This document shows, piece after piece, positions 1-49,998 of a DNA stretch of 49,998 nucleotides. The first letter of the stretch is position 1; each line of letters begins with the position of its first letter. The translations under genes and the position numbers were made by a program. The notes below the pieces were generated by a model. The model saw only the letters and a program-made list of their open reading frames with translations, ran no database searches and had not been told where the DNA came from. This DNA comes from Nitrosomonas sp. GTDB taxonomy: Bacteria > Pseudomonadota > Gammaproteobacteria > Burkholderiales > Nitrosomonadaceae. The stretch lies in NCBI GenBank assembly GCA_017994575.1, contig JAGOKN010000001.1:1-49998 (forward strand), given 5' to 3'.

Positions 1-194
1 AGCCGACACCCTCGATAATCTCCCCACCTGGCCTAACAGCCGGATCGATGAATTGCTGCCGTTCGCACCAGAGGCTATTGAAGCATTGTTGAAAGAATGT
101 GGGTAGGTGGTGGGGTTGGAGGGATACTCTCAAAAAATATTTGAGGATAATTGAGCGCACTAAAAGATGTTAGATGGTGCCGTTGGACGCTTAC
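1..194 (+). mobile_element. IS66-family element, right end
   Basis: The window opens inside an insertion sequence. The last 35 codons of an IS66-type transposase are followed by about 70 bases of untranslated DNA and then a terminal inverted repeat at 176-194, which read on the minus strand begins GTAAGCGTCCAACGG. IS66 elements typically begin GTAAGCG. The element therefore ends at 194, and the left part is outside the window. The target next to it starts ACAAGACT; IS66 elements usually duplicate 8 bp, which cannot be checked here. Confidence 0.7.
2..106 (+). CDS. IS66-type transposase, C-terminal fragment (partial)
   Basis: The reading frame is open from the first bases of the window and ends at TAG 104-106. 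The visible residues run ADTLDNLPTWPNSRIDELLP and then about 14 more. The pattern LPT.P.SR.DELLP is typical of the C-terminal tail of IS66 transposases, the DDE enzymes that move these elements. Only the tail is visible, so whether the full gene is intact cannot be told. The matching terminal repeat 70 bases downstream supports the assignment. Confidence 0.7.
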   Translation, partial: ADTLDNLPTWPNSRIDELLPFAPEAIEALLKECG

Positions 195-197
195 ACA

Positions 198-212
198 AGA
201 CTTCTGCACAAC
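198..212. repeat. Solo copy of an AGACYTCTGCAYAAC terminal-repeat motif
   Basis: AGACTTCTGCACAAC lies four bases past the IS66 end. It matches, with a few changes, the terminal inverted repeats of the two 110-bp miniature elements near 22.7 and 25.1 kb. No partner end is visible close by, so it looks like a remnant end of a related element that was itself hit by IS66. Confidence 0.4.
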
Positions 213-235
213 TGAGCAAGAGACTAAATATCTAA

Positions 236-1360
236 CTAATCAACGCAGGATGGATAGGATTGAGGGCAAGTCGAATCTAGGCCCCCAGATGGATCATTTA
301 CCAAACTAAGTCGACTTAAAATTTCCAATACTTTGGGAAAATCCTCAGGACTTCGTGCCCAAAAGATATAATTAGCTTTCAATCTATTCTGTGCAAAAGA
401 TAATAATTCAGGAATTGTAGGTCTTCGGCCGGTACTATCATGCCGAGTATTAACATAATTAGATGCCATTACTTGAGGAGCCAAAGGTACAATACCGGAG
501 AGTTTGGGATAGTAATGATAGATACCTTTAGGAACTGAGTCAGTGCCCTTTGAATGCAAACCAGAGTCATCCAGAAAAATATCAGGACTACTTAATCCTG
601 TACCCATCTCTTTAAGTTTGTATATAAATGACTCAAGAATGGAACGCGGGTAATTTACCTCTTGAATTGTCATAGTATTAGGAAATTGAGATCTCATCTG
701 CCGATGCACATCAAGTAAATTATTGTAAAACTGATCTATTTGAATACTCGATACTGGATCTATTGGCTGCCCCAGAGCGGTCTCTATCATGCCGATACCT
801 TCGAAATAGGGGTGAGAATTGTAGCGCTCTCCTAATGCACGAAATAAAGCACTTAATCGATCACGAACCTGGAGATTCCATAACTTAATGTTGTATCCCT
901 TGTGGATTTTTTTACCATAGGTACTAAACGCAAATTGTCCTCCCTCGTATTTAGTTGCTTTGAGGTAATCAGGTATAAGTCTCCAGGCAGGATTAAATGA
1001 CTTGGTCTGCACTTGGATGACAAGACGTTTACCTTGTGCAGCTAGCTCACCAAGCTGTCGATCAATAGAGGTAAAATCATATACACCTTCTGTTTTTTCC
1101 AGTTCGGCCCATAAGTACCTGACTTGGATACCACGCAGCACCGGAGTTTTCTTAAGCTCATTGTATATTTGCGTCATATACTTAGGGTTATCCTTACCAT
1201 AACCCATAATCGTATAGTAGTGCCCTGGATGCCACTTCACAGAATCTACTACTGGTGTACTTGCATCGCATGCATTACTCCAGAAGATTAGAATCATACT
1301 AACTGCACCAAGGAAGGAAAAATTAATTTCTAACTTTATAGCACTAGTAGTAATTTTCAT
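236..1360 (-). CDS. Secreted glycosidase-like TIM-barrel protein
   Basis: The protein has 374 residues. The N-terminus carries a basic start and a hydrophobic segment (about residues 13-30) ending near NACDAS, so it is probably exported to the periplasm or beyond. Residues 55-95 contain GIQVRYLWAELEKTEGVYDF followed by a segment on reading and using a cleared strand; the R..W..LE...G.Y.F pattern is typical of early strands of GH5/GH42-like TIM barrels. A later IGMIETALG segment could hold the acid/base Glu. No specific substrate can be named. The gene stands alone, with no close partner. The start is an ATG. The fold call is an inference from motif spacing; a non-catalytic relative is possible. 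Confidence 0.55.
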   Translation of the reverse strand: MKITTSAIKLEINFSFLGAVSMILIFWSNACDASTPVVDSVKWHPGHYYTIMGYGKDNPKYMTQIYNELKKTPVLRGIQVRYLWAELEKTEGVYDFTSIDRQLGELAAQGKRLVIQVQTKSFNPAWRLIPDYLKATKYEGGQFAFSTYGKKIHKGYNIKLWNLQVRDRLSALFRALGERYNSHPYFEGIGMIETALGQPIDPVSSIQIDQFYNNLLDVHRQMRSQFPNTMTIQEVNYPRSILESFIYKLKEMGTGLSSPDIFLDDSGLHSKGTDSVPKGIYHYYPKLSGIVPLAPQVMASNYVNTRHDSTGRRPTIPELLSFAQNRLKANYIFWARSPEDFPKVLEILSRLSLVNDPSGGLDSTCPQSYPSCVD

Positions 1361-1810
1361 ATAAGAATATTCAGTTTATACAGAAGCTAATCTATTCGAA
1401 ATAGTATTCAATTAACGTGTTCGTTAGCCAGTGTATCACTTACTGAGGATCAATTCAGCGCATCTTTAATGATATGGATTCCCATTGGGCTGGAATCAAG
1501 CAATCCGCTATCTGTACGCAAATTAATATCTTGAATTAGCTGTGATCAAACGACCGCGTTGTGATTGCCACGCTCTGTTTCACGGTTGTTCTTCGCTGAT
1601 CTATCTTGAATGCCATTCATACGTATGCGTCTAACGCTACCATCTTTTAATTTTCTATTATAGTGATTCAATGACTCACTCGGAAAATCCGCTCAATGCC
1701 TTCCGTGCCTATGCGCTTGCGAAAATGCACCAGCTCCGTGCTATGACAAGGCAACCTCTGCTGGAATTCTTTCATGCCGCAAAAAGCCTGGTAGATTCAG
1801 ATTCATTAAG
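1361..1810. other. Intergenic stretch with no supported gene
   Basis: About 450 bases lie between the secreted protein and nudB. A plus-strand frame opens at 1671 but runs mostly antisense to nudB and has no Shine-Dalgarno sequence. On the minus strand a short frame ending near 1453 reads like the tail of a gene (GLLDSSPMGIHIIKDALN, then stop), but upstream stops break it. It may be a decayed gene remnant; nothing else is recognisable. Confidence 0.4.
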
Positions 1811-2263
1811 TCACGATGACTCCGATCCCGTCAGCAGCGTAGGCAACATACGAATAGCCTCTGCATTACTTTCTGAAAATACTATATCGGCTGCTTGCTG
1901 CCATGGCAGCCACCGATATCCCAAATGTTCCTTAGCCGCCACGGTTACTGGCTTCAATTCCGGTAGGCACAATCCGAAAACATGCTCAGTATTATGTGTC
2001 ACTTCAGGCGCATAGCGCCATCGCCATTCTTGATAAATTTCATATTGATTTTGCACCCGCCAATCACTCAGTACGTAGCTTTCTGCATCCAAACCCGTTT
2101 CCTCAAACACTTCGCGGATTGCCGTCTGTCGGAGTATTTCTCCATGATTTTGACTACCTGTCACGGATTGCCAATAACCCGGATGATCAGCTCGCTCCAG
2201 CAGTAAAACCTGTAAATCCGTCGTATAAATGACAACCAGAACAGAAACCGGTACTTTGTACAT
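1811..2263 (-). CDS. nudB: Dihydroneopterin triphosphate diphosphatase (Nudix)
   Basis: The 150-residue protein has a full Nudix box at about residues 37-59: G-x5-E followed, seven residues on, by REVFEETGL. This is the metal-binding catalytic site of Nudix hydrolases. NudB removes pyrophosphate from dihydroneopterin triphosphate in the folate pathway. The size matches NudB (about 150 residues). It begins with ATG and lies 19 bases downstream of aspS on the same strand, an arrangement common in betaproteobacteria, which is the main reason for choosing NudB over other Nudix families. It is probably cotranscribed with aspS. Confidence 0.85.
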   Translation of the reverse strand: MYKVPVSVLVVIYTTDLQVLLLERADHPGYWQSVTGSQNHGEILRQTAIREVFEETGLDAESYVLSDWRVQNQYEIYQEWRWRYAPEVTHNTEHVFGLCLPELKPVTVAAKEHLGYRWLPWQQAADIVFSESNAEAIRMLPTLLTGSESS

Positions 2264-2282
2264 TAGAACAATTGATAATCGG

Positions 2283-4064
2283 TTAACCAGGCTTGATTTC
2301 AGTTTGGCGCAAGCGAATACTCAATTCTTTTAATTGTTTCTCATCTACCGTGCTGGGAGCGTGAGTGAGCAAGCACTGAGCACGCTGCGTTTTAGGGAAG
2401 GCAATTACGTCACGAATCGATTCTGAGCCTGTCATCATGGTCAGAATACGATCCAGACCAAATGCAATTCCACCATGAGGCGGTGCGCCATACTGCAAGG
2501 CCTCTAATAGAAAACCAAATTTCTCTTGGGCTTCCTGTTGCGAAATATTTAAAGCACTGAATACCTTGGATTGAATATCCTGGCGATGAATCCTCACCGA
2601 TCCGCCACCAATTTCGGAGCCATTCAGAACCATGTCATAGGCTTTGGAAATTGCATTGCCGGGATCTGTTTCCAGCAAATCTTCATGCCCATCGGCTGGA
2701 GAAGTAAACGGATGATGCAGGGCTTGCCAGCGATTTTCTTCTTCATCGCGCTCAAACATGGGGAAATCAACCACCCATAATGGCTTCCAGCCGGATTCTG
2801 CATGACCATGCTGATGACCAATTTTGATGCGTAACGCACCTAAGGATTCATTGACGATTTTAGCTTTGTCTGCGCCAAAGAATATCAAATCACCATCCTT
2901 TGCATTTGTTCGTGCAAGAATGGTGCTAATGATTTCCTCAGGTAGGAATTTAAGGATTGGTGATTGCAATCCTTCCAAACCACCAGCCAGGTTATTGACT
3001 TTGATATATGCCAAGCCTTTAGCGCCATAAATAGCCACAAAATTCGTATATTCATCAATCTCTTTGCGCGATAACTCTCCTCCTCTAGGTACGCATAAAG
3101 CGGCTACCCGACCATTCGATTTCTCGGCTGCTTCACGAAATACCTTGAAAGGCACTTCCTTCATGATGTCAGTCAGCTCAGTAAATTCCAGCGGAACGCG
3201 CAAATCGGGCTTATCAGAACCATACTTGAACATAGCATCCGCATAGGTCAAGCGAGGAAATGGATTGGGCAGATCTACGTTATTTACAGTCTTAAATAGA
3301 CCGCGGATCATCTCTTCCATCAATGACATAATTTCATCGGCGGACAGGAAAGAAGTTTCAATATCTATCTGAGTAAACTCTGGTTGTCTGTCAGCACGCA
3401 AATCTTCATCACGAAAACAACGTGTTATTTGATAGTAGCGATCAAACCCTGCTATCATCAAGAGTTGCTTGAATAATTGTGGAGATTGAGGCAGTGCAAA
3501 GAAATGACCTGCATTGACTCGCGAAGGCACCAGATAGTCGCGTGCGCCTTCAGGCGTCGACTTGGTCAACATCGGTGTTTCAATATCCAAAAATCCATGT
3601 TGGTCAAGGAACATGCGCACAGCCATTGCAACCTGATGCCGCAAACGCAGATTGGATTGCATCACTGGTCGACGCAAATCCAGGTAGCGATGTTCCAGTC
3701 GCACCACCTCGCTGATATTGTCATCGTCCATCAGGAAAGGTGGTGTCAATGAAGTATTTAATACCTCGATGCTAGCCACTAGAATCTCAATCTCGCCGCT
3801 GAACAAAGCCGCATTGATCGTGCCTTCAGGACGTTTTCTGACTTTACCGGTAATGGCCAACACAAACTCATTGCGTACTTTTTCTGCCGTCTGAAAGGTT
3901 TCCACATTATCAGGATCGCATACAATCTGAACCAGTCCTTCACGGTCACGCAAATCAATAAATATGACACCGCCATGATCCCTGCGCCGGTGTACCCAGC
4001 CACAAAGTGTCACTGTTTTATCAAGATATTCCGTATTAATGGCGCCACAGTAGTTTGTACGCAT
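2283..4064 (-). CDS. aspS: Aspartyl-tRNA synthetase
   Basis: This class II synthetase charges tRNA-Asp with aspartate in the cytoplasm. The N-terminal OB-fold anticodon-binding domain includes [20 protein letters not shown]. Motif 2 is visible as [16 protein letters not shown] and motif 3 as GIAFGLDRI near the C-terminus, with a bacterial GAD insertion between them. I place the start at the ATG giving MRTNYCG (593 residues), the usual family start, rather than a TTG four codons upstream. Whether it also misacylates tRNA-Asn (a non-discriminating enzyme) cannot be judged without checking for gatCAB and asnS elsewhere. It is followed closely by nudB. Confidence 0.97.
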
Positions 4065-4130
4065 AGTTCTGTTCAATAGTTTGAGTGGTGAAGGTTATGA
4101 TTTTATGTGTTGATCACGAAGATCGGAACT

Positions 4131-4160
4131 GAGTGATAGCCATTTGTTAGATGGCTACTC
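4131..4160 (-). terminator. Stem-loop between fmdB and aspS
   Basis: TAGCCAT (4137-4143) pairs with ATGGCTA (4151-4157) around a 7-base loop, and the flanking GAG/CTC can extend the stem past a bulge. There is no clear T run, so it may be a weak terminator or processing hairpin between fmdB and aspS. Confidence 0.3.
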
Positions 4161-4204
4161 ATATCACGACTAAGGGGCGATCTCATCGCATATTCGTTAC
4201 TTCA

Positions 4205-4519
4205 TTAATCTGCCGCAGGCGTCGAAGTACTTTCTTTGCTGGCGACCGCGACCGCATCTGCAGCAACCGGTGTAGCTGATGTACTATCTGTTGTACTATC
4301 TGTTGCGGTCGATTTGGTATCAGTCTGTTTTGCTTTGTTATTCCTAAAGTCAGTCACATACCAACCGCTGCCTTTTAATTGAAATCCTGCAGCAGATATC
4401 AGCTTTGTATAATTACTACTCCCGCAAACCGGACAAGCCGCAATGGGTACATCACTAATCTTTTGCAAGTGTTCTTTCTCGGCACCACATGAATTGCAAA
4501 GATATTCATAAATAGGCAT
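4205..4519 (-). CDS. FmdB-family zinc-ribbon protein
   Basis: A 104-residue protein starting MPIYEYLCNSCG. Four cysteines in two CxxC knuckles (C8, C11, C29, C32) form the FmdB/CxxC_CXXC_SSSS regulatory-protein zinc ribbon, and the tail is rich in Thr, Ser and Ala with low complexity, as usual in the family. The molecular role of the family is poorly defined. I use the ATG at 4519: GGAGG sits five bases before it, whereas the in-frame TTG five codons upstream has no such site. It lies upstream of aspS-nudB on the same strand, a conserved betaproteobacterial neighbourhood. Confidence 0.88.
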   Translation of the reverse strand: MPIYEYLCNSCGAEKEHLQKISDVPIAACPVCGSSNYTKLISAAGFQLKGSGWYVTDFRNNKAKQTDTKSTATDSTTDSTSATPVAADAVAVASKESTSTPAAD

Positions 4520-4946
4520 AGAGGCCTCCAACAATCCAATAGGAGAAATCGCGAATTATACCTTAACCAAGCTCGGTTTAAGCATTTAATACGACCTTTC
4601 GATGGAGGATTGTGTTCTAGGCGCTACTATGAATAGTGATTATTCTCAAAACGAATTCAGAATATGACTGATGCCGCTCAAGCATTTTATTCCCAGAAAG
4701 TTTCTTATCGGTGATCAGTTTGAATAATTCTCAATAGAGAATTATTCACTAACAAAAGACCTCTGCACAACCGCGAGAATTTAGCTGTAGTGACAGAGAA
4801 ATATTTCCAAATGACGCTGATTGCACGTCATTTTGGTAGAAAGTGAAATTTTTCTCTTTTTTTTAGGGAGTTCCCCCCTTTATGGGCATAAAGATTGGGG
4901 GCAGATCACAAAGATTTATGGCTAATGAATTCCTCCATCAAAATAG
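4520..4946. other. Intergenic stretch between fmdB and the higBA module
   Basis: About 430 bases without a supported gene. It holds a solo terminal-repeat motif at 4757-4771 and, from there on, a T- and C-rich tract (around 4850-4880) that looks like the debris of an element end or a terminator. The boundary of the accessory region to the right is probably here. Confidence 0.4.
4757..4771. repeat. Solo copy of an AGACCTCTGCACAAC terminal-repeat motif
   Basis: The motif matches the ends of the 110-bp miniature elements at 22.7 and 25.1 kb apart from C for T near its end. No partner inverted copy is seen within a few hundred bases. It is likely the surviving end of a related transposable element. 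Confidence 0.4.
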
Positions 4947-4953
4947 TTGCCAA

Positions 4954-4970
4954 AGTCCCATAATGGGACT
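4954..4970. promoter_or_regulatory. Palindromic operator candidate of higBA
   Basis: AGTCCCA-TAA-TGGGACT is a perfect 7-base inverted repeat around a 3-base centre, ending 12 bases before the ATG of the toxin gene. HigA-type antitoxins repress their own operons through palindromes at this position, so this is the natural candidate. It overlaps the region where the promoter or ribosome-binding site should be. Confidence 0.55.
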
Positions 4971-4982
4971 AAACTTTCACTC

Positions 4983-5285
4983 ATGAGAATCATCGCTCTA
5001 TCGACTTTGAAAACATTCTGGAAAAATAATCCATCTTATGCCGATGCAATTCAACCTACGTTAGCCTGGTATAGACATGCTTTAAAGGCTGAGTGGGCAT
5101 CCACTGCGGAGGTAAAAGCAGACTTCAAAAATGCCAGCATCCTCAAAGACGGCAGAGTCGTATTCAATATTGCCGGTAATAAATACCGGCTGGTGGTCTG
5201 GATTAACTATGCTTATAACGTAGTGTATATCCGTTTCATAGGCACCCATGCCCAATATGATCAAATTGATGCACAAACTATTTAA
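4983..5285 (+). CDS. higB: HigB-family mRNA interferase toxin
   Basis: The 100-residue protein begins MRIIALSTLKTFW and contains YADAIQPTLAWYRHALKAEW, NASILKDGRVVFNIAGNKYRL and YIRFIGTHAQYDQID. These are the conserved blocks of the HigB toxin family (RelE superfamily), ribosome-dependent endonucleases that cleave mRNA. The final GTHxxYDxID is diagnostic. I chose the ATG at 4983; an in-frame TTG upstream would place the palindrome inside the coding region. The antitoxin gene follows 18 bases downstream, in the usual toxin-first order of hig modules. Intact as far as can be seen. Confidence 0.9.
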   Translation: MRIIALSTLKTFWKNNPSYADAIQPTLAWYRHALKAEWASTAEVKADFKNASILKDGRVVFNIAGNKYRLVVWINYAYNVVYIRFIGTHAQYDQIDAQTI

Positions 5286-5303
5286 TTCTGGAAACAACTG
5301 ATT

Positions 5304-5678
5304 ATGGACATCAAACCAATCAAAACTGACACCGATTACCGCGCGGCATTAAAGGAAGTTGAAACACTAATGATAGCTGAACTCAACACGCAAGAAGGTG
5401 AAAAACTGGATGTTCTGGTAACACTGATCGAGGCTTACGAGCATAAACACTTCCCGCTTGACCTACCCGATCCTGTTGAAGCCATTAAATTTGAAATGGA
5501 GCAGAAAGGCCTAACAGTAAAAGACCTGGAACCGATGATTGGAAAAAGTAACCGCGTATACGAAGTATTAAACCGCAAACGTTCTCTGTCACTTAAAATG
5601 ATTTGGAAACTACACCAAGAGCTTGGTATTCCTGCTGAGTCTTTGATTAAACAATCCACTCAGACAAATAACGTTTAA
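5304..5678 (+). CDS. higA: HigA-family antitoxin with HTH domain
   Basis: The 124-residue protein has an N-terminal helical region (KPIKTDTDYRAALKEVETLM) typical of the COG5499 HigA type, which binds the toxin. A C-terminal XRE-like helix-turn-helix (about residues 65-115) contains LTVKDLEPMIGKSNRVYEVL and NRKRSLSLKMIWKLHQELGI. It neutralises HigB and represses the operon, probably through the palindrome at 4954-4970. It is directly downstream of higB. The module is surrounded by transposon debris, which fits acquisition by transfer. Confidence 0.9.
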   Translation: MDIKPIKTDTDYRAALKEVETLMIAELNTQEGEKLDVLVTLIEAYEHKHFPLDLPDPVEAIKFEMEQKGLTVKDLEPMIGKSNRVYEVLNRKRSLSLKMIWKLHQELGIPAESLIKQSTQTNNV

Positions 5679-5752
5679 AAAACATTTGCTAATATCAATC
5701 AACTCTATCCCTCATGATTACTCCTTTCCACTTGATAAAAAATGATAATTCT

Positions 5753-5953
5753 TTATTCTGGACCTGACACCGATTTACACACTGGAATCTCTAATTCCAC
5801 AATCTCTATATCGTAGTCATACCCTATCTTGCCAATAATGCCTTTTAACTCACTTCTATATGGCTCCATAAATACTTTATGACAATATTTCGGAATCCAT
5901 ACAAAGTGATACATCAATCTGAATACATGATGACTATTTCTCTGCAGTTCCAT
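5753..5953 (-). pseudogene. IS200/IS605-type transposase TnpA, truncated
   Basis: From the internal ATG at 5953 the protein reads MELQRNSHHVFRLMYHFVWI and then PKYCHKVF, followed by a region ending IEIVELEIPV. This is the N-terminal third of IS200-type HUH transposases, which move single-stranded DNA. The essential HUH motif (normally just after this point, in PDHVH) is lost: the frame runs into unrelated residues and stops after 66 codons. So it is a dead remnant. Its start lies 16 bases from the divergently oriented orphan gene. Confidence 0.75.
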
Positions 5954-5969
5954 AAGCGATGCGGTTAAA

Positions 5970-6521
5970 ATGGACATCACAGAACAATTTTGTAAAATAG
6001 TTCGACAACGTTCGAAAGAAAACAAACAAGCGATTGGTTTACTTTCAAGAACTGGGCTGACTGGACAAGTTATGTCAGTTTTAAGACAAGAACTCGACTC
6101 AATGATAAGAGTAATTTTCCTGTTAAGCCAAACAATTGACGAACGTGAGCATTTAATAAACCTGACCTTGACTGGAAAGAAATGGAAACTTAGAAGTAAC
6201 GCTAATGTCACAGATAAACAAATGGTTGAATTCGCCGACACACTCAACGGTTGGACAGAATCGGTTTACAAATTTGGTTGTGCATTTATTCACCTTTCTT
6301 CATTTCATGACTATATTTTCAACGACCCATTTGAAAATTTGGGACAAGATGAAATTGATTCAATCAAAATACACTTGAATAATTACCACGGTTTTCCGCT
6401 GACAACTGAATTGACAATGCAATCCATTTCATTTTATTTGCCAATGGTTTTCGACAAAATAGAAGGGAACTTAGAATGTTACATTCAAAACTTAGAACAA
6501 CGACAAACAACATTAATTTAA
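5970..6521 (+). CDS. Hypothetical protein, AT-rich orphan
   Basis: A 183-residue protein beginning MDITEQFCKIVRQRSKENKQ. I do not recognise a family. It is acidic overall and mostly helical in appearance, with no signal peptide and no membrane segment; a mid-protein stretch reads FGCAFIHLSSFHDY. The base composition is clearly more AT-rich than the genes on the right. It sits between a cut IS200 gene and the GC-rich island, downstream of a toxin-antitoxin pair, so it is probably horizontally acquired. No good Shine-Dalgarno sequence precedes the ATG. A defence- or host-takeover-linked role is possible only by position. Confidence 0.6.
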   Translation: MDITEQFCKIVRQRSKENKQAIGLLSRTGLTGQVMSVLRQELDSMIRVIFLLSQTIDEREHLINLTLTGKKWKLRSNANVTDKQMVEFADTLNGWTESVYKFGCAFIHLSSFHDYIFNDPFENLGQDEIDSIKIHLNNYHGFPLTTELTMQSISFYLPMVFDKIEGNLECYIQNLEQRQTTLI

Positions 6522-6784
6522 AGGGTATAGGAAAAATAAACCACCTTTTCCATAAGTTTTGAATGTATTGAAAGCTGGTTCAATTGTCAAACACGGTGAT
6601 AATCGATTGAAAAACGACTGTATTCCAGTTCAGTTAGCACAAAAAAGTCAAAGATTTTGGCGCTTCAAGCGAAAGACGCCCAGGGGTAAAGGTCAGCCCA
6701 GTGATGAAGAGGATTGAAGAGGATTGAAAGGAGCGAGCACGGGATCAGGTTGGCTCGAAAGGATCAAAGATTTGTGCAGGTACT
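6522..6784. other. Intergenic junction between AT-rich and GC-rich blocks
   Basis: No gene is supported. The left half is AT-rich, and from about 6650 the composition rises sharply. A short tandem duplication, GAAGAGGATTGAAGAGGATTG, occurs near 6706-6727. This is the left border of the GC-rich island. Confidence 0.4.
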
Positions 6785-7030
6785 CTAGATGCGCACGGAA
6801 GCCGGAGAAGGCGGCACATCGTCATTCGTATCGGATGCATTACTTTTGTTTTTCTTGCTGCCAGAAATAATCTCAGCGCGCAATTTGGTGTTCGGCGCAA
6901 GCACACCATGAAAACGAATGAGGTTGAGCCTTGGCCGAGGAACCAGCGCAGCCAGCCGTTGCATGAATTCCAGTGGCGACATGATGATGTGGGTCGTGCC
7001 ATCCCGATAAGGCGTCTTCAACTTTAATCT
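6785..7030 (-). pseudogene. IS91-family transposase, C-terminal fragment
   Basis: The minus-strand frame contains LKTPYRDGTTHIIMSPLEFM, QRLAALVPRPRLNLIRFHGV and LAPNTKLRAEI. This is the conserved C-terminal block of IS91-type (Y2 HUH) transposases. Everything upstream of about 7030, including the catalytic tyrosines and the HUH motif, is missing and replaced by DNA that reads as a LysR gene on the other strand. The stop is at 6785. IS91-like elements mobilise adjacent DNA by rolling-circle transposition, which could explain the island's foreign content. Confidence 0.7.
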
Positions 7031-7315
7031 CAGGTCGCCTTGCGCGTGCCCCACTTCGTCACCCTGGGGCATCTGTTGGCCGGGAGCGATCTGGTGGCCG
7101 CGGTGCCTGAACGTCTGGCCCAGGCCTTGGTGCAGCCCTTCGGCCTGCGCGCGCTGCTCCTGTCGGTGGCATTGCCGGCCACGCCCATTCACATGTACTG
7201 ACACGGCTGCATGTACCGGGATGCGGGCCGCCGCTGGTTGCGCAATGCGGTAATGGAACTGTTCGCCGGCCCGGCGCCATCGCCCGCGCAACCCGCCGGT
7301 TCAGCAGGGCTGTGA
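7031..7315 (+). pseudogene. LysR-family regulator, C-terminal fragment with internal stop
   Basis: Translating the plus strand from 7031 gives QVALRVPHFVTLGHLLAGSD, LVAAVPERLAQALVQPFGLR and, later, DAGRRWLRNAVMELFAGPAP. This is the effector-binding C-terminal part of a LysR-type transcriptional regulator. Where the family has a Trp (Y-W-H), there is an in-frame TGA at about 7198-7200. The DNA-binding domain is lost at the IS91 junction. It converges on the VOC gene and overlaps its stop by 15 bases, so it probably once regulated that locus. Confidence 0.65.
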
Positions 7316-7693
7316 AATTTCGATCAGATTCAGGTCCGGATCGCGTACGTACACCGAGCGAATCTTGCCCGTGGCGCCGGTGCGCAGCACCGGGCCTTCG
7401 ATGATCGGCCAGGCTGCCGTGTTCAGGCGCGTAATCACCTCTTCCAGCGGCAGGCTGGCGATGAAGCACAAATCGAGCGCGCCGGGCACGGGCAGGTGCG
7501 CCTTGGGTTCGAATTCCCGGCCGCGCACATGCAGGTTGATCTTCTGGTTTCCGAAGGTGAAGGCCAGGCGCTCGACGGGTGGCGTGCCACCGATGAAGCG
7601 GTCCAGCCGCATGCCCAGCACGCGGGTGTAGAAATCGATGCAGGCCTCGGCGTCGTGCGTGGTCAGCACCAGGTGGTCAAGGTGATCGATCAT
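7301..7693 (-). CDS. VOC-family (glyoxalase/dioxygenase fold) protein
   Basis: The 130-residue protein starts MIDHLDHLVLTTHDAEACID and has one complete vicinal-oxygen-chelate unit. Candidate metal ligands are H7 (LDHLVL), H55 (KINLHV) and E125 (LNLIEIS), the usual H/H/E set. It resembles the glyoxalase-domain-containing protein 5 type. The substrate is unknown. It is clearly GC-rich compared with the chromosome around the island. The ATG overlaps the stop of an upstream gene tail (ATGA), so it was once the second gene of an operon whose first gene is now cut by an IS3 remnant. Confidence 0.8.
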   Translation of the reverse strand: MIDHLDHLVLTTHDAEACIDFYTRVLGMRLDRFIGGTPPVERLAFTFGNQKINLHVRGREFEPKAHLPVPGALDLCFIASLPLEEVITRLNTAAWPIIEGPVLRTGATGKIRSVYVRDPDLNLIEISQPC

Positions 7694-7757
7694 TGCCCGT
7701 GTCCTGTGGAGCGGCTGGTTTCCCGTACCACCAGTTCGGTGGAAATTGCATCGGAGT
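7690..7757 (-). pseudogene. C-terminal remnant of an upstream gene, perhaps a LacI-type regulator
   Basis: Reading into the VOC start, the minus strand encodes SDAISTELVVRETSRSTGHG and then Q and a stop that overlaps the VOC ATG. The TELVVRE.S ending is common at the C-terminus of LacI-family regulators. The rest of the gene is gone, replaced by the IS3 remnant. The family call rests on very few residues. Confidence 0.35.
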
Positions 7758-7976
7758 CACCTTCTCGCTAGTGCTTGTTTCTGCCTTTCCGGCACTTTGA
7801 TCTTTGGAAAATATTTCTGCTGCTTGTTCAATTAATTGTCGCTTCCAGCTGTTGATTTGCGTTGGATGTAAACCGTGACGCGCTGCCAACTCCGGTACCG
7901 TTTCCTCTCCACGTATCGCAGCCAACACTACTTTTGCCTTGAATTCACTTGAATATTGCTTGCGTTTTTTACTCAT
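7758..7976 (-). pseudogene. IS3-family transposase OrfA, truncated
   Basis: MSKKRKQYSSEFKAKVVLAA is followed by IRGEETVPELAARHGLHPTQ and INSWKRQLIEQAAEIF, the helix-turn-helix DNA-binding part of IS3-type OrfA (Tnp_1 family). After about 70 residues the sequence leaves the family and runs on into a neighbouring gene tail and the VOC start region in the same frame. With no OrfB and no DDE domain it cannot transpose by itself. AGGAGCAATGAG gives an obvious ribosome-binding site. Confidence 0.8.
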
Positions 7977-8041
7977 CTCATTGCTCCTTCTAGCACAATG
8001 TCAAAGCTTAACTGCTTGTACAGTTTTTGGGGGCCACTTCA
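7760..8041 (-). mobile_element. IS3-family element, left-end remnant
   Basis: The minus strand starts with an IS end, TGAAGTGGCCCCCAAAAACT at 8041 inward, followed about 65 bases later by the orfA start at 7976. TGA-rich and CCCC-containing ends are typical of IS3 elements. The rest of the element (second half of orfA, all of orfB and the other end) is missing, and the break joins the tail of another gene near 7757. Confidence 0.65.
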
Positions 8042-8079
8042 GTCATCCTTGGCAGACGAAGCTTCGGAGGAGGCTCACT
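8042..8079 (-). pseudogene. Possible 5' scrap of a lost outer-membrane-factor gene
   Basis: A GTG overlaps the TGA of the FUSC gene and opens MSLLRSFVCQG before the IS3 end cuts in. In related ytcA-mdtNO operons an OMF gene (mdtP-like) follows, often with overlapping start. The scrap is too short to identify a family; position is the only support. Confidence 0.25.
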
Positions 8080-10171
8080 GCGCGTTCACGTTCAGCTCAA
8101 AGAGTTGGGAATGTCGATGATTCAATTGCTCGATGCGTTCGTGAACTGCGCGGGCAGCGGAAAGAAGTTCCCAATTGGGCATTGCTTCAGGGCTTTCTCC
8201 AGTTAGTGTCTTGGCTAGGGCATCCAGCGCTGAAGGCGGAGTCAGCAGTTCATCGACGGTCGCGTTCTCGGTCACCGGGGATGCGTTCTCGACGCGTTCG
8301 GCCAGGGTTTCCAACTGCCGAGCTGCACCGCTCAAGAAGCTCCGAATGGCTTCGGAGGCTGCCGGAGTCAGTTGAGGACCGGCGTGAAGCAGCAAGAGCT
8401 GGAAGAAATTGATAGCGAATAGGGCTTCCTGAGCCTTAGCCAGCCAGGTGGTGAGATCATCGGTAACGCTATCATGGGCATTCTGCCAGCCGGGTTCCAG
8501 TGCGACACGAGCCTGCAGTTCGCGGTTCTGGTTGAGCAGCTCCCAGCCTTGCAGTCTGGCCTTGTCGACCGCCTGATGCTTCTCGCCAAGATCGGTCAGA
8601 TCCTGACCGGCAAGGGCCAGCCCAGCGATACTGCGCAGCAGCCGAGCCAGGGTGGTATTGAGTGCCTTGCCCTCACGCTCCGGCCACAGCGTTGCCGAAA
8701 TGATCATATATACGATGACACCGACCAGTACGCCGATCATGCGGTCACGAATCTCGGTAATGTCGGTGGTCGGGCCAAAGCTGCCAAGCAGCGCCAACGC
8801 AAAGGTAAATGCCAGTTGAACGCCGGCATAGTTTGTCCGTGGTGAACCGGCCGCGATCCATGATCCTGCCGCGATGACCGGCAAAGTTATGGCGAGCAAA
8901 CCAACAATGCTGTCCAGGTGCGGCATGATAAAAACCGTGACCAACAAGCTGGTAACGCTACCGAGAGCAACGCCGACAACACGGGTCAATCCCTTCTGTG
9001 CCGCAGCACCCACGCTTGGCAGCGCAAGGATGATGCAGGTCAGCAATGCGGTATGAATGCCTGACCATTGCACTGCCGTATAGAACACGTAGCAAATCAT
9101 TGCTGCAAGCACCGTCTTCAGTGCAAACTGGCCGTAGACTGGATTACTGAACGCATCGGCCGCGAGCATTCCCGCCTTCGCTTTCGGCAACTCTGTCGGC
9201 GGCGACACATCGGCGTCGGCTGCCGCCTGCAACGCATGCATCATCTCGCGCAGGAGTCCGTCCAGACGGGTCGTAACAGGTATGTCGCCGAAAACTTCCG
9301 AAGTGTGTTCAAAGATCGTTCCCGCCGCCACTGCCGCCTCGAATGTCCGGCATGAGGCATGCAGGTCAGCCAGGTACTCGCTTTGAACGGGAGACAAGGG
9401 GCTGGCCGGAAGCTGAGAGAGGTGTGCCGCTGCTGTATGCAGACGATCAACCGCGGCGATCCGCATCAGGTGGCGAGCCTTGTCCCGGCCGTAAGCAGCA
9501 TCACCCTGGGCGGCAAAAGCCAGGTGCCGGTGCAGTGCAAGAATGCCGCGCTGCACCGTATCGAGACTAAGCCGGGGAATTTCGCGACCAAACCGGCGCG
9601 CTTCCAGTTGTCGATTGACGCCGTCCAGTTGGCGAAGAATTTCGTTCGTCAGCAGACGTACGGGCTTGGCTGGCAGCAGCAAAAAATTCACGATGATGGT
9701 TATCACGATGGGATAGACCGCAGCCACCCAGGCCCATAGTAACAGGCGGCTGACCATCTCGGGGTCGCTGTTAATATCGGGGAAGCTTTGCCCATAAATA
9801 ACGATCAGGGTAACGAGGTAACCGATAGGACCGAGCTTGCTGATCCGCATGAAGTACATGCCGCAGAAGGCGATGAAGCAGGCTCCGAGAATACGCAGCA
9901 AGGGAAAGTCGATAGTGAACTTGAGGAGCAGCATCGCCAGCGCCACGGCCAGAGTGACGCCGATCACCATGATGATGCCCGAGAGCTTGGTCAACACAGT
10001 GTTTTCCTGCGCCGTAAAGAACACCATGACCAGCGAAAGCGCCAGGAAAGGAACCTGCAGAGTCATTGAAATAACGATGATCAGCGCACTGCTTAACAGG
10101 CTCCGCCAAACCGCAGCCGCGCGTCCAGGAAACGGGGCCAACTCGCTGCGGATGACAGCACTCAATTGCAT
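8075..10171 (-). CDS. MdtO-like FUSC-family efflux protein
   Basis: The 698-residue inner-membrane protein has two membrane clusters (about residues 25-165 and 345-500), each followed by a long cytoplasmic helical domain. This is the duplicated fusaric-acid-resistance/aromatic-acid exporter (FUSC) architecture. Length and the neighbouring MdtN-like and YtcA-like genes make MdtO the closest named relative. It is expected to form an export system with the HlyD-type protein upstream (57 bases away) and an outer membrane factor. Composition is GC-rich, unlike its surroundings. The stop lies only about 33 bases from the IS3 end, where the third gene of such operons would start. Confidence 0.85.
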   Translation of the reverse strand: MQLSAVIRSELAPFPGRAAAVWRSLLSSALIIVISMTLQVPFLALSLVMVFFTAQENTVLTKLSGIIMVIGVTLAVALAMLLLKFTIDFPLLRILGACFIAFCGMYFMRISKLGPIGYLVTLIVIYGQSFPDINSDPEMVSRLLLWAWVAAVYPIVITIIVNFLLLPAKPVRLLTNEILRQLDGVNRQLEARRFGREIPRLSLDTVQRGILALHRHLAFAAQGDAAYGRDKARHLMRIAAVDRLHTAAAHLSQLPASPLSPVQSEYLADLHASCRTFEAAVAAGTIFEHTSEVFGDIPVTTRLDGLLREMMHALQAAADADVSPPTELPKAKAGMLAADAFSNPVYGQFALKTVLAAMICYVFYTAVQWSGIHTALLTCIILALPSVGAAAQKGLTRVVGVALGSVTSLLVTVFIMPHLDSIVGLLAITLPVIAAGSWIAAGSPRTNYAGVQLAFTFALALLGSFGPTTDITEIRDRMIGVLVGVIVYMIISATLWPEREGKALNTTLARLLRSIAGLALAGQDLTDLGEKHQAVDKARLQGWELLNQNRELQARVALEPGWQNAHDSVTDDLTTWLAKAQEALFAINFFQLLLLHAGPQLTPAASEAIRSFLSGAARQLETLAERVENASPVTENATVDELLTPPSALDALAKTLTGESPEAMPNWELLSAARAVHERIEQLNHRHSQLFELNVNAQ

Positions 10172-10228
10172 TGCTGCATCCAGCGTCGTTCGGATCGACC
10201 GATAGCCAGGGCTCTCACAATGCCAACC

Positions 10229-11281
10229 TCAGCGACCTGTGGTGGACCGGTTAGCCCCCATGATCGCCACGGCTGAAGCGCCAATCCGGAAAATAGTCGG
10301 ATCCGGTTGCTCCACGAGGATGCGCACCGGAAAACGCTGGGCGACACGTACCCAGTTGATGGAGCGCGGCACGCGGGGCAGGCCGCTGGTTTCGCCACCG
10401 CCATCATCCGGAAAAACGCCGTAGCCGACGGATTCGACGATACCTGCAAAGCGCTTGCCAGGATCGCTCAGCACATAGACCTGCGCCGCTTGCCCCGGCT
10501 TGATGTGAGCCAGGTCGGTTTCACGAAAGTTCGCCACCACATACCAGCGGCCGGTATTCGCCAGCGTAAATATCGGATGGCCCGCGGCAGCGAACTGACC
10601 AACAGAGGTTTTGAGGTTGATTACAGTACCGTCGAATGGCGCCTGTACTGTGGTGTATTCCAGATTGAGCCGGGCCAGTTCGATTTCCGCCTTGACAACT
10701 TCACGTTTGGCGACCAGGGCGTCGACACCACTGATGCCGGCTGTCGCCTTTTGCGCCTCAAGTACGGCAGTACTTAACTGGGATCGAGCACTGCGCTTGG
10801 CTGTACGCGCTTGATCGACTTGCTCGACTGAGATAAAGTTCTTACTCAGGAGTGGCTCCAGACGAGAAAGTGTATCGGCAGTTTGCTCGGCTGCGGCGCG
10901 AGCCTGTTCCACGCTGGCGTTGGCAGCGGCTGCGCCCAGCTTCTGCGAATTGACTGAGCGTTGCGTCAGCTTGATTTCGTTGTTCAGTGCTTCCAGACTC
11001 GCCTCAGCTTTGGCAAGGGCCGCCGCATAAGAACGCGAGTCAATGCGAAACAGAACATCATCCTTCTTCACGAATTCGTTGTCTTTGACAGCCAACTCAA
11101 CGATACGTCCGCTCACTTCAGGGGTAACGCTAATGGTGTCGGCATAGGCATAGGCGTCGTTTGTACGCGGTGCCGTGTCGATCCACCAGATCACGAAAAC
11201 GGCAAGACCAATAGCAATCAGCAGCAGCAAAAGGGTTATGTTTCGGCCCACCACGCCTTTATAATCCTTTTCTTGTGTCAT
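10229..11281 (-). CDS. MdtN-like HlyD-family membrane fusion protein
   Basis: The 350-residue protein has one N-terminal membrane anchor (about residues 14-33), then a biotinyl-lipoyl half (NDAYAYADTISVTPEVSGRI and the following VKDNEFVKKDDVLF), a coiled-coil hairpin rich in Ala, Gln and Lys (about 85-200), the second lipoyl half (TVQAPFDGTVINLKTSVGQF) and a beta-barrel region. It is the periplasmic adaptor linking the FUSC pump to an outer membrane channel. It sits between the ytcA-like gene (15 bases upstream) and the FUSC gene on one strand. Fully intact in appearance. Confidence 0.88.
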   Translation of the reverse strand: MTQEKDYKGVVGRNITLLLLLIAIGLAVFVIWWIDTAPRTNDAYAYADTISVTPEVSGRIVELAVKDNEFVKKDDVLFRIDSRSYAAALAKAEASLEALNNEIKLTQRSVNSQKLGAAAANASVEQARAAAEQTADTLSRLEPLLSKNFISVEQVDQARTAKRSARSQLSTAVLEAQKATAGISGVDALVAKREVVKAEIELARLNLEYTTVQAPFDGTVINLKTSVGQFAAAGHPIFTLANTGRWYVVANFRETDLAHIKPGQAAQVYVLSDPGKRFAGIVESVGYGVFPDDGGGETSGLPRVPRSINWVRVAQRFPVRILVEQPDPTIFRIGASAVAIMGANRSTTGR

Positions 11282-11296
11282 CGATATTACTCCGAA

Positions 11297-11566
11297 TCAG
11301 TTCTTGAAGAAAATCAACCAGCCACCTAACGCCAATGCGCTGGTCAGGGATACATAAGCCAGCGGCAAATAGCGTGGCCCAAAGTGAGCAAGCAGACCGT
11401 AAGCCCGCAGCAGCGAATGGATGAAACTGGTTGCAATGATGGCGCCAACAATGCAGAACAGCCAATCCGGAAAATAGGCCCCCAATACGGAGATTGATGG
11501 CGTGATGGCACAGCCATTCAGCAGGATGCAGAAGAGGGCATAAGAGAAATAAACGACTTTTTTCAT
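11297..11566 (-). CDS. YtcA-family lipoprotein
   Basis: The 89-residue protein has an N-terminal signal ending in the lipobox LLNGC (C19), then GAYFPDWLFCIVGAIIATSF and a second membrane segment near the C-terminus. This matches the small YtcA family encoded next to mdtNOP-type efflux genes. Its role in the pump is not established. It is the first gene of the operon and 15 bases upstream of the adaptor gene. Start is the ATG at 11566. Confidence 0.75.
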   Translation of the reverse strand: MKKVVYFSYALFCILLNGCAITPSISVLGAYFPDWLFCIVGAIIATSFIHSLLRAYGLLAHFGPRYLPLAYVSLTSALALGGWLIFFKN

Positions 11567-11920
11567 GAGAGCCGAATGTATCGGAAGAGGGTTTGACTGT
11601 CAATCTGACCGGAAAGTCATCCGAAATTGGCAAAATTTGTGTTCGATCAGCAGCAAAAAGCATTGAATTTACCTTCTTTTTTACCCTTCACGCAAAAAAC
11701 ACTCAAGAGGAAACGTTAGCGCATTCAGGAAATACACTGAAAAGATGGGCCTGGTTCAGATAGACCCGAAAGGATCAAAACTGAATCGCCCAGGATTTTC
11801 CGGAGATAAAATAATTTGAGAGAGGGAAGAGATGAAAAATCAAATCAGTTATTCTGATGTATGCTGATTCTCAAGGAATCCGAAGTTTCATAAAATGAAG
11901 ACATGAAATGGAGGAAGAAG
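11567..11920. other. Upstream region of the efflux operon and border of the island
   Basis: No gene is supported. It should contain the efflux operon promoter on the minus strand. GC content drops to the chromosomal level from about 11,660 on. Near 11,800-11,900 the DNA leads into an IS3-type gene remnant and may contain that element's end. No regulator gene for the operon lies here. Confidence 0.4.
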
Positions 11921-12174
11921 ATGGAATTACCGCACACCCAATATAGTCAGGAATTTCGGAAGGAATCAGTTAAGTTTTTCAAAGAAAGCGGATTGACTCT
12001 GGTTGAAGCAGCAAAACGACTGCCATTACCCAAGGGGTCGCGGTGAAATACGATCTGATTGAATCGATGCGACAAAGCCACTCGATTGCGCTCATGTGTC
12101 AGGTACTCGATGTATCCGAGATGGTGCGATTGATTGCACTCTATAAATTTTCAGTGAATACTCTTCAATTCTAA
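11921..12174 (+). pseudogene. IS3-family element with orfA and orfB reduced to stubs
   Basis: From ATG 11921, MELPHTQYSQEFRKESVKFF and FKESGLTLVEAAKRLPLPKG form the start of an IS3 OrfA, ending after 41 codons at TGA 12044-12046. A GTG overlapping that stop opens VKYDLIESMRQSHSIALMCQ and VLDVSE, the conserved beginning of OrfB, which then runs into unrelated sequence and stops at 12174. An internal deletion has removed the DNA-binding core and the whole DDE catalytic domain. Confidence 0.7.
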
Positions 12175-12202
12175 AAGTCACATCAGAAAACAACCGGAAA
12201 GT

Positions 12203-13141
12203 ATGGATACAATAGAACAAAAGTTAGAAGTTCGTTTAGGCCGCATACATGCCCGACAACGACTTGGAATTGAAGCAGCCCATGGACACCGTGTATTGGG
12301 TCAGGGATTAAATTTTTTCCATCCCGAAAACTGGTATTCGACACATGCATTGATTCGGCTTGCAATCCAGCTAGTGGGCATGTATGAACGTGGCCAAAGG
12401 AATGCACGCAACTTGCAGGTAAAGAAAAATTCGATTCATCTCGCACATTTACCTGACGAATTTCATGATTTCAGAATTCTGCATTTAACCGATTTGCACG
12501 TCGATATGGATGATCGGAATCTAAATGCGCTAATTCAAGCTGTAGCAAATTTACACTACGACATTTGTGTATTAACCGGGGATTATCGCGCCCAAACTCA
12601 TGGCGAGATTGATAGTGCAGTTGCCGGTATGCAGCGACTCGTTACGATGTTAAGACAGCCCATCTATGGCGTCCTAGGAAATCATGATTCGATACGTATG
12701 TTGCCGGCTTTGGAATCCATGGGAATCATCATGCTGATGAATGAAGTGGCGATCCTAGAAAAAGACGATGCAAAGATTTTTCTGGCCGGCGTTGATGATC
12801 CTCATTATTTCCGAGTAGATAATCTTGAGAAAGCGGCGCGAGACATCCCAGAACACGCAGTCTCACTGTTACTCTCCCATACACCGGAAATCTATCGTCA
12901 GGCAGCGCACGCCGATTTTGACGTCATGTTTTGTGGTCATACCCACGGCGGTCAAATTTGTCTTCCCGGTGGTATTCCTGTGACATTGGATTCCAATTGT
13001 CCGCGCTATTTGGGTGCTGGTAAATGGCGATATCACCAAATGCAGGGTTACACATCAGTGGGTGCAGGCACCTCAATAGTGAATGCCCGATTTAACTGCT
13101 TGCCGGAAGTGACTATTCACCACCTTTTAAAAGCTCAATAA
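12203..13141 (+). CDS. Metallophosphoesterase, YkuE/YaeI-like
   Basis: The 312-residue protein has all calcineurin-type metal motifs: DLH (97-99), GD (126-127), GNHD (159-162), a His in LLSHTPE and a final GHTHGG. A further N-terminal stretch of about 85 residues with no signal cleavage site precedes the domain. It is likely a two-metal phosphodiesterase or phosphatase, possibly acting on lipid headgroups as proposed for YkuE-like enzymes; the substrate is unknown. GGAAAG lies before the ATG. It converges with the CarS-like gene and their ends overlap by 7 bases. Confidence 0.85.
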   Translation: MDTIEQKLEVRLGRIHARQRLGIEAAHGHRVLGQGLNFFHPENWYSTHALIRLAIQLVGMYERGQRNARNLQVKKNSIHLAHLPDEFHDFRILHLTDLHVDMDDRNLNALIQAVANLHYDICVLTGDYRAQTHGEIDSAVAGMQRLVTMLRQPIYGVLGNHDSIRMLPALESMGIIMLMNEVAILEKDDAKIFLAGVDDPHYFRVDNLEKAARDIPEHAVSLLLSHTPEIYRQAAHADFDVMFCGHTHGGQICLPGGIPVTLDSNCPRYLGAGKWRYHQMQGYTSVGAGTSIVNARFNCLPEVTIHHLLKAQ

Positions 13142-13626
13142 GGTGTTTTGCGAATTCTAAGCAGATATAGCACACGCGAAATAATCAGTTCCCCAATCAG
13201 AAATGCCAATACAATCCAGAAAATCTGCTCATTGCTGATCGCCAATAAATCCTGACACCCTAGCAGCGGAAACAATGATTCCGGAATCTGATCAAGACCC
13301 AGCGCCATTGAACTGGGAGGCAAACTTAAACGCCGCTTGATGAAGCTTGAGAACATATCACCAGCCATAGATAGCATGCCAAATAGCAGACTGATCTGCA
13401 GAGGGACGGCAAAAACACTACCGATAGCAACTGACAGCAATAGTGCAGAAACAAGACCTCTAAAGGTTTTTGATGTGCCCAGAACAGGTCGACCATCTAC
13501 AAACAGCTGATTACAATCGATGGGATAATTTAATCTATTACCTGCGAATTTTGCCAGAAGAATAGGCGCCCCATTCACTCCCATGAGCCAGAACAATAAA
13601 ATGACTTCGGGCGGCAATTCATTCAT
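13135..13626 (-). CDS. CDP-archaeol synthase (CarS/DUF46)-like membrane protein
   Basis: A 163-residue protein with four or so membrane segments. Diagnostic blocks are NGAPILLAKFAGNRLNYPID, LFVDGRPVLGTSKTFRG and GDMFSSFIKRRL followed by GLDQIPESLFPLL. These match the PF01864 family, named for the archaeal enzyme that transfers CMP to digeranylgeranylglycerol phosphate. Bacterial members exist, but their substrate is not established. The start is taken at ATG 13626; an upstream TTG lacks a better ribosome-binding site. It overlaps the phosphoesterase gene tail to tail. Confidence 0.75.
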   Translation of the reverse strand: MNELPPEVILLFWLMGVNGAPILLAKFAGNRLNYPIDCNQLFVDGRPVLGTSKTFRGLVSALLLSVAIGSVFAVPLQISLLFGMLSMAGDMFSSFIKRRLSLPPSSMALGLDQIPESLFPLLGCQDLLAISNEQIFWIVLAFLIGELIISRVLYLLRIRKTPY

Positions 13627-13810
13627 TAGATACAAACCTGGCAAAAAACGGCTATTGGCATTAAATCGCCATTGAGGTTTATCAATAATTTCATCCGAAA
13701 CACCTTTCTTTTAATTTGGGCTCAAACTGTTGTTAGCATTGGAGGCTAACAAGCATCTGCCCCAAAAAAGACCAAATACTGATCAAGCAGAGTAACTTTA
13801 CCGGCCAGCG

Positions 13811-14902
13811 CTAATCATCAGCGGGCTTTCTGCGATAGATCTGATTTTGCAGCTTGTCCGCCAGTTTATTCAAAGTATTTTTCATTAATTTTGCCACAGG
13901 TCTTTCCACTGCAATATGAATCAAGAATGCCAGCAGCAGCATGCCAATGACAAGACTCCAGAATAAAATGTGCGCATTAATTTTGGTATAGGCCACGTTA
14001 TAAATCATAAAACCAAGGCCTTGGTGCAATAAGTATAGAGGATAAGTTATCGCACCCAGCCATAGCCAGTTTGCACGCCCGATCACACCTGTTTGCTTGC
14101 ATGCGACCATGCCCATGATGACAAAAAATGCACTGACAATCGCGGCAATGACAAAGGGACTCAAATCATTCCTGATGCGAATCTCAAACTCATGTACGTC
14201 GACCGTCGATTGATAGAGGGCGCATAACCAAGCTGCGACTATTACCAAACCACGAACCCAGGTCATTCCTCGGGACCAGATAAAGAAAAATGTTGCTCCG
14301 GCTATAAAATTGGCAGAATAATCATCCAGCAGTACAAAACGTAAATGAAACATCGGATAAATGACCAGTGCAACCGTAGCCACCAACCAGAAAATAAATA
14401 ATGATTCGATTTGCTGAACTCTGCCCAATAGCAGCACAATTGCCACCAACGCATAAAACTTGAGTTCCACAAACAAGGACCAATAGGCACTGTCAATCGA
14501 CTCCACATCCATGAAGCCGCTTAGCATCGACATATTGACCAGATATTGACTGAAGGTTGCTATGTAATCCGGTGATCCGATGGTCAGAATGGCAACAAAC
14601 GTGATGGTGCAGCATATCCAAAAAGCCGGATAAAGACGCACTAGCCTGGATAACACAAAATGCCTTAAGCTCCCACTGGAAGCAGTCATTAGAATGACAA
14701 ATCCACTGATCATGAAAAATAAATCAACGCCCAGATAACCGTATCTGAATAGAGAAGATAGCAATGGATAGGGTGCAATTGTTTGAAAATTCGCCGCAAA
14801 ACCATTCAGTGAATAATGATGAAAAACAACTGCCAATGCAGCAAGAAATCTCATCAAATCGAGCTCGTTAACTCTGCCAATGTTGGCATCGCGTGCGATC
14901 AC
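13811..14902 (-). CDS. Acyltransferase 3 family (OafA/YrhL-like) membrane protein
   Basis: About 363 residues with roughly ten membrane segments. The N-terminus shows the family signature RVNELDLMRFLAALAVVFHH, with the catalytic-type His in FHHYS, and FFMISGFVIL follows. Such enzymes O-acylate cell-surface sugars or lipids using cytoplasmic acyl donors. I prefer the GTG at 14902 because TAAGG lies nine bases before it; a TTG three codons upstream has no room for a site. It stands alone, so the acceptor glycan cannot be inferred. Confidence 0.85.
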   Translation of the reverse strand: MIARDANIGRVNELDLMRFLAALAVVFHHYSLNGFAANFQTIAPYPLLSSLFRYGYLGVDLFFMISGFVILMTASSGSLRHFVLSRLVRLYPAFWICCTITFVAILTIGSPDYIATFSQYLVNMSMLSGFMDVESIDSAYWSLFVELKFYALVAIVLLLGRVQQIESLFIFWLVATVALVIYPMFHLRFVLLDDYSANFIAGATFFFIWSRGMTWVRGLVIVAAWLCALYQSTVDVHEFEIRIRNDLSPFVIAAIVSAFFVIMGMVACKQTGVIGRANWLWLGAITYPLYLLHQGLGFMIYNVAYTKINAHILFWSLVIGMLLLAFLIHIAVERPVAKLMKNTLNKLADKLQNQIYRRKPADD

Positions 14903-15426
14903 ATTATTCAACCTTACTTGAGATTACGCTGAAGTTTAAAATGATGTTCCAGGATAGAACAACAATCACAACCCATCATTTGGAATTCCAAATCATTGTT
15001 TAAAATATCATACCTGCTTTTCAGGGTAGGCTTCTCCCAAAACACCGTACACTTTTTGAGAGAAGCATCAAATCGGTTGAATTATCCAACTTGCAAAAGC
15101 TAACCATTACCCGCTCACTCGAGTAATCCCAAATAAGCATTCACTTCTTCTCGAATCATGAAGGAAATTGCATATACCGGAAATGAGCGAAGAAGCTCAA
15201 AAAATAATTGTGCCGAGGTCTTCCGATAACAGGATGGTGTATCTGCGACTGTTTAGGCAATCATATATCCAAATTGCTTTGACGACGCACAAGTAGTAAC
15301 AAACTTGTGTAGGTTTTTGAGCAAAAATAAAATCAAATGATAAAATAAAACAAAAGCTTGCCTGGTCACACGAAACTTTCATATAGCTCTTTAGTCGTCA
15401 TAAACCAATAATTTACGTTAAGATTC
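14903..15426. other. Intergenic region between the acyltransferase and guaA
   Basis: About 520 bases with no supported gene. It holds a perfect 16-base palindrome at 14978-14993 and a weak hairpin, GCTTCTC/GAGAAGC, at 15030-15066. The remaining minus-strand frame near 15,200-15,380 lacks a start site and family features. No clear terminator with T run follows guaA. Confidence 0.4.
14978..14993. promoter_or_regulatory. Perfect 16-base palindrome upstream of the acyltransferase
   Basis: ATTTGGAATTCCAAAT reads the same on both strands and lies 76 bases upstream of the acyltransferase start. It could be an operator, but a palindrome of this length is expected about once by chance in a window this size. 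Confidence 0.25.
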
Positions 15427-16989
15427 TCATTCCCACTCAATCGTTGCCGGAGGTTTTCCAGAGATATCATAAACCACACGATTAATGCCACGAATTTCGT
15501 TGATAATTCGATTGGAAACTTTGCTTAATAACGAATACGGCAATTCTGCCCAATTAGCAGTCATAAAATCCTGGGTTTGCACAGCTCTCAATGCGATGAC
15601 ATATTCATACGTGCGTCCATCACCCATCACCCCCACGGATTTAACAGGCAAAAACACCGCAAATGCTTGCGAAGTCTTTTCATACCAACCGGAACGTTGC
15701 AATTCTTCGATGAAAATTTGATCGGCCTGTCTAAGTAATTCGGCATATTCATATTTTACCTCACCCAAGATGCGCACCCCCAATCCTGGGCCAGGAAACG
15801 GATGACGAAACACCATTTCGCGCGGCAAACCAAGCGCCAATCCTAGTTCACGCACTTCATCCTTGAACAATTCACGTAATGGCTCAAGCAACTTCAGGTG
15901 CATGCTGTCAGGCAAACCGCCCACGTTATGATGAGATTTGATCGTATGCGCTTTTTTGGTTTTCCCACCCGCAGATTCGATCACATCCGGATAAATGGTG
16001 CCTTGCGCAAGCCATTTGGCATCACTAATTTTTGCCGATTCACGCTGAAAAACCTCAACAAATTCTCGTCCGATAACCCGGCGTTTGGTCTCCGGATCTG
16101 TAATGCCCTGAAGATGCCGATAGAAATCGCGACTAGCATCAATATGAATCACTTTGACAGTCAGGTTATTGGCAAATGTTTCCATCACTTGCTTGGCTTC
16201 ATTTGCACGCAGTAATCCATTATCCACAAACACGCAAGTCAGTTGATCACCAATCGCGCGATGAATCAACGCAGCCGCTACAGAAGAGTCGACTCCTCCC
16301 GACAGTCCCAAAATCACTTGATCCTTTCCGACTGTCGCGCGAATCTTGCCAATCGCTTCATCCACATAATTTGGCATGTTCCAGTCATGACCTATACCGC
16401 AAATATCGTGCACAAAGCGATCAAGAATCGCTTTTCCCTGCAGGGTGTGAGTCACTTCAGGATGGAACTGAATGCCATAAAATTGACGCTGGTCATCGGC
16501 CATCGCGACAATTGGTGTGGCCGCATTATGCGCCATCATCTGGAAACCGGATGGCAAAGCAACCACTTTGTCACCATGACTCATCCAGACATCCAGGACG
16601 TTGTTTCCACTTACATTGGTACGATCTTTGATGTCCTCAAACAACGCACCATTGGATGTCGTCTGTATTTCCGCATAACCAAACTCACGCACCATTGCAT
16701 TTTCCACGACACCGCCTAATTGAGCCGCCATCGTTTGCATGCCATAACAAATGCCCAACACTGGAATATTGAGTTCAAAAACGATTTGCGGAGCGCGCGG
16801 CGTTTCCTCTTCAGTCACCGAAGCCGGACCACCTGAAAGAATGATGCCTTTGGGGGCAAAGTCTTGGATAAAATCTGCACTGACATCATATGGATGTAAT
16901 TCACAATAGACATTCGTCTCGCGAATTCGCCGTGCAATCAGCTGTGTATATTGAGAACCAAAATCCAGAATTAGAATTTTCTGATGCAT
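15427..16989 (-). CDS. guaA: GMP synthase (glutamine-hydrolysing)
   Basis: This 520-residue enzyme makes GMP from XMP, glutamine and ATP in the cytoplasm. The N-terminal class I amidotransferase domain has the nucleophile in GICYGMQ (C81) and the His-Glu pair in FHPEVTH. The ATP-pyrophosphatase domain carries the PP-loop GLSGGVDSS, and the C-terminal dimerisation domain ends with KPPATIEWE. Length is standard. AGGAACGGG precedes the ATG. It lies 12 bases downstream of guaB, forming the usual guaBA operon. Confidence 0.98.
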
Positions 16990-17001
16990 TTCAACCCGTT
17001 C

Positions 17002-18519
<1,518 letters not shown>

Positions 18520-18636
18520 TTAATTCGACTTAGAATTCACCATATTTATGATTATTATGGTGTAATGGGATGAATCCTTAAATTGGCTAAACGAGATACC
18601 GATGAATCCCCAATCATTCATTCTGCGGAGCATTCG

Positions 18637-19086
18637 ATGAAAAATTTTGTTTTTACAGGATTAATATTGTTATTCAGTGCAACAGCACAGGCTCAAATTT
18701 ATAAATGGGTGGATGAAAATGGCAAAACGCAATACACCGACCAACCGCCCCCGCCGAATGTAACCACGGATGTCAAGGGATTAAATATCAAATCGGCGCC
18801 GATGTCGGGAAATAGTCAAACGGGAAAAACCAAGAATCTTACTGAAGAAAGATTGGAGTTTGACAAGCGCCGGCAGCAAACCAAAGAAAACGAAGCTAAT
18901 CAGCAAGCAAAGGCTGAGGAAAACAAAAAGAAATGCATTGATGCTCAAGGCCGACTTAAAATATATACTGACACACCTCGGCTAACCGTACCTGATGGCG
19001 CTGGCGGGATCACTTACCTGGACGATGATGCACGGCAAAGAAAAATTGATGACGTAAAAAAACAGATTGCAACCTATTGTAAATAG
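18637..19086 (+). CDS. Exported DUF4124-domain protein
   Basis: A 149-residue protein with signal peptide MKNFVFTGLILLFSATAQAQ, then IYKWVDENGKTQYTDQPPPP, the DUF4124 signature found in many proteobacterial periplasmic proteins. A charged coiled-coil-like middle (about 70-105, rich in Lys, Glu and Gln) and a C-terminal segment with two Cys follow. Function is unknown. GGAG stands seven bases before the ATG at 18637. It is divergent from guaB, and the next gene overlaps or nearly abuts it on the same strand. Confidence 0.85.
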   Translation: MKNFVFTGLILLFSATAQAQIYKWVDENGKTQYTDQPPPPNVTTDVKGLNIKSAPMSGNSQTGKTKNLTEERLEFDKRRQQTKENEANQQAKAEENKKKCIDAQGRLKIYTDTPRLTVPDGAGGITYLDDDARQRKIDDVKKQIATYCK

Positions 19087-19105
19087 AAAACTACTCTCAA
19101 AACAA

Positions 19106-20353
19106 ATGACCGTATTCTTTCGCATCTTCAGCATAGTTGTTGTTACTTTTTTATTAATCGATAGTTCAGTTGCATATGAATCATCGGCTCCTGACTCAGC
19201 GCAAGATAGCATCACAAATCATCATGAATCGACGCCCGACAGACATGTAGCGAATTCTGGCATGCTTTGGCAGATACTGCCCGGTGAAAATATCCACCAG
19301 ATCGCAAGCATGATGTTTCCTGACCAACCAACGGTCCACGACAATTTCATCCGAGCAGTCATTCGCACCAATCCTGAGCTTTTCCCTAATGGCGTTTATC
19401 AACCGCTACCAACCGGCACAACGATCTTCATCCCCGATTTAAGAACCATCAATACTTATTCAAGATCACCATCAAAAGCACAGAAGCCCGATAAAGCGGA
19501 TAACATAGTTGACAATCAATTACCGGAAACATCAGAAGACAGTAGCCCCTCGAACCTGGCAAGCAACCAATCCGAATGGCAGTGGCTCATCAGATTGCAA
19601 CAGTTAGCTGAGAATGAGCTACATGAATTAAGTATATTGATCAAACGCATCGAATCTCTCGAATTGCGCTTCGATGATATTTATCCCAGACTTTTAGCTT
19701 TAATTCAGGCGCTCCATGAACCGGTCACCGATTACTCCCTCCCCTCGCAACCAGACAGTCAACAACCTGACAATCCGATACTGCCTGATGCGAACAACAT
19801 TATATTGGCGGAAAATCAGCCCACTTTCGATACCGTATTTGTTATTGGGATATTACTTACAGCATTGATTGTGCTCACCATGTTGTGGAGCTACCGCAAG
19901 ATAAAGGAAAGATCCCTTCGATCAACGGATAACACTTTGTTCCCAGAAGTTGCCGATTCCCATCCTTTTGATGATTTTGCTGCGCACCAGGAAAATTCGT
20001 CAACCGAACCTTCCGATCATTTGGCTAATGAATATGATCAATTGGCAGTTACAGCCCGATCGATTGCGCAGCAGCATGGGCCTGAAGCAGCTATACAATT
20101 CCTACAAAAACAATTATCCGTTTATCGATTGGATATACCAGGGTGGATATTATTATTCGAACTACTTTTCAACTCAGGCAGCAAAACAGATTTCAAGAAA
20201 AATGCTCGTCGCTTCAAAAGATTGGGAGGATTCCCTGACATCTGGGCGCAGATTCAGATCTTGGGAAATCGCCTTGAGCCTGATGAGCCGCTTTACTTTG
20301 ATGAACAGAAACGCAAGGACAAGTTTTTTCCGGATTTATCAAACTCCAGGTAA
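19106..20353 (+). CDS. FimV-like LysM-containing membrane protein
   Basis: About 415 residues: a signal-like N-terminus (MTVFFRIFSIVVVTFLLIDS), a LysM-like peptidoglycan-binding segment (LWQILPGENIHQIASMMF to TTIFIPDL, about residues 53-112), an acidic low-complexity spacer, one membrane segment near 243-262, and a cytoplasmic helical tail ending ARRFKRLGGFPDIWAQIQIL. This layout is that of a short FimV/TspA-type protein, which in other bacteria organises type IV pili and the cell pole. No pilus genes are here. I use ATG 19106; no strong ribosome-binding site is seen, so translational coupling to the DUF4124 gene is possible. Confidence 0.6.
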   Translation: MTVFFRIFSIVVVTFLLIDSSVAYESSAPDSAQDSITNHHESTPDRHVANSGMLWQILPGENIHQIASMMFPDQPTVHDNFIRAVIRTNPELFPNGVYQPLPTGTTIFIPDLRTINTYSRSPSKAQKPDKADNIVDNQLPETSEDSSPSNLASNQSEWQWLIRLQQLAENELHELSILIKRIESLELRFDDIYPRLLALIQALHEPVTDYSLPSQPDSQQPDNPILPDANNIILAENQPTFDTVFVIGILLTALIVLTMLWSYRKIKERSLRSTDNTLFPEVADSHPFDDFAAHQENSSTEPSDHLANEYDQLAVTARSIAQQHGPEAAIQFLQKQLSVYRLDIPGWILLFELLFNSGSKTDFKKNARRFKRLGGFPDIWAQIQILGNRLEPDEPLYFDEQKRKDKFFPDLSNSR

Positions 20354-20384
20354 TTCAACAGTTCAAGCAATCGTCCTGTCTCGT

Positions 20385-22352
20385 TCATATCACGACAATA
20401 TCCGCGTTAGTCAGGCTCAGATCAGCGCCAATTATTGCAATCCTCGCCGCGGCCCCGCCGCCATTGCCATCGGCATCATACAACAAGATACCCGTCACTT
20501 TGTTGTATACGATAAAATCATTTGCATCCAGTGCTTTCGCTCCCACTATGAATTGATCATCGGCTAGCACCCCAGATGTGGTTAGGGCGGCAAACACCGA
20601 GTTTTCAAGCTGAATGGTATCCGTGACCACATCAAAATCAGTAATCGTGTCAGCAATGCCACCTGCAGTAAACCGAAACACATCATACCCAGCCCCACCA
20701 GTCAGTATATCGTTGCCAGCACCGCCATTGAGAATATCACTACCTATTCCCCCATCCAACTGATTGTTAACCGAATTTCCAACAATATTGTTAGCCATAT
20801 CGTTGCCAGTACCATTGATAGCTGCCCCACCAATCAGTGTCAGATTCTCAACATTAGCTGGCAATGTGTAAGTGACACTACTATTGATAGAATCGGTACC
20901 TTCTTTAGAGTATTCGACAACACTATCATCCACGTTATCAACCACATAACTGTCATATCCCATTCTACCGGTCATCGTATCTGCACCCGCTTTGCCGTCA
21001 AGCGTGTCGTTGCCATCACCACCATTTAATAGATTGGCAGCGGAATTGCCTACTAATTTATTAGCCAGATCGTTACCTATGCCATTAATCGCCAGCAAAC
21101 CCGTGAGTGTGAGATTTTCAACATTAGTTGGCAATGTATAAGTTATGCTGCTGCTGACTTGATCAATACCTTGATTTGCGTATTCATGAACGACATCATC
21201 TACATGATCAACGAAGAAAGTATCATTACCCAATCCGCCAATCATGTTATCCGCACCATCCCTGCCATTGAGTGTGTCGTTACCATCCTCACCATTTAAG
21301 ACATTATCTTTAAAATTACCGATTAGATTGTCATCGAAATCACTGCCAATCAAATTTTCAATATAGGTTAAAGTATCTAATCCGGCACCAACAGTGTCTT
21401 GCCTGATAGTGATAGTAAGCGACACATTGACTGCATTGTCGGCAGAAAGATAACTAACGGTATCGTGAATAGACGTTGTACCGGTAAAAACATCATGCCC
21501 TGCCGTACCCAGCAAAAACACTGCGGAAGAATCATTCGTAAAAAACAGTATGTTGCCAAGCCTCCCACCAATGAAGGCATCCAAATCTCCATCACTATCA
21601 ATATCTGCAAAAGTCGGATTGGCATTGCTTTCAACGTCATTTAGGCCAAATGGATTGAATTCTGCTGTCGCGAAAATTGGATTATTCACTGTGCCTGTAT
21701 TTTGAAAATATAGCGTATCACCATCCACATTTCCCACGAATGCATCCAGGTCTCCATCGTCATCGGTATCAACCAAGGAAATGCTGGCAAAGATGCCCCC
21801 CGCATCACTCAACCCAAATGGATTCATAATCGCAGAGGCAAAAACTGGCGCGCTGACTGTCCCCGTATTTCTGAAAAATAGTATATTGCCATCAGAATTA
21901 CTAACGAAGGCGTCCAAGTCAGCGTCGCCATCGATATCAACCAAGCTTGGATCTGCATAAGAACCCACATCGCTTAACCCAAAAGGATTAATAGTGGCTG
22001 GAGCGAATACCGGAGCACTGGCAGTCCCCGTATTTCTAGAAAAAATGATCTTGCCTTCAGAATTACCTACAAAAACATCTAAATCGGCATCACCATCGAT
22101 ATCCGCAAAAGTGGAATTGATATAAAACCCTGCATTAGTTAATCCAAATGGATTGATAATGGCCGCAGCAAAGGTTGGATGACCGGCAGTACCCAGATTT
22201 TCGTAAAAAAAGGTATTACCAAATACCTCGCCCACAAAAGCGTCCAAGTCGCCATCATTGTCGATATCTGCAAAACTGGGCGCTGCCAAAGTGCCTACAT
22301 CGCTCAAACCGAACGGATTAGTAGAAACTATACTAAATAATTGATTTATCAT
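20385..22352 (-). CDS. RTX protein with five FG-GAP-like repeats (paralog A)
   Basis: The 655-residue protein has no signal peptide. Residues about 12-285 are five tandem repeats of 55-56 residues, each starting NPFGL and containing a DIDxDGDLDAFVG calcium-loop signature and an FFxNTGT segment. These are VCBS/FG-GAP-type blades that should form a small beta-propeller. The second half carries RTX nonapeptides (GGDGNDTLDGKAGADTMTG and others) alternating with VENLTLTG modules and ends in TNADIVVI, the kind of C-terminal region used for type I secretion. Probably a secreted or surface calcium-binding protein; ligand unknown. GAGGG precedes the ATG. Paralog B is 0.9 kb away. Confidence 0.85.
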   Translation of the reverse strand: MINQLFSIVSTNPFGLSDVGTLAAPSFADIDNDGDLDAFVGEVFGNTFFYENLGTAGHPTFAAAIINPFGLTNAGFYINSTFADIDGDADLDVFVGNSEGKIIFSRNTGTASAPVFAPATINPFGLSDVGSYADPSLVDIDGDADLDAFVSNSDGNILFFRNTGTVSAPVFASAIMNPFGLSDAGGIFASISLVDTDDDGDLDAFVGNVDGDTLYFQNTGTVNNPIFATAEFNPFGLNDVESNANPTFADIDSDGDLDAFIGGRLGNILFFTNDSSAVFLLGTAGHDVFTGTTSIHDTVSYLSADNAVNVSLTITIRQDTVGAGLDTLTYIENLIGSDFDDNLIGNFKDNVLNGEDGNDTLNGRDGADNMIGGLGNDTFFVDHVDDVVHEYANQGIDQVSSSITYTLPTNVENLTLTGLLAINGIGNDLANKLVGNSAANLLNGGDGNDTLDGKAGADTMTGRMGYDSYVVDNVDDSVVEYSKEGTDSINSSVTYTLPANVENLTLIGGAAINGTGNDMANNIVGNSVNNQLDGGIGSDILNGGAGNDILTGGAGYDVFRFTAGGIADTITDFDVVTDTIQLENSVFAALTTSGVLADDQFIVGAKALDANDFIVYNKVTGILLYDADGNGGGAAARIAIIGADLSLTNADIVVI

Positions 22353-22703
22353 TTTATTACCCTCAATTTATAAATTTAATGTGATGAACGACATTCCTCA
22401 CTCAGCTTTAATATCATTTGATGCATTTGATGCAATTGGTTGATGATGATACACGGTAACCCTTAAAAACTGATAATCACCCATAACATAACAATTCCCA
22501 TCTGTCGTCAAACCGCAAGCTTCAGGATTAGCCAAATCATCGTCAACCGACACAGAGTGTGTCATCAATGATGACCTGCAAGTCAATCAATCAGTACTCA
22601 TGAGATTCCAGGCCATTGTTTAATCGAACAAAAGACACGTTGATAGAATACGGGAACAGATAACCAGAATCTTGACATTTAGCAACAAACAGGCAAATTA
22701 ATC

Positions 22704-22823
22704 AATGAGAGATCTCTGCATAACTATGTTTTTGAGCTTTTCTGTTCATTTCCATCATAATTAAATCAAATGCTTACAGAGCTCACGCATTCGATAATAC
22801 CAGTTATGCAGAGGTCTCAATGA
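22704..22823. mobile_element. 110-bp miniature inverted-repeat element, copy 1, with 5-bp target duplication
   Basis: The element spans 22709-22818. Its ends are GAGATCTCTGCATAAC and the inverted GTTATGCAGAGGTCTC, differing at one position. The flanks carry a direct repeat AATGA (22704-22708 and 22819-22823). It is the same length as copy 2 near 25.1 kb and about 95 percent identical when one is reversed. It is too short to code for a transposase and must have been moved in trans. Confidence 0.8.
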
Positions 22824-22893
22824 TGAAATACCGACCAAGCCGAGCACTCCCTTTGATAGACTCGTTCCTGTATGCTCCAGTTGCATAGTTCAT
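22804..22893 (-). CDS. Small ORF with strong ribosome-binding site, end altered by a miniature element
   Basis: GAGGAGATATTATG is an excellent initiation site on the minus strand. The frame reads MNYATGAYRNESIKGSARLG and RYFII, then enters the terminal repeat of the 110-bp element and stops after 29 codons. Without the element and one target copy the frame would read RYFIID and stop at 26 codons. Either a real small peptide gene or the 5' scrap of a longer lost gene. No family recognised. Confidence 0.3.
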   Translation of the reverse strand: MNYATGAYRNESIKGSARLGRYFIIETSA

Positions 22894-23012
22894 AATATCT
22901 CCTCGTTTAAGAGAAGAAGATATTCGGTGATTAATGTCAGCTCCGAAAAGCTTAAGACGTTTGATGAACGAACATTAAGTGAAGAAAATGCGATACATAC
23001 AATGCATACTGA

Positions 23013-23163
23013 CTAAGGAAACGCTGATTAATTCGGCGAACGAGATGAAGCACGAGGCGCACGGAACGCAGCAACCGAGACATATCAACATGATAGGCGA
23101 GGGAGCGAGTACCGCGCAACGAAGTGATTCGCTCGCACAGTCAATTAATCAGCGTTTCCCTAA
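23013..23163. mobile_element. 143-bp IS5-like miniature element with CTAA target duplication
   Basis: The element spans 23017-23159, with 17-base perfect inverted ends GGAAACGCTGATTAATT and AATTAATCAGCGTTTCC. CTAA flanks it on both sides (23013-23016 and 23160-23163); IS5-group elements duplicate 4-base YTAR-like targets. The interior is GC-richer than the surroundings and has no transposase. A related solo end lies at 25754-25773. Confidence 0.75.
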
Positions 23164-23243
23164 GCAACTCTAAAGTACATTAGGTTTTTATCGAGTCACT
23201 TAGAATTCTCTAAACTCTGAATCACAAATATCTGATTACATGA

Positions 23244-24932
23244 TTAAATTACAACAATATCGGCATTGGTCATATTCAAACCAGCACCTATCATGGCAAT
23301 AGTCACCATAGTACCGACACCATTACCATCCACATCGTAAGACAATGCCCCCGTAATATTGTTATATACAATAAAGTCATTGCTATCCGCCGCTTGCGCA
23401 CCAGTCCTGAATTGGGCCGCTGCCAAAGTGCCAGTTATCGTTAATTTGGTAAATATTGCATTCTCAAGCTGGATAGTATCATTGGCAACATTATAGTCAG
23501 TGATTGTATCGATATGACCGGTTGTCGTGAATCTGAAGATATCGTTACCTATTCCACCCGTTAAACTATCAATACCGATACCCCCATTGATCGTGTCATT
23601 ACCTGCCCCTCCATTTAACTGATTATTGGCTGCATTCCCAGTAATAATATTAACCAGACTATTTCCTGTGCCATTAATCGCGGATGCACCCGTTAACGTA
23701 AGATTCTCTAAATTGGCAAGCAACGTATAAGTCACACTACTATTAACCGTATCAGTGCCCTCATTCAGATTCTCAGTAATAACATCGCCCGCAACATTCA
23801 CAACAAAACTGTCATTACCCAATCCACCTATCATGCTATCCGAGCCAGCGCCGCCATCAAGTGTATCGTTTCCCACTCCGCCATTTAAGCGATTATTTTT
23901 GGTATTGCCTTTCAAATTATCATTGAAACTGCTTCCTATCAAATTCTCTATGTTAATCAGAGTATCTAATCCTGCACCTCCTGTGTTCTGTTGAACTCCT
24001 ATCGCGAGGGAAACTGCGACTGGTGCAGTTGCTGAAGCGTACGTTACTGTATCGTTGTTTGAAGGTGTGCCGGTCAAAACATCGTTCCCTGGCTTGCTGA
24101 CTAATAATTGGCCGTTGTTTACGAAATATCGCGTATTGCCACTGAATTCGCCCACAAAAGCATCCAAATCACCGTCAGCATCGATGTCCACAAAAGCAGG
24201 ACTGGCAGAATAGCCCACCTTACTCAAACCAAACGGATTAGTGCTGGCAGCAGCAAACACCGGATTACCGACTGTCCCATTGTTTCTAAAAAATAAGGTG
24301 TTGCCAGCACTATTACCTATCAAGGCATCTAAATCACTATCGCCATCGATATCCACAAAGCTGGGACTAGCAGCAATACCCACATCAGTCAAGCCAAACG
24401 GATTAGTGCTGGCAGCAGCAAACACCGGATTACTTGCAGTTCCTGTATTTCTAAAAAACGATGTATTACCTTTGTATTCCCCCACAAAAGCATCCAAATC
24501 ACCATCATTGTCAATATCCACAAAGACCGGACTAACAAAATCACCCACATCAGTCAAGCCAAACGGATTAAGCGTGGCGGCAGCAAATAATGGATTGCTC
24601 GCTGTTCCCGTATTTGTGGAAAAAAAAATGCTGCCATTGAATTCACCCACGAAAGCATCTAAATCACCATCGTTATCGATGTCTACAAAGCTTGGACTCG
24701 CAGAATAACTCACATCCGTCAATCCAAACGGATTAAAAATGGCGGCAGCAAACACGGGACTATTCACAGTTCCAGTATTTCTAAAAAACAATGTATCGCC
24801 ATCGCCATTACCCGATAAGGCGTCTAAATCGCCATCACCGTCAATGTCTACAAAAGTAGGACTGGCTGCAGTTCGCGCATCACTCAAGCCAAACGGATTG
24901 GTGGAAGTTAAAGTAAAAATTGGATTGGGCAT
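23244..24932 (-). CDS. RTX protein with five FG-GAP-like repeats (paralog B)
   Basis: The 562-residue paralog of the protein at 20.4-22.4 kb has five tandem NPFGL repeats of 55 residues (about residues 11-285) with DIDxDGDLDAFVGE loops, then a shorter RTX region (GGVGNDTLDGGAGSDSMIGG, GGAGNDTINGGIGIDSLTGG), and the same C-terminal module ending TNADIVVI. At DNA level the repeats are 165 bp; for example, a 39-base segment is identical at about 24229 and 24394. It lacks one of the VENLTL/RTX modules of paralog A. No signal peptide, so type I secretion is expected. Miniature elements lie on both sides. Confidence 0.85.
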   Translation of the reverse strand: MPNPIFTLTSTNPFGLSDARTAASPTFVDIDGDGDLDALSGNGDGDTLFFRNTGTVNSPVFAAAIFNPFGLTDVSYSASPSFVDIDNDGDLDAFVGEFNGSIFFSTNTGTASNPLFAAATLNPFGLTDVGDFVSPVFVDIDNDGDLDAFVGEYKGNTSFFRNTGTASNPVFAAASTNPFGLTDVGIAASPSFVDIDGDSDLDALIGNSAGNTLFFRNNGTVGNPVFAAASTNPFGLSKVGYSASPAFVDIDADGDLDAFVGEFSGNTRYFVNNGQLLVSKPGNDVLTGTPSNNDTVTYASATAPVAVSLAIGVQQNTGGAGLDTLINIENLIGSSFNDNLKGNTKNNRLNGGVGNDTLDGGAGSDSMIGGLGNDSFVVNVAGDVITENLNEGTDTVNSSVTYTLLANLENLTLTGASAINGTGNSLVNIITGNAANNQLNGGAGNDTINGGIGIDSLTGGIGNDIFRFTTTGHIDTITDYNVANDTIQLENAIFTKLTITGTLAAAQFRTGAQAADSNDFIVYNNITGALSYDVDGNGVGTMVTIAMIGAGLNMTNADIVVI

Positions 24933-25032
24933 AATAAAGATTCTCTAAAAATAAAGATTGATTGTTCACGTGAACATCGAGGCTACATAACCAAATGATC
25001 CATAAATTGTTATCTGAATTAATACAATTACA

Positions 25033-25152
25033 TTAATGAGACCTCTGCATAACTGGCTTTATCGAATGCGCGAGCTCTGTAAGTATTTGATTTAATTATG
25101 ATGGAAATGAACAGAAAAGCTCAAAAACACAGTTATGCAGAGATCTCTTAAT
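25033..25152. mobile_element. 110-bp miniature inverted-repeat element, copy 2, with 5-bp target duplication
   Basis: The element spans 25038-25147, ends GAGACCTCTGCATAAC and GTTATGCAGAGATCTC, flanked by TTAAT on both sides (25033-25037 and 25148-25152). It is inverted relative to copy 1, so the two bracket paralog B. Different target duplications show two separate insertions. About five base differences separate the copies. Confidence 0.8.
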
Positions 25153-25753
25153 TGTAGTTGAGAAAACAGACAGCTAGCACATACACAATGATAATCTTAC
25201 ATGATGAGGTTAATATTTCCTACAAATCATCACAAAAGAAAAACCATTTTTTCCATCTTCTATTGATGGCAATACATTCAATAACTCAATGTATTACAGT
25301 GGATTTTTAACAGATTTTACAGACTCGACATTGATAACATCATAAGACAAAAAGTTCTTTAGTCCAAATGACAGATCAATCGGAATTGAACAAATTCCTA
25401 CAATGACACCTAGGCCAAAGAATTCACCCAATCAATTACCAGCATTAATCGACTCAGACTTGCACGAAACATCAATGAAGAACCGGAAAATGATTACATT
25501 GACGTATCTAACTGGCTTAATTGGTGTAGTTCTTTTCTGGGAAGCAAGTTACAAGTCTATCAAGTTAGCAAATCTTTTTTGCAAGCATAGTTCATAAAAT
25601 AGCTCAAGCATGAACTCTGAATCATCATTGAGAGTTTTTACATAAATATCCACATTTTGCAAGGCATCCAATCGCAGTAGATAAATTGGTTTAGATTGCA
25701 TTCATACATTAGGATCACGATTGGAGTACATGCCTTATCCCAAATGGAATTCG

Positions 25754-25773
25754 CTAAGGAAGCGCTGATTAAT
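25754..25773 (+). repeat. Solo IS5-like end
   Basis: CTAA followed by GGAAGCGCTGATTAAT differs in one base from the end of the 143-bp element at 23017 and is also preceded by CTAA. No inverted partner is seen in the next few hundred bases, so it is a remnant. Confidence 0.5.
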
Positions 25774-25909
25774 CTTGATCGCTGTAGCGCACTCGAAGTG
25801 CCAGTTCCCATGAAATATCACTTGCAAGAAAAAACACCCGACACTCGAAGCTTTCTATGCTCACGAGCATAAATTGATTGCCTCGCAACCTTGCTCTGCA
25901 CATAAATGC

Positions 25910-27382
25910 TTAATACTTTACCCGCACACGATAAGTCAACTTGGTCTCACTCTCCGCTGCAACAGGCACTTTCCATTCCAACCAACCTGCACTCAGCTTG
26001 GTGTGCGACAAAGATTCCGATATGACCTCCCAGTCACCAGGTATGGGCTCTCGAACTTTTACAGCAATCACTTCCTTCTTGGCATTTTTCAAAGTAATCT
26101 GATAAGCAGTCTCAAAGATACTAGCATGACGCATGGTGCCAGCAATCTGCTTGAAATCAGTTTGCATTTTGTCAGCAGTAATATCAAAAGCACTCCCCAT
26201 CTTCAGACGTATCAGTTCATTATTGGGTATGTGATCAATATGATCTTCACCAACAAACTGACTATTTCCATTCAAATCTTTTTTATAAACACGAATAATC
26301 CCCTTAGGTAACGGAATGCCTAAGCCGCCACCTTTATTATGAAAATTGATAAATACGCTGATTTTCTGCTTCTGGCTAATCGTATCGTGCCTACCGGAAT
26401 AATAGTAATCAGCACCCTGCAGCAAATATTCCTTAGTAAGTGGAATGTTCGTTGCGGACAAAAGTGCGACTTGTTTAGTCTGTTTATTTAATAGCGTAGT
26501 TGGATGTTGCAATGTATACAGATGATATTCAAACAACGCTTCTTCCTTCATCTGCGATACATCAGCCATTTCAGACGCAACCGCCATCATTTTTCTTGCG
26601 CTACGCTGCTCAGGCTGAGCTCGATTAACATCTCCGGCGACCAACTGCAATCCTGCATTATAGTAAGCGATCCCACTTTGATTGCTGAGTGTCACAAACC
26701 CATTGAGATCCAACAAACTGTCAGCCTCATTCAATAAGGCAACATAATCTGCGTGCCAAGACAATCCATGCGTTAAGTAGGAAAGCTCTAGATCTTGCTT
26801 ACCTTCGGATGGATTAAGCAGTGAAACCAGCAGAGTGGGTTTATCGCGTAGATTTTCCGGAACACCTGGAAACACCAACCTTCCTGGCACGCCAGCCTCA
26901 ATGCGATCACTGAATTTCAGAACCACACCTTCATTAGTTGAGAGAACCGTAGCAGTCTCACTTGATTCAACACCGGTCGCAGCATTGGTGCGAATCACAG
27001 TAATTTCCTTACCAGCGTATTTTTCTAACAATTTTGTCGGCGTAAGAAGATCAAAGTCAAAATTCTGTTCAAGCAAGCGAAATTGAGAAGGATTGGTAAG
27101 ATTACGCAATAGCGCTGTCTCCGGTCGAATTTGAGCTGACACATCGCGCCAAGCCAATCTATTCAAATTCCGATCAAATAGAATCTTGCGTGAATCCTTC
27201 ACTAATGCAAGATTATCGTTATATATCGTGATCTTGATACTTTCCTGATCTTGAGCAGTTGAAGTTTTTTCATCGCTTGCGATCACAAGATTGCTGAATG
27301 TTGCCGCAAGGAAAGTAGCTACGCAGATCATGATGATCAATTTCTTAATATAATAATTTCTTCTGAATTCTTTCATTATCAT
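25910..27382 (-). CDS. Exported DUF4139-domain protein
   Basis: About 490 residues. A basic N-terminus and hydrophobic stretch (KKLIIMICVATFLAATFSNL) form a signal peptide. The body matches the DUF4139 family: IYNDNLALVKDSRKILF near the start, LELSYLTHGLSWHADYVALL and LNGFVTLSNQSGIAYYNAGL in the middle, and beta-rich repeats to the end (EPIPGDWEVISES). Such proteins are predicted periplasmic or surface proteins of unknown role. Two starts are plausible: ATG 27382 (used, with GGAT upstream) or ATG 27412 with AGGA upstream. No operon partner. Confidence 0.8.
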   Translation of the reverse strand: MIMKEFRRNYYIKKLIIMICVATFLAATFSNLVIASDEKTSTAQDQESIKITIYNDNLALVKDSRKILFDRNLNRLAWRDVSAQIRPETALLRNLTNPSQFRLLEQNFDFDLLTPTKLLEKYAGKEITVIRTNAATGVESSETATVLSTNEGVVLKFSDRIEAGVPGRLVFPGVPENLRDKPTLLVSLLNPSEGKQDLELSYLTHGLSWHADYVALLNEADSLLDLNGFVTLSNQSGIAYYNAGLQLVAGDVNRAQPEQRSARKMMAVASEMADVSQMKEEALFEYHLYTLQHPTTLLNKQTKQVALLSATNIPLTKEYLLQGADYYYSGRHDTISQKQKISVFINFHNKGGGLGIPLPKGIIRVYKKDLNGNSQFVGEDHIDHIPNNELIRLKMGSAFDITADKMQTDFKQIAGTMRHASIFETAYQITLKNAKKEVIAVKVREPIPGDWEVISESLSHTKLSAGWLEWKVPVAAESETKLTYRVRVKY

Positions 27383-27630
27383 TACCGATCCATACTCAAT
27401 ATGCGTGATCATAGCGAATCATCCTAGCAGGAAGTAACCATTAAAATACCCTTTCGATCGCTATTGTACAAAATAGCGAATATCAAGCAGTGCTTCGAAA
27501 TTTCATCTTTATCAAATTCACAAACACCAAAAGAATCAATCGATCTGTTTATTCTGTCTTGCTCAAGTCATCGCTCCTAATTTTTATTTTTCGGCAATGC
27601 ATACGACCTTTACAATAATTCATATAAAAA

Positions 27631-27695
27631 TGTCATTTTCAGGTTATAATATAGCTTGAAAATGACAGCCCATCTGACATTTTCAGGCTATAAAG
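27631..27695. promoter_or_regulatory. Triple TGTCATTTTCA motif around a TATAAT box upstream of tRNA-Leu
   Basis: TGTCATTTTCA (27631-27641) and its exact inverse TGAAAATGACA (27657-27667) flank GGTTATAATATAGCT, which contains TATAAT. A third, direct copy TGACATTTTCA (27675-27685) is followed by GGCTATAAAG, another -10-like box about 22 bases before the tRNA. The arrangement looks like a regulated or duplicated promoter. Confidence 0.45.
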
Positions 27696-27715
27696 ATATT
27701 AGTTTATATTGTATT

Positions 27716-27805
27716 GCCCGGGTGGTGAAATAGGTAGACACAAGGGACTTAAAATCCCTCGGGCTTAAACCGCCCATGCCGGTTCGATTCCGGCCCCGGG
27801 CACCA
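27716..27805 (+). tRNA. tRNA-Leu (anticodon UAA)
   Basis: The acceptor arm GCCCGGG (27716-27722) pairs with CCCGGGC (27795-27801), followed by A and an encoded CCA. The anticodon stem-loop is GGGACTTAAAATCCC with anticodon TAA. A long variable arm (TCGGGCTTAAACCGCCC region) identifies a class II tRNA, and the T loop is GGTTCGATTCC. It decodes UUA and, by wobble, UUG. tRNA ends are common integration sites, but no integrase lies beside it. Confidence 0.95.
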
Positions 27806-28232
27806 CTGGCAAACTTCTTCACCGCAGAATATCTAATCAAACTATCTCATGAAATAGCTTTTGATTTTAGCAGTCTTAAATTATTTTTTAATCTCCATCA
27901 GGGTATTTGCACACAGATTATACTGTTTATTTACAGTCCTCTGAACAGATCCCTCAGAGCTTGTTAGACTTGATTGACATTAAAATACGAGTTTATTGAA
28001 TATAATTTCTAAAAGGTTTTTAAGACAGACAATGCAAATCAATAAGCTACTCATTATCCAGATCAAATAGCTCTCTAAGAAATTTTGCCATTATTTTCGA
28101 TACCATTAACGCATCAACCACAACATTAATCACATTGACTAAATCTTATTCTTGAACACTTGAATATTACAATTTCATTTAAATTGATACTTGCCGCTAT
28201 ACTACATTGCCTATTATATATTTGGAGATAAA
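27806..28232. other. Intergenic region between tRNA-Leu and ppa
   Basis: About 425 AT-rich bases. No gene, no clear hairpin terminator and no repeat that I can support. It should contain the ppa promoter. Confidence 0.5.
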
Positions 28233-28781
28233 ATGAATCTTGATCGAGTTGGCTCTGGATCTGATATTCCCAATGACTTTAACGTCATCATTGAGATTCC
28301 AATGAATGCTGATCCCATCAAATATGAAGTGGATAAAGAAACCGGCGCCATGTTTGTTGATCGGTTTATGTCAACTTGCATGCATTACCCCTGTAACTAT
28401 GGCTATATTCCGCATACCCTGTCCGATGATGGCGACCCTGTCGATGTGTTGGTAATATCACCCGTACCGTTGATTACCGGCGTTGTTGTGCGCTGCAGGC
28501 CACTCGGAATGCTTAGAATGTCTGATGAGGCTGGGGAAGATGCCAAATTATTAGCCGTGCCCATCAACAAATTATGCAATCTATATCAAGACATCAACTC
28601 CTGTGAAGATTTACCCCAACTAGTTCGGTCTCAAATCGCACACTTCTTTGCACACTATAAAGACCTGGAAGAAGGAAAATGGGTAAAAATTCAAGGTTGG
28701 GATGGCGTTGAATCTGCAAAATCCGAGATTCTTACAGGAATACAGCGCTTTAATACAACTACCAACAAACCAATGTTCTAA
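28233..28781 (+). CDS. ppa: Inorganic pyrophosphatase (family I)
   Basis: The 182-residue cytoplasmic enzyme hydrolyses pyrophosphate to phosphate, pulling biosynthetic reactions forward. It contains [20 protein letters not shown], the [12 protein letters not shown] block and DGDPVDVLV, the metal-binding Asp signature of family I enzymes, then EDAKLLAVP. Length is typical of bacterial PPases. The start is ATG 28233 with TTTGGAGATAAA upstream; an in-frame TTG 14 codons earlier would add an unusual extension. Confidence 0.97.
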
Positions 28782-28822
28782 CTCATATTTCATGAGCTCA
28801 TCGATTGTATCCTGTGAACACA

Positions 28823-29218
28823 TTACTTCGAAAGATTGACTAATAGGATAGTCGTCACGAACATGATGACTCCCAACATTAGCCAATTTCTTCCAACCCT
28901 CTTGGCATCTGGATGATCTTTTCTCATATAGGTATAACCCATGGCTATGCCTATGATAGGGAAAATGATCGTCCCGAAGATAATCGCAATATTCAGTCCC
29001 AGTGAAACCGCTGGTTTTTCATAGATACGAGAATGGCGTGATGCTTCCTCAGTTACTCGTTCAATATTGGGTACCGGCGTTTCACTTAGATCAATTTTTA
29101 TACTACTCTGTTGACCCTTATCGCTAGTAGTTCCTGGCATGTTGACAAAATGCTCATGACAATTGATGCAAAATGCCGCATGAGTAGTATTTTCTGTTGT
29201 ACATTTTGGACAAAGCAT
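28823..29218 (-). CDS. Zinc-ribbon membrane protein
   Basis: The 131-residue protein starts MLCPKCTTENTTHAAFCINC: two CxxC pairs (C3, C6, C17, C20) form a small zinc ribbon. A polar linker follows, and then two membrane segments (about 75-95 and 112-128). Similar zinc-ribbon plus membrane proteins are widespread and mostly uncharacterised. It converges with ppa; the 41 bases between them show no strong terminator. Confidence 0.75.
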   Translation of the reverse strand: MLCPKCTTENTTHAAFCINCHEHFVNMPGTTSDKGQQSSIKIDLSETPVPNIERVTEEASRHSRIYEKPAVSLGLNIAIIFGTIIFPIIGIAMGYTYMRKDHPDAKRVGRNWLMLGVIMFVTTILLVNLSK

Positions 29219-29320
29219 AATAAATCCTAACCAATATAACTGTCTAAAGAAATCATTTTTACAAATACATATTGTAATTTCATATTAATACTGAATACTT
29301 ACAACATGAATCTTACACAA

Positions 29321-30541
29321 TCAAACCACCTGCCCCGCAGCAAAACCTGATGACCAAGCCCATTGAAAATTAAACCCCCCCAGCTGACCGGTGACGTCAA
29401 CTACTTCACCGATAAAATACAAACCTGGTATACGCTTGGATTCCATTGTTTTGGATGAAAGTTCATGCGTATCGACTCCGCCCAGAGTGACTTCAGCTTT
29501 TTTATAACCTACTGTACCACTTGGAGTAATCTGCCAATTATGCAGCTCATATGCAATCTTCCGTAACTCACTGTCACGATATTGATTCATGGGCCTTTCA
29601 GGGATAGATAACTGGCCAAGCATTTTCGAGCACCAAACTTGTACAAAGCGTTTCGGCAAATAATGAGTCAACAGATTGGGTAACAACATAGCGCTACGTT
29701 TATGCGCCAATAAAATCTGCTGCATATCCTCCTGAGGTAACAAATTGACATGAATGGACTCTCCCGGTTGCCAATGGGATGAAATCTGCAAGATGGCAGG
29801 ACCACTTAATCCACGATGTGTAAATAAGATGCTTTCGCGGAAAGATGTCCCTCTGCAACTGACCTCGGTATCAATTGCTACACCGGAAATATCTTTAAAG
29901 TCTGCAAAATCCTCAGTTGGAAAAGTCAAACCAACCAGAGCTGGACGCAAGGATGTCACACGAATATTAAACTGGTTGGCTACTTGATAACCAAATGCAC
30001 TGGCACCGATTTGTGGAATGGACAACCCTCCAGTAGCGATGACTAATGAGGTCGTTTCCAGAATATTTCTCTCGGTAGTCAATAGAAACTTGTGACCGGC
30101 TTTTTGAACACCTGCATTTCCCGGAAGATATTCAATCTGCTCGACCTGCGAGGATATCTGCCATTCCACGTTCACAGTTTGGCACTCATCTTGCAACATA
30201 TCGATGATTTGCTGTGAACTATCGTCACAGAACAATTGCCCTAATTTTTTTTCATGATAACGAATACCATGCTTTTCAACGAGCGCAATAAAATCAAGCG
30301 GTGTAAAACAAGCCAATGCAGAACGACAAAAATGTGGATTGCTGGAAAGAAAGTTCTCAGCTCTGGCATAACGATTAGTGAAGTTACAGCGACCACCACC
30401 GGAGATACGGATTTTTTCTGCCAGTTTGTGCGCAGCATCCACCAATATGACTTCGCGTCCCCGCTTACCTGCTTCGATCGCACACATCAGGCCAGCGGCA
30501 CCCGCACCAATAATCACCACATCTTTAAACACTTTTTTCAA
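29321..30541 (-). CDS. BaiN/HI0933-family FAD-dependent oxidoreductase
   Basis: About 406 residues. The N-terminal Rossmann motif is DVVIIGAGAAGLMCAIEAGK (FAD binding), followed by RISGGGRCNFTN, the hallmark of the HI0933/BaiN/RdsA family. LVIATGGLSIPQIGASAFGY and the C-terminal GLYFIGEVVDVTGQLGGFNF complete the pattern. Substrate is unknown; the family includes steroid and other NAD(P)-linked reductases. No ATG start exists; TTG at 30541, TTG at 30559 or GTG at 30532 are all possible, and none has a good ribosome-binding site. Confidence 0.85.
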   Translation of the reverse strand: MKKVFKDVVIIGAGAAGLMCAIEAGKRGREVILVDAAHKLAEKIRISGGGRCNFTNRYARAENFLSSNPHFCRSALACFTPLDFIALVEKHGIRYHEKKLGQLFCDDSSQQIIDMLQDECQTVNVEWQISSQVEQIEYLPGNAGVQKAGHKFLLTTERNILETTSLVIATGGLSIPQIGASAFGYQVANQFNIRVTSLRPALVGLTFPTEDFADFKDISGVAIDTEVSCRGTSFRESILFTHRGLSGPAILQISSHWQPGESIHVNLLPQEDMQQILLAHKRSAMLLPNLLTHYLPKRFVQVWCSKMLGQLSIPERPMNQYRDSELRKIAYELHNWQITPSGTVGYKKAEVTLGGVDTHELSSKTMESKRIPGLYFIGEVVDVTGQLGGFNFQWAWSSGFAAGQVV

Positions 30542-30590
30542 GATGATTAATCGTTGCAAAGTTAAGCAAGAAATTCCAGAAAAAGCTTAT

Positions 30591-30779
30591 TTAGCTGGAT
30601 GGCATATTCAACCGATAAGTTATCATCATGACAATAAACAGAAACAGTGACAAACCAACACGTATACTGAGTGACTTGACCATGCGCGTCGATTGACCTT
30701 TATCTTTGTACATATAATACAGAGCTGATCCAAGACTATATAATATGATAAGGAACATTGTGGCTGCGAAGATTTTCAA
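30591..30779 (-). CDS. DUF2909-family twin-membrane-segment protein
   Basis: A 62-residue protein with two membrane helices separated by YKDKGQSTRMVKSLSIRVGL. The loop with D.G.STRMV..L..RVGLS is the DUF2909 signature; in many proteobacteria the gene lies near cytochrome oxidase assembly genes, but not here. I start at TTG 30779, where AGGA is seven to eight bases upstream and the protein has the family length; a TTG eleven codons upstream lacks a site. Confidence 0.75.
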   Translation of the reverse strand: MKIFAATMFLIILYSLGSALYYMYKDKGQSTRMVKSLSIRVGLSLFLFIVMMITYRLNMPSS

Positions 30780-30949
30780 TGGCTTGATCCTACTAAAAAT
30801 TGACTTTGTCAAAGTTTAGCCGAGTTTTGGTGATTGTCCAATGACTATTTAATGATTACTTTTAAGCGACTTCCCGTTGGCTGCTGAGCTTTTTTGCAAG
30901 TCAGATATTTACTTTCTTCTATAATTTCAATCACCACCTGATACTCAAA

Positions 30950-31900
30950 TTGCAAAAATCACTTCGTTTGCCCCCTGCTATTTTCTTGATGGGTCCAACC
31001 GCGAGCGGCAAAAGTCAAATTGCTCTGGACATTGCAGCCTATCTTCCGGTTGAAATTATCAGTGTGGATTCTGCCCAGGTTTATCGGCATATGGATATCG
31101 GCACAGCCAAACCTGATCAGCTTGCATTAGCACATACACCTCACCATTTAATTAACCTAATCAATCCTGATCAGCACTACTCAGCAGCACAATTTCGTAA
31201 TGATGCACTACATATCATGCATGAAGTTACTCAACGCAATAAAATCCCGCTACTTGTAGGTGGCACTATGCTGTACTTCAGGGCGTTACAGGACGGTCTT
31301 TCAATGTTGCCGCCAGCTGACATGAATCTTCGCTTAGCGCTGGAAAATAGCGCAAAAGAGTTGGGTTGGCCAGCAATGCATCAAAAACTTGCAGAATTGG
31401 ATCCGGAAAGTGCGGCAAGGATCAAATCCACTGATAGTCAGCGCATTCAGCGAGCTTTGGAAGTTTGCTATTTGACTCAACAGCCAATGTCAAAAATTCT
31501 AAAAATTCCCAAACAAACACACTTTCCCTACGACAAAATCAGCATCACACTGATTCCAAGTGAACGCAGCCAATTACATCAGCACATTGCAAAGCGTTTT
31601 GAAAGCATGCTCAAATGTGGGCTAGTTGATGAAGTTCATTCTATACGCAAGCAGTTTTCTCTCAGCACCGAATCGCCTTCTATGCGCTGCGTCGGATACC
31701 GTCAGGCTTGCCTATATCTGGATGATAAAATAAGTATTTCAGAACTACAAGACAGCGGAATTGCCGCCACCCGCCAGCTAGCAAAACGACAACTCACTTG
31801 GTTGCGCGGTATGAAATCAGATAACGTGAATGAATTCGATTGTCTAGCAAGTAAATTCAGTGAACAAATTAAATTTTTGCTGAAAAAAACAATCAAATAA
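30950..31900 (+). CDS. miaA: tRNA dimethylallyltransferase
   Basis: MiaA adds an isopentenyl group to A37 of tRNAs that read codons beginning with U, including the tRNA-Leu(UAA) in this window. The 316-residue protein has the P-loop GPTASGKS (15-22), the DSAQVYR.MDIGTAKP block, and GGTMLYFRALQDGLS. SMRCVGYRQ and ATRQLAKRQLTWLR complete the family pattern. The start must be non-ATG: TTG at 30950 fits the family length. It is divergent from the DUF2909 gene. Confidence 0.95.
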   Translation: MQKSLRLPPAIFLMGPTASGKSQIALDIAAYLPVEIISVDSAQVYRHMDIGTAKPDQLALAHTPHHLINLINPDQHYSAAQFRNDALHIMHEVTQRNKIPLLVGGTMLYFRALQDGLSMLPPADMNLRLALENSAKELGWPAMHQKLAELDPESAARIKSTDSQRIQRALEVCYLTQQPMSKILKIPKQTHFPYDKISITLIPSERSQLHQHIAKRFESMLKCGLVDEVHSIRKQFSLSTESPSMRCVGYRQACLYLDDKISISELQDSGIAATRQLAKRQLTWLRGMKSDNVNEFDCLASKFSEQIKFLLKKTIK

Positions 31901-32079
31901 AACCCAAGTGAAGATAGGTATCAACAGGACAAAAGCACATGATTGACTTGTCTATTCCTACCTGCGGAGGTTATGATTCAAAACAAAATTAAACAAGTAA
32001 TTGCATCCTTTAAACAGTATTAGAGCACATAAGTCGTGCTATTTATTGGCATAATTTAAAAACATACTAGGAAAAATAT

Positions 32080-32415
32080 ATGAAAACTCGGAATCAATTA
32101 TGTACTATCACGACGCTGCTCATGAGTGTCATGTGGTTGAATGGATGCGAAAACTATGCCGAAAAAACTCATGAATCTTGGGTTGCTCCACCAGAAGCAC
32201 CTGCTTATGATGACTCGACCATTTTTGCGCGCATAACCAGTGCTGTTCAATCAGATCCAGTTCTTCTAGGCAGCAGCATCGAAATTAAAGTGATCAATGG
32301 CAATGTGACTTTAAGTGGCACTGCCAATAATGATGATCAGATTACTCGTGTCAATATGCACAGTTGGATCGTGGACGGTGTAAAAAAAGTGGATAATCAA
32401 ATCGCTTTGAAATAA
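32080..32415 (+). CDS. BON-domain lipoprotein
   Basis: A 111-residue protein with a signal peptide ending in lipobox WLNGC (C23), so anchored in a membrane. Residues 45-110 form one BON domain (ITSAVQSDPVLLGSSIEIKV, then INGNVTLSGTANNDDQITRV and VKKVDNQIALK), which binds phospholipids or protects the envelope under stress in other proteins. AGGA lies eight bases before the ATG. It stands alone between miaA and flgM. Confidence 0.85.
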   Translation: MKTRNQLCTITTLLMSVMWLNGCENYAEKTHESWVAPPEAPAYDDSTIFARITSAVQSDPVLLGSSIEIKVINGNVTLSGTANNDDQITRVNMHSWIVDGVKKVDNQIALK

Positions 32416-32622
32416 TCAAAAACAATAAATTACATCATCAATCCTTAATTAATGAAGCTTTCATTCGCGAATTAGGTATTTCTTAACTTAAGATTACTAT
32501 TTCCAATACTGTCTAAAATACTAATTACTATAAGTATTTTTTGTTTATTACTGCAACAGCATAGAAAATCACTTTCTTCCAAAACTTAAGTAAGTTGATA
32601 CTAATAAAATAATCTTTAACGC
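32416..32622. other. Gap between the BON lipoprotein and the flgM promoter
   Basis: About 200 AT-rich bases. A small inverted repeat AATGAA-GCT-TTCATT near 32452-32466 could be a weak hairpin downstream of the lipoprotein gene. Nothing else is visible. Confidence 0.3.
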
Positions 32623-32649
32623 TAAAGTTATAGATAAAGACGTCGATAA
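32623..32649 (+). promoter_or_regulatory. Sigma-28 (FliA) promoter of flgMN
   Basis: TAAAGTTA (32623-32630), an 11-base spacer, then GTCGATAA (32642-32649). The FliA consensus is TAAAGTTT-N11-GCCGATAA, so only two positions differ. It lies 33 bases upstream of the flgM ATG. FlgM is the anti-sigma factor of FliA, so expression from this promoter closes a feedback loop. Confidence 0.8.
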
Positions 32650-32682
32650 AAAACATAACAAAATCTATTATAAGGAAGAACA

Positions 32683-32988
32683 ATGAAAATTGACAAATCA
32701 TTACCGTCAGTGACAGCCGTCTCTGTCAATGACGGCAAAAGGCGTACTGATATCACACCAAGCCCTAGTACAGCTCAAGAAAATAGTGTGCATTTAAGTC
32801 CTAATGCTGCAAAACTACAAAATATCGACAGTAGCTCTGCTAGTAATTCTGTCGCAAATACTGCCAGGGTTCAAGAAATCAAACAAGCAATTAGCGAAGG
32901 CAATTTTAAAATTAACCCAGAAGTTGTTGCGGATCGGCTACTTGAAACAGTTAAAGAGTTAATTCAATCTAAAAAAGGTGCTGCTTAA
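32683..32988 (+). CDS. flgM: Anti-sigma-28 factor FlgM
   Basis: The 101-residue protein starts MKIDKSLPSVTAVSVNDG, has a disordered Ser/Asn-rich middle and the conserved C-terminal FliA-binding helices (VQEIKQAISEGNFKINPEVV and ADRLLETVKELI). It holds FliA inactive until the hook-basal body is finished and FlgM is exported. AAGGAAGAACA precedes the ATG. Its stop overlaps the flgN start (TAATG), so the two are translationally coupled. Confidence 0.93.
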   Translation: MKIDKSLPSVTAVSVNDGKRRTDITPSPSTAQENSVHLSPNAAKLQNIDSSSASNSVANTARVQEIKQAISEGNFKINPEVVADRLLETVKELIQSKKGAA

Positions 32989-33443
32989 TGATTGCATCAA
33001 AGTGTTTAGCAAGTTTCATTTCAGACTTAGAAATTGAGAGAAATACTTTACAAGCATTTATAGAAATTCTTAGAAAAGAAGAACAAGCTTTGATTCACGG
33101 AAAAATTGAAGCACTTGATAACTTTGCTTCTGATAAATCACGCCTAATCGAAAAATTGATTCAACTAGATGATCAACGCAAGGAATACACTCAAAATCAG
33201 GAATCTACAGTAGCGAAAGATAGCATGAATACTTGGCTGCTAGAACAACATACTGATCAATTGGAAGCTCAAGTTTTATGGAATGAGCTATTGGAGCTCG
33301 CTAAAGCAGCTCAGCAACTTAATCATTCTAATGGCTTAATTATTTCATCCCAGCTTAAATATAATCAACGTGCTTTTGCAGCATTACAGTGCGCTGCAGG
33401 AAATGTTTCTTTGTATGGCCCAAAAGGCCAAGCTTATATTTAA
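32988..33443 (+). CDS. flgN: Flagellar export chaperone FlgN
   Basis: A 151-residue helical protein with the family pattern LEIERNTLQAFIEILRKEEQ ALIHGKIEALDNFASDKS (N-terminal coiled coil) and LNHSNGLIISSQLKYNQRAF near the end. FlgN escorts the hook-associated proteins FlgK and FlgL to the export gate. It starts within the flgM stop codon. The gene converges with motD, only 15 bases apart. Confidence 0.9.
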   Translation: MIASKCLASFISDLEIERNTLQAFIEILRKEEQALIHGKIEALDNFASDKSRLIEKLIQLDDQRKEYTQNQESTVAKDSMNTWLLEQHTDQLEAQVLWNELLELAKAAQQLNHSNGLIISSQLKYNQRAFAALQCAAGNVSLYGPKGQAYI

Positions 33444-33458
33444 ATCTATTTCTAATAT

Positions 33459-34235
33459 TTATTCTTCAAATTTAGTAGTTTCAGCAATTGGTATTTCTAT
33501 TACCTTATCAGGATCATTTGATAAAATCATTATAGTAACTCGACGGTTTCTTTTTCTGCCTTCTGGCGTTTCGTTGGCTTCCATGGGTCTGTTGTCAGCA
33601 TAACCTATCGCCGTAAACCGATGCGATTCCACACCGTTATCCACAAACAGTCGAATAACACTACTGGCGCGCGCGGTTGACAATTCCCAATTTGACAAAA
33701 AACTATCTGTATGAATTGGTAAATTATCGGTATGTCCCTCAACATGAATCTCGTGCTCATGCCCTTTTATGACACGAGCCACTGCTTGCAATGTCAGACT
33801 CGAATTCTCCGCCAGTTTAGCTTGTCCAGGTGAGAAAAGAACACTTGCATTAATTTCTACAGATATGCCTAAAGAAGTTTGAGTCACTCTTACATGACCA
33901 TCTTTGACCAGAGGTTCCAATGCAATCAGAATATCCTTGGCCATGCTTTTCATTTTTTCTTGTTTCTTCACTTTCTGAAAATCTAATTCATTAATAGGTT
34001 TGATTGATGAATCAGTTTGCGGCGATTGTAGAACTATCAGATTCGGTGAATTATTACTAAATGCATTAATCAGTGAATGACTTAAAATTTCATATTTGCC
34101 TTTATTAACTGAAGACACTGCATACATAACAACGAAAAAAGCAAATAACAGTGTTATAAAATCGGCATATGAGACGAGCCAGCGTTCATGATTATCAACG
34201 TCCTCCTCATTTCTCTGTTTTTTCTTTTTCAACAT
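33459..34235 (-). CDS. motD: Flagellar stator protein MotD (MotB family)
   Basis: The 258-residue protein has one N-terminal membrane segment with the proton-channel Asp in SYADFITLLFAFF (D25) and a C-terminal OmpA-like peptidoglycan-binding domain (about 128-235; HVEGHTDNLPIHTDSFLSNW and ATGYADNRP-like IGYADNRPMEANETPEGRKR). With MotC it forms the stator that couples ion flow to rotation and anchors to the wall. Named MotD rather than MotB because of its pairing with MotC next to fliA, as in pseudomonads and betaproteobacteria. Confidence 0.88.
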   Translation of the reverse strand: MLKKKKQRNEEDVDNHERWLVSYADFITLLFAFFVVMYAVSSVNKGKYEILSHSLINAFSNNSPNLIVLQSPQTDSSIKPINELDFQKVKKQEKMKSMAKDILIALEPLVKDGHVRVTQTSLGISVEINASVLFSPGQAKLAENSSLTLQAVARVIKGHEHEIHVEGHTDNLPIHTDSFLSNWELSTARASSVIRLFVDNGVESHRFTAIGYADNRPMEANETPEGRKRNRRVTIMILSNDPDKVIEIPIAETTKFEE

Positions 34236-34284
34236 AGGATTTGTTAGATCTTCAAATAATCAGAACAATATGCCTTAATGGGGA

Positions 34285-35025
34285 TTAAATATAATAGCCA
34301 TTGAGGCGATTTTCGATGAACCGAGGATTCTCACCATTTGCAATCGCCACAAATCCATCAACCAGAATTTCTTGTATCACTACCTTTTCATTGATAATGC
34401 TTTTTAATTTATTGGCGATCGGTAAGAAAACCAAATTTGCTAGCCCTACACCATATATTGTGGCAACGAAAGCTACGGCTATGCCGCTTCCTAAGCGACT
34501 GGGATCAGACAGATTTTCCATGACATGAATTAAACCCAACACAGCCCCTAAAATACCAATAGTCGGCGCATAACCACCAGCGGCCTCCCAAATTCGAGCT
34601 GATTGACGTTGATAGGCTTCAATAGTCAGTATATCAATCTCCAAAGCTTCACGTAATTTCTCAGCAGTACTGCCGTCAGCAAGTAGCTGCAATCCTTTTT
34701 GTACAAATGGATCGTTTACATCTTGCGCCTGTATTTCCAGTGCCAGCAAACCATCTTTACGGGAAATATGAGCCCAACTGATAATTTCTTTAATTAAATT
34801 CTGTGGTGAGTTTTCGGGTGGAAAAAACACCCATTTGCTCATTCTAATTCCATTCAGAAAAACTTTGACCGGGCTTTGCAACAAAACCGCACCAACCGTG
34901 CCGCCCATCACGATTAAAAAAGCAGCCGCCTGAATAAGAGAACTGATATGACCGCCCTCAAGCATTTGTCCGCCAATGATGGCGACAAAAGCCAGCAAAA
35001 TGCCGATAACACTATTGAAATCCAT
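34285..35025 (-). CDS. motC: Flagellar stator protein MotC (MotA family)
   Basis: From ATG 35025 the protein has 246 residues, the standard MotC length: MDFNSVIGILLAFVAIIGGQ opens the first of four membrane segments. ARIWEAAGGYAPTIGILGAV and LGLIHVMENLSDPSRLGSGI form the conserved third segment and loop of the MotA/TolQ/ExbB superfamily. An ATG six codons upstream is an alternative. It is 49 bases upstream of motD and 59 bases downstream of fliA on one strand. Confidence 0.9.
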   Translation of the reverse strand: MDFNSVIGILLAFVAIIGGQMLEGGHISSLIQAAAFLIVMGGTVGAVLLQSPVKVFLNGIRMSKWVFFPPENSPQNLIKEIISWAHISRKDGLLALEIQAQDVNDPFVQKGLQLLADGSTAEKLREALEIDILTIEAYQRQSARIWEAAGGYAPTIGILGAVLGLIHVMENLSDPSRLGSGIAVAFVATIYGVGLANLVFLPIANKLKSIINEKVVIQEILVDGFVAIANGENPRFIENRLNGYYI

Positions 35026-35084
35026 CTTGAGTCTTTTATTCATCGCAAGAATCGCTTATTTACATAGGGTAATCTACAGGACAT

Positions 35085-35801
35085 TTAAAGATTTCTTAAA
35101 CGACTGCGTAAACGCGCTATTGCTTGGGTATGTAGTTGGCAAACACGAGATTCACTGACCCCAAGCACTTCACCAATTTCCCTTAAATTCATTTCCTGCT
35201 CATAATGCATGCCCATCACCATCTTTTCACGTGGAGGCAAATTATCAATCGCAGCAATCAACGAACTTCTAAAATTTTCATCCAGTAATGCATTGAGCGG
35301 ATCGCTCTCGGAATCCACCAGTAAACGGTCTAAAAAAGGCTCTTCATCATCATGTTGAAAATCCTCGTAATATATTAACTGAGCCCCTCGCGCACTTTGT
35401 AGCGTCTCATGATATTCATCCAAAGACATATCGAGCTCTTGTGCCAAATCTACTTCGCTGGGTGCGCACCCATGGCGTTGTTCCAAGGAGTTAACTGCAG
35501 CTTCAATACGGCGCATTTTTTTCCGAATGCTGCGTGGCAACCAATCTGCTTCACGCAGTTCATCCAAAATTGAACCGCGTATACGTTGAGCCGCGTAGCT
35601 CTCAAATTGGCGGCCATAGGACCCTTCATATCGATTGATTGCATCCAACAAACCTATCATACCCACCTGAATCAAGTCATCGACTTGCACACTGGCTGGC
35701 AATCGAGCCATCATATGGTAAGCAATGCGTTTAACTAATGGAGTAAATTCAGCAATAAACTGCTCTTTATCAATCGTTCCCGTTCCAGTAGCCGTATACA
35801 T
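35085..35801 (-). CDS. fliA: Flagellar sigma factor FliA (sigma-28)
   Basis: The 238-residue protein shows region 2 as VDDLIQVGMIGLLDAINRYE and QFESYAAQRIRGSILDELRE, region 3, and region 4 as LREIGEVLGVSESRVCQLHT. It directs RNA polymerase to late flagellar promoters such as the one at 32623. It lies five bases after flhG, within the flh block. FlgM, its antagonist, is encoded 2 kb away on the other strand. Confidence 0.96.
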   Translation of the reverse strand: MYTATGTGTIDKEQFIAEFTPLVKRIAYHMMARLPASVQVDDLIQVGMIGLLDAINRYEGSYGRQFESYAAQRIRGSILDELREADWLPRSIRKKMRRIEAAVNSLEQRHGCAPSEVDLAQELDMSLDEYHETLQSARGAQLIYYEDFQHDDEEPFLDRLLVDSESDPLNALLDENFRSSLIAAIDNLPPREKMVMGMHYEQEMNLREIGEVLGVSESRVCQLHTQAIARLRSRLRNL

Positions 35802-35806
35802 AATTA

Positions 35807-36703
35807 TTACACCGTAAAATTTGCCATACTAAGGTGACTTGTACGAATCAACCGTTGCATGAAATTATCGATACCCCCGTCATATTTATCCGGGCATGAA
35901 GATCGCAAAATATCTTGAGCCAATTGCCTAAAACATGATGCGGCCTGAGAAGCGGGGAATGCCTCAATTACCGACTTGCACAACTGAGTAGCGCTACGCA
36001 GCTTCTCGTCACTTTGTATGGAACCAATGAATTCAAGGGTCACAGAAAGATATTGACGAGCTACTTGGTATAAATTCTGATAAACAGCAAACGATTCAGC
36101 TTCTGAATTCACATTATTGACTAGAATCAGGAAATGCTTCTTTGCATATTCTCGACTCAGAATTTTAATCAGCGAATACGCTCCCGTCAGCGACGCAGCC
36201 GATCCTGAGATCACGATCATGACCTGTTCTGCAGCCAAACTTAATGGGAGCACATAAGTGGTACCAGTCATCGTGGTATCAATGAGAACAATGTCAACAA
36301 CGCCGGATAATTCTGAAAAGCTCTTAACCAACCAATCTTGCTCTTGATGGGTCAGTTTATTCAATGCACGAATGCCCTTCATAGCAGACAATACGGTTAC
36401 ATTGTCAGGGCCTTGCAAAAGAATCTGATTGAGCTTTTTATCTCCATTAATCACATGCAGTAAATCAAAGCGTGCTTTCAAGCCCAGATGGGTGCAAATA
36501 TTGTTATGACTTGGATTTTCATCAATCAGTAAAACACGCTGACCATTTCTCGCCAACGCCGTCGCCAGATTGACTGCAATGCTGGTTTTACCTATTTGGG
36601 TTTTACCGCTGGCGATCGTAAAAATGCGCACGGCCCCAGGCGTCTGGTATGAAGCCAAATTACGCAAGCCGGCGGCCTGATCCTGAAGAATCATCCTAGT
36701 CAT
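35807..36703 (-). CDS. flhG: FlhG (FleN) MinD-like ATPase
   Basis: The 298-residue ParA/MinD-type ATPase limits flagellar number, working against FlhF. The deviant Walker A reads SGKTQIGKTS, with the signature Lys preceding QIGKT; a second motif is VDIVLIDTTM. ATG 36703 overlaps the flhF stop by 8 bases (ATGACTAG), a better choice than a TTG/ATG farther upstream inside flhF. The C-terminal tail is longer and more divergent than the core. Confidence 0.9.
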   Translation of the reverse strand: MTRMILQDQAAGLRNLASYQTPGAVRIFTIASGKTQIGKTSIAVNLATALARNGQRVLLIDENPSHNNICTHLGLKARFDLLHVINGDKKLNQILLQGPDNVTVLSAMKGIRALNKLTHQEQDWLVKSFSELSGVVDIVLIDTTMTGTTYVLPLSLAAEQVMIVISGSAASLTGAYSLIKILSREYAKKHFLILVNNVNSEAESFAVYQNLYQVARQYLSVTLEFIGSIQSDEKLRSATQLCKSVIEAFPASQAASCFRQLAQDILRSSCPDKYDGGIDNFMQRLIRTSHLSMANFTV

Positions 36704-37973
36704 AATTGAATCCAGCAAATGACTTCTCATCAGCAGTTGATGGCTCAGCATTACTCTTACTCGCCATGATTAATGCGAATTCAGCATCTTGCAAAGTAAA
36801 TGCAGAATCACCAACAGAGGAATTGAAAATGCGATGCAACAAATAGCGCGGATTAGCCGCATGAATATCTTCCGGAACTTTTTGTCCGTTCGCTACATAA
36901 TGCAGCGTCAGCTTTCTGCGAATGACGGCATCCAGAGCAACCCCGAGACTCGCAGCCTCATCGACTTTTGTAATGATGCAACCATAGATATTATTCTTTT
37001 GATAAGCAGAGATCACTTCATCCAGTGTTTTACCATTCGAGGCAGCGCTCAGTATGAGAATGCGCTTCACATCGGTGCCACAATTGCTCAACATCGCAAT
37101 CTGTTGCGCAACCATTTGATCGCGTTGACTCATGCCAACCGTATCAATCAGTACCATATGCTTGTTTCTCAATTCTGATAACGTTAACTGCAAATCTTCC
37201 GTATCTTTGATGGTACGAATCGGAATGCCTAACAATTGCCCATAAATTCTTAATTGCTCATGCCCGCCGATCCGATAGCTATCCGTTGTCAGTAATGCAA
37301 CTTTGTCCGCACCATGGCGAATGACGCAGCGAGCGGCCAATTTAGCCGTTGTCGTTGTTTTTCCAACACCCGTTGGACCAACTAATGCATACACCCCGCC
37401 TTTTTCTATCATTTCATCACTGGAGGCAGTACTTAGATTAAAAGCCAAAGCCGACATAGCCTGTTTAAGGCTCTGCTCATAATCTAAATTAGCTGATAAT
37501 TTATCCACCAACCGACGTGACAACAGCGGACTAAAGCCCGTATCCAACATGGCACGCAATACTTTGACTTTCTCTGGCCTGCGCTGGGTAAAGTTTCCCC
37601 ATGCAACCGTCGCCAATTGATCTTCCAGTGTACTTTTCATGGCTTGTATCTCAGCAATAATGTCATGTGCCAATGCAACCGACATGGCCTCATTCGCCGT
37701 TTTCTTAGCTTCGGTCGGTTCATTAGCTACTGGTAATGCTTTTGCGTAGGAATCTGCCATTTTCTGAGCATGGTTGGCTTCACTCCTAGTCTTGCCAGGC
37801 GCAGATGAAGACGATTGCGCCAAGCCTGACATTTCGGCATCAGCCAATGCCATGATCTCAACGCCATCCTTGGTTTTTTTGTTGGACAATATGACTGCAT
37901 CAACACCCAATTCTTCTTTGATTTGACGTAATGCATCTCTTGAAGTGGAAGCGATATATCTTTTTACTTTCAT
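36696..37973 (-). CDS. flhF: FlhF, SRP-type GTPase for flagellar placement
   Basis: A 425-residue protein: an N-terminal basic segment (MKVKRYIASTSRDALRQIKE), a variable linker, the N domain, and the GTPase domain with GPTGVGKTTTTAKLAA, TTDSYRIGGHEQLRIYG, LIDTVGMSQRD and ITKVDEAASLG. FlhF recruits the first flagellar components to the cell pole in polarly flagellated bacteria. It overlaps flhA by 4 bases (ATGA) and flhG by 8, a tightly coupled operon. Confidence 0.96.
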   Translation of the reverse strand: MKVKRYIASTSRDALRQIKEELGVDAVILSNKKTKDGVEIMALADAEMSGLAQSSSSAPGKTRSEANHAQKMADSYAKALPVANEPTEAKKTANEAMSVALAHDIIAEIQAMKSTLEDQLATVAWGNFTQRRPEKVKVLRAMLDTGFSPLLSRRLVDKLSANLDYEQSLKQAMSALAFNLSTASSDEMIEKGGVYALVGPTGVGKTTTTAKLAARCVIRHGADKVALLTTDSYRIGGHEQLRIYGQLLGIPIRTIKDTEDLQLTLSELRNKHMVLIDTVGMSQRDQMVAQQIAMLSNCGTDVKRILILSAASNGKTLDEVISAYQKNNIYGCIITKVDEAASLGVALDAVIRRKLTLHYVANGQKVPEDIHAANPRYLLHRIFNSSVGDSAFTLQDAEFALIMASKSNAEPSTADEKSFAGFNYD

Positions 37974-40051
37974 TTGTTACCCCCAATCATGGAAGTGATT
38001 TTAATTTTTCTTGAATCTGGAATTTCGGAATGGGAAAGCACTCTTAACTGCGGTAATGCACGGCGCAAAAATTTTGCTAATAAAAAGCGAATAGCGCCGG
38101 GGACTAACAATACAACGGGTAAACCTAACTTCTCTTGCTGCTGCGCTGCATTGCGCGCTTCTTTTAATAATGTATCGGCAAGCCCGGGTTCTATTCCGGT
38201 GCCCTGTGCTCCACCGGTTTGCATGACCTGGATCAGGATATTTTCCAATTCATGATGCAGGCTCATCACTTGTAGTTCTGAATCTGCTGGATAGTATTGT
38301 TCGACGATCGCACGACCCAGCGCACTTCTCACAATTGCGGTCAATTCGGTAGCGTCTTGTGTCTGTGGCGCATGCTCAGTTAACACATCGATGATGGTGC
38401 GCATATCCCGTATGTGCACATTCTCTTCCAGCAAGTTGTGCAATACTTTCTGCACTGTCGATAAAGGCAATAATTTAGGCACCAGATCTTCAATCAGTTT
38501 GGGTGTTTGTGTACCCAGATGATCCAGGAGTTTTTGTAATTCTTGCCGGCCTAATAACTCAGCCGCATGAGAGTGGATCAGATGATTAATATGCGTTGTA
38601 ACCACAGTACTCGCATCGACGACGGTATAGCCACTCGTTTGCGCTTGCTCACGCAAGGCGGTTTCAATCCAGATAGCGGGCAGCCCAAAAGCAGGGTCAG
38701 TAGTCGCCGTTCCCGGCAACTGCATAGTGACTCGCCCCGGATTGATCGCCAGAAACATTCCGGAATAGGATTCTCCTTGCCCGATGACGGAGCCTTTCAG
38801 CGTAATACGATACGCATTGGGGCGTAATTCCAGATTATCCCGGATATGCACCACAGGGGGCAGAAAGCCAATCTCCTGCGCGAATTTCCTACGTATACCG
38901 TTAATCCTTTTTAACAAATCACCCTGCTGGGCTTTATCAACCAATGGAATCAGTCGATACCCCACTTCCAAACCTAACGTATCAATGGGCAGCACATCAT
39001 CCCAACTGGCGTCTATCTTCTCTATGGAAGGCACTTCTGGCGCAATCGATGCAGGCAATTGAGTAACCGTGTGTTTCAGCTTGTAATAAGCAATCGCTCC
39101 TAAAATAGAAGCAATCAACAGGAAGACAAAATTCGGCATGCCGGGAATCAATCCCATAATGCCCAGAATGCCGGCTGTAATCACCAATATTTGAGGTTGA
39201 TTAAACAATTGACCCAATACTTGCTCACCCAAGTCTTCATCCGTAGTTACTCGGCTGACCACCAAGCCTGCTGCCGTTGAAATAATCAACGCAGGAATTT
39301 GTCCGACCAAGCCATCGCCAATGGTCAACATGGTGTAATTCTTGGCTGCCGCGCCTAATTCCAGATCGTGCTGCAATACACCGACAATTAATCCACCGAT
39401 AATGGTGATGAGCATGATCAAAATACCGGCAATTGCGTCACCGCGCACAAATTTACTGGCACCATCCATTGATCCAAAGAAATCAGCTTCCTGAGAAATG
39501 ACTGATCTACGTTTGCGAGCCTCATCCTCGCCAATCAAGCCCGCATTCAAATCCGCATCGATCGCCATTTGCTTGCCGGGCATGGCATCCAAGGTAAAAC
39601 GTGCGCTCACCTCCGCAATACGCCCGGCGCCCTTGGTAATCACCACAAAGTTGATAATCACCAGGATAATAAATACGATCAACCCAACCGCGTAATTGCC
39701 ACCCACCAGAAAGTGACCAAAAGCCTCAATGACCTTACCGGCAGCATCAGGGCCTGTATGTCCTTCCAGCAAAACCACCCGGGTCGAAGCAATATTGAGT
39801 GACAATCTTAATAAGGTAGTAATCAGCAGAACCGTAGGGAACACCGCAAATTCAAGGGGATTCTTGGTGTAGAGACTCACCATCAAAACGATAATGGATA
39901 CCGCGATATTGAAGGTAAACAAAAAATCCAATATGAAAGGTGGTAATGGCAGCACCATCATGGACAGAATCATGATGATCAGTATCGGACCGGCAAGCGC
40001 CCTGAGATGATTCGTGCCTGCTAAAGGCATTGATGTCAATGCGTTACTCAT
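37970..40051 (-). CDS. flhA: Flagellar export gate protein FlhA
   Basis: A 693-residue protein. The N-terminal half has eight predicted membrane segments, with the conserved FHIPEP-type loop (GKQMAIDADLNAGLIGEDEA and RKRRSVISQEADFFGSMDGA). The C-terminal half is the cytoplasmic substrate-docking ring. FlhA couples proton flow to protein export in the flagellar type III system. It is followed by flhF with a 4-base overlap; 68 bases separate it from flhB. Confidence 0.97.
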   Translation of the reverse strand: MSNALTSMPLAGTNHLRALAGPILIIMILSMMVLPLPPFILDFLFTFNIAVSIIVLMVSLYTKNPLEFAVFPTVLLITTLLRLSLNIASTRVVLLEGHTGPDAAGKVIEAFGHFLVGGNYAVGLIVFIILVIINFVVITKGAGRIAEVSARFTLDAMPGKQMAIDADLNAGLIGEDEARKRRSVISQEADFFGSMDGASKFVRGDAIAGILIMLITIIGGLIVGVLQHDLELGAAAKNYTMLTIGDGLVGQIPALIISTAAGLVVSRVTTDEDLGEQVLGQLFNQPQILVITAGILGIMGLIPGMPNFVFLLIASILGAIAYYKLKHTVTQLPASIAPEVPSIEKIDASWDDVLPIDTLGLEVGYRLIPLVDKAQQGDLLKRINGIRRKFAQEIGFLPPVVHIRDNLELRPNAYRITLKGSVIGQGESYSGMFLAINPGRVTMQLPGTATTDPAFGLPAIWIETALREQAQTSGYTVVDASTVVTTHINHLIHSHAAELLGRQELQKLLDHLGTQTPKLIEDLVPKLLPLSTVQKVLHNLLEENVHIRDMRTIIDVLTEHAPQTQDATELTAIVRSALGRAIVEQYYPADSELQVMSLHHELENILIQVMQTGGAQGTGIEPGLADTLLKEARNAAQQQEKLGLPVVLLVPGAIRFLLAKFLRRALPQLRVLSHSEIPDSRKIKITSMIGGNK

Positions 40052-40119
40052 AATATTTATACTTAAAAAGTGTTGCAGACAAAATTAATCAACCAGTCAT
40101 TGTGTGAACTTTTCACTGT

Positions 40120-41262
40120 TTAAACCGCATGTTTTGCTTGATCGAGTCCATCGGGAACCGAAACATCAACAGGTGGTTTCGGAGATTCCCCTCCATACTC
40201 CTTATAGCGCTTCAGTTGGAAGACATAGGCCAGCACTTCAGCAACAGCCGCATAGAGTTTTTCAGGAATCTCGCTCTCCAACTCGACGTGGTAATACAAT
40301 GCCCGCGCCAATGGAGGCGCTTCAAGAATTGGGATTCGATGTTCCTCAGCCACTTCCCGAATACGGGCAGCCAACAGATGCACGCCTTTTGCAACCACCG
40401 TAGGTGCGCGCATGGATTCACTTTTATAGCGTAACGCCACTGCGTAATGCGTCGGATTGGTCACAATCACATCCGCATTTGGAATTTCCGACATCATGCG
40501 GCGCCGTGCAGCCTCACGTTGCAATGCACGAATACGGCCTTTAACCATCGGATCGCCTTCGTTTTCTTTACTCTCTTTACGAATCTCTTCTTTCGTCATG
40601 CGCAATTGTTTCGCATGTTCCCAAATCTGGAATGGCACATCGATTGCCACGATTAATATCATCGAAGCAACAATCAGCAGAAAGCTCATCGACAAAAGAT
40701 CGGCGGTGTGATGGATGCCAGTATCAATTGAAAGAATCAATAATCCCATCACCTCATCTTTGTTCTGCCAAATGACTAATGTGGCTACGCCACCTACTAC
40801 CACAGCCTTGGCGATGGCTTTGGCCAGCTCGACCAGGCTGCGCATAGAAAAAATCCTACCTATGCCTTTAATCGGATTAATACGATTGAAATCCGGAATC
40901 AATGCTTTTGAACTGACCAACCAGCCACTGAGCAGCATAGGTGCACAGAAGGCAACAATAATCAGCAACAAAAGGATTGGCCCCATGGCAATTAAACCCT
41001 CAAACGAGAGCTCGTATAATCGGTTCAGCATTAAATCCGGTTGGAATGCCAGATCACGGTCCAATTGCATGCCTGCTTTCATGATTTGCAGGAGTTTCTC
41101 CATCAGGCCCGGACCCATGAATAATAGACCGGCACCGGCCGCCATCAATAACACAAAGGTAGTCAGCTCTTGAGAACGCACCACCTGCCCCTCTTCCCGC
41201 GCTTTCTGCAGGCGCTGGGACGTGGCCTCTTCCGTACGTTCTAAATCACTTTCTTCAGACAT
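40120..41262 (-). CDS. flhB: Flagellar export switch protein FlhB
   Basis: The 380-residue protein starts MSEESDLERTEEATSQRLQK. Four membrane segments precede the cytoplasmic domain, which has the self-cleaving NPTH motif at residues 269-272 (VTNPTHYAVALRY). Cleavage there switches export from rod/hook to filament substrates. The ATG at 41262 has GGAG six bases upstream; a TTG four codons before it is rejected. First gene of the minus-strand flagellar block. Confidence 0.97.
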   Translation of the reverse strand: MSEESDLERTEEATSQRLQKAREEGQVVRSQELTTFVLLMAAGAGLLFMGPGLMEKLLQIMKAGMQLDRDLAFQPDLMLNRLYELSFEGLIAMGPILLLLIIVAFCAPMLLSGWLVSSKALIPDFNRINPIKGIGRIFSMRSLVELAKAIAKAVVVGGVATLVIWQNKDEVMGLLILSIDTGIHHTADLLSMSFLLIVASMILIVAIDVPFQIWEHAKQLRMTKEEIRKESKENEGDPMVKGRIRALQREAARRRMMSEIPNADVIVTNPTHYAVALRYKSESMRAPTVVAKGVHLLAARIREVAEEHRIPILEAPPLARALYYHVELESEIPEKLYAAVAEVLAYVFQLKRYKEYGGESPKPPVDVSVPDGLDQAKHAV

Positions 41263-41492
41263 GACACACTCCAAATATTTACAATTGAATTATCATGGGT
41301 AACCACTGGGTTCAATGGTGCGAACAATGAAGGAATCATCCCCTTTATTTAAGCAATGCCGGCTAGAAACCTTGACTGTGCTTTCTCTCCGAGGAGAACT
41401 GTAGAATAATCGGATGCACTGAAGGCTCGAAAGCCATGTGCAAAACTGTCGTTTTTCGTCAAACACCCAGCAACCGCTCAAATAGTGAAGAT

Positions 41493-43877
41493 ATGCATAT
41501 TACTGTACGTTTTACTGGCTACTTCTTGATAACAAGCTTATTAATCGCTGCTTTATTCATCATTTCCGCAGGATTGATACTGCGCGGCAGCCTGCCGCAA
41601 TATGATGGAGAAGCACGCTTGGCTGCATTATCCACTCCCGTTTCGGTAGAAAGGGATGCGCTTGGCAGCGTCACCTTTAAAGGGGAAAACCGGTTGGATT
41701 TGGCCATGGCGACGGGCTATGTCCATGCACAAGAGCGTTTTTTTGAAATGGATCTGATGCGCAGACAAGCGGCGGGTGAATTGGCTGAATTATTCGGCAC
41801 CGGTGCAGTAGCCCATGACCGCAAGACACGCCCATTACGCATGCGAGCGCGCGCCTCAGAGGTCTTGAAGCAGCTCCCCAACGAACAACGCCGATTACTT
41901 GACGCTTACCAATTGGGCGTCAATCAAGGTATCCAGGCTTTGACTGTGCGCCCTTTTCCATATTTACTGACCCAAACCCAGCCGATCGCATGGCGCAATG
42001 AAGACAGTATTTTGGTGATCTATGCGATGTTTCTGACGTTGAATGAATCGAGCATCCAGCGCGAACTTGGATTATCCAGCATGCGGGCCGCATTACCCGA
42101 TTCAGCTTTTCAGTTCCTAACAGCCCATGCAGGTCGCTGGGATGCGCCTCTGCTGGATGAATTCTCCGAATTTCCACAAATACCCTCTGCCGCCGACATT
42201 AATCTACAGGCATTGGACGAGCACTTATTCAACGACGACCCTGCAAAAACAGAGCGAATGCCGGGCAGTAACAGTTTTGCGGTTTCTGGCGCACTGACCG
42301 GAGGATCTGCTCTGGTGGCCAATGACATGCATTTAACGTTGCGCGTGCCAAATTTATGGTTCCGCTCGCGCCTCATCTATCCCTCTGACACGGCTGCCGG
42401 ACTTCATGACATTACCGGCATCAGCTTACCCGGCGTGCCTTCCATCATCATCGGTTCAAACCGCCATATCGCATGGAGTTTCACCAATAGTTTTGGCGAT
42501 TTTGCTGATTGGATACGAATCAATCTGGATAAACAAGACAATACGCGCTATCTCAGCTCAACCGGATGGAAATCGCTGGATATCTTTCAGGAAACCATTC
42601 ATGTGCGTAACGCCCCGGATGTCACACTCACCATTTCAGAAACCGAATGGGGTCCCATCGTCGCTGATGATCATGACAAAAACCCATTGGCATTGGCCTG
42701 GACAGCCCTTCGATCGGATGCAATCAATCTCAAACTGATTGAACTGGAATCCGTCCAAACTGCAGAGCAAGCGACAAAAATAGCTCAACAAACAGGCATG
42801 CCAGTACAAAATTTCATCGTCGGCGACCGCCAGGGCAATATCAGTTGGACGCTGGCGGGACGCATCCCTGCCCGCTCCGGCAATTATGATCCGCAACTGC
42901 CCGCCGACTGGACACCAGCAGATACCGGCTGGAAAGGCTGGTTGGATCCGGCTCAATACCCGCTCATCCACAATCCTGCTTCACAGCGGCTGTGGTCTGC
43001 CAATTCTCGCACTGTCTCCGGCAATCAGCTTGAGCTTCTGGGTAATGGCGGCTACGACCTGGGTGCCAGAGCCACACAGATTCGCGATCGCTTGTTCGCA
43101 CTCGATCAGTTCACCGTCGCAGACATGCAAGCCATTCAATTGGATCACCGTGCGCTGTTATTAACCGATTGGTATCAATTGCTACGAGCAACGCTTGAAT
43201 CAGCCGCAGCCAATCCATCCTGGGCTTCCGCGCTGAGTAACGCACTCAAGGACTGGGATGGACAGGCATCGACCGACTCCATTGCTTATCGGACCGTGCG
43301 AACATATCGCTATGAAGTGATGAAGACCGTCTTAAATGGCTTTGCGGCTCAGGTCAGACAAACCGACGCCAGTTTTAAATTACCCCGGTTAAATCAAGCG
43401 GAATTGTTGGTATGGCAATTACTTGAACATAGACCTCAGCATCTGCTGCCAGCAATCTATACTCACTGGGATGATCTGCTAGCGCGTTGCGCTCAGCGCA
43501 TTGCAGAACAATTACAGCAGGAGGGTGGCAAAACTGAACAAAGCTGGGGAGTAATCAACACCGCGCAAATCCGGCATCCGCTCAGCCAGAAATTGCCCAC
43601 ATGGATCGCGCGCTGGCTGGATATGCCCAGTGATCCCTTGCCCGGAGACCAAAATATGCCGCGCGTTCAATCTCCTGATTTTGGTGCATCACAGCGCTCA
43701 GCCGTGTCTCCCGGCCAGGAAGAACATGGCTATCTGGACATGCCGGGCGGACAAAGCGGACATCCGCTTTCGCCTTATTACGGCAGCGGTCACGCCAATT
43801 GGGTCAACGAAAAACCAACCCCTTTTCTTCCAGGAGCGCCAGAAAGACTGATGACACTCATACCACTGGATTCATAG
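41493..43877 (+). CDS. Penicillin acylase family protein
   Basis: A 794-residue Ntn-hydrolase precursor. A membrane/signal segment (YFLITSLLIAALFIISAGLI) leads it to the periplasm. The alpha part contains HAQERFFEMDLMRRQAAGEL; the catalytic Ser is S259 in MPGSNSFAVSG, which becomes the N-terminus of the beta chain after self-cleavage. GNISWTLAGRIPARSG and the C-terminal GQSGHPLSPYYGSGHANW fit the family. Relatives cleave penicillins, acyl-homoserine lactones or other amides; which applies here is unknown. Start ATG 41493; an upstream TTG would add 19 residues before the membrane segment. Confidence 0.9.
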   Translation: MHITVRFTGYFLITSLLIAALFIISAGLILRGSLPQYDGEARLAALSTPVSVERDALGSVTFKGENRLDLAMATGYVHAQERFFEMDLMRRQAAGELAELFGTGAVAHDRKTRPLRMRARASEVLKQLPNEQRRLLDAYQLGVNQGIQALTVRPFPYLLTQTQPIAWRNEDSILVIYAMFLTLNESSIQRELGLSSMRAALPDSAFQFLTAHAGRWDAPLLDEFSEFPQIPSAADINLQALDEHLFNDDPAKTERMPGSNSFAVSGALTGGSALVANDMHLTLRVPNLWFRSRLIYPSDTAAGLHDITGISLPGVPSIIIGSNRHIAWSFTNSFGDFADWIRINLDKQDNTRYLSSTGWKSLDIFQETIHVRNAPDVTLTISETEWGPIVADDHDKNPLALAWTALRSDAINLKLIELESVQTAEQATKIAQQTGMPVQNFIVGDRQGNISWTLAGRIPARSGNYDPQLPADWTPADTGWKGWLDPAQYPLIHNPASQRLWSANSRTVSGNQLELLGNGGYDLGARATQIRDRLFALDQFTVADMQAIQLDHRALLLTDWYQLLRATLESAAANPSWASALSNALKDWDGQASTDSIAYRTVRTYRYEVMKTVLNGFAAQVRQTDASFKLPRLNQAELLVWQLLEHRPQHLLPAIYTHWDDLLARCAQRIAEQLQQEGGKTEQSWGVINTAQIRHPLSQKLPTWIARWLDMPSDPLPGDQNMPRVQSPDFGASQRSAVSPGQEEHGYLDMPGGQSGHPLSPYYGSGHANWVNEKPTPFLPGAPERLMTLIPLDS

Positions 43878-43950
43878 TTGGTTTCGTACCAAAACATTTC
43901 AATTCAAAGCACGTCATTCAGGCATCTCCAACTGATATTGCCAGCATAAA

Positions 43951-43974
43951 GCCGCATGCAGCGCTCCATGCGGC
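43951..43974 (+). terminator. Stem-loop after the penicillin acylase gene
   Basis: GCCGCATG (43951-43958) pairs perfectly with CATGCGGC (43967-43974) around an 8-base loop, about 75 bases after the stop. The T tract is weak (AATTTGT), so termination may be partial. Confidence 0.5.
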
Positions 43975-44134
43975 AATTTGTCACATTGTCATACTTTCAC
44001 GTTATATATATTATTTCCTCCGCTTCTAATCAAACGTAAATTTTAAAAAACTCAAAAAGAAGCCATGAGGATTGATTGATTTAATTTTCAATCCTTCAGT
44101 TTTTCGATTAATCATTATTGTCGGAGCAATTGTC

Positions 44135-44839
44135 ATGAAGTTTCAATTAAAAAAATTAATTATGAGTGGAATTCTGCTGGCCTCCGTCGGCACATCAACA
44201 GCGGTATTGGCTGGTAATGTCACCTTTGCCGATCCTCAACCCTCCACCCCGGGAGTTTGCGACGGTGGAATCAGCTACGAATGGTCAGTCAACATGAGTG
44301 GCGATGATCACGTCGGATTAGTAGGCCATGTCGGCGCCAAAAGCTGGAATGAACCACCGCCAGCCTACGAGCCTCCTTACACCGGCTGGACCCACACTTC
44401 CAATTGGATTGCCCTGGAATTGACAGAACCAACCAAACTGGAAATCAAAGTGGAACGTCAGGAAGGTGTGGCCTTTCAAACCACCAATGGCATGGTTACT
44501 GCCAGAAATATGCTAGTTCCAGCACTCTCCATCTACAGAAACTGGGACAGTACCAGTTGTGAAGATCATCGCTACAACAATGCTGGCAATATTGATTGGT
44601 CAACAGTGCAATACATCGGAAATCAGAAAAATCGCCATGCAAAATCAAGCATCTCTTACGAAGCAAGACTACCTGCAGGTCAATACACCATTGCCATTGG
44701 CGGCAGCCCAAAAGTATTGGAAACCTATCCTGCCAATGATTGTGATGTCGCTGATCCGGTTTGTTATGCCTACACCGGACGCCACGGCTATGAGGTTTAC
44801 CTGAGGACCAGTCCCGTTAAACCGAAAGCAAGTGAGTAA
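44135..44839 (+). CDS. CorA/MopE-like copper-binding surface protein
   Basis: The 234-residue exported protein has signal peptide MKFQLKKLIMSGILLASVGT ending near VLAGN. The body holds SYEWSVNMSGDDHVGLVGHV, PPYTGWTHTSNWIALEL and LPAGQYTIAIGG. In methanotroph MopE and CorA, copper is bound by His residues and a kynurenine made from a Trp two residues before one His; here W85-T-H87 fits that W-x-H pattern, and H145 or H168 could be the second ligand. Four Cys (42, 142, 203, 210) may form disulfides. The next gene is a di-heme peroxidase, as at methanotroph loci. GGAG precedes ATG 44135. Family match is from motif memory, not a search. Confidence 0.65.
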   Translation: MKFQLKKLIMSGILLASVGTSTAVLAGNVTFADPQPSTPGVCDGGISYEWSVNMSGDDHVGLVGHVGAKSWNEPPPAYEPPYTGWTHTSNWIALELTEPTKLEIKVERQEGVAFQTTNGMVTARNMLVPALSIYRNWDSTSCEDHRYNNAGNIDWSTVQYIGNQKNRHAKSSISYEARLPAGQYTIAIGGSPKVLETYPANDCDVADPVCYAYTGRHGYEVYLRTSPVKPKASE

Positions 44840-44847
44840 ATTCCATA

Positions 44848-44879
44848 ATCGTTGTTAAAGCGTTGCGCGTAACAACGAT
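44848..44879 (+). promoter_or_regulatory. 10-base stem-loop after the CorA-like gene
   Basis: ATCGTTGTTA (44848-44857) pairs perfectly with TAACAACGAT (44870-44879) around a 12-base loop, starting eight bases after the stop codon. No T run follows, so it may protect the upstream mRNA or slow readthrough rather than terminate fully. Confidence 0.5.
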
Positions 44880-44882
44880 CCT

Positions 44883-44915
44883 TCAGATCTCCTGCTGCAA
44901 TGGCAGGAGATCTGA
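44883..44915 (+). terminator. 13-base stem-loop between the CorA-like and peroxidase genes
   Basis: TCAGATCTCCTGC (44883-44895) pairs perfectly with GCAGGAGATCTGA (44903-44915) around loop TGCAATG. The stem is very stable but is not followed by a T run. It contains GGAG, yet sits 36 bases before the peroxidase ATG. It may set the expression ratio of the two genes. Confidence 0.55.
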
Positions 44916-44951
44916 TCGACAGACTCAATCCCTTTAAGTCAGTAATACTTC

Positions 44952-46865
44952 ATGAGCATGAACATCCCAACTTTTGGCATTCGTACATTCATCGTTTTCA
45001 TTTGCATCATCCTGCTATCGCCGGCCTCAATGAGTGCTCAGGCGGATGAAGACCCTGCTCGCCCGCCTTCACTGAAAACGATTCCAGTCCCTGAGCCATC
45101 CAACCTCGAACGATTTGTCAAAAACAAGCAGATGGCAATTGTTCTAGGCAAAGCGCTCTTCTGGGATATGCAGGTTGGCAGCGATGGCGTCACTGCCTGT
45201 GCCACTTGTCACTTTAATGCCGGTGCAGACAATCGGTCTAAGAATCAGGTCAATCCTGGATTTAACCGCGTGCATACCGATGGCTCACCCGTGCCGGATC
45301 ATCATTTCGATTTTGGCCCCAATCGACAGCTCGTCATGTCAGATTTTCCCTTGCGGGAGTTATCCAATCCTTTGGACAGAGCATCTTCGCCAATACGCGA
45401 CAGTAATGATGTGGTTTCTTCGCAAGGCGTTTTTTCCATGCTGTTTAAATCAGTCAAACCGCGATCACCGGTCGATCATGTTGAGTTCATAGATAACGAC
45501 GATGGATTCCAGGTCAATCAAATCAATGTCAGGCGAGTGGAGCCACGCAACACCCCATCGGTGATCAATGCGGTTTTCAATTTTCGTAATTTTCTGGATG
45601 GCCGGGCACAAAATGAATTTAATGGCATCAATAACTGGGGAGCGCGCGATCCGGACGCACATGTCTATCGTGCATTATCAGCGACCCGACTGCAACGTGA
45701 GCAGATATTGATCGATAATGCCAGTTTGGCATCGACGGCAGTGGCCCCACCCCTTAACGCCCTGGAAATGTCGGCAGCCAATCGTTCATTCCCTGCTATT
45801 GGCAGAAAATTACTCACGGCCAGGCCACTTGCCCGGCAAAAAATCCATCCCTGGGATAGCGTATTGAGTGAGTACAGTCGCTGGCCGCAGCATGGATTGT
45901 CTGCATCTTACGCAGACCTGGTGCGCGCTGCCTTCCAATCTGAGTGGTGGCAGGCTTCCAAACGTATTCAAGTGTTGGATGACGGCAATACTCAAATAAT
46001 TGATGAGAAACGGCATAGCAATCACGCCAGTCGTGAATTCAGTCAGATGGAATACAATTTCTCGCTGTTTTTCGGACTAGCAACCCAGTTGTATATGGCC
46101 ACACTGGTGGCCGACGACACGCCGTATGATCGATTCATGGAAGGCGACAACACAGCCATCAATGCCGCCGCCATTCGCGGCGTAGATCTGTTCCGCAGCC
46201 AGACGCGGGGGCGTTGCATCAATTGCCATGAAGGCGCGGAATTGACCGGCGCTTCAGTCACCCGAGTCAAAGCCAGCCCTACCCGCATCCGTGATGGCCA
46301 GGCATTTGACCGCGGATATAACAATATCGGTATCCGGCCCAGTGCGGAAGATATTGCACTGGGCGGCAATGATCCTTTCGGTCAGCCACTGTCATACACG
46401 CGCGCAATGACGGCTCCCAATTGCCCGAATAACGAACCCTGCCCCATCGTAGCCGATGGATTCTTCAAAGTACCGGGTTTGCGCAATGTGGCGCTAACCG
46501 CCCCTTATTTTCACAATGGTGGAGTAGTCAAGCTGCGAGATGTATTGGATTTATACAGCCGCGGCGGAAATTTTGCTGAGTTGACTCAACTCGACGGCTC
46601 AGTCATCATGCCGCTCAATGTACTGCTCAATAGCGAGTCGGAAAAAGACGATCTGGAAGCCTGGCTGCACACATTGACCGATGCACGCGTACGCAACCGC
46701 CAAGCACCTTTTGATCATCCGCAAATTTTCATACCCAACGGCCATCCTGGCGATGAAACACAAACAAGCATTGGATTATTCGGCAATGCCGCCGACCGTT
46801 TTATCGAAATCCCCGCCGTAGGCCGCGAAGGTGGAAAACCGCTCAAACGATTTTTAGAAGATTGA
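44952..46865 (+). CDS. Di-heme cytochrome c peroxidase / MauG family, SACCP-like
   Basis: A 637-residue exported protein. The signal region is RTFIVFICIILLSPASMSAQ. Two c-type heme sites are visible: CATCH (C83-H87) and CINCH (C422-H426). GKALFWDMQVGSDGVTACAT and the C-terminal VPGLRNVALTAPYFHNGG are the family hallmarks. It is nearly twice the length of ordinary bacterial CcpA, like the surface-associated peroxidases encoded beside MopE/CorA in methanotrophs. A likely role is oxidation of a Trp in the neighbouring copper protein or peroxide reduction; both are inferences. The start has no clear ribosome-binding site. Confidence 0.88.
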   Translation: MSMNIPTFGIRTFIVFICIILLSPASMSAQADEDPARPPSLKTIPVPEPSNLERFVKNKQMAIVLGKALFWDMQVGSDGVTACATCHFNAGADNRSKNQVNPGFNRVHTDGSPVPDHHFDFGPNRQLVMSDFPLRELSNPLDRASSPIRDSNDVVSSQGVFSMLFKSVKPRSPVDHVEFIDNDDGFQVNQINVRRVEPRNTPSVINAVFNFRNFLDGRAQNEFNGINNWGARDPDAHVYRALSATRLQREQILIDNASLASTAVAPPLNALEMSAANRSFPAIGRKLLTARPLARQKIHPWDSVLSEYSRWPQHGLSASYADLVRAAFQSEWWQASKRIQVLDDGNTQIIDEKRHSNHASREFSQMEYNFSLFFGLATQLYMATLVADDTPYDRFMEGDNTAINAAAIRGVDLFRSQTRGRCINCHEGAELTGASVTRVKASPTRIRDGQAFDRGYNNIGIRPSAEDIALGGNDPFGQPLSYTRAMTAPNCPNNEPCPIVADGFFKVPGLRNVALTAPYFHNGGVVKLRDVLDLYSRGGNFAELTQLDGSVIMPLNVLLNSESEKDDLEAWLHTLTDARVRNRQAPFDHPQIFIPNGHPGDETQTSIGLFGNAADRFIEIPAVGREGGKPLKRFLED

Positions 46866-46937
46866 GCGGAGCGAATATTCTGAGCCTGTTTTTTTAACAC
46901 AGGTGACAACACCGATAGTTTTTATGCGGCCTATTAG

Positions 46938-46975
46938 AACCGATCAAGTCAATGAAATTAGAACGTTGATCGGTT
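46938..46975. terminator. Stem-loop between the peroxidase and RTX-lipase genes
   Basis: AACCGATCAA (46938-46947) pairs perfectly with TTGATCGGTT (46966-46975) around an 18-base loop, followed by TGTTT on the plus strand. Lying between converging genes, it may serve as a bidirectional terminator. Confidence 0.45.
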
Positions 46976-47044
46976 TGTTTCAGCAACAATGCAGACTATT
47001 TTCTTATAAATCTCATCACGGCAATTTCTGCATTCGTCAGATCG

Positions 47045-49998
47045 TTATGCGATAACTTGGAAATCTGCAGCAGACAGTGTTGGATGAGTGCTCGTTCCAA
47101 TCAGTGCAATCTGCACATTTTGCCCACTGACCGAACCATTGGCATCGTAAAAAAGTGCCCCTGTCGCTGGATTGTAGATAATCCTGTCAAGCGTATCTAG
47201 CGCGGATGCCCCGGCATGAAACTTGCCCGCTGTTAGCGCTACACCAGCGGCGGTTCCTGTAATGCCCAATGCGGTGAAGATATCGTCGTCGAGAAGAATC
47301 TTGTCGGTGTTGGTAACAAAATCGGTGATGGTATCGATGTTATTTGTACCTGTTGCCGTATCAAAAATAAATTTATCTGCACCTGCACCACCGGTCAATG
47401 TGTCCTTGCCACCTTTCCCAAGCAGTCGATCATTGCCTGCTGCGCCATTAAGAATATTGATCAAGGCATTCCCAGTGATGATATTGGCTAAACCATTACC
47501 GGTACCATTATTATTCGCTCCCAACGGAGGGAGTTTCAATGTCAGGTTCTCAACATTAGCAGGCAGTGTGTAAGAAATTAAGTAACTGTTAACGTGATCC
47601 TTTGTTCCTGCAAGCGTTCCTGGATTCTCGGTGATAACATCGCTTGCATTTTCGACGACGTAAGTGTCATCGCCTAATCCACCAATTAACGTATCGACGC
47701 CAGAACCACCATCGAGGGTATCATTGCCAGCATCGCCGAACAGTCGATCGACATCACCGTTACCATATAATTTGTCATTTTCAGGACCGCCAAGTAACAG
47801 CTCTTTAGTGTCTCCACCGGTAAGCGTATCACGACCACGCCCACCATAGAATATCTCAATATTATCATCGCCTAGATGATTAATATCCTCTTGGTCTAGA
47901 TCCGTATCTGTAAGTGTATCCCCTCCTTCATCAACAAAAAAATTATCTCCATTTCGCCTTCCCCCCAAAAATACAGTCTGATCTCCTCGTTTATCTAAAT
48001 CATCTAAAATTCTCACCCAACTACCAGCATCGACACTATCAGTGATTTGACGGTAATAATCCATGGAATGATTTTTATCATTTGAAAAAAAAGTTGGATG
48101 CACATCGGGTTCGTTTAGTGTCTGGTCACCTGCAAAACGAATAACATCACCGGGTCTGTTTTGATCGATAAATACATCCCATGTTTGTGGCACGGGATCT
48201 TCGCTTACTTCAATTTGGATTATGCGACTGTCATCCGCATAACTGACTCTGTCCACATTATTTTTTGTAAAATCAGGAGCGGCAAAGGTAATGGCTTGAT
48301 ATTTAGTCCCTGCATGCTCTGGTCGCGCCATATATTCAATGGCCATCGCACCACCAAGACTATGCCCTGTCACGTAAACTTTACCAATATTATTGGTTAA
48401 AACATAATTATCAATCGCACCAATTAATGGCTGCAATAATTGATAGTGATCACGCATACTGCCGCCAGAGCCATCTAATATTGATCCCCATTCATCAGCA
48501 TCTGGATAGATATAGTTGTTAGGATCTAAACTATTAAAACTATCCAAAGGATCATCAGGGTCATTTTCATCATTATCATTTGTGCCGCGAAAAGAAATTA
48601 CAATAGCATCGTTAACACGCGCTACAAAAGCTGCAGCATTACCATTGTGATAAAAGCCGTTGGTCATACCATTATTTAGCAGTGCAATTGTTTCTTCAGA
48701 ATTGAATCCCTCATGATCAATATATGTAAAAGATCTATCAGCTATTGGTATATTCAAATTTAATGGCTGCCAATCTGGATTGATTACTGCAGCATCAGCA
48801 TTAGGACTGACGTCATTAATGAGTCTATTTTCATTTGGTTCCAAGTGATAAGCCGCTTTGGAGAAATCAGCCATGACACGAATCATTCCCACTTTTTCTG
48901 AGCCTATAATCAATTTTTCTTCATCACTAAGTACCAATTGAAATCCATTAACTGCTGAAGTTAGCAATGTACTAGTCACTGCTGCTGTAGCAGCGCTGCT
49001 GACGTTTTCCAAGTAATCAAAACCATCGGTGTAACTCGCTGTAACCGTAATGGTTTTACCAAGATCATTGGCAGCTACCTGATAGTTCTGGCCTACGCCA
49101 ACATTCACTCCTCCAGCTTTCCATTGATATGTGATTGTTCCCACGCCATCGGCATCGTCCAAATCATTAAAAGCAGTTAAGGTTTGCCCTGCACTGGGGT
49201 TGGTAACATTAATATGCACACTTCCCGTGGGTGAATGATTAACTGATCCATTTTGAGAAACTTTCAAATCAATAAATTGAACATTCTCGACATTGGTAAG
49301 CTGGGCTGTATAGCCACGATACTCAGATGGTGCTGTATTAAGTCCGGTAACCTGTACCACACCATTTAAATTGGTTACACTGAAATCACTGCTATTACCA
49401 AAGAAAACGGCTGTATCCGTACCTGCACCGCCATCTATCAAATCATTTCCGCCAGCGCCATCAATAGTCTCGTTATCAGCAGTACCTACAAATTGATATG
49501 AAAAAAAGTTATATCCGCTCAGCATAACTTTATTAATCGTGGGTGTTACTGTTTCAACCGAATCCAGAAACTGTACACGCTCCGTATTGATCAGCTTAGC
49601 CGTGTAACCGTTATAATCAGACGGCGCTGTATTGAGTCCAGTGATACGTACCGCGCCCTCCAAGTTGACGATTCTGAAATCACTGCGGTTGCCAAAGAAA
49701 ACGGCTGTATCCGTACCTGCACCGCCATCTATCAAATCATTTCCGCCAGCACCATCAATAGTCTCGTTATCAGCAGTACCTACAAATTGATATGAAAAAA
49801 AGTTATATCCGCTCAGCATAACTTTATTAATCGTGGGTGTTACTGTTTCAACCGAATCCAAAAACTGTACGCGCTCCGTATTGATCAGCTTAGCCGTGTA
49901 ACCGTTATAATCAGACGGCGCTGTATTGAGTCCAGTGATACGTACCGCGCCCTCCAAGTTGACGATTCTGAAATCACTGCGGTTGCCAAAGAAAACGG
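47045..49998 (-). CDS. RTX protein with class 3 lipase domain (5' end outside window)
   Basis: The frame is open to the window edge, so the N-terminus is missing; about 984 residues are visible. From the edge come tandem 98-residue repeats (GTADNETIDGAGGNDLIDGG... to LINTERVQFLDS), a short Ig-like domain (TITYQWKAGGVNVGVGQNYQ), and a class 3 lipase domain with nucleophile Ser in VTGHSLGGAM, Asp in SEDPVP and His in KNHSMDYY. RTX nonapeptides (GDAGNDTLDGGSGVDTLIGG) follow, and the end is AADFQVIA, a typical type I secretion tail. Probably a secreted lipase or esterase. No secretion genes are in the window. Confidence 0.9.
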   Translation of the reverse strand, partial: VFFGNRSDFRIVNLEGAVRITGLNTAPSDYNGYTAKLINTERVQFLDSVETVTPTINKVMLSGYNFFSYQFVGTADNETIDGAGGNDLIDGGAGTDTAVFFGNRSDFRIVNLEGAVRITGLNTAPSDYNGYTAKLINTERVQFLDSVETVTPTINKVMLSGYNFFSYQFVGTADNETIDGAGGNDLIDGGAGTDTAVFFGNSSDFSVTNLNGVVQVTGLNTAPSEYRGYTAQLTNVENVQFIDLKVSQNGSVNHSPTGSVHINVTNPSAGQTLTAFNDLDDADGVGTITYQWKAGGVNVGVGQNYQVAANDLGKTITVTASYTDGFDYLENVSSAATAAVTSTLLTSAVNGFQLVLSDEEKLIIGSEKVGMIRVMADFSKAAYHLEPNENRLINDVSPNADAAVINPDWQPLNLNIPIADRSFTYIDHEGFNSEETIALLNNGMTNGFYHNGNAAAFVARVNDAIVISFRGTNDNDENDPDDPLDSFNSLDPNNYIYPDADEWGSILDGSGGSMRDHYQLLQPLIGAIDNYVLTNNIGKVYVTGHSLGGAMAIEYMARPEHAGTKYQAITFAAPDFTKNNVDRVSYADDSRIIQIEVSEDPVPQTWDVFIDQNRPGDVIRFAGDQTLNEPDVHPTFFSNDKNHSMDYYRQITDSVDAGSWVRILDDLDKRGDQTVFLGGRRNGDNFFVDEGGDTLTDTDLDQEDINHLGDDNIEIFYGGRGRDTLTGGDTKELLLGGPENDKLYGNGDVDRLFGDAGNDTLDGGSGVDTLIGGLGDDTYVVENASDVITENPGTLAGTKDHVNSYLISYTLPANVENLTLKLPPLGANNNGTGNGLANIITGNALINILNGAAGNDRLLGKGGKDTLTGGAGADKFIFDTATGTNNIDTITDFVTNTDKILLDDDIFTALGITGTAAGVALTAGKFHAGASALDTLDRIIYNPATGALFYDANGSVSGQNVQIALIGTSTHPTLSAADFQVIA
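49400..49998. repeat. 294-bp tandem repeats in the RTX-lipase gene
   Basis: The segment from about 49400 to 49693 recurs almost base for base from 49694 to 49987, with only scattered changes. The unit, 294 bp (98 codons), also matches more weakly to the left of 49400. The array continues past the window edge. Confidence 0.85.

Follow-up and report, generated by a model that had tools for sequence, protein, structure and literature searches.

In methanotrophs, gene pairs for CorA/CorB and for MopE/SACCP have been described (excerpts of PMC3912023 and PMC3621798), and MbnP/MbnH represents a parallel pair (excerpt of PMC3621798). Faster growth was seen in a partner-enzyme mutant of Methylomicrobium alcaliphilum, according to the available part of PMC3912023. 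The genes mopE and corA have been sought by BLAST from CorA and MopE, as the accessible portion of PMC6189053 describes, an approach that would probably miss the Nitrosomonas branch considered here. PMC4831470, in the part available, deals with M. capsulatus, and the excerpt of PMC13003922 that concerns copper requirements of ammonia oxidisers contains no mention of CorA or MopE. Among the matches listed from the open-access literature, none reports, by title or abstract, a CorA/MopE-type pair in nitrifiers. Ammonia monooxygenase requires copper and, to our knowledge, copper acquisition by nitrifiers at low supply is a largely open matter. MbnH is said to make kynurenine in MbnP. What appears to be new here is the presence, in nitrifiers, of putative divergent relatives of the known CorA/MopE-type pairs.

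The corA-like gene and its di-heme neighbour

The window (the whole stretch of 49,998 nucleotides analysed, contig C135 of genome G000) carries on one strand a corA-like gene and, after 112 bases, a gene for a di-heme enzyme (Table 1). Both open reading frames, the first with W85-T-H87 (codons 44387-44395) and the second with CATCH and CINCH, lie exactly where a first-pass annotation of this DNA had put them. The 234-residue protein has 136 homologs at E ≤ 0.01 and, thus, its frame is not a chance one. Among the 120 homologs listed out of these 136, including P0001, which is 99% identical to the window protein, W85 is conserved in 119 and H87 in 119, so that the Trp on which the annotation had built its reading has not been lost from the family. 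A second His, H145, absent from that annotation, is kept in 118 of the 119 homologs with a residue at its column. The protein had also been called exported; a signal-like N-terminus, read by eye, is indeed present, and export itself is a prediction.

The likeness to CorA and MopE that had been proposed is borne out by the predicted structure, which shows a CorA/MopE-like fold. VIA-align puts CorA and MopE 4-5 Z units higher than the beta-sandwich domain rows; Foldseek's own scores for CorA are modest (TM 0.41-0.51, rmsd 6-7), and it places MopE only tenth, after bacterial toxin beta-sandwich domains. W85-x-H87 falls on the copper site of both relatives, where CorA has W62-x-H64 and MopE has GWTH (counted as W130-x-H132), and H145 aligns with CorA H114 at modest column certainty. 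The score against Pfam PF18252, the family of CorA/MopE copper proteins, is 18.4 bits, under the cut-off of 27. A Nitrospira relative (L038:6914-7636) scores 33.2 bits against the same model, and the MopE profile match taken alone is not significant (E 0.34). One-to-one sequence searches against the PDB yielded nothing real, CorA being reached by profiles only, and a search against NCBIfam gave no match at E ≤ 1, with the presence of TIGR04052 (MbnP) in the library unconfirmed. Judged by fold and site alignment, the window protein is a divergent relative of CorA and MopE.

The 637-residue enzyme matches Pfam CCP_MauG (PF03150) with 61 bits (cut-off 25.6). Its best NCBIfam match, MbnH (TIGR04039, 99.8 bits), lies under the cut-off of 362.85, and its match to MauG (TIGR03791, 76.7 bits) under that of 443.85; by these scores, it belongs to the right superfamily, yet to neither curated family. 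Y535 coincides with position 275 of 1eb7, a Met in the alignment, and with position 294 of MauG. In an alignment of 27 enzymes, taken at E<1e-90 within loci with near-duplicates dropped, Tyr occupies this column in all 25 enzymes reaching it. The Met ligand that serves the high-potential heme of classical di-heme cytochrome c peroxidases is replaced by Tyr in the window enzyme. The alignment positions agree with the residue roles that we take to apply, that is, a Tyr ligand at MauG 294, a Met ligand at peroxidase Met275 and an inter-heme Trp at MauG Trp93 and peroxidase Trp94. At the inter-heme column (1eb7 position 94), the window enzyme has L215, other Nitrosomonas rows have Leu, Asn or Ser, the Methylococcaceae rows L011 and L012 have Tyr and Phe, and Trp is retained in those Nitrospira, Binatia-type and L019 rows which extend to the column. 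L215 would speak against a simple MauG analogy, and the loss of this Trp in one enzyme clade with its retention in another offers a natural experiment on charge movement. The predicted structure of the enzyme, from a 22-row alignment, was too poor for use (pLDDT 43.6).

Table 1. Features of the locus, in window coordinates.
Feature	Position	Strand	Basis
19-bp palindrome ATGCGGCAATTTGTCACAT, consensus ATGYGRCA-N3-TGYCRCAT, candidate operator of the corA pair	43968..43986		6 aligned upstream regions
A/T-rich block ATATATTATTT, possible -10 promoter region	44003..44016	+	common to 6/6 aligned upstream regions; putative role
corA/mopE-like gene, 234 aa, signal-like N-terminus	44135..44839	+	ORF
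Codon of W85, predicted kynurenine precursor (CorA W62)	44387..44389	+	alignment; kept in 119/120 homologs
Codon of H87, predicted copper ligand (CorA H64)	44393..44395	+	alignment; kept in 119/120 homologs
Codon of H145, predicted second copper ligand (CorA H114)	44567..44569	+	alignment, modest column certainty; kept in 118/119
Two strong hairpins between the genes, 44848-44879 and 44883-44915	44848..44915	+	modelled fold of 44837-44951, -42.3 kcal/mol; putative role
Di-heme MauG/MbnH/SACCP-type enzyme, 637 aa, predicted Trp oxidase	44952..46865	+	PF03150, 61 bits; TIGR04039, 99.8 bits
Heme c site 1, CATCH (residues 83-87)	45198..45212	+	motif
Codon of L215, at the inter-heme Trp place (1eb7 position 94)	45594..45596	+	alignments
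Heme c site 2, CINCH (residues 422-426)	46215..46229	+	motif
Codon of Y535, at 1eb7 Met 275 / MauG position 294	46554..46556	+	alignments; Tyr in 25/25 rows

Distribution of the pair and of the upstream palindrome

Window positions 37134-47509 share 94% DNA identity, over 10 kb, with a contig of Nitrosomonas sp. RBC050. Since the host is thus a Nitrosomonas, the placement outside methanotrophs in the first-pass annotation holds, and its suggestion of an ammonia oxidiser is likely. In the window genome, an 86%-complete assembly, ammonia monooxygenase is represented by an AmoC fragment on contig C57 only, with no match to AmoA or AmoB.

The side-by-side arrangement of the genes is kept in all nine Nitrosomonas-type loci (the window, L005-L010, L013 and L014, with window/L005 and L008/L009 as close kin), in which the enzyme frame starts 4-236 bases past the corA-like frame on the same strand, and the pair persists while flanking genes vary among the lineages. 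The hairpins between the two window genes may, by their modelled fold, cause less of the enzyme than of the copper protein to be made. In both Binatia-type loci, the enzyme follows within 4 bases on the same strand; among eight methanotroph loci, it follows after 452-624 bases on the same strand in two, and six are without a close same-strand partner. Of the 13 Nitrospira stretches, 12 have an enzyme relative at some point along them, and none of the 25 Verrucomicrobia locus stretches contains such an enzyme.

The loci other than the window come from a scan of one genome per species with three patterns, which yielded 56 loci (8 Nitrosomonas-type, 8 methanotroph, 2 Binatia-type, 13 Nitrospira and 25 Verrucomicrobia) and within which motif conservation is partly built in, because GWTHTS was one of the search patterns. 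One of the two Binatia-type loci carries the title Deltaproteobacteria. All 51 carrier genomes have some relative from the enzyme superfamily; in 6 of 21 Verrucomicrobia genomes, a strong relative (E<1e-90) is present away from the locus. Within a Nitrosomonas sample, only 4 of 37 genomes have the corA-like gene. At least one copper-monooxygenase subunit gene was found in 8/9 Nitrosomonas-type, 8/8 methanotroph and 11/11 Nitrospira genomes, where some Nitrosomonas-type matches are fragments, the match of G064 is below the cut-off and G062 has none. None of the three subunit genes was found in 21 Verrucomicrobia genomes (three Verrucomicrobia loci being left out) or in the two Binatia-type genomes, and the idea that the family is tied to copper monooxygenases everywhere was rejected on these counts. 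The locus and genome counts indicate, therefore, that the pair marks some nitrifiers and methanotrophs, patchily. A quick tree with branch support of only 84-86 gives a hint of transfer between methanotrophs and Nitrosomonas, which is not claimed here.

Across 79 genomes of the genus Nitrospira, strong CorA matches (E ≤ 1e-40, a cut set by the authors) occur in 13 of 49 amoA-positive and 2 of 30 amoA-negative genomes (Fisher p=0.038), and adding two weak matches (E ≤ 0.001) gives 14/49 against 3/30 (p=0.088); the link between CorA and amoA is weak, because neither p value is corrected for kinship. Both strong amoA-negative exceptions, G104 and G108, have AmoC matches. Nitrospira clusters hold several copies each, with VPLPA/PEP-CTERM-like ends scoring below cut-offs. 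Verrucomicrobia differ in their use of the domain, which often occurs there as three or four tandem copies per frame.

Upstream of the pair, a block around 43968-43986 is common to six close Nitrosomonas upstream regions. The 19-base pattern, with at most one mismatch, gave 109 matches in eight Nitrosomonas-type genomes, three of which (G066, G069 and G070) were not used in writing it, and none for the reversed control; a site stands directly before the corA-like gene in 8/8. A 21-base palindrome, again with at most one mismatch, occurs in 55 of the 61 genomes of the genus Nitrosomonas (control, 1). The two matches in the window alone could be due to chance, two or more occurring in 41 of 100 shuffles, and the palindrome becomes credible because of the multi-genome counts against the control. 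None of the methanotroph, Nitrospira, Binatia-type or Verrucomicrobia loci showed the box (at most one mismatch). It is, thus far, a candidate operator for the pair.

CopC and Cox11 belong to families that handle copper. The sequences behind palindrome sites contain a CopC-bearing row of genes in G069 (86.3 bits for CopC), CtaG/Cox11 in G065 (170.5 bits), a second di-heme CCP_MauG protein in the window genome G000 (27.1 bits, cut-off 25.6), thioredoxin-like proteins, with another in a row with boxed genes, an MbtH-plus-thioesterase row and a receptor-plug gene. Moreover, exported-type proteins with His first after the cleavage site make up 20 of 88 signal-like ORFs in L061-L106, a count made with a rough regular expression and no signal-peptide predictor, over loci that in part overlap and ORFs that do not all adjoin the box. 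Boxes also precede genes without an evident copper link (RIO-type kinase, JAB-type peptidase, AI-2E-type transporter and amidohydrolase, assigned by look), and some have no ORF start nearby. The best reading of this pattern would be that the palindrome marks a copper-supply regulon in Nitrosomonas.

Proposed copper capture and alternative explanations

The best explanation, to which we give a probability of about two in three, is that a CorA/MopE-fold protein and a Trp-oxidising partner enzyme serve copper capture for ammonia monooxygenase. The 234-residue protein would be exported by the cell, its di-heme MauG-superfamily partner would oxidise W85 to kynurenine, and one copper ion would be held between H87, H145 and Kyn85. 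The pair would be induced at low copper through the palindrome, and the copper-loaded protein would supply ammonia monooxygenase, likely when copper is scarce. The kynurenine-containing copper scavenger of the first-pass annotation is supported in this form, with kynurenine, copper binding and copper control as its predicted parts.

An unlikely alternative accepts the fold and the His/Trp copper site but leaves W85 unmodified, with the di-heme neighbour as a co-expressed hydrogen-peroxide reductase or electron-transfer protein. It would fit the Leu in place of the inter-heme Trp, the Verrucomicrobia members without an adjacent enzyme and the M. alcaliphilum partner mutant, which still grew on methane (excerpt of PMC3912023). 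However, the Tyr that replaces the Met ligand at MauG position 294, the close pairing of the genes in all nine Nitrosomonas-type and both Binatia-type loci, and the kynurenine that PMC3912023 reports for the two relatives with solved structures, CorA and MopE, argue against it.

It is less probable still, at roughly the level of a long shot, that the protein is a secreted copper binder for copper safety or cell-surface redox work rather than for acquisition. The palindrome ties its gene to CopC, CtaG/Cox11 and the receptor-plug gene, and CorA and MopE are copper-repressed, as stated in the available part of PMC3912023; both points weigh against this role, which could draw on the window neighbours (penicillin-amidase-type and RTX lipase-type genes, with no transporter) and on the multi-copy Nitrospira clusters, whose sub-cut-off ends hint at surface display.

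Membership of the MbnP/MbnH pair, the methanobactin partners, instead of CorA/MopE with SACCP, is very improbable: MbnH is the top NCBIfam match of the enzyme, but its 99.8 bits are far under 362.85, the copper protein has no NCBIfam match (in a library where the MbnP model is unconfirmed), and its fold and triad fit CorA/MopE. A copper-free beta-sandwich surface domain, such as an adhesin or matrix protein with a structural W-x-H, is scarcely credible given the higher Z scores of CorA and MopE than of the beta-sandwich rows and the near invariance of the Trp and both His.

Capture of copper by a kynurenine-forming pair thus remains the preferred reading, and nitrifiers probably acquire copper by a mechanism hitherto ascribed to methanotrophs. 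A wider proposal is tentative, with odds slightly short of even: kynurenine-copper capture would be a tool common to the three guilds with aerobic copper monooxygenases, namely methane oxidisers, Nitrosomonas and comammox Nitrospira, and, in Nitrosomonas, one arm of an undescribed palindrome-marked copper-scarcity regulon that also includes CopC, CtaG/Cox11, another di-heme protein of MauG-like type, thioredoxin-like proteins and an exported N-terminal-His family. The pair provides a concrete, testable system in Nitrosomonas, with a multi-copy form in comammox Nitrospira, in which a copper ligand may arise by post-translational tryptophan oxidation, and the palindrome offers a handle on possible copper-shortage sensing in Nitrosomonas.

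Comparison with known systems

The window enzyme shares the di-heme architecture and PF03150 with the Pseudomonas enzyme 1eb7, from which it differs by Tyr535 in place of Met 275. With MauG, which acts in tryptophan tryptophylquinone maturation, it shares two c-hemes and a Tyr at position 294; unlike MauG, it is longer (637 residues), lacks the inter-heme Trp and falls well below the family cut-off. MbnP/MbnH, found in methanobactin operons and beyond (TIGR04039, TIGR04052; excerpt of PMC3621798), likewise combines an exported partner with a MauG-like di-heme enzyme, but the window enzyme scores far under the MbnH cut-off. MopE of Methylococcus capsulatus Bath (PDB 2vov), the partner of SACCP, is longer and 13% identical, and the SACCP-type label of the window enzyme is provisional.

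The closest counterpart is CorA/CorB of Methylomicrobium album BG8 (PDB 4bz4; excerpt of PMC3912023), which is alike in predicted fold, site triad, signal-like N-terminus and a di-heme enzyme gene directly downstream. The window protein is, however, only 19% identical to CorA over 146 residues, its host is a Nitrosomonas, and its kynurenine, copper and copper repression are predictions. Moreover, the palindrome of the window pair, unlike the CorA/CorB system, also precedes other Nitrosomonas genes.

Palindromes and gene types across Nitrosomonas

The palindrome ATGYGRCA-N3-TGYCRCAT, the candidate operator before the corA-like gene, recurs across Nitrosomonas ahead of several gene types, including a CopC gene row, a CtaG/Cox11 gene, the gene for a second MauG-like di-heme protein, and genes for thioredoxin-like and exported proteins. 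An MbtH-like gene also lies downstream of the palindrome, followed by a thioesterase gene in one genome, and it is conceivable that a peptide metallophore is under the control of the same palindrome. A family of exported proteins, whose mature N-terminus is probably His, shares the pattern HTxI...HGCG...FPDG; the members scanned had no Pfam or NCBIfam matches, and they are candidate copper proteins.

Surroundings of the CorA-like genes

In the window, one neighbour of the pair of corA-like and di-heme enzyme genes encodes a long protein that carries RTX repeats and a class 3 lipase domain, and in one Nitrosomonas a small metal-binding protein gene lies directly 3' of the pair. A small exported-looking protein, without family matches in the copies scanned, is encoded between corA and the enzyme gene in Methyloglobulus and near the clusters in Nitrospira, where it was present in 10 of 11 CorA-carrying genomes and in none of a chosen set of 10 genomes without CorA; it was found in 0/9 Nitrosomonas-type carriers.

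Architecture in Nitrospira and Verrucomicrobia

Nitrospira clusters (L038, L046, L050, L052, and L058) hold one to three CorA copies each, together with two different di-heme enzymes, one of CITCH or CINCH type and one of CSNCH type, the latter being cut in L046. The two CorA copies scanned from these clusters carry VPLPA/PEP-CTERM-like ends, with scores below the cut-off. In Verrucomicrobia, frames of approximately 1,300–1,560 residues carry the CorA-like GWTHT motif in tandem, three or four times per frame; beside some CorA-like copies of this group lie second CorA-like genes without the W-T-H motif.

Coordinates of the features, by locus (L), contig of the window's own genome (C), or window
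Feature	Position	Remark
Tandem-GWTHT frames	L026, L027, L028, L031, L041, L043, L044	
Second CorA-like genes	L021:7949-8929; L022:7312-8367; L039:7937-8992	
Small exported-looking protein	L012:7793-8188; L038:1863-2324; L050:841-1302; and others	
Palindromes, own genome	C21:4541; C39:129 and 2554; C52:237; C107:4958	
Palindromes, further loci	L061-L109	
MbtH-like genes, with the thioesterase gene in one genome	L076:1587-2696; L104:2389-2898	L104 MbtH-like by look only
N-terminal-His family	L062:1752-2531; L063:1749-2477; L083:582-1340; L098:578-1342; L105:4669-5424; and others	
Small metal-binding protein	L013:10135-10506	PF16785 SMBP, 95 bits
RTX-repeat/class 3 lipase protein	window 47045-49957 (-)	frame open at window's end
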